Shown: positions 1-21,190 of the stretch, piece after piece
Layout: every line of letters starts with the position of its first letter
How positions within the stretch are numbered: the first letter of the stretch is position 1
Origin: a virus
Strand: one strand, 5' to 3'
Length of the DNA: 21,190 bases
Virus record (IMG/VR): IMGVR_UViG_3300034073_001656
Location: 1 to 21,190 of that record
Made by a program: the position numbers and the translations under genes
Notes under the pieces: generated by a model
What the model saw: only the letters and a program-made list of their open reading frames with translations
Told to the model about the DNA's origin: nothing
Database searches by the model: none

Positions 1-223
1 CTTGTCCCGCAAAACTATCTATATTTTCAAAATACATTTCTATTGGGAATGATGCTTTAAATTCTGATAGACGATCTTCACCAAGAATCTCGTCTTTTGA
101 TACTAACTTTCTTGGAATGTAGAAAAACTCTTGACCATAAATTCTTAAAGATTCAATGATCAAGTCTTCAACTAGATACTGCTCATTTCTCGTGCCATGA
201 GAGAAATATACATTGGTTGGCAT
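1..223 (-). CDS. 14: gp14-like neck protein, N-terminal part
   Basis: This gene starts at the ATG at 223-221 and runs off the left edge; 74 residues are visible. The protein begins MPTNVYFSHGTRNEQYLVED and continues through LIIESLRIYGQEFFYIPRK, a start I recognise from gp14 neck proteins of marine T4-like phages. In T4, gp13 and gp14 form the neck that closes the filled head and joins it to the tail. The start lies 3 bases after the stop of the gp13-like gene, which matches the T4 order 13-14 and suggests coupled translation. No own promoter is visible. The call rests on remembered family sequence and on gene order; the missing C-terminal part cannot be judged. Confidence 0.88.
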   Translation of the reverse strand, partial: MPTNVYFSHGTRNEQYLVEDLIIESLRIYGQEFFYIPRKLVSKDEILGEDRLSEFKASFPIEMYFENIDSFAGQ

Positions 224-226
224 GAG

Positions 227-1180
227 TTATCCTAAGAAAAAGTCTAGAGGTGCTGATTTGTTTTGTAGTTCGTCTTCTAGTTCTTTAATTTCACCAGTTG
301 CTTCATCATACAATTTATCACCATCTAATGTTACACCACCTGGAAGTTGAATTCCAGAAAACTTTTTAATATTAGTTGCCCACTGCTTTTTAAATAGCGC
401 AGTAACATAATGTTTTAGCCATGCTTCATTCCACACTTTAGAAAATTGAGCTGGATCTAAAGCACGATATCCTTGAATAATAATGTAATCACCAAGAGGA
501 ATATCTTGTTGCCAATTGATATCTAAGTATAAACGATTTTGTGTACGATTAAATCTAAAAGATGTATGACCATTTAACTCTAAATCTAATAATGCTAGAT
601 GTTGCATTACAGTTTTATAATAAATGATAGATGTTGAAGTCAAATCATATAAATCATTTAATCTTAACTGATATTGAAGATCAAAAATGTTTTTCGAAGA
701 TGATGCCATACCAATACTTAATACTTTGGTGACACCATAAACTAGATCTGGAATTTCAATATACTTGTTGTCGTACTCTCGAAGAGTAATAGATGCTAAT
801 GTAGCTGTTGTTGTTCCATTACTAATTATTTCATTTGCAGCAAATGTACCAACAACATTTTTAACTAGCAGTAATGTTCCTGAAGATTCTCTAGTTGTTT
901 CACGGCAAACTTCAGCAGTTGCGCCAGATATTTGCCCTGTGATTTTATCAGCAATCTGAAATGTATTTGCAACAGAAGTAGTTAATGTAATTTCTGAAGC
1001 ACGAATCTGATGCTTCATATAAATTTGTTCAATACCTTCATAGTGGTATAGACGCCAATAATCTAATGCTTCGTCAATACGATCTTCTAATTGATCTTCA
1101 TCGACGTTTATCTCAAGCACTGGTGCACCCAGTGCTCTGAGACAATACTGTTTTAATTGTTCTCTAGTTGCAACAGCCAT
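227..1180 (-). CDS. 13: gp13-like neck protein with an inserted beta module
   Basis: A 317-residue homologue of T4 gp13, the head-completion/neck protein that partners gp14. Family features are the start MAVATREQLKQYCLRALGAP, then INVDEDQLEDRIDEALDYW, the middle YQLRLNDLYD and the C-terminal IQLPGGVTLDGDKLYDEA ending in PLDFFLG. Between about residues 63 and 133 there is an extra stretch (ITGQISGATAEV then VKNVVGTFAANEII), where marine gp13 proteins as I recall them pass directly from the helical N-terminus to the 'NKYIEIPD' strand. A related stretch occurs in the DUF4815 protein of this window. The start ATG overlaps the stop of the upstream fibre gene as TAATG at 1182-1178, so translation is probably coupled. 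The identity is firm; the insertion is seen directly, and its function is unknown. Confidence 0.92.
   Translation of the reverse strand: MAVATREQLKQYCLRALGAPVLEINVDEDQLEDRIDEALDYWRLYHYEGIEQIYMKHQIRASEITLTTSVANTFQIADKITGQISGATAEVCRETTRESSGTLLLVKNVVGTFAANEIISNGTTTATLASITLREYDNKYIEIPDLVYGVTKVLSIGMASSSKNIFDLQYQLRLNDLYDLTSTSIIYYKTVMQHLALLDLELNGHTSFRFNRTQNRLYLDINWQQDIPLGDYIIIQGYRALDPAQFSKVWNEAWLKHYVTALFKKQWATNIKKFSGIQLPGGVTLDGDKLYDEATGEIKELEDELQNKSAPLDFFLG
782..994 (-). other. Inserted 'ITG-SGAT' beta module within gp13
   Basis: Residues 63-133 of the gp13-like protein. The pattern is I-T-G-x-x-S-G-A-T, a variable stretch, then V-x-N-V-x-G-T-F-x-x-x-E-I-I, and a final T-A-T-L-A-S-I strand. The same order of motifs occurs at residues 1340-1397 of the DUF4815 protein. 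It looks like a small self-contained beta domain decorating the neck. The exact edges are estimated. Confidence 0.6.
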
Positions 1181-2802
1181 TAGAATTCATCTCCAAGAGC
1201 AAGACCAAGAGCAAGAACATCATCACCGCCTGGAGTATTACCATAAACCATCCAAGTAGATCCACTGTAGATAAAATCTACTTTAGTTCCTGAGTAATTT
1301 AGAACTAAGTCAACAGAATCACCCATAATTGTATTACCATTTCTTGCGATAACTAATGGGTTTGCACTCCAGTTATCTCCATCCGCGATTGTAATCTGAG
1401 CACCAGCAGAGGCACTTGATGGCAGAGTAATTGTAAAAGATCCACTACTAGTATTCGCTAAAATAGATTCACCTAGATTGGCAGTATGATTTGATGTTTT
1501 GACTAACCATCCACCACCACCAGCAGCGAATGTAATTGTTTTGGCGACACCATCTGTTGCAATGGCTACGTTTGGACCAGCAACAAGAGTGAATGTGTCA
1601 TTATTGTTACTAGCTGTAACTGTATCTTGACCAGCAACCGCGATATTTTTGAAGATGTTTTGTGTAGAACCCTTATCACTATTGGAAATAGTAACTGCAC
1701 CAGAACCATTATAAGAACCACCAGATAAACCACTACCGATTGTTAGAGTTGCTAAATCTTGACCTAGTGAAATTCCTGATATTGTATAATTTGCTAGTTT
1801 AGTTATTGCGATAGCAGCATTTGCATTAATGTCAGCGTTGACAATAGTGCCATCTGCAATCATTGTAGAAGTAACTGTTCCTACATCGTTAGAACCAACA
1901 AGCGTACCAGTAGATGGTAATGATACAGAAGATCCACCAGCAGCAGTTGCTACAGTTAGATTACCTGTGTTAAGTGTAATAGTTCTAGAACCATTATTAA
2001 TACCAGTGCCACCATATGTTGGACTAACAATAGTACCTTGCCAAGTACCAGTTGTGATAGTTCCAACTGTAGTTAGTGATGATGTGATTACATTAGAACC
2101 TAATGTAGTAGCAGATAAAACAGATACGCCATTAATTTCGTATTGTTTACCAACAGCAAGATTGAAATCTTCAGAAGAAGTCCATCCTACAGAAGACCAT
2201 GTAATACTTTTATCTGTAGAACCTTTAAGAGTAATACCACCACCATCAGCAGTTAAATCTGATGGTGAACTTACAGAGCCAAGTTCAATATTTTTATCGT
2301 CAACTGAGATTGTAGTAGAGTTAACTGTAGTAACAGAACCATTGACAGTTAAATCACCAGAAACAACTAAATCTTTATTTACTGTTACAGTTCCACCATT
2401 TGCAGAACCAAGATTAATATTAGTTGTAGAACCTGTATCACCACCAGTACCGATATTAACAGTTTTTGTTAGACCGCTACCAGTTGCAGCAATGGCAATG
2501 TTTATTGTATGACTATCTGAAGCACTATTATTACCGATATTTAATGTAGTAGGGGTAGAAAACGCAGTAAATGTAGTGCTAGAAGAATCTATACTAGTAG
2601 TAATAGATGGTGATACTAGGGTTTTATTTGTTAGTGTTTCAGTCCCTGCTAATGTAGCAAGAGTTCCACTGGCAGTTGGCAATAATAAAGTAGCACCATT
2701 ATTATAAATGCTACTGCTTGTTAAATCTAGATTATCACCAGCTGCAAGTTCCCTGACAGTTTCAGAAACTGCATCTATAATTAACGGAAAACGATTAGCC
2801 AT
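1180..2802 (-). CDS. Tail fibre-like structural protein (540 aa)
   Basis: A Ser/Thr/Gly-rich virion protein of the fibre type. It starts MANRFPLIIDAVSETVRELA, a typical short N-terminal attachment motif in marine myovirus fibres (inference from style). Residues 50-65 carry the recurring fibre phrase AGTETLTNKTLVSPSI, also present twice, in variant form, in the next upstream gene. Residues 140-160 have short beta repeats (VSGDLTVNGSV), and residues 240-265 the phrase TVGTITTGTWQGTIVSPTYGG, which also recurs in other fibre genes here. Residues 430-521 resemble a distal beta domain seen in phage fibres: GESILANTSSGSFTITLPSS, then a D-x-W, ending in STWMVYGN. The C-terminus is acidic and hydrophobic (ALGLALGDEF). 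Its start overlaps the previous stop as TAATG at 2804-2800, and its stop overlaps the gp13 start. Its place just before gp13 is that of T4 wac, but I see no fibritin similarity. Confidence 0.75.
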   Translation of the reverse strand: MANRFPLIIDAVSETVRELAAGDNLDLTSSSIYNNGATLLLPTASGTLATLAGTETLTNKTLVSPSITTSIDSSSTTFTAFSTPTTLNIGNNSASDSHTINIAIAATGSGLTKTVNIGTGGDTGSTTNINLGSANGGTVTVNKDLVVSGDLTVNGSVTTVNSTTISVDDKNIELGSVSSPSDLTADGGGITLKGSTDKSITWSSVGWTSSEDFNLAVGKQYEINGVSVLSATTLGSNVITSSLTTVGTITTGTWQGTIVSPTYGGTGINNGSRTITLNTGNLTVATAAGGSSVSLPSTGTLVGSNDVGTVTSTMIADGTIVNADINANAAIAITKLANYTISGISLGQDLATLTIGSGLSGGSYNGSGAVTISNSDKGSTQNIFKNIAVAGQDTVTASNNNDTFTLVAGPNVAIATDGVAKTITFAAGGGGWLVKTSNHTANLGESILANTSSGSFTITLPSSASAGAQITIADGDNWSANPLVIARNGNTIMGDSVDLVLNYSGTKVDFIYSGSTWMVYGNTPGGDDVLALGLALGDEF

Positions 2803-4895
2803 TAAACTAGTACCCCTATATTTTGTGTTCTACCATAGACTGTTAATTGCCCACTAGAAATAACAATTGGAGTGGCACTACTTGGTGCAACATCACCTCT
2901 TTTATATACTAAAAATTTAGATGATGACGCTGTGCTCTCAATAGTAATTGTGTTTGCATCAGTCCTTGTAATATTTATGTTTGATCCTGCAGTAAGTTTT
3001 ACATCATCTACTGAAGAATCTGATCCAGAAATTCTAATCTTAGCGCCAGAAACATCTGTTTCTGCTGAAATAGAATAAGTTGTATTTACTACACTTTCTG
3101 TTTCAGTTGTATAACCTGTTACATGACCAAAAGTGTCAAATGTAAGACTATTGACATATGTTCTATTTGATGCAGATAAGTTTGAAACTGAAGATGTATC
3201 AGCATGAGATATAGTAAATGATGTACCTTCTCCTGCACTTCCTGATACTATTATACCACTACCAGCAACCACTTCAGAAGCATAATTTCCAATAGTATCT
3301 GTTCCAAGAGCAACAGAGTTTGCAGCAATCGTTGCATTTAATGTTCCGTTTGCTAAGTCTGTTAATGTAACTGAACCAGTTAAATCACCAGCCAACGTAA
3401 TTGTTGGAGACACACCAGTGATTGTTGGAGAAACAAGAGTTTTATTTGTTAAACTCTGTGTTCCGCTTGTAGTGACTAATGGAACTAAATTGTGAGTTAA
3501 TGTTCCAGAAATAATATTATAATTACCATTGCCTTGTGTTCCGTCACCACCACTTGCAACAACTCTTACATCAAAAGTTGTTGATACATTTCCAGTTTTA
3601 TAATCTATAACAGCATTTGAACCAACAGATGAATATAAAATTGATCCAGAAATTGTTGGAGAAGATAATGTTTTATTTGTTAGTGTTTCAGTTCCTGATA
3701 GTGTAGAATATCCAACATCATTTGTAAATTCAGATAATGCTGTTGGAAATACTACAGAGTTCCCTGTAACATTTGTAATTCTACCATACTGATCAACAGT
3801 GATTGTAGGTATTGAAGTACCAGAACCATAAGAACCAGCAGTGACACCAGAAGAAGATAATGATAAAGTTCTATTTGCAGAAAGATCACCACCACCAGAA
3901 AGTCCTACGCCTGCAGAAATAATAGTTGATTTATCTGCTTTTGTAGATAGATTTGTAGTTACAGTAGAAGCAAAATTAGAATCGTCTCCTAAAGCAGCAG
4001 CTAATTCATTTAATGTATCAAGCGCTGCAGGAGCAGTATCAATTAGATTAGATATTGCAGTATTGACATAAGATGTACTTGCAGCATTTGCTATATCAGT
4101 TACATCTAAATTATCAATTCTTGTACCAAGAGCAGATTCAGCACTTGTTGCTCTAGAAATTTCTGCATTTAAATTATTTGTTAATGTTGTATCAGCAGCT
4201 GCACGAGTTGTTGCTTCCGTATTGATATTATTTTGTAAAGTAGTATCTGCTGATGTTCTAGCGATAGTTTCATTTGAAATATCTGATGCAACTGATGTAA
4301 TACTATTTGTTAGTGTTTGTCCAGAAATTGTTACTGTATTTCCAGATACAGATGTTGCGATACCACTAGCACCAACAAATGATAGTGTGTCTGATAGTAA
4401 ATCAATTGTATCAGAACCAGCGTCACCATCAATAGAAAGATTTGTTGCAACAGAAGCAGTAGTAACTGCAGTTATCTGACCTTGTGCATTGATTGTTAAT
4501 ACAGGGATAGCAGTTGCTGAACCATAAGATCCAGCAGTAACTCCAGTATTAGAAAGCGAAATTGTTACTGCCGAAGAACCATCATACAAAGAACCAGATA
4601 AACCAGTTCCGATGGTAAGAGCGTTTGATGCTGTTGCAGTAATTGTAGTAGAACCACCCAATGAAACAGATTGTCCATTGATAGTTACAGAACTATTTGC
4701 TAGTTTGGAATTAGATATTGATGCGTTTGTTAGGTTTGATAAATCTTTTCTAAGGATTTCAAAACCACCAGCAGTAGAACCATCATGAAGTCTTAATGCA
4801 TAGTTAGTTGTGTCAACTGTAAGTTCAGCATTAGCACCAGTAAATGTATCGTGCTGTAAAGCTGTACCTCTTCTAAGTTGAATCTGAATTGACAT
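2802..4895 (-). CDS. Tail fibre-like protein with Mtd-type N-terminal domain (697 aa)
   Basis: A long fibre protein. Residues 1-48 (MSIQIQLRRGTALQHDTFTG, then AELTVDTTNYALRLHDGST) match the N-terminal domain type of the Bordetella phage major tropism determinant, which attaches receptor-binding proteins to the tail. Residues 118-190 are a VTAGSYGS module shared with the 797-aa fibre. Residues 204-265 contain heptad-like repeats (ETIARTSADTTLQNNINTEA) that look like a trimeric coiled coil. Residues 280-322 carry the phage fibre phrase LDTLNELAAALGDD. A second VTAGSYGS copy starts at 350, with GTETLTNKTLSSPTI at 401 and SLTNKTLVSPTITG at 481. The C-terminus ends in QLTVYGRTQNIGVLV. The ribosome binding site AAGGA precedes the ATG at 4895-4893. 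The receptor is unknown. Confidence 0.78.
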   Translation of the reverse strand: MSIQIQLRRGTALQHDTFTGANAELTVDTTNYALRLHDGSTAGGFEILRKDLSNLTNASISNSKLANSSVTINGQSVSLGGSTTITATASNALTIGTGLSGSLYDGSSAVTISLSNTGVTAGSYGSATAIPVLTINAQGQITAVTTASVATNLSIDGDAGSDTIDLLSDTLSFVGASGIATSVSGNTVTISGQTLTNSITSVASDISNETIARTSADTTLQNNINTEATTRAAADTTLTNNLNAEISRATSAESALGTRIDNLDVTDIANAASTSYVNTAISNLIDTAPAALDTLNELAAALGDDSNFASTVTTNLSTKADKSTIISAGVGLSGGGDLSANRTLSLSSSGVTAGSYGSGTSIPTITVDQYGRITNVTGNSVVFPTALSEFTNDVGYSTLSGTETLTNKTLSSPTISGSILYSSVGSNAVIDYKTGNVSTTFDVRVVASGGDGTQGNGNYNIISGTLTHNLVPLVTTSGTQSLTNKTLVSPTITGVSPTITLAGDLTGSVTLTDLANGTLNATIAANSVALGTDTIGNYASEVVAGSGIIVSGSAGEGTSFTISHADTSSVSNLSASNRTYVNSLTFDTFGHVTGYTTETESVVNTTYSISAETDVSGAKIRISGSDSSVDDVKLTAGSNINITRTDANTITIESTASSSKFLVYKRGDVAPSSATPIVISSGQLTVYGRTQNIGVLV

Positions 4896-4907
4896 TATTA
4901 ATCCTTA

Positions 4908-5156
4908 TTACGCTATTGTTCCGCCATCTACTTGGGCGAAAGTGTTTACTGGGTCAACTATTGATCCTGCATCTAAGTATGGTGAACCACTTGCACCATC
5001 TGCACCTGCAGTAAATGCTTGTACTTGATTACTATTATTTTTAAAGTATAGTTTACCATCAGTGTAGTTAATCGCTAACTCACCGTATTCTAAGTCAGTT
5101 GGTAATGGGACTTTAGCCGCAACAGACGACTTTTTAAGTAAAACCTTGTTTGCCAT
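4908..5156 (-). CDS. Small virion-associated protein with fibre docking motif (82 aa)
   Basis: A short protein that starts MANKVLLKKSSVAAKVPLPT and continues DLEYGELAINYTDGKLYFKN, a motif common at the N-termini of marine myovirus fibre proteins, where it acts as the head of a much longer protein. Here it stands almost alone, followed by a short tail ending in AQVDGGTIA. The ending resembles those of the 797-aa (NIDGGTY) and 86-aa (NMEGGEF) proteins. It could be a free docking subunit, or the head of a fibre that lost its shaft. An AAGG ribosome binding site lies a few bases before the ATG. A hairpin terminator lies between this gene and the upstream one, with no clear late promoter after it, so how it is transcribed is uncertain. 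Confidence 0.7.
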   Translation of the reverse strand: MANKVLLKKSSVAAKVPLPTDLEYGELAINYTDGKLYFKNNSNQVQAFTAGADGASGSPYLDAGSIVDPVNTFAQVDGGTIA

Positions 5157-5187
5157 TCTATACCTTAAAAAAGGATTTCACAAAGAA

Positions 5188-5207
5188 AGGGTAGTAAAAA
5201 CTACCCT
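5188..5207 (-). terminator. Hairpin terminator after the 797-aa fibre gene
   Basis: A perfect 8-bp stem (AGGGTAGT / ACTACCCT) with a 4-base loop. On the minus strand it is followed by TTCTTTG, a short U-rich run. It sits 6 bases after the stop codon of the 797-aa fibre gene. It may be an intrinsic terminator or a 3' end stabiliser. The U-tract is short, so read-through to the downstream 82-, 697- and 540-aa genes, gp13 and gp14 is likely. Confidence 0.65.
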
Positions 5208-5213
5208 GTTTAT

Positions 5214-7607
5214 TTAATACGTACCACCATCAATATTAAAACCATCAATCGAAGATGTTCCTGCGCCAGCACCTGTTAGATTTGCTAGCATGCTCACGTT
5301 TCCAGAAACGCTTAATGTTGATGATAATGATGTCGCACCACTAACAGATAATGTATTAGTTAGGGTAGTTGCACCATTTGCTGCAAGAGTTGTAAACGCA
5401 CCAGAAGAACGAGTAGACGCACCAATTGGTGTGTTATTAATTGTTCCGCCAGAAATTGTTAGGTTTTGTGCGATATAAGCAGCATCAATTACATCAGCGT
5501 TCCAAACACCAGTAGTAATTGTACCTAGTGTTGTGATAGATGTTTGACCAACATAAGTCGCAGCGATATCAATAGAATCTGCACCAACTGTGATTCTATC
5601 TGCAGTTCCACCGACTGATAGAACACCAGCGCTGTAAGCTAAACCATTGCCAGCTACAGAAGATTTTAATTGTAATGCATCGTTAGCAATTTCAATACCA
5701 CCAGAAGCTGCAACAACAACGTCTAACTGATTACCAGTCTTAGTAAGAGCATCACCAGCAATAATTTGTCCTGCACCAGAGAATTGTGTGAATACTAATG
5801 GGTCAGTTCCAACTGTCTGTGGATTATTAGAAGTAATAACGAAACCAGCATCAGCATTTGTAGAACCTTCTTCAACAAAGAAGAACACACCAGCTGTGAC
5901 TTCATATGGTTCGTCAAAATCACTTGCACGAGACCAAGCACCAGCTGCAACAACATAAACGCCATTTTGAGACGCTGTTGTTTGATCTTTAACTAAAACA
6001 CGATCACCAGCTGATAGAGAGACTCCATCAATAGTTTGTACGCCACTTAGAGAAATATTTGCAGTAGTCGCAACACGAACAGACTGTTTAACATCTAGAC
6101 CAGAGCGTGCTGCATCAACATATCCTTTTGTTGCAGCATCAGTAGCATTTACTGGCTCAGCAAGGTTGGTAATCTTATTACCACCAAGAGAAATATCGCT
6201 ATTAAATGTAGCAGTTCCAGCAACAGTCAAATCACCATCAGTGGTTGTGTCACCAGTTACTGCATCTATTTCAAATGTAGTTCCAACTCTTAAATCGCTA
6301 GTAGTTTCTAGTGTACCACCAAATGTAGCATTACCAGTTACACCTAATGTACCAGCAACAGACGCATTACCACTTAAAGTAGAATTTCCAGTAACACTTA
6401 GTGTTCCAGCAACAGAAGTATTACCAGTGGCAGAATCTACTGTAAACTTATTAGTATTAACAGAAAGATTTCCTGTTACTGCTGCAGTTCCAGTAACTGA
6501 AATATTTCCACCAACTGAGAGATTATTAGATAGTGTTGCTGCGCCAGTGACACCTAATGTGCCACCAACTGTAGTATTATTTGTTACTGATAGTGTACCA
6601 AATGTAACACTACTAGTAGTACCAACGTCCTGACCAATAGAAATTGTTAGTTCATTGTCAGTGATTGCAGTTGTGACACCAGTACCACCAGTAAATGTTA
6701 AAGTGTCTGATAATAGATCTACTGTATCAGTACCTGTATCGCCTGCTAATGATAGAGTTGTTGCAACAGAAACTTCACCAGCAGCAGTTAAACGACCTTG
6801 TGCGTCAACTGTAAAAGTTGGGATAGCAGTTGCTGAACCATAAGATCCTGCTGTAACAGAAGTATTGTCTAATGCTACTGTTACTTGATTATTTGTAACA
6901 GATGTTGATAGACCTGTTCCACCAGTAAATGCTAAAGTATCTGATATTAAAGAAACCGTGTCAGTACCAGAATCACCAGAAATAGAAAGAACAGTTGAGA
7001 CAGAAACTTCACCAGCAGCAGTTAATCTACCTTGTGCGTCAACAGTAAATGTTGGAATAGCAGAAGCAGATCCATAAGAACCAGCAGTAACTGATGTGTC
7101 ATCTAAGTCTAGTGTTGTAGTGCCAGCAGCGTCATCATAAGTAGCTGTAAGCGCTATGCCACCTATAATCTGTCCACCAGTTACGTCTTGAATAAATTCT
7201 GTTAATGATGTGTTTGCATCAGTATACAGATTTGTGATAATAGTCTTACCAGTACCATTAGGTGTGATAAGAATATCACCATTTGTATTGGTAGAACTTA
7301 ATGTGTTTCCGTTTAGATCTAAATTATCAACTTTTAAGTTGTCTAATTTAGAATCGCCATCTACGACTAAAGCGGAATTAGCAGTTAGAACACCTTTTGT
7401 GTGGTCCAACATATCGGTAAAAAACTTACCACCGATAACAATATGGTTAGCAGCATTACCAGCAGTCTCTGTTCCAAGACCGATGTATAATCTATCGCCA
7501 CCATTAGAGCCATTATCTTGTAAACCTGAGTATGCTAATTCACCAGCAGCAAGGGTACTAGGATTACCGCTTACTGTGGAACGCTTAATTCGAATAATAG
7601 ATGCCAT
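5214..7607 (-). CDS. Large modular tail fibre protein (797 aa)
   Basis: A fibre protein of marine T4-like phages. Residues 1-60 are the head (MASIIRIKRSTVSGNPSTLA, AGELAYSG, GGDRLYIGLGTE, HIVIGGKFFTDMLDH). Residues 171-326 hold two tandem 78-residue repeats beginning TSVTAGSYGSA. Residues 340-470 are short beta repeats of the kind GTLSVTGNSTLSGNASV, which suggests a beta-stranded trimer shaft. Residues 486-610 form a known phage fibre/tailspike domain (ATKGYVDAARSGLDVKQSVR, then QTIDGVSLSAGDRVLVKDQT, NGVYVV, GAWSRASDFD). The tail has more repeats (TSLSSTLSVSGNVSM) and ends FNIDGGTY. The start lies 14 bases after the upstream stop, with a GGAG ribosome binding site. It is followed by a hairpin terminator. 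It is probably the last gene of the unit started by the late promoter at 8256-8249. Confidence 0.82.
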   Translation of the reverse strand: MASIIRIKRSTVSGNPSTLAAGELAYSGLQDNGSNGGDRLYIGLGTETAGNAANHIVIGGKFFTDMLDHTKGVLTANSALVVDGDSKLDNLKVDNLDLNGNTLSSTNTNGDILITPNGTGKTIITNLYTDANTSLTEFIQDVTGGQIIGGIALTATYDDAAGTTTLDLDDTSVTAGSYGSASAIPTFTVDAQGRLTAAGEVSVSTVLSISGDSGTDTVSLISDTLAFTGGTGLSTSVTNNQVTVALDNTSVTAGSYGSATAIPTFTVDAQGRLTAAGEVSVATTLSLAGDTGTDTVDLLSDTLTFTGGTGVTTAITDNELTISIGQDVGTTSSVTFGTLSVTNNTTVGGTLGVTGAATLSNNLSVGGNISVTGTAAVTGNLSVNTNKFTVDSATGNTSVAGTLSVTGNSTLSGNASVAGTLGVTGNATFGGTLETTSDLRVGTTFEIDAVTGDTTTDGDLTVAGTATFNSDISLGGNKITNLAEPVNATDAATKGYVDAARSGLDVKQSVRVATTANISLSGVQTIDGVSLSAGDRVLVKDQTTASQNGVYVVAAGAWSRASDFDEPYEVTAGVFFFVEEGSTNADAGFVITSNNPQTVGTDPLVFTQFSGAGQIIAGDALTKTGNQLDVVVAASGGIEIANDALQLKSSVAGNGLAYSAGVLSVGGTADRITVGADSIDIAATYVGQTSITTLGTITTGVWNADVIDAAYIAQNLTISGGTINNTPIGASTRSSGAFTTLAANGATTLTNTLSVSGATSLSSTLSVSGNVSMLANLTGAGAGTSSIDGFNIDGGTY
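6630..7097 (-). repeat. Two tandem 78-residue coding repeats in the 797-aa fibre
   Basis: Residues 171-248 and 249-326 of the fibre repeat with a 234-base period. Both begin TSVTAGSYGSA, continue AIPTFTVDAQGRLTAAGEVS and then have SDTL-F-TGGTG. A third related copy, more diverged, is in the 697-aa fibre at residues 118-190. This points to duplication and exchange of shaft units between fibre genes. Confidence 0.85.
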
Positions 7608-7621
7608 CTTTTAATTCTCCG

Positions 7622-7882
7622 TTAAAATTCTCCGCCTTCCATATTCTGCGCATCTAGCGTAGTGGTGGCTGTCCATTTATTTGTTATTGTTCTATAGACT
7701 AAAACAGAACCATCGTTTTTACCTTCAGATGTCATATCAATATCACCAACATCGTCTAATGTGTTTAATACTGCAGGGTTTGTTAAATCACTAGTTGTAA
7801 ATAATGTTGCAGTATTTTCTGACGATGTTACAGTCAGATTAGATAAACTATCGTCTTCAACTACAGCTATAATTTCTGCCAT
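7622..7882 (-). CDS. Small structural protein of unknown function (86 aa)
   Basis: I recognise the type from marine myovirus fibre regions but know no function. It starts MAEIIAVVEDDSLSNLTVTS, has a central run of DLTNPAVLNTLDDVGDIDMT, then LVYRTITNKWTATTTLD, and ends AQNMEGGEF. The phrase 'DGSVLVYRTITNKWTAT' resembles short strand-rich phrases found in fibre proteins ('gsvLvyn..t..W.at'). No signal peptide or membrane segment is visible. It begins 1 base after the stop of the 111-aa gene, with its ribosome binding site inside that gene's end, and is followed after 14 bases by the 797-aa fibre. The tight packing suggests the three proteins are made together, perhaps as parts of one fibre assembly. 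Confidence 0.7.
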   Translation of the reverse strand: MAEIIAVVEDDSLSNLTVTSSENTATLFTTSDLTNPAVLNTLDDVGDIDMTSEGKNDGSVLVYRTITNKWTATTTLDAQNMEGGEF

Positions 7883-7883
7883 T

Positions 7884-8219
7884 TTAAATCTGTGTAATCT
7901 GAGGTGTTACTGTAACAATACCTTCAACAACCCTAGTCTTTGTACCGATTGGTGAAGTTATTTCGACATCATATAACCATCTTCCTGCTGGAATGGCTTC
8001 AGATTGAGATGGTGTTAATTGTAATCGTATCTTACCATTCGCAGCATCATGAACAGATGCATTAAATGAATAAGATGTACTAGATTGATATGATTTTCTT
8101 AATTGAGAGGCGACAGTGTACCCAGTCAAATCTAATGGAGACCCATTAGATGCAGTGACTGAGATAATGTTGCTGTATGTTGATCCAGCGTCCACATATA
8201 GATTGCCGATGGTTGCCAT
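7884..8219 (-). CDS. BppU-like baseplate/fibre connector protein (111 aa)
   Basis: A single beta-sandwich-like domain. It starts MATIGNLYVDAGSTYSNIIS, then GSPLDLTGYTVASQLRKS, a D-A-A-N-G-K-I-R-L-Q-L-T run, and ends with RWLYDVEITSPIGTKTRVVE followed by GIVTVTPQITQI. This order (DLTGYT, G-K-I-x-L-x-L, YDVE, V-x-G-x-V-T-V-T-P) is that of the N-terminal domain of BppU-type baseplate upper proteins, which link receptor-binding parts to the baseplate. It is the first gene after a clean TATAAATA late promoter, with ribosome binding site TAGGAA before the ATG at 8219-8217. A joining role between baseplate and the 797-aa fibre is an inference. Confidence 0.72.
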   Translation of the reverse strand: MATIGNLYVDAGSTYSNIISVTASNGSPLDLTGYTVASQLRKSYQSSTSYSFNASVHDAANGKIRLQLTPSQSEAIPAGRWLYDVEITSPIGTKTRVVEGIVTVTPQITQI

Positions 8220-8220
8220 T

Positions 8221-8263
8221 CTGGAATTTCCTAATCTTTATACTTCTTTATTTATAATTCCAG
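8221..8263. repeat. Inverted repeat enclosing a late promoter and ribosome binding site
   Basis: CTGGAATT at 8221-8228 is the exact reverse complement of AATTCCAG at 8256-8263. The arms enclose 27 bases. On the minus strand the spacer holds all but one end base of the TATAAATA box and the TAGGA ribosome binding site, and the second arm ends 1 base before the ATG of the 111-aa gene. A transcript reading through from upstream carries both arms. A transcript started at the late promoter carries only the second. Confidence 0.6.
8249..8256 (-). promoter_or_regulatory. T4-type late promoter before the 111-aa gene
   Basis: An exact TATAAATA on the minus strand, the box read by the phage late sigma factor (gp55 in T4). 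It lies 30 bases before the ATG at 8219 in the only intergenic gap of about 100 bases in the window, directly after a terminator. Spacing equals that of the box at 11789-11782. Confidence 0.85.
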
Positions 8264-8275
8264 AGAATGCAAATA

Positions 8276-8301
8276 AAAATCCCTCCATAAGGAGGGATTT
8301 T
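8276..8301 (-). terminator. Strong intrinsic terminator after the 85-aa gene
   Basis: A perfect 11-bp stem (AAAATCCCTCC / GGAGGGATTTT) with a 4-base loop. On the minus strand it ends in GGAGGGATTTTTATTT, a G+C-rich stem followed by U residues. It sits 19 bases after the stop of the 85-aa gene and ends the adhesin cassette. The A-rich left side would allow some activity in the other direction too, but no plus-strand gene is seen. Confidence 0.88.
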
Positions 8302-8320
8302 ATTTTTAGAATAAGTTAAC

Positions 8321-8578
8321 TTATTCTGGTGCTTCTTCAGATTCTTCTTGTTCTGGCTGAACCAAATCAATTCTACCCTGAGAAACGCTCCAAACATAAT
8401 TAAAATCTGGATTAGAAAAAGTTCCATCAGCATATTCCCAACCAATACCGATTGGTGCATCTGCGATTTCTACAAATTCAATACCTTGTTGATTAATGTC
8501 AGTTTGTGCTGGAACATTATCGTAGACTGCTACGTTTTCGATAATACCATTTCTAATAATTGCTACATTGTGTGTCAT
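8321..8578 (-). CDS. Tail fibre assembly-like small protein (85 aa)
   Basis: It starts MTHNVAIIRNGIIENVAVYD and contains IADAPIGIGWEYADGTFSNP, close in form to the 'v.iGw.Ydg..F..P' segment of Tfa/gp38-type tail fibre assembly proteins. The last 12 or so residues are very acidic (PEQEESEEAPE). It lies directly after three glycine-rich adhesin genes, the place where phages often keep the chaperone or assembly factor for the receptor-binding tip. It has a strong ribosome binding site (AAGGGGAT) in the 14-base gap before its ATG, and a terminator follows. The assembly role is an inference from this short motif and position; it could instead be a small structural subunit. Confidence 0.65.
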   Translation of the reverse strand: MTHNVAIIRNGIIENVAVYDNVPAQTDINQQGIEFVEIADAPIGIGWEYADGTFSNPDFNYVWSVSQGRIDLVQPEQEESEEAPE

Positions 8579-8592
8579 TTAAAATCCCCTTT

Positions 8593-9330
8593 TTACCAAA
8601 GTCCGTAAATTTCTTCAACGATAACAGAACCAGTTGAACCTGATTGTCCATGTCCACCACCAGATCCATAAATTCCTTTACCTGGTTGGCTAGATCCGCC
8701 ACCACCTAGTCCACCACCAGCTCCAAAATATTGAAAAGATCCTGATCCTGGGTTGTATCCACTTTCACCTTGTGGAACCCAATATGGTCCATAAGAAAAT
8801 TGTGTTCCAGAAATACCGCCTTGTCCACCATAAACAATTGCTCCAGAACCTGAACCAGAACCACCAGATCCTCCAGAATTCGTTCCGCCTGCACCACCAC
8901 CAGTAGCTGCAACGTAAGAACCAAATGAAGTAGTGCCACCGCCAGCTCCAGAACCACCACCTGCGCCAACAGTAACTGTAACAGTAGTACTAATTTCTGA
9001 AATATCTAAAACACGAACAGCTATACCTCCAGCGCCTCCGCCAGAGTTTGATCCGCCACCACCGCCACCACCGTAGCAAGTAACACGTAAACGCTTTAGA
9101 TCATTCTTACCAGTTGTAGAATATGTTGATGCGCCAGCAGTTGTAAAATATTCTGTACGAGTCCAACCGCGCGGACGATCTTCTCTAGCAGATGGAATAC
9201 CACCAGCAGTAACACCATCATGAACGATTGTTACGTCTTTATCTGTATCTACTGTGACTTCTCCTAACGCTCCTGTAAATGCAGCGTGCTGAGCAGTAGT
9301 ACCTCTTCTTAATTTAACTTGTTTTGACAT
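8593..9330 (-). CDS. Glycine-rich adhesin, paralogue 3 (245 aa)
   Basis: A candidate receptor-binding protein. Residues 1-48 (MSKQVKLRRGTTAQHAAFTG, then GEVTVDTDKDVTIVHDGVTA) are an Mtd-type N-terminal docking domain. Residues 51-82 are a linker strand region (DRPRGWTRTEYFTTAG, then LKRLRVTCYG). From residue 87 the chain is dominated by glycine runs, with a conserved VTVTVGAGGGSGAGGGTTSF strand unit at 116-136 and a differing middle (GPYWVPQGESGYNP) at 150-215. It ends GSVIVEEIYGLW. Glycine-rich tips that pack as polyglycine helices with variable loops are known from the gp38 adhesin of Salmonella phage S16; that this protein folds likewise is an inference. It is last of three tandem copies, with AAGGAATT as ribosome binding site in an 11-base gap. 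Confidence 0.8.
   Translation of the reverse strand: MSKQVKLRRGTTAQHAAFTGALGEVTVDTDKDVTIVHDGVTAGGIPSAREDRPRGWTRTEYFTTAGASTYSTTGKNDLKRLRVTCYGGGGGGGSNSGGGAGGIAVRVLDISEISTTVTVTVGAGGGSGAGGGTTSFGSYVAATGGGAGGTNSGGSGGSGSGSGAIVYGGQGGISGTQFSYGPYWVPQGESGYNPGSGSFQYFGAGGGLGGGGSSQPGKGIYGSGGGHGQSGSTGSVIVEEIYGLW
8921..8961. repeat. 41-base exact repeat shared by adhesin paralogues 3 and 2
   Basis: The bases at 8921-8961 are identical to 9658-9698. They code for the conserved GSGAGGGTTSFG region. Flanking sequence differs even where the protein is alike, so the identity is higher than its surroundings. Confidence 0.85.
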
Positions 9331-9341
9331 AGTGTAATTCC

Positions 9342-10061
9342 TTATACAAATCCGTAGAATTCTTCAACAATAACAGAACCTTGTGCGCCACCTGCTCCTG
9401 ATCCACCACCACCACCACGAATACCATTACCACCTGTACCTGATCGACCACCACCGAAACCGCCACCAACCATACGACCAGCAGAATATGATGAGTTACG
9501 TGCTGGATAGTTAGAAGATTCTCCTTGACAAGCACCTTGTCCACCTAGTATATATACAGGGTTTCCAGAAACGCTACCGCCACCGCCACCGCCTGATCCA
9601 CCAGATCCACCACTATAACCAGAACCAGCACCGCCACCAGTTGCATTAATGTATGTACCAAATGAAGTAGTGCCACCGCCAGCTCCAGAACCACCACCAG
9701 AACCAATAGTAACTGCTACGTTTGTAGTTAAATCAGTAACTTCTAACACAACTTGTGTAATACCACCACCACCGCCACCAGATTGTCCACCACCACCACC
9801 GCCACCACCGTAGCAAGTAACACGAATACGTTTTAAATCTGTTTTTCCTGACAGTGTCCATGTTCCACTAGAAGTAAAAATTTCCATTCTAGTCATACCA
9901 CGTGGACGATCTTTTCTTAATAGAGGAATACCACCTGCTGTAGTTCCATTATGAACTACAGGAACATCTTTATCTGTATCTACAGTTACTTCGCCTTCAA
10001 CGCCAGTAAATGTTGCGTGTTGCGCAGTAGTACCTCTTCTAAATCTAACTTGTTTTGACAT
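9342..10061 (-). CDS. Glycine-rich adhesin, paralogue 2 (239 aa)
   Basis: Same plan as its two neighbours: docking domain at residues 1-48 (MSKQVRFRRGTTAQHATFTG), linker DRPRGMTRMEIFTSSGTWTL, strand TDLKRIRVTCYG, a run of eight glycines at 85-92, the conserved NVAVTIGSGGGSGAGGGTTS unit, and a glycine-rich distal part that ends GSVIVEEFYGFV. The middle differs from the others and contains ILGGQGACQGESSNYPARNS and RMVGGGFGGGRSG. It shares a 41-base identical stretch with paralogue 3 and a 44-base identical start with paralogue 1, so pieces have been exchanged or kept. A GAGGA ribosome binding site lies in the 15-base gap before the ATG. Role as host-binding tip is inferred. Confidence 0.8.
   Translation of the reverse strand: MSKQVRFRRGTTAQHATFTGVEGEVTVDTDKDVPVVHNGTTAGGIPLLRKDRPRGMTRMEIFTSSGTWTLSGKTDLKRIRVTCYGGGGGGGGQSGGGGGGITQVVLEVTDLTTNVAVTIGSGGGSGAGGGTTSFGTYINATGGGAGSGYSGGSGGSGGGGGGSVSGNPVYILGGQGACQGESSNYPARNSSYSAGRMVGGGFGGGRSGTGGNGIRGGGGGSGAGGAQGSVIVEEFYGFV
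10018..10061. repeat. 44-base exact repeat at the starts of adhesin paralogues 2 and 1
   Basis: The bases at 10018-10061 are identical to 10726-10769. They are the first 44 coding bases (MSKQVRFRRGTTAQ). The downstream coding sequence diverges at silent and replacement sites. Such a shared start could serve as a point for recombination between the copies. Confidence 0.85.
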
Positions 10062-10076
10062 TTTAGTTATCCTCTA

Positions 10077-10769
10077 TTATACATATCCATAAATTTCTTC
10101 AATAATAACACCACCAGAACCTCCTGATGCTGTTGGTCCGCCACCAGATCCAAATAATCCTTTTCCAGCCTCACCATATCTGCCACCACCCCAAGGACTA
10201 CCACCACGACCTTGTGCAGAACCTAAACCGACACCAGATACACCTGATTGTGCACCTAAATTGATAACACCAGTTCCTGAAGCAGAACCTGGAATAGATG
10301 ATGCAGACTGGCTTCCTTGGTTACCAGCACCACCACCAGAACAAGAAATAAAGGTACCAAATGAAGTAGTACCACCACTAGCGTTTTGTCCACCGCCAGC
10401 ACCAATAGTAACAGCAACAGTAGCTGGTAGTGAAGTTGCTTCGATAGTTACAATACCTTGTCCACCTTGAGCACCACCAGAGTTATCACCACCACTTCCG
10501 CCACCGCCACCGCCGCCTGATGCTAAAACACGAATGCGTTTTAGATCAGTTTTACCAGAAATACTGTATGTGCCTGATGAAGTAAAATATTCGACTTTAG
10601 TAAATCCACGTGGGCGATCAGCACGAGCAACAGGAATACCACCTGCAACTACGCCATCATGAACGACTAGTGCTTTTTCATCAGTATCTACTGTAATTTC
10701 ACCAGCTGGACCAGTGAATACGCTATGTTGCGCAGTAGTACCTCTTCTAAATCTAACTTGTTTTGACAT
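10077..10769 (-). CDS. Glycine-rich adhesin, paralogue 1 (230 aa)
   Basis: First of the three tandem adhesins to be transcribed. It has docking domain residues 1-48 (MSKQVRFRRGTTAQHSVFTG, GEITVDTDEKALVVHDGVVA), linker DRPRGFTKVEYFTSSGTYSI, strand TDLKRIRVLASGG, a glycine run near 85-91, the VAVTIGAGGGQNASGGTTSF unit, and the C-terminus GGVIIEEIYGYV. It is the most divergent copy: the conserved 'VTCYGG' of the others is VLASGG, and its middle (residues 150-195) is richer in Ser, Ala and Gln than in long glycine runs. AGGGA serves as ribosome binding site. It is probably transcribed from the late promoter at 11789-11782 together with the 320-aa gene. Receptor binding is inferred. Confidence 0.8.
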   Translation of the reverse strand: MSKQVRFRRGTTAQHSVFTGPAGEITVDTDEKALVVHDGVVAGGIPVARADRPRGFTKVEYFTSSGTYSISGKTDLKRIRVLASGGGGGGGSGGDNSGGAQGGQGIVTIEATSLPATVAVTIGAGGGQNASGGTTSFGTFISCSGGGAGNQGSQSASSIPGSASGTGVINLGAQSGVSGVGLGSAQGRGGSPWGGGRYGEAGKGLFGSGGGPTASGGSGGVIIEEIYGYV

Positions 10770-10789
10770 GTTTATTTCCCTATTCTATA

Positions 10790-11752
10790 TTATTTACCAA
10801 TAAATTGGATAGTCATCTGTGACAAGTTTGGATGGTTATAGTCATAGGCTCTAACAGTTCTATTAACTAGAGAACCGACACCATCACACATTGCATATAA
10901 TCTTAGAGTTTCATATTTCTTTAGGTAAACAACACGATTTGCATAAACTTCGTTGTTTGCAAAAGTAGTTGTGGTATTATCCATTGGAGACTGGCTACCA
11001 CCTAACATGAAATACACATCATTGTCAGAGAAGATAGAAAGGTGTACTAGATACCAACCTTCGAAGTTAGTAGTGAAATAACCACCACTAAATGTGCCAA
11101 GACGTGTATCAATCAATCTTGCGCTGCTAAATGGGATTGGTGTTGGAGTACCCTGTGGGACTAAAGTATCACTAGTTTTTAATAGATGCACTAGACCTTG
11201 CTGAGAAGAGTTCATATTCTCAAAGTCTAAGTTATTTCTATGTGCAGCTAAATGTTTAACACCAGCGCGAGTGACACCATCATAAACTGTAAATGTAAAC
11301 CATGTTGGGTCGATATAGATATCACCCTGAGAACCTTTGTTAACTAATGACAGTTGGAACCAATCTTCAGTGCTATCTACTGGAGAAGTGATTAAATCAA
11401 AGTCTTCTGTTAGGTTAACAGCTTCTGTTAGAGTAGAATAATCTTCTATATCTAAAGTTTCAACACCAAGAGTGTTAATTTGGAAATTTGGGTTTTGTGC
11501 AGTAGAAAGAGTAACCCAAGATGTACCATTGGAGTAGTAGACTCTTTCAGTGTCTTGCACATAAACAACTCTACCAGTGTTTGTTGCAGCAGCTGGTAGG
11601 CTTGAATATAATGCATATGTTGTCATAACACCATTGTCTAATGACTCTAGTGCTTTAGCCAAATAGATGACTTCTTTACTATCACTGCTGCTAGTAAGAG
11701 CATTCAGTTTAGCCTGAATTACTGTTTCTAATGATGAGATATTAACTGGCAT
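10790..11752 (-). CDS. Fibre/adhesin protein with possible C1q-like tip (320 aa)
   Basis: N-terminal residues 5-38 are helical and fibre-type (LETVIQAKLNALTSSSDSKE then VIYLAKALESL), a pattern I associate with marine myovirus structural proteins. Residues 55-82 hold the common fibre phrase GRVVYVQDTERVYYSNGTSW. Residues 205-320 look like a compact beta sandwich: FTTNFEGWYLVHLSIFSDND, VYFMLGG, NRVVYLKKYETLRLYAMCDG, ending LSQMTIQFIGK. The order 'F-x-G-x-Y, strands, L-K-x-x-E-x-L-x-L, C-terminal strand' recalls C1q/TNF jelly-rolls, but I cannot confirm it. A late promoter lies 30 bases before the ATG, with CGGAGAA as ribosome binding site. It leads the operon that continues with the three glycine-rich adhesins and the 85-aa protein. 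Confidence 0.72.
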   Translation of the reverse strand: MPVNISSLETVIQAKLNALTSSSDSKEVIYLAKALESLDNGVMTTYALYSSLPAAATNTGRVVYVQDTERVYYSNGTSWVTLSTAQNPNFQINTLGVETLDIEDYSTLTEAVNLTEDFDLITSPVDSTEDWFQLSLVNKGSQGDIYIDPTWFTFTVYDGVTRAGVKHLAAHRNNLDFENMNSSQQGLVHLLKTSDTLVPQGTPTPIPFSSARLIDTRLGTFSGGYFTTNFEGWYLVHLSIFSDNDVYFMLGGSQSPMDNTTTTFANNEVYANRVVYLKKYETLRLYAMCDGVGSLVNRTVRAYDYNHPNLSQMTIQFIGK

Positions 11753-11781
11753 TTATTATTCTCCGATCTTTTCTGACCTTT

Positions 11782-11789
11782 TATTTATA
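11782..11789 (-). promoter_or_regulatory. T4-type late promoter overlapping a stop codon, before the 320-aa gene
   Basis: An exact TATAAATA on the minus strand, 30 bases before the ATG at 11752. The TAA inside the box (11787-11785) is the stop codon of the upstream 93-aa gene, whose last sense codon is TTA. Confidence 0.85.
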
Positions 11790-12066
11790 AACTCATAATC
11801 GCTATGGTTAATGCTTCGTCCAGTGCTGGACCAGCAACTGAGTCCCACTTTGTACCATCATAACCCATAAACAGATTTCCTACGAATGCAACCATGCCAA
11901 CTTCTGGAGATGGCAAAGCAGTATCTCTTGCGGAAGCGTCTGTATAAAAGGGAACTTTTAGGTAGGATGCGCCTGTATTTCCTGGATTTTGTTCCAGCGA
12001 TAGGCTTAGAAATTTACCGTTTTTACCGTCATCTACGACGGTGACATTTTGAATCTTTAATGCCAT
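11785..12066 (-). CDS. Small fibre-like structural protein (93 aa)
   Basis: It starts MALKIQNVTVVDDGKNGKFL and contains YTDASARDTALPSPEVGMVA followed by GNLFMGYDGTKWDSV. This 'aRD.a.psP..Gm..F....l..ydGt.W' phrase is common in phage fibre and collar proteins, where it forms a small beta domain. The end (ALDEALTIAIMSL) is hydrophobic but too short to call a membrane segment. It has its own late promoter, 35 bases before the ATG, and a strong AAAGGGAG ribosome binding site. Its stop codon lies inside the late promoter of the next gene. It is therefore a one-gene late unit with possible read-through. The role in the virion is unknown. Confidence 0.72.
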   Translation of the reverse strand: MALKIQNVTVVDDGKNGKFLSLSLEQNPGNTGASYLKVPFYTDASARDTALPSPEVGMVAFVGNLFMGYDGTKWDSVAGPALDEALTIAIMSL

Positions 12067-12095
12067 CTTCGCTCCCTTTAGAACTCGGCTGTTAT

Positions 12096-12113
12096 AGAGT
12101 TATTTATAACTCT
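12096..12113. repeat. 18-base palindrome around a late promoter box
   Basis: AGAGTTAT at 12096-12103 and ATAACTCT at 12106-12113 are perfect reverse complements separated by TT. The TATAAATA box lies inside. In a read-through transcript it would form a small A+U-rich hairpin at the 3' end of the 238-aa gene. There is no U-tract, so I do not call it a terminator. Confidence 0.7.
12101..12108 (-). promoter_or_regulatory. T4-type late promoter overlapping a stop codon, before the 93-aa gene
   Basis: An exact TATAAATA on the minus strand, 35 bases before the ATG at 12066. The TAA (12106-12104) inside the box is the stop codon of the 238-aa fibre gene, preceded by TTA as at the 11789-11782 box. 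Confidence 0.85.
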
Positions 12114-12820
12114 TTTGATTTCAAATTCTGAATTTCTTGATCTAATTCTTTAACTGCATTAATTAAAAATGCAATTAAACCAAGATAGTTGACAGACTTT
12201 TCATCTTTTTCTTCTTGAACTAATTGTGGAATAACAAGTTCTAGTTCTTGAGCCATAACACCAAAAGAATCTTTACCAGTTTTAATCCAAGTAAAAGATT
12301 TTCCTTCTAGTTTTCTAACTGTTTCTAATGCATTCTGAATTGGTGCAACGCTGTGTTTTAGTCGCATATCAGAAGAAGAATTTAAGTTTGCTGCAGTGAT
12401 GTCACCACTAAACACATTACTTGCTGCATCTAAACGAGGAATATTAGAACCAAGTGTAACTGAAATGTTGCCTGCAACACCATCTGCGTTTCCGATAATA
12501 ACTTCGTTTGTCGCGCCTGTTAATGCTCTAGTTGTCGCAGAACCCTCTGTTGTTCTAACAAGAATTCCATTAGTAGTTAGAGATGATAGAGCAGCTAGGT
12601 CAGTATCAAATGCTTGAACCTGAGAACCGATAGTTACACCTAAGTTTGCTCTTGCTACTAGAGCATCTGTTAAGTCACTAAGATTATTAGATCTTTCTAA
12701 CTTATTATTGTTAAGACTAATAAAGTTATTATCAATCTCAGTATTATTCAATGGTGCGTCTTTTCTAGTTACACCATCTACACCAGTTGTTCCAGTTTGT
12801 CTTGTGGTAATTGCAGCCAT
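12104..12820 (-). CDS. Short tail fibre with C-terminal S74 self-cleaving chaperone (238 aa)
   Basis: Residues 1-42 are the head (MAAITTRQTGTTGVDGVTRK, then PLNNTEIDNNFISLNNNKLE). Residues 59-100 are a fibre segment (NLGVTIGSQVQAFDTDLAAL) that recurs in the 403-aa fibre. From residue 150 the protein is a peptidase S74 / intramolecular chaperone domain: SDMRLKHSVAPIQNALETVR, then GKSFTWIKTGKDSFGVMAQE, with VNYLGLIAFLINAVKELDQE at the end. In this family a Ser and a Lys five residues later form the catalytic pair; here they are Ser150 and Lys155, and cleavage before Ser150 would release an 89-residue chaperone after the trimer folds. Both residues are present, so activity is expected (inference). 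The start lies 4 bases after the stop of the 149-aa gene. Confidence 0.87.
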   Translation of the reverse strand: MAAITTRQTGTTGVDGVTRKDAPLNNTEIDNNFISLNNNKLERSNNLSDLTDALVARANLGVTIGSQVQAFDTDLAALSSLTTNGILVRTTEGSATTRALTGATNEVIIGNADGVAGNISVTLGSNIPRLDAASNVFSGDITAANLNSSSDMRLKHSVAPIQNALETVRKLEGKSFTWIKTGKDSFGVMAQELELVIPQLVQEEKDEKSVNYLGLIAFLINAVKELDQEIQNLKSKEL

Positions 12821-12824
12821 TTAA

Positions 12825-13274
12825 TTATACCTTGATATTAAGGTTTTCTAATTTTTCTATAATTTCGTCAACATTTGCTACATTGTTAACGACCTTAGTT
12901 AAATCTTTGAGATAATCTCTTTGCTTGATAGCAGACTTTAAAGTTACTTGGTCATTAGAAATCATTGCGTCTCTAATGACAATATCGTTTGCTGCATATA
13001 GTTCTTTTCTATATTGGCGAATTTTAACCTTTGCAATATTTTTAGCCTTTTCAAGATCAATTTTAACTTTAGGTTGACCTGGACTATCAAAATCTGCAGT
13101 AAGAGCATCTCTAAAAATTTCTAAATGTTCTGTTTTTGGCAATTGTTCGCTATCGATCATAACAGAAGGAAGACCTACTGGAACTTGCTGTTGTAGATCT
13201 ACTAGAGATATATTTTTAGCTCCAGAAATAATAGCAACGATACCATCTTGTTGTAGATATAAAATATGTTTCAT
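12825..13274 (-). CDS. Probable tail fibre assembly factor (149 aa)
   Basis: It starts MKHILYLQQDGIVAIISGAK. The N-terminal half (to about residue 75) looks like a small alpha/beta fold. The C-terminal half is helical and charged: IDLEKAKNIAKVKIRQYRKE, then QVTLKSAIKQRDYLKDLTKV and IIEKLENLNIKV. The pattern 'dleKAk.i.k.kiR..R...l......a.......l...k..LkdlT' is one I know from small phage proteins encoded next to tail fibre genes and annotated as fibre assembly or hypothetical proteins. It stands between two fibre genes (403 aa before, 238 aa after) that share a segment, as expected for a helper of either. Ribosome binding site is AAGG. The function is an inference. Confidence 0.6.
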   Translation of the reverse strand: MKHILYLQQDGIVAIISGAKNISLVDLQQQVPVGLPSVMIDSEQLPKTEHLEIFRDALTADFDSPGQPKVKIDLEKAKNIAKVKIRQYRKELYAANDIVIRDAMISNDQVTLKSAIKQRDYLKDLTKVVNNVANVDEIIEKLENLNIKV

Positions 13275-13283
13275 TTCTTAACC

Positions 13284-14495
13284 TTAGTTAAACATTGCAA
13301 CTCGAACAACACCATTATTGACGCCTGCTACAGTACCACCACTAAATGCTGCTGTTAGTGTGTAGACAACTAAAGCAGTAGCACTAGAATTGACGAATGT
13401 CATAAATCTTCCTGCTGTTGTTCCACCACCACCGCACATACCAAACGCTACAAAGTTTGCATTACTAAATGTTCCAGAAGCGATATTAATTGTGTACTGA
13501 CCTGCACCATTTGATGTGACACTATTTACATTATTACTTGCTAAAATAGAACCATCAGATCCGTTAAACACAACCCATGCTTTAGCTAAACCAACTACAG
13601 AATTAAACTTATTATCAGTATAAACTTGTTGAGCAGCATCACCTGTATCTACTGCAGATTTAACAAACGCTGTAGTTGCGATTTGTGTAGTATTATTTCC
13701 AGCAGCTGCAGTTGGCGCAGTAGGAGTTCCTGTTAAAGCAGGACTAGAAATTAATGATATTGTTGGATTACCACCAGTAAAATCACTGTTAGTGATATTA
13801 ATATTTGTGCCAGCAACAAGCGCTGCTGTAGTTGAAGTACCAGAACCAGTTTTAACTACGACACCATTGTTAGATAGTGCAGAGATGGAAGATAAAATTG
13901 GCGCAAAACCTTGAATATCAGTACCAATATTTAGACCCAAGTTAATTCTGGCGATAGTAGCAGAACTTGCTCCAGTACCACCACTAGAAACATCAATTGG
14001 ATTGATGCCTGTAATATTTCCACCAGTAATATTAACGCTGGCAGAGTTTTGAGAAGCCATATTTCCAATAGACAATAATGTTTTAATAGCATCTACTGTT
14101 GTTACACCAGTACCACCATGCTCCACAGTAACCACGCCACTGACATTAGTTGCAGTACCTGTCCATGTACCGATACCATTACCTGTAATATTTCCAGTAA
14201 CATTACCGACTAAATTTGCGGTAACAGTAGTTGCTGCAAAATTACCAGATGAGTCTCTTAATACCAGAGTGTTATTGGTGTTAGTTGACGCAATATTTTT
14301 ACCCTGCACTCTATCTGCGTCTAAACCAGAACCAGCACCATCGACTGATAAAATTTTTGCAAGCACATCTGTTGCAGTGTAAGATGTTATATCTAACTTA
14401 CCACCTAACTCAGTGTTTAGGTTGTTGATGTTAGCATCTGCTTCGGCAATAGTTAAAGGGCTACCTTTAGTGCTTCTTAAGAAAATGACTGCCAT
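13284..14495 (-). CDS. Tail fibre protein (403 aa)
   Basis: Residues 1-35 form the head (MAVIFLRSTKGSPLTIAEAD, ANINNLNTELGGKL). Residues 57-105 contain GLDADRVQGKNIASTNTNNT and VTANLVGNVTGNITGNG, typical short fibre repeats. Residues 125-190 have two 'GGTGxxS/T' turns. Residues 185-227 resemble residues 59-100 of the 238-aa fibre. Residues 251-281 are a classic P2-type fibre repeat (SPALTGTPTAPTAAAGNNTT, QIATTAFVKSA). From 304 there is a distal beta domain (AKAWVVFNGSDGSILASNNV, then GQYTINIASGTFSNANFVAF) common at the tips of marine phage fibres. It ends VVRVAMFN. The start overlaps the stop of the 76-aa gene as TAATG at 14497-14493. It has no S74 chaperone of its own. Confidence 0.83.
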   Translation of the reverse strand: MAVIFLRSTKGSPLTIAEADANINNLNTELGGKLDITSYTATDVLAKILSVDGAGSGLDADRVQGKNIASTNTNNTLVLRDSSGNFAATTVTANLVGNVTGNITGNGIGTWTGTATNVSGVVTVEHGGTGVTTVDAIKTLLSIGNMASQNSASVNITGGNITGINPIDVSSGGTGASSATIARINLGLNIGTDIQGFAPILSSISALSNNGVVVKTGSGTSTTAALVAGTNINITNSDFTGGNPTISLISSPALTGTPTAPTAAAGNNTTQIATTAFVKSAVDTGDAAQQVYTDNKFNSVVGLAKAWVVFNGSDGSILASNNVNSVTSNGAGQYTINIASGTFSNANFVAFGMCGGGGTTAGRFMTFVNSSATALVVYTLTAAFSGGTVAGVNNGVVRVAMFN

Positions 14496-14725
14496 TATTG
14501 ACCTTTGTTTAGTAACGCAATTAAGATATTCTTAATTTCTGCGATATCAGTTTTTATACTTTCGATATCATCAGTGTTCTTTTTTACTTCTTCATTAATT
14601 TTTTGATGAGTTCTTCTCTTGTTCACATAATTTTCATAATCAATCTTATTAGTATTTATGATAGCTCCACTACTCATATCTCGAACAAGAGAATCTTTAC
14701 CTTCTATTTTTAGAAAATTATTCAT
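14495..14725 (-). CDS. Small coiled-coil structural protein (76 aa)
   Basis: It starts at ATG 14725-14723, overlapping the stop of the DUF4815 gene by one base (TAATG). A TTG three codons upstream is also open but would be less usual and needs no invoking. Sequence: MNNFLKIEGKDSLVRDMSSG, then AIINTNKIDYENYVNKRRTH, followed by a heptad-patterned helix (VKKNTDDIESIKTDIAEIKN) to the end. I recall similar small proteins ('NFLKvEGh..LvRD.....i.N') next to the baseplate fibre genes of marine T4-like phages, without known function. The coiled coil could join fibre and baseplate or form a small trimer. The TAATG junctions at both ends suggest its amount is tied to its neighbours. Confidence 0.78.
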   Translation of the reverse strand: MNNFLKIEGKDSLVRDMSSGAIINTNKIDYENYVNKRRTHQKINEEVKKNTDDIESIKTDIAEIKNILIALLNKGQ

Positions 14726-17700
14726 TATGCGCAAGCGATAATACGTAGATCTTTAATGCGTGGAACTTCAGAACTATTCTTAGATTTCATAACAAGTTTC
14801 ACTTGGACCGCATCAAATGATTCGATGTTATCTTTGGAATAAGAAACATCAAAGAATTGATTGCTTCCATTTGTAGCATTAATAATAGGAGCATCTGGAT
14901 CTAGTTTAGTGTATGTTAATGTATCAAACGATGATGTAGATCCAACTACAGCAGTTTTATACCACACCTCAACAGTAGCATCTGAAGGTAGATTTACTGC
15001 GAATCTAATCTTTAAGAAGTTAGAAGCATTTGCAAAATTGATCTTCTTAGTTACATATTTACTGTATGTTGAAGAATCAAAAGATGCAATTTCATCAACA
15101 AAACGCTCTTTCTGTGTAATTGTGACATTACCAGTGACTGCTGCTGGTGCTTCAGAGAATGTTATAGAAGATCCATCAGCAGCGATATCTGTGATAAGTC
15201 TAGTGCTTTCTCCAGAAGATGCACCAGCAATAATCATATACTTTCCAATGCTAGCAGATAAGAATGCTTCTTTTGTAGCAGTATCAGAAGTAGTAATAGT
15301 ATTACCAGAAATGCTAATATTAGCTGAATTAGAAACGATGACATTACTATCTAATGCCACTACGTTCATATTAACTTCTGATGGGTCATTAACTTTGTTT
15401 GTGAATACAATCGCACTGGTTCTATGTGTGTCGATAATAGGAGACAATGCATCATTAGTTGTGGACATTGTCACGTTCATTGTTAATGATTTATTACCAG
15501 CTAGAGAATTAGTCTCATTAATTTCAGAAGCAATCATTCTTGGTGCTTCAAAGAAATTATTTTCATTCGCAAGAACAGGAGTAAATGAAGATTCCTGAAC
15601 ATATGCATTTTGAGTAGTTGAATCTACAGACTTACCAGTAGTTGTTTTCAATCCAAAGTTAATTACAGTATCAGAGAATCTCTGAACTTGAACAGATGGT
15701 TGAATACCGTCAATCTGAATATTTCTAGTTGCTCTAACAGAAGAACCACCAACATAACCAGAAGCATTAGCATTAGTAGAAACTGTAATAACGTAACTGT
15801 CTAGATCTACATCGCTAATGATATGAGTTGTATTAAACTCAGAACTTGGAATATTATTGATAGTTCCAGAAACTCCACTTATAGTAACTCTAGAACCTGA
15901 AGGCATTCCATGTTCTTTCTGCCAAACTCTAACCTTATTAGTGCCAGATCTAGTTTCAAATGGATCCTGGAATAGAGTTTGTTGAGGAACAACGTCGTTA
16001 ACATATTCTATGTTTCCAACAACACCAGTCTCAAATCTTGCACGATATAGAGTGAATTTTAGATCTTGAGTTTGGTCTGCAGTCCATGTAGAAGCGTTTT
16101 GTGACTTAAACAGAGAACCAAGATATGGCTGCTCAGAAATTGTTCTAGCAGTTCCTGGCATCTGATCACCGATCTGAGAGATCCAAACTTTATAGTTATT
16201 TGAATCAGATGCTAGAACGATACAGTACTCAGTGTTCTCTTCAACATATACTGGAGATGGGAAAACAAAAGAAGTTGGTGTATCATACTTCGCTACAGTT
16301 GTTCCATCTAGGTTTACTGTATTTGTTGAGATATTAACTTGCTCTGGATTTAACTTAATGCGAGAGAATGGTAGAACACGTTTTCCTGGATAACCATTTA
16401 CCATTTCTCTAATTTCTAGAGTTACAGGAATAGCTGAATCTTTTGTTGCAAAGAAAATATCAACTTTTGATAGGAAACATCCACCACGTTGCTCGATTAA
16501 GAATGACTGTGCTAGTGGATCCCACCAACCAGTATCAGAAACTACTCTGTCTGTAGTTTGAGTGATAACTCTATTCTCAACAACACGCTCTTCAACAATC
16601 TCTGCGTTTCTAACAGCATTAACTGTTTGTTGTCTAGTTTCAAGAACACCTTCAGCGCGATAGTTTGCACGACCACGAGAAGTAAATTCTCCATCTGCAG
16701 TAGCAGCATCGATTAATTTAAATTCTCTAGTTCCACAACGGAAACGTACAGCGTCAGTATTTGGAATATTAAACAGTAGTTGAATGTCACCATTAAAGTT
16801 TGATACAAGGTTAGCACCAGTAGTACCAGAAGCAATAGTAGAAACAGTACCTGTTGCAGCAGAAACAGAACCAGTAATAGTTTCAGTTGGACTAAATGTT
16901 CCAATAACATTTAAAACATACAACGCATATGTTTCAGTATCTGGATTATATTCTTTTCCAACAAGAACACCAGTTGCTCCAGATGTAGAACCAGTAATGA
17001 TGTCACCACGATTTAAACAAACTTGTGTATCACCATTTACTCTTCTGGCTGCTGCTGAAGCCAAACCACCTACGTTAGTTTCAGTGTCAAACGCACTATG
17101 TTGTGCATATTTCAACGCAGAAGTAGCACCTGTTGGAGTATAAACAATTTTAGTGGCTGGTGTGCAATAGCTGGTTATAGCGATATCGTCGAAATATGGA
17201 TAGAATCTTGTATTTGGTTTTAGTCCACGTACCTGAACTAAGACATTACGACTACGGATATATGGAATAGCTGCAGTTGATAAAACTCGATCATTGACAA
17301 TCTGTCTATCGATTTTTGCAACAACAGTAGACTTAACGCCAGTTCTTTGCTGCCCTAATTCTACAGCAGTAGTTTCTGCAGTTATTTGACGAGCATTACC
17401 CCAAGATGTGATACCAAAACGCTGCTGAACTTCTGCTTGAGATAAACGAACATCACCAAACCCAGAAGCCCAGTTACTACCAAATGTATAAACAACACGA
17501 CCAGTGTTAACAGGTGCACCAGACCACTGAGTTTGCCAAGCATTCCAAACAGTTCCAAGAACACCAGCCTGTTCAGCCATGTTCTTAATAGATTCAAAAT
17601 TACCTTCTACGTTATTAACAATGTCTGGACGACGATCGATTTCAAACCAATCATCAGAAGATGGGTTTAGTTTAACATCACCTAAGAAAGTGAAAACTGC

Positions 17701-20700
17701 AAATGGATTGATGTTTTCTAATCTAGAAGCATATGGTTGTTCGATTAATTTAACATCTTCTACAACTGGAAGAGTTATAACATCGCCATATAATTTGTAG
17801 TTAGATCCTGCGCGTTGAGTGTTATTAGAATTTTTCTCTAACAGATTGATATTCTGCATAGCATAGAATGGTCTTAACTCTGCAGCTTCCATGTCGATAG
17901 AGCAAATATAATCTGGAGAATTTGTATCACCAGTATTATGACCTTGGAAATTATCTACAATAAATCCATTCTTAAATCTAGTATCACCATTAGAGTCGAT
18001 AACATCTAATGATTCTGTTTGCTGTTCTAATAGCGATAGAGAAGTATAATATTCTAGATTGTCAATACGCTTTTCTAACTTACCAATATCGCGCATTGTA
18101 TAACGTTTATTGTCTAGTCTATTAACTTGAACATTATTGCTTAGAGTGCCAAATGTATATGGCTCTAATGTTAGATTATACAACACAAGACCAAGTTCTG
18201 GATCTTGTGGTTCACCAGGATTTAGAGATGGGACACCATCAATAGAGAAGAAATTGCCAGAAAAGTCCATAGCAATTTTAACTTTTCTTGGGAGATAGTA
18301 TGTGAAGTCTGCGCTTACATCTATACCTCTCTTTGGAACTAATGAGACAGAAGCACCTGTTCCTGAGAAAGTTGTGCCAGCATCATCAATTCTTGGTCTA
18401 AAGTCGATGCAATCTCTTAACGATACATTTTGGAAATATGGAATAGCCTTGTAATCAATATTTGCAGGATATGAGTTTACTGTAAAATAATCGCCAGTAG
18501 AATGAGTGAAGTAATCAAACGTAATTTCAATAGGTGCTTCTGGTGGAGCAAAAGAATTCTTTAAGATCAATCTTGATTGATCATAGTGAGTATCTCTTTG
18601 TCCATTATCGAAATCATATCGATCGCTAATATCAATAGAATATGTAGCACCTGGAGACGCAAATGTTCCAGATTTCATTTTGACAGAAACTATTCTGTAT
18701 GCATCAGCTTTACCAAGCAATAGAGTTGAAGATTGTGCAGTTGCTTTAGATGTAAATGCAACAGTTGCTGAAGAAACTAAGGTCTTTGTTTTCTCTGTTA
18801 AAACAGAACCACTCTTATTAACTGCAGCAATAACTTTAACTGCTCTGCCGTTTAATGCTGTTGATACGTTAATAACGCAACCAGAACCAGATGGAACGAC
18901 GCTAGATGGATTAATGATTGCACCACCACTAGTTACATCATAATCAATAACAACATAATTGTCAGTTTCTGCTGCAGAAGCAAATGTTCCAGAAGCAGTA
19001 GAAATAGAAATTTGTCCAGATGTCACGCTACCTGTGAATGTTTCATATACAGTGTAGATAGTATCATTTGTTAAAAGAGAAGAACGAACGTCTTTAATTG
19101 CATAGTATGGTAACTGAAATACCAGTGGTGTGTTTTGTGGCTCTAGAATATCTGTAGAAATTCTATCAATAGTAACACCACTAAGATTAACAGCAGTATC
19201 TATAGTAATATTAGTTTGAGAAACAATACTCTCTACACGTCTGATGCTACCACCAATAGAAATATAATCACCAACAATCAAATCTGTTTCAAACGATGTG
19301 CCAGATCCAATAATTGTTGTTGAGGAAGAAGGTGTTGCAATGCTTCCAGAGAAAACAGAACCAACTAATCTTGTATTGACAGGAGAAATATCTGCAGTAA
19401 AGTTGATATTTGCATCGCCTCTACTAAAATAAACAGATTTAACTTTTCTGTTAAAGTCAAAGTTATTATTTAATTTAATATCAAATAAACCAAGTTTGTA
19501 AATTGATGCTTGAGTACCGATTGTTCCATTGTGCCACTCTAAAAATCTAACTCTCGCTGTTCCGATAACAGTAGAACTTGTTGGAGCAACGCCAACAGAT
19601 GATGTGACTTTGTCGTATAAAGTGACTTCAGAGAATGTGTCTACTGGAGGAAGACCATTAATGTTTGTGATAAGAACATAGTTTCCTGCAGTAGTTGGAA
19701 TAATTCCATTATCAACTTGAACGTAATCTCTTGCCTTTTCTACCTCAAGATATTCAGTAGCAATTTTTTCAAGTTCAAAACCCTGAATGTATGCTTTTCC
19801 TGGCTCTAATCCAACAGCTAGTTTTGCTTCTGCTGCTTGTTGAGTAGCTAAGTTATCGCTATTGTCTGGAAAATAGATACCACGATTGTAATATGGAGTT
19901 AAATTATATTCCCACTGAATTCCAGTATTACCTGGACCATCATACACTGAACCAGCAGTATGTGTTGGAGGCGTGCTTGAAGAAGATGTTCCAGAATTTT
20001 TCGCGACGTATGTATTACTAGAGTTAGTGACTACATCTCCGATTAGATAAACTCTACCTGATGTCCATGCACCACGATTATTATTTCTGTACTCGCGAAC
20101 ATCAATCTCAAATGGTTTAACTGTATAGTTACCAGACTCATCATATGTTCTTCTTGCTAATGTTTGCTCAAGAATAGAGTATTCTGTTCTTCTAGTTTCT
20201 TTTTGTACTTTACCTGAACTAATTCTTACAAGTTCAATAAAATCAGTATCATTAGTATCTGTTAATGATAACTTACTTAAAACAGCCTCGATGTAATAGC
20301 GATGTGCGCCTGGAGCTGCAAAGTTAAATGTATTTTGAGCGTTATCGAATAGAGAAGAATCGTCTTCTGGCGTGATAATCTTTTCAGTAGCAGTTAAACC
20401 AATTCTATAAGATGGTGTGTTAGAATATTTGTCAAGAACAATACTTTGCTCTTCGACTAAAACAAAATGTTCTTTTAGATAAAACACACCTTCAGTGATT
20501 GTAGCGATAGATCCAGCACCACAAGGAGATGATGAAAGTGCTTGGATGTTTGCAATAGAAGAGTCATCTACTACACGGAGAACAGCAGAAGCTGAGTATT
20601 GCTTAGTTATACTATTATCGCCAGAGTTAACATAACGAACAAATAATGTTGGAGCATCAGAGCCTTCTGCTTTAGAATAGAAAATTACTTTTGCTCTTAG

Positions 20701-21024
20701 ACCTTCTGTTGTATCATCTGGAGCATCAGTAATAATTTTTCCAACATAAGATTCAAGAATAGTATCAGCTAGTACAGAGTTATATGTACTTTCTAATTTA
20801 ATGTATGCAATTTTTGTATCAACAGAGATTTGTCCTGGAATAATCATTGCACCTTCTTTGAAGATGTGATCACCAAAACGAGAAATCTGATTTTGCAGAA
20901 TAGTCTGCATCTGTGTTAGTTCTCTAGCCTGAACAGCATAGCCAGGACGATATAAAATTCTGTAGAATTTCTTAGACTCAGAAAAATCGTCGTAATATGG
21001 TTCAGTGTTAAAGTTAATTGCCAT
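14725..21024 (-). CDS. Giant DUF4815 baseplate/fibre protein (2,099 aa)
   Basis: The N-terminus (MAINFNTEPYYDDFSESKKF, YRILYRPGYAVQARELTQMQ, then FGDHIFKEGAMIIPGQISVD) is the DUF4815 signature of a virion protein found after gp8 in marine T4-like phages, in the place of T4 gp9/gp10. Residues 317-373 are a carbohydrate-binding-like insert; 560-615 a small beta unit (IIGSGTSFETDLIVGDYISI); 958-1060 contain MRDIGKLEKRIDNLEYYTSL; 1340-1397 the ITG-SGAT module; 1498-1665 a conserved domain (GWWDPLAQSFLIEQRGGCFL to LKFTLYRARF); 1690-1765 a HGMPSGSRVTISGV unit; 1905-1970 another small beta unit. No catalytic motif is seen. The role is probably baseplate periphery and fibre attachment; the exact T4 counterpart is uncertain. 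The gene begins 23 bases after the gp8-like stop with a weak AAAGAG ribosome binding site. Confidence 0.88.
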   Translation of the reverse strand: MAINFNTEPYYDDFSESKKFYRILYRPGYAVQARELTQMQTILQNQISRFGDHIFKEGAMIIPGQISVDTKIAYIKLESTYNSVLADTILESYVGKIITDAPDDTTEGLRAKVIFYSKAEGSDAPTLFVRYVNSGDNSITKQYSASAVLRVVDDSSIANIQALSSSPCGAGSIATITEGVFYLKEHFVLVEEQSIVLDKYSNTPSYRIGLTATEKIITPEDDSSLFDNAQNTFNFAAPGAHRYYIEAVLSKLSLTDTNDTDFIELVRISSGKVQKETRRTEYSILEQTLARRTYDESGNYTVKPFEIDVREYRNNNRGAWTSGRVYLIGDVVTNSSNTYVAKNSGTSSSSTPPTHTAGSVYDGPGNTGIQWEYNLTPYYNRGIYFPDNSDNLATQQAAEAKLAVGLEPGKAYIQGFELEKIATEYLEVEKARDYVQVDNGIIPTTAGNYVLITNINGLPPVDTFSEVTLYDKVTSSVGVAPTSSTVIGTARVRFLEWHNGTIGTQASIYKLGLFDIKLNNNFDFNRKVKSVYFSRGDANINFTADISPVNTRLVGSVFSGSIATPSSSTTIIGSGTSFETDLIVGDYISIGGSIRRVESIVSQTNITIDTAVNLSGVTIDRISTDILEPQNTPLVFQLPYYAIKDVRSSLLTNDTIYTVYETFTGSVTSGQISISTASGTFASAAETDNYVVIDYDVTSGGAIINPSSVVPSGSGCVINVSTALNGRAVKVIAAVNKSGSVLTEKTKTLVSSATVAFTSKATAQSSTLLLGKADAYRIVSVKMKSGTFASPGATYSIDISDRYDFDNGQRDTHYDQSRLILKNSFAPPEAPIEITFDYFTHSTGDYFTVNSYPANIDYKAIPYFQNVSLRDCIDFRPRIDDAGTTFSGTGASVSLVPKRGIDVSADFTYYLPRKVKIAMDFSGNFFSIDGVPSLNPGEPQDPELGLVLYNLTLEPYTFGTLSNNVQVNRLDNKRYTMRDIGKLEKRIDNLEYYTSLSLLEQQTESLDVIDSNGDTRFKNGFIVDNFQGHNTGDTNSPDYICSIDMEAAELRPFYAMQNINLLEKNSNNTQRAGSNYKLYGDVITLPVVEDVKLIEQPYASRLENINPFAVFTFLGDVKLNPSSDDWFEIDRRPDIVNNVEGNFESIKNMAEQAGVLGTVWNAWQTQWSGAPVNTGRVVYTFGSNWASGFGDVRLSQAEVQQRFGITSWGNARQITAETTAVELGQQRTGVKSTVVAKIDRQIVNDRVLSTAAIPYIRSRNVLVQVRGLKPNTRFYPYFDDIAITSYCTPATKIVYTPTGATSALKYAQHSAFDTETNVGGLASAAARRVNGDTQVCLNRGDIITGSTSGATGVLVGKEYNPDTETYALYVLNVIGTFSPTETITGSVSAATGTVSTIASGTTGANLVSNFNGDIQLLFNIPNTDAVRFRCGTREFKLIDAATADGEFTSRGRANYRAEGVLETRQQTVNAVRNAEIVEERVVENRVITQTTDRVVSDTGWWDPLAQSFLIEQRGGCFLSKVDIFFATKDSAIPVTLEIREMVNGYPGKRVLPFSRIKLNPEQVNISTNTVNLDGTTVAKYDTPTSFVFPSPVYVEENTEYCIVLASDSNNYKVWISQIGDQMPGTARTISEQPYLGSLFKSQNASTWTADQTQDLKFTLYRARFETGVVGNIEYVNDVVPQQTLFQDPFETRSGTNKVRVWQKEHGMPSGSRVTISGVSGTINNIPSSEFNTTHIISDVDLDSYVITVSTNANASGYVGGSSVRATRNIQIDGIQPSVQVQRFSDTVINFGLKTTTGKSVDSTTQNAYVQESSFTPVLANENNFFEAPRMIASEINETNSLAGNKSLTMNVTMSTTNDALSPIIDTHRTSAIVFTNKVNDPSEVNMNVVALDSNVIVSNSANISISGNTITTSDTATKEAFLSASIGKYMIIAGASSGESTRLITDIAADGSSITFSEAPAAVTGNVTITQKERFVDEIASFDSSTYSKYVTKKINFANASNFLKIRFAVNLPSDATVEVWYKTAVVGSTSSFDTLTYTKLDPDAPIINATNGSNQFFDVSYSKDNIESFDAVQVKLVMKSKNSSEVPRIKDLRIIACA
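16834..17007 (-). other. 'ITG-SGAT' beta module within the DUF4815 protein
   Basis: Residues 1340-1397. Its motif order is G-D-I-I-T-G-S-T-S-G-A-T, a variable stretch, V-L-N-V-I-G-T-F-x-x-x-E-T-I-T-G, S-A-A-T-G-T-V-S-T-I. It matches the insertion in gp13 in order and spacing. Edges are estimated. Confidence 0.6.
19906..20076 (-). other. Carbohydrate-binding-like insert in the DUF4815 protein
   Basis: Residues 317-373: R-G-A-W-T-S-G-R-V-Y-L-I-G-D-V-V, then N-T-Y-V-A-K-N-S-G, T-P-P-T-H, and G-I-Q-W-E-Y. The pattern 'W..g..Y..GD.V...g..Y.a....g......P........W' is that of chitin-binding CBM5/12-type domains and their phage relatives. Conserved aromatics are W320, Y326, Y339, W371 and Y373. Sugar binding is inferred, not shown. 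Confidence 0.55.
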
Positions 21025-21047
21025 TGTTTTTTCTCTTTACTCTTAAC

Positions 21048-21190
21048 TTAGAATTTTATAACAGTTCTTAATGTGACAGTTTCTGCGCCCGAAGGAGTGA
21101 AACCGCCTTTATTATCGATAAACATCATCTGACCAGAATATTTATCTACGTTTGGATAACCTACTGTCGCCACTGTGAATGATTGTAAAT
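21048..21190 (-). CDS. 8: gp8-like baseplate wedge protein, C-terminal end
   Basis: The last 46 residues of a gene entering from the right edge, ending at TAA 21050-21048. The visible sequence includes VATVGYPNVDKYSGQMMFID and ends ETVTLRTVIKF. T4 gp8 ends with the same layout ('RHSGEMIYMENRPP' ... 'EEINILFTF'): a S-G-x-M-x-x-x-x-N segment about 20 residues before a hydrophobic strand that ends in Phe. gp8 is a dimeric part of the baseplate wedge, bound to gp7 and gp10. Position before the DUF4815 gene agrees with the T4 order 8-9-10. Only the tail end is present, so the call rests on a short match and gene order. Confidence 0.68.
   Translation of the reverse strand, partial: LQSFTVATVGYPNVDKYSGQMMFIDNKGGFTPSGAETVTLRTVIKF

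Follow-up and report, generated by a model that had tools for sequence, protein, structure and literature searches.

A duplicated β-barrel module in the neck protein gp13 of T4-like phages and its relatives in other virion proteins

The gp13 and DUF4815 genes of the window

The DNA analysed here, referred to as the window, comes from a T4-like phage and spans 21 kb (21,190 nucleotides). Its 317-residue gp13 matches PHROG_211 over residues 3-309, and a gp13 profile recovered the T4 gp13 structures 9mkb and 9lu4 (E 1e-26), which are also the top fold matches. The stretches of T4 gp13 that align with the window protein, residues 10-56 and 233-309, are the conserved N- and C-terminal parts. A second virion protein, at the far end of the window, belongs to the DUF4815 family and is matched by PHROG_358 over residues 2-1716. 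The features discussed below are all on the minus strand.

2-223, minus strand: first part of the gp14 gene (head closure Hc2), which runs off the window (PF11649, PHROG_460)
227-1180, minus strand: gp13-type neck protein, head-tail adaptor Ad2, 317 aa (PHROG_211, E 1.2e-40)
773-997, minus strand: inserted β-barrel module, gp13 residues 62-136 (present or absent at one exact site; AF2 strands)
794-853, minus strand: second half-repeat of the module, gp13 residues 110-129, GTF..GE.ITG..SG.TAT (hhalign)
905-970, minus strand: first half-repeat of the module, gp13 residues 71-92, F..GD.ITG.TSGATA.V (hhalign)
14725-21024, minus strand: DUF4815 virion protein, 2099 aa (PF16075, E 6.2e-63)
16825-17010, minus strand: second module copy, DUF4815 protein residues 1339-1400 (35.5-bit profile match; AF2 strands; same PDB domain)

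Between the two genes, at 8593-10769, lie three adjacent Gly-rich proteins of 245, 239 and 230 aa that share a near-identical start (MSKQV..RRGTTAQH) and look like tandem duplicates.

Homology of the two copies and the insertion site in gp13

The first-pass annotation proposed that gp13 residues 63-133, correctly placed at 782-994, resemble a segment of the DUF4815 protein. This likeness was confirmed by pairwise BLASTP of the whole proteins, which returned a single clearly significant stretch, gp13 77-127 against DUF4815 protein 1340-1391, with 21 of 52 positions identical (40%; E 3e-5). A profile made from 62 distinct gp13 inserts recovered the DUF4815 copy at 35.5 bits, the homologous block of gp13 being slightly wider than proposed (62-136). 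The same profile matches DUF4815 proteins that had been gathered from other contigs with a different query (E mostly between 7e-11 and 2e-5), and the module is present in the aligned DUF4815 relatives. Chance likeness through Thr/Ser/Gly composition was ruled out: 6,135 ORFs gave 237 matches to the profile at E<1e-3 and their reversed or locally shuffled versions gave none, while nine other window proteins, several of them strongly Thr/Ser/Gly-rich, displayed no significant match. Within PHROGs, gp13 residues 66-130 alone resemble a family of tail fibres (E 1.5e-5) and show a weak likeness to a baseplate-wedge family. Against PDB sequences the gp13-module profile found no match and the DUF4815-module profile only chance-level matches; an artificial consensus query also found no match. 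As judged from sequence, gp13 62-136 and DUF4815 protein 1339-1400 are homologous.

Four of the 39 gp13 sequences in the alignment (L066, L071, L077 and L080), which are 73-75% identical to the window protein, lack exactly 75 residues. The empty site reads KHAITQTDI followed by DNKYIPI, and the occupied site KHQIRASEI, the module, then REYDNKYIEI. Further insert-free close relatives were found in a second scan begun with an insert-free protein. The empty sites in close relatives rule out that the module is part of the gp13 core fold; by these alignments it is a true and precise insertion, as had been suggested. Base composition gave no useful signal of a foreign origin (GC 35.1% in the insert versus 32.5% in the remainder of gp13).

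The accompanying claim that gp13 of relatives lacks the stretch holds only in part. The gp13 proteins read from T4 and from cyano-, pelagi- and methylophages have no module, and neither do those of at least 10 metagenomic relatives, but the module occurs in 60 of 93 non-redundant gp13 homologues, a count that is not a population frequency because most of the sampling started from a query that itself contains the insert. A diverged copy is also found in gp13 of a cultured phage, BUCT-ZZ01 of Synechococcus elongatus (host PCC 7942). On a tree of the gp13 core (IQ-TREE, 69 rows, 37 with the module, module columns removed), presence and absence require 7 changes by parsimony, at least 3 of them on well-supported branches. 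These several gains or losses indicate that the module is dispensable for the core head-closing job of gp13. Identity within the module is lower than within the core in every bin (for example, 0.51 versus 0.75), a pattern that an accessory domain at the periphery would be expected to show; this faster divergence fits a changing partner and weak or relaxed constraint equally. Two further length variants were seen. The gp13 proteins of 335-337 aa (L219, L224-L228, L232 and L234) carry a module with an extra ∼15-17 residues between its halves, and three insert-free gp13 proteins (L237, L238 and L244) have an extra ∼9 residues slightly downstream (YLDFSNIRDDANNAL), the module being present in gp14 of two of these three phages.

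Predicted structure of the module and its place on gp13

The two halves of the module align with each other over 22 columns (hhalign pairwise P 4.6e-9), and the module is a ∼75-residue, internally duplicated β-barrel domain. In the AF2 model built on the gp13 alignment, residues 61-130 have block-mean pLDDT values of 87-91 and six strands are predicted in the module (62-66, 79-82, 88-91, 103-110, 118-120 and 125-132), in agreement with the β module first proposed. This model overall matches T4 gp13. Its pTM of 0.54 leaves the core and overall arrangement uncertain, and where the module sits relative to the core is not reliably predicted. The DUF4815 copy, modelled from its own alignment, has five strands in the same order, most with pLDDT 71-82, in a model whose mean is only 59.7.

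Both predicted copies, although derived from separate alignments, match the same solved domain. The best match of gp13 61-132 is residues 768-842 of chain A0 in a KP1-variant baseplate structure, 9f4a (Z 6.8, rmsd 2.0, 65 residues aligned), and the DUF4815 model matches first that segment of 9f4a (Z 7.0, rmsd 2.4, 72 aligned) and next residues 775-850 of chain BJ in the T4 structure 5iv5 (Z 6.8). Both chains are taken as the baseplate wedge protein gp7 (1032 aa in T4) from their length, and A0 also from its match to T4. Among predicted viral proteins, several matches are common to the two models, gp7 proteins and a neck protein being additional matches of the DUF4815 model. When 26 T4-type gp7 segments were made into a profile, it aligned in register with that of the DUF4815 module (WTVTIHNLLGRLIAGQEV opposite YALYVLNVIGTFSPTETI; pairwise P 0.008); sequence similarity alone is weak. 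Against the combined alignment the value is P 0.022, compared with 0.27 for the reversed control. Together, these matches suggest that the module may share ancestry with the gp7 domain at ∼770-850, a Z of ∼7 being common among unrelated models. Weaker fold matches are to the barrels of EF-Tu, eIF2gamma, MreC and HtrA (Z 4-5.5).

T4 gp13 is built of a helix bundle, a swing domain at the periphery (52-192) and domain III (190-239), which binds fibritin; the swing domains form a peripheral ring, flip up and grip the portal and capsid through residues 90-157 (PMC12270204). Alignment places the insertion site at about T4 residues 64-72, within the first swing-domain loop and clear of the residues that grip. 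In the window protein domain III is missing, with ∼3 residues where T4 has ∼46, and the position of the module rules it out as the counterpart of that domain. A neck fibre, the other partner suggested in the first-pass annotation, would attach away from the place at which T4 gp13 binds fibritin. By analogy with T4, exposure of the module at the neck is plausible. A search for fibritin (PF07921) over nine contigs gave no match, and neither did its control.

The module family and its possible role at the neck

Whole records were scanned with a profile of both module copies. The nearest long contig to the window contains two, in gp13 and in the DUF4815 protein, and cyanophage genomes contain up to 14 each; none was found in the T4 record, the likeness to gp7 notwithstanding. 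In seven cyanophages (P-TIM40, P-RSM6, S-SZBM1, S-CAM1, S-SM2, P-SSM2 and S-CAM9) a copy is located in the C-terminal part of gp14, the neighbouring neck protein. The module is also found in other DUF4815 proteins (at another position in that of P-TIM40), in the S-CAM1 tail fibre, in proteins of 2,400-8,600 aa, in a Salinibacter-phage structural protein and in a protein of Rhizobium phage RHph_I3_18 annotated as 'neck protein' (L082:4494-6311). The last of these matches the amidase family PHROG_5107 over nearly its full length (E 1e-149), and its label is probably a misannotation. No Pfam model matched the module, which may therefore mislead annotation, as in this example. Its presence in so many unrelated virion proteins indicates movement between genes, as the first-pass annotation inferred from two proteins, and on a broader scale: the module is a shuffled virion domain rather than a neck speciality. 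When the modules themselves were placed in a tree, only the gp14 copies grouped, as a single clade (96/96); the modules are too short for donors to be recovered.

A mislabelled protein may also occur in Pelagibacter phage HTVC008M, where a 1016-aa virion protein encoded among baseplate genes (L284:2436-5486) is labelled 'head closure Hc2' despite a separate gp14 beside gp13. This label may stem from shared modules.

No copy was found in gp13 of the seven cyanophages with a gp14 module, nor, among those examined, in gp14 of the module-bearing relatives of the window phage, and none of 36 non-redundant gp13-positive phages has the module in both proteins. Because phages with a gp13 copy and phages with a gp14 copy belong to different clades, this exclusion is an observation and not a rule. 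It bears on the idea that the module is an assembly clamp which, whether carried by gp13 or by gp14, would add much the same contact among the rings of these two proteins and the tail terminator. Such a role would suit the mutual exclusion and the C-terminal location of the gp14 copy, in the region through which gp14 touches gp15 in T4 virions (PMC12270204). The exclusion may, however, reflect common descent, and many relatives have the module in neither protein; we consider a clamp very improbable.

The spread of the module might instead reflect neutral padding, whereby a well-folded barrel is tolerated at permissive loops, spreads by recombination between repeats and has no function in gp13. 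Its patchy distribution in gp13, with several gains or losses, the many copies per cyanophage genome that are able to recombine, and evolution faster than that of the gp13 core would all be accounted for. Against this, large clades keep the module with conserved core residues, only one strongly diverged copy was seen in gp13 (L051/L230), and the single clade of gp14 copies indicates long retention in that protein. Padding is thus an explanation that we doubt, albeit one that a generic virion barrel could satisfy.

It had also been suggested that the module might bind a surface sugar. A module of this type would act as an adhesin with weak affinity for host-surface glycans, gaining avidity from the many copies at the neck. 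There is precedent in the neck-borne binding modules of lactococcal 936 phages, for which host binding has been measured (PMC6669499), and the occurrence of the module in a tail fibre and an amidase, together with its variation relative to the gp13 core, would suit such a function. The gp13 modules, however, contain no Trp and only 0.9% Tyr, so that the usual aromatic platform is absent, and no Pfam CBM matched the stretch; a sub-threshold match of the DUF4815 protein to CBM_5_12 (E 0.16) is at residues 319-347, away from the module. Moreover, the most similar solved domain is from a baseplate wedge protein and not from a lectin or CBM, and a CBM on the neck fibre of cyanophage A-1(L) showed no binding to the host (PMC10966104). 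A sugar-binding role is therefore unsupported and unlikely.

The reading that we put forward, and to which we give an even chance of being correct as a whole, is that the module is a docking or spacer element. The ∼75-residue duplicated barrel inserted into the first swing-domain loop of gp13 would belong to a family shuffled among the virion proteins of cyanophage- and pelagiphage-type T4-like phages and some other phages, its placement differing by lineage: gp13 here, gp14 in marine cyanophages, and DUF4815 proteins, fibres or giant proteins elsewhere. From T4, gp13 is expected to assemble below the portal as a ring of twelve, and the neck would then bear twelve barrels on its outer ring, most probably as a docking or spacer surface for a fibre, a neighbouring neck protein or the capsid edge. 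Docking of this kind would parallel the way in which T4 gp13 holds fibritin by its own lineage-specific domain III. A wider version of the docking proposal, which we regard as possible but lean against, is that the barrel family, related to the T4 gp7 domain, is a general docking adapter moving among gp13, gp14, baseplate proteins and fibres. If so, the neck would gain and lose extra attachment sites on a short evolutionary scale.

Head-to-tail joint proteins are generally taken as conservative. In this metagenome-common group of T4-like phages, the joint protein gains and loses a whole domain of which other proteins of the same virions have copies, providing a natural with/without experiment on neck function that includes a cultured example, BUCT-ZZ01. 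Domain shuffling in phage virion proteins is itself already known (PMC10684548). As far as we found in the open-access literature, the new elements are the module itself, which is unnamed, the finding that a protein of the head-to-tail joint has or lacks it at a single defined position, its placement in gp13 by one lineage but in gp14 by a second, and a possible relationship with gp7.

Several known systems resemble the one described here. In T4 and KP1 the gp7 baseplate wedge has, at ∼770-850 (5iv5 and 9f4a), a fold similar to that of both copies. Shuffled RIFT-related barrels occur in phage tail and neck proteins (PMC10684548) and are likewise small barrels reused at these sites, although the matches of the module to such barrels are weak. 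Lactococcal 936 phages carry CBMs on the neck passage structure, TpeX and Dit, which are likewise interchangeable accessory modules of the neck, tail and baseplate with a patchy distribution between close relatives (PMC6669499); these modules have known CBM folds, with host binding measured for two of them, whereas no CBM fold was found for the gp13 module. Domain III of T4 gp13 is likewise an addition to this neck protein that is specific to a lineage. Domain III follows the swing domain, while the module sits in the first swing-domain loop; the two lineages thus differ in which extra domain the gp13 ring bears and in where it is attached.

Follow-up and report, generated by a model that had tools for sequence, protein, structure and literature searches.

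The virus analysed here is T4-like, aquatic and infects bacteria, and the window, the whole stretch of 21,190 nucleotides taken from IMG/VR record IMGVR_UViG_3300034073_001656, contains three adjacent related genes, A, B and C (Table 1). The reading that we tentatively prefer is that they encode a fixed set of three specialised, co-expressed adhesin subunits belonging to one tail-fibre apparatus. Each subunit would combine an Mtd-type N-terminal docking domain with a TNF-like/glycine-rich head like that of Pam3 gp24, whose distal loops would face the host. Duplication would have produced the genes before the divergence of these phages, and they would since have been inherited as a 1:1:1 set together with two neighbours, p320 and p85. 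Each subunit would have its own set of distal loops, graded from A (short, aromatic-poor) to C (long, aromatic-rich). A virion may thus display all three specialised tips together, each most likely a homotrimer seated on a common mount, and short gene-conversion tracts would hold the framework alike while the tips remain unmixed.

Table 1. Positions of the array, its parts and its surroundings in the window
Feature	Coordinates	Strand	Remarks
T4-type late-promoter-like site TATAAATA, before p320	11782..11789	(-)	
p320, 320 aa	10790..11752	(-)	always directly upstream of A; no clear family match
Gene A, 230 aa	10077..10769	(-)	Mtd_N domain and TNF-like/glycine-rich head; distal stretch short, aromatic-poor
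Docking region of A, residues 1-55	10605..10769	(-)	Mtd_N match
44-base exact repeat, copy in A	10726..10769	(-)	gene start
Equivalent in A of the B distal stretch	about 10185-10325	(-)	
Gene B, 239 aa	9342..10061	(-)	Mtd_N domain and glycine-rich head; fold predicted by alignment with A and C
Docking region of B, residues 1-55	9897..10061	(-)	Mtd_N match
44-base exact repeat, copy in B	10018..10061	(-)	gene start
42-base exact repeat, copy in B	9657..9698	(-)	glycine run and TTSFG unit
Position-specific distal stretch of B, residues 147-205	9447..9623	(-)	
Gene C, 245 aa	8593..9330	(-)	Mtd_N domain and TNF-like/glycine-rich head; distal stretch long, aromatic-rich
Docking region of C, residues 1-55	9166..9330	(-)	Mtd_N match
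42-base exact repeat, copy in C	8920..8961	(-)	
Equivalent in C of the B distal stretch	about 8695-8883	(-)	
p85, small conserved protein	8321..8578	(-)	directly downstream of C
Terminator-like hairpin, 11 pairs	8276..8301	(-)	after p85
TATAAATA before the next gene (111 aa)	8249..8256	(-)	

Domains and internal repeats

The coordinates and the three open reading frames of the original prediction are correct, with gaps of 15 bases between A and B and 11 bases between B and C. All three products match Pfam Mtd_N (PF18454) above the curated cut-off (E 1.7e-14 to 3.2e-13), and the family profile matches the solved structures of Bordetella phage Mtd in the PDB over residues 1-54 (E 1.4e-19). In Pfam, a Gly_rich_2 match lies just under its cut-off in B and C, and none is obtained for A. 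Glycine accounts for 37-43% of the head, measured between residue 84 and the position ten residues short of the C-terminus, compared with 39% in Pam3. The DRPRG linker, TTSFG unit and VIxEExYG C-terminus described at the outset are indeed common to A, B and C. A fourth Mtd_N gene (697 aa), whose body is different and low in glycine, lies elsewhere in the window (2802-4895, minus strand) and occupies the matching relative place in L001-L004.

Protein identity among A, B and C in this genome is 73-78% for residues 1-55, 54-66% for residues 56-146, 22-33% for residues 147-205 and 53-56% from residue 206 to the end. The middles are therefore as different as had been claimed, but to call the ends near-identical was an overstatement. 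The idea of a single type of docking domain is broadly right, with the qualification that a few residues of the domain mark position A, B or C.

The longest exact repeat shared by A and B measures 44 bases, as first reported, and lies at the gene starts; that shared by B and C surrounds the TTSFG unit and is 42 bases long, not 41. When synonymous codons were shuffled within each gene in 200 trials, the longest repeat averaged 18 bases and reached at most 35, and no trial (0/200) attained 44 or 42. Chance and codon bias are thereby ruled out as the source of these repeats, whereas the longest A/C repeat, 17 bases, is ordinary against the same null.

Predicted fold of A and C

Single-chain AlphaFold2 models of C and A were built from family alignments. 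The glycine-rich part is confidently predicted in both, with most ten-residue blocks from about residue 60 above pLDDT 80, and the Mtd_N part is of low confidence (pLDDT below 50). Both models match Pam3 gp24 (PDB 7ypx, 7yfw), C with Z 18.7 and rmsd 3.0 over 160 residues, A with Z 19.1 and rmsd 2.7 over 165 residues. Further matches are to chain Q of the Bxb1 tail tip (9d93; Z about 15) and to the glycine-rich domains of ALK/LTK (Z about 9). Syn9 gp38 took third rank in the viral structure search, and S16 gp38 is not among the fold matches listed by the structure search.

In these models A and C have a common TNF-like/glycine-rich fold, and residues 55 to the end of both are predicted to be of this type and not a C-type-lectin variable domain. 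Structure prediction had been proposed as a check for a common fold, and A and C pass it. The suggestion of duplicated receptor-binding tips that share a glycine-rich fold behind an Mtd-type head is probably correct, given the match of both models to Pam3 gp24.

Conservation of the set in relatives

Scans of IMG/VR recovered ten records with a complete array (L001-L008, L096 and L098); the L001 genes are 100% identical to those of the window and may come from the same virus, so L001 stands for the window. The arrays of L009, L010, L091 and L101 are truncated at contig ends. Each of the ten complete arrays consists of A, B and C, neither more nor fewer, always in this order, and is flanked immediately upstream by p320 and immediately downstream by p85. 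Mtd_N genes were examined at 87 loci; every triple array fell within this set, and 71 loci had a single gene of this kind. No relatives were found in bacterial and archaeal genomes. Two other arrangements were seen. L102 (104-1817), outside the set, has a copy, an 87-aa gene and another copy, preceded by the tail of a further copy and followed by a probable oxygenase gene; its two copies are alike over much of the distal stretch. L104 (3816-5459) encodes two tandem 269-aa glycine-rich proteins without Mtd_N that are similar over most of their length.

A Gp23 major capsid protein (PF07068) is present in four of five array-carrying records (E about 1e-142), and that of one relative is closest to the proteins of Pelagibacter phage HTVC008M and Methylophilales phage Melnitz (68-69%). 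The gene psbA is absent from the five relatives searched, which thus give no pointer to a photosynthetic host. A VrlC-like gene lies further upstream. Its scan across 80 loci found the array only in the window's own record and the nearest relative among the stretches fetched, so that the VrlC-like gene marks a narrow group; in the closest isolate match to its product, BUCT-ZZ01, the stretch adjoining VrlC contains no family match. At the upstream end of L003, L004 and L007 this structural gene has been exchanged for a distant version (25-30%) and the downstream tail block is retained, which suggests a recombination boundary near it.

A full-length protein tree of 30 genes, A, B and C from ten genomes, splits into A, B and C groups with support of 95, 82 and 42, respectively, the last being weak, and the internal branching of the three is nearly alike. 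Separate trees of A and B have 7/7 splits in common; the p320 tree has 6/7 in common with A and likewise with B, and the C tree 5/7 with each of A and B. Trees of individual segments are mostly too short to separate the groups, and in those of the N-domain only A is well supported, B weakly so and C unresolved. The claim that the genes sort by position therefore rests on the full-length sequence and on shared features of the distal stretch.

Those features depend on position in all ten genomes. The distal stretch has 40-47 aa with 0-2 F/W/Y in A, 51-60 aa with 2-8 in B and 59-68 aa with 4-9 in C. It is the fastest-changing part of the genes: orthologues are 42-45% identical here and paralogues 28-32%, the latter whether taken from the same genome or from different ones.

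The receptor-binding function of A, B and C is a prediction, and they may instead be structural or decoration fibres that happen to have this fold. The lack of long loops in A would suit such a role, as would the placement of the operon inside a larger block of tail genes. We regard it as improbable, since Mtd_N heads a known receptor-binding protein and the rapid change of the distal stretch recalls Pam3 gp24, for which the distal tip has been put forward as the host-binding part (PMC9608196).

Homogenisation of the framework

If DNA is exchanged within a genome, synonymous codons of paralogues should agree more within genomes than across them. Such agreement was compared in a permutation test, for which p values are nominal and given per segment. 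Over whole genes every pair shows a within-genome excess of identical synonymous codons (p about 0.001 each). The excess is found for all pairs at residues 116-146 (p 0.003-0.005), for A/B and B/C at residues 1-18, for B/C at residues 76-96 and for A/B at the C-terminus. It is absent from the distal stretch (p 0.24-0.89) and from residues 19-55 (p 0.41-0.74), and these segments serve as an internal control against a genome-wide codon preference; the same comparison argues further against codon bias as the origin of the repeats.

On this sequence evidence, the exact repeats are best described as homogenisation of the conserved framework (residues 1-18, 116-146 and partly 76-96). Because the excess is confined to framework tracts, conversion appears to keep the framework alike and to spare the tips, the reverse of swapping.

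The original prediction took the tips to be interchangeable, with copies that swap segments and so alter host range. Significant exact repeats and within-genome homogenisation of framework tracts could be cited for this, as could the two L102 copies with their similar distal stretches. The ten genomes nevertheless largely contradict it: each has three copies in one unchanging order, the full-length trees sort by position, and the comparison of relatives that had been recommended turned up shuffled middles in none (0/10). The distal stretch is no more alike within genomes than across them. Reverse transcriptase (PF00078) was not found in the window record or in five relatives, two of them longer than 160 kb and most records being fragments, and these records hence give no indication of a diversity-generating retroelement. 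Tip swapping finds no support in the region trees, in the identity of the distal stretch or in the permutation test, and we consider it very improbable.

Neighbouring genes and transcription

The p320 protein is exactly 320 aa long in 12/12 aligned sequences, which are 67-92% identical to the window's copy. A structure database search found no solved relative and no isolate match was found; the window copy has no Pfam match, and two relatives give weak matches to BclA_C (E 0.08). It is probable that p320 is a partner of A, B and C, and it may be their mount. The small protein downstream of C, p85, has 71-87 aa across complete arrays, is kept in place and lacks any Pfam match at E values up to 1; its position makes an assembly chaperone possible. 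The 111-aa gene that follows (window 7884-8219, minus strand) has matches in PHROG families connected with the assembly of L-shaped tail fibres and shows strong conservation beside the array (77-91% in relatives).

The layout is operon-like, within a larger block of tail genes, with intergenic gaps of 9-30 bases and ribosome-binding-like sites. The motif TATAAATA, the T4-type late-promoter core, occurs three times in the window, always on the coding strand and upstream of a 93-aa gene, p320 and the 111-aa gene. Three occurrences are not above chance (mean 2.5), and the argument for promoters is therefore one of position and conservation. In each of the nine relatives that have the 111-aa gene, the motif precedes it by 32-38 bases. 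The site before p320 is missing in L006, L007, L008, L096 and L098, where only the one before the 93-aa gene remains, and in L004 a further site immediately precedes A. A hairpin with a T-run follows p85 in 10/10 relatives.

Assembly and significance

An equally possible reading of the shared docking domain is that A, B and C assemble with each other. Complement C1q, in which three tandem jelly-roll paralogues form one ABC head, offers a precedent, and the array might encode a phage counterpart: an obligate ABC heterotrimer whose asymmetric receptor-binding head is made from three dedicated chains, with long aromatic loops only on C and B and with A as the plainer chain. Such a tip fits the strict 1:1:1 set and order and the lasting distal asymmetry, in which A is always short and aromatic-poor, nearly as well as homotrimers do. 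The nearly congruent A, B and C trees and the similarity of the docking domains, maintained in part by gene conversion at residues 1-18, are also in its favour. The docking domain, however, has few residues that mark position, and Mtd is a homotrimer. The Pam3 gp24 trimer likewise consists of identical chains (PMC9608196), and our literature search found no heterotrimeric phage fibre. Since both related families are homotrimeric, we lean towards three homotrimers and regard the heterotrimer as a possible but rather unlikely arrangement.

Usually, few parts of a phage genome are replaced as often as its receptor-binding genes. Here three related adhesin genes have been kept as a fixed, ordered set in which each position retains its own tip character, and meanwhile the neighbouring p320 has come to differ at up to a third of its residues. 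The structure of the set raises a testable question, whether a virion has three separate tips or three chains of one asymmetric tip. It also illustrates that exact repeats among adhesin paralogues can mean homogenisation of a framework, not swapping of tips.

Comparison with known systems

The likeness to Mtd of Bordetella phage BPP-1 is in the N-terminal domain, residues 1-54; neither the C-type-lectin variable domain of Mtd nor its reverse-transcriptase system was found here, most records being fragments. The closest counterpart of the head is Pam3 gp24, a trimeric fibre that combines a helical docking domain with a TNF-like domain and with a glycine-rich domain whose distal tip is hypervariable (PMC9608196). 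The A and C models share with it the TNF-like and glycine-rich head and the variable distal tip. The likeness is limited to the head: gp24 is a single gene with a separate trimeric chaperone, gp25 (PMC9608196), whereas here there are three paralogues, with Mtd_N in place of the helical docking domain.

The gp38 adhesin of Salmonella phage S16, to which the genes were first compared, is related to Pam3 gp24 but has a different middle domain (PMC9608196). The analogy stands as to the kind of protein, a glycine-rich head with distal recognition loops (PMC9608196), but Pam3 gp24 is closer, and S16 gp38 differs in its beta-helix middle domain, its three-layer lattice and its attachment to gp37, which it caps. 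The Bxb1 mycobacteriophage tail-tip protein and ALK/LTK belong to the same fold class and differ in context and function.

A triple array behind an Mtd-type head had been thought undescribed. None was indeed found in isolates, where matches are limited to the Mtd_N part, but tandem glycine-rich proteins occur in a T4-like isolate, Synechococcus phage Syn9, as gp38 and gp39 (PHROG 863 type). These are two genes with another N-terminal domain, and gp39 looks internally duplicated. A near-repeat of its own middle (L204 11150-12328), with frame-shifted-looking stretches between and after, gives the impression that a partial duplication disturbed the frame. In phage CBA120 several receptor-binding proteins, TSP1-4, are likewise carried together, as one branched complex (PMC8825819), although these are enzymatic beta-helix spikes of unrelated fold joined by XD assembly domains. 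With CBA120 TSP1-4 and the Syn9 tandem proteins already known, the three-adhesin set is a variation on a known theme.
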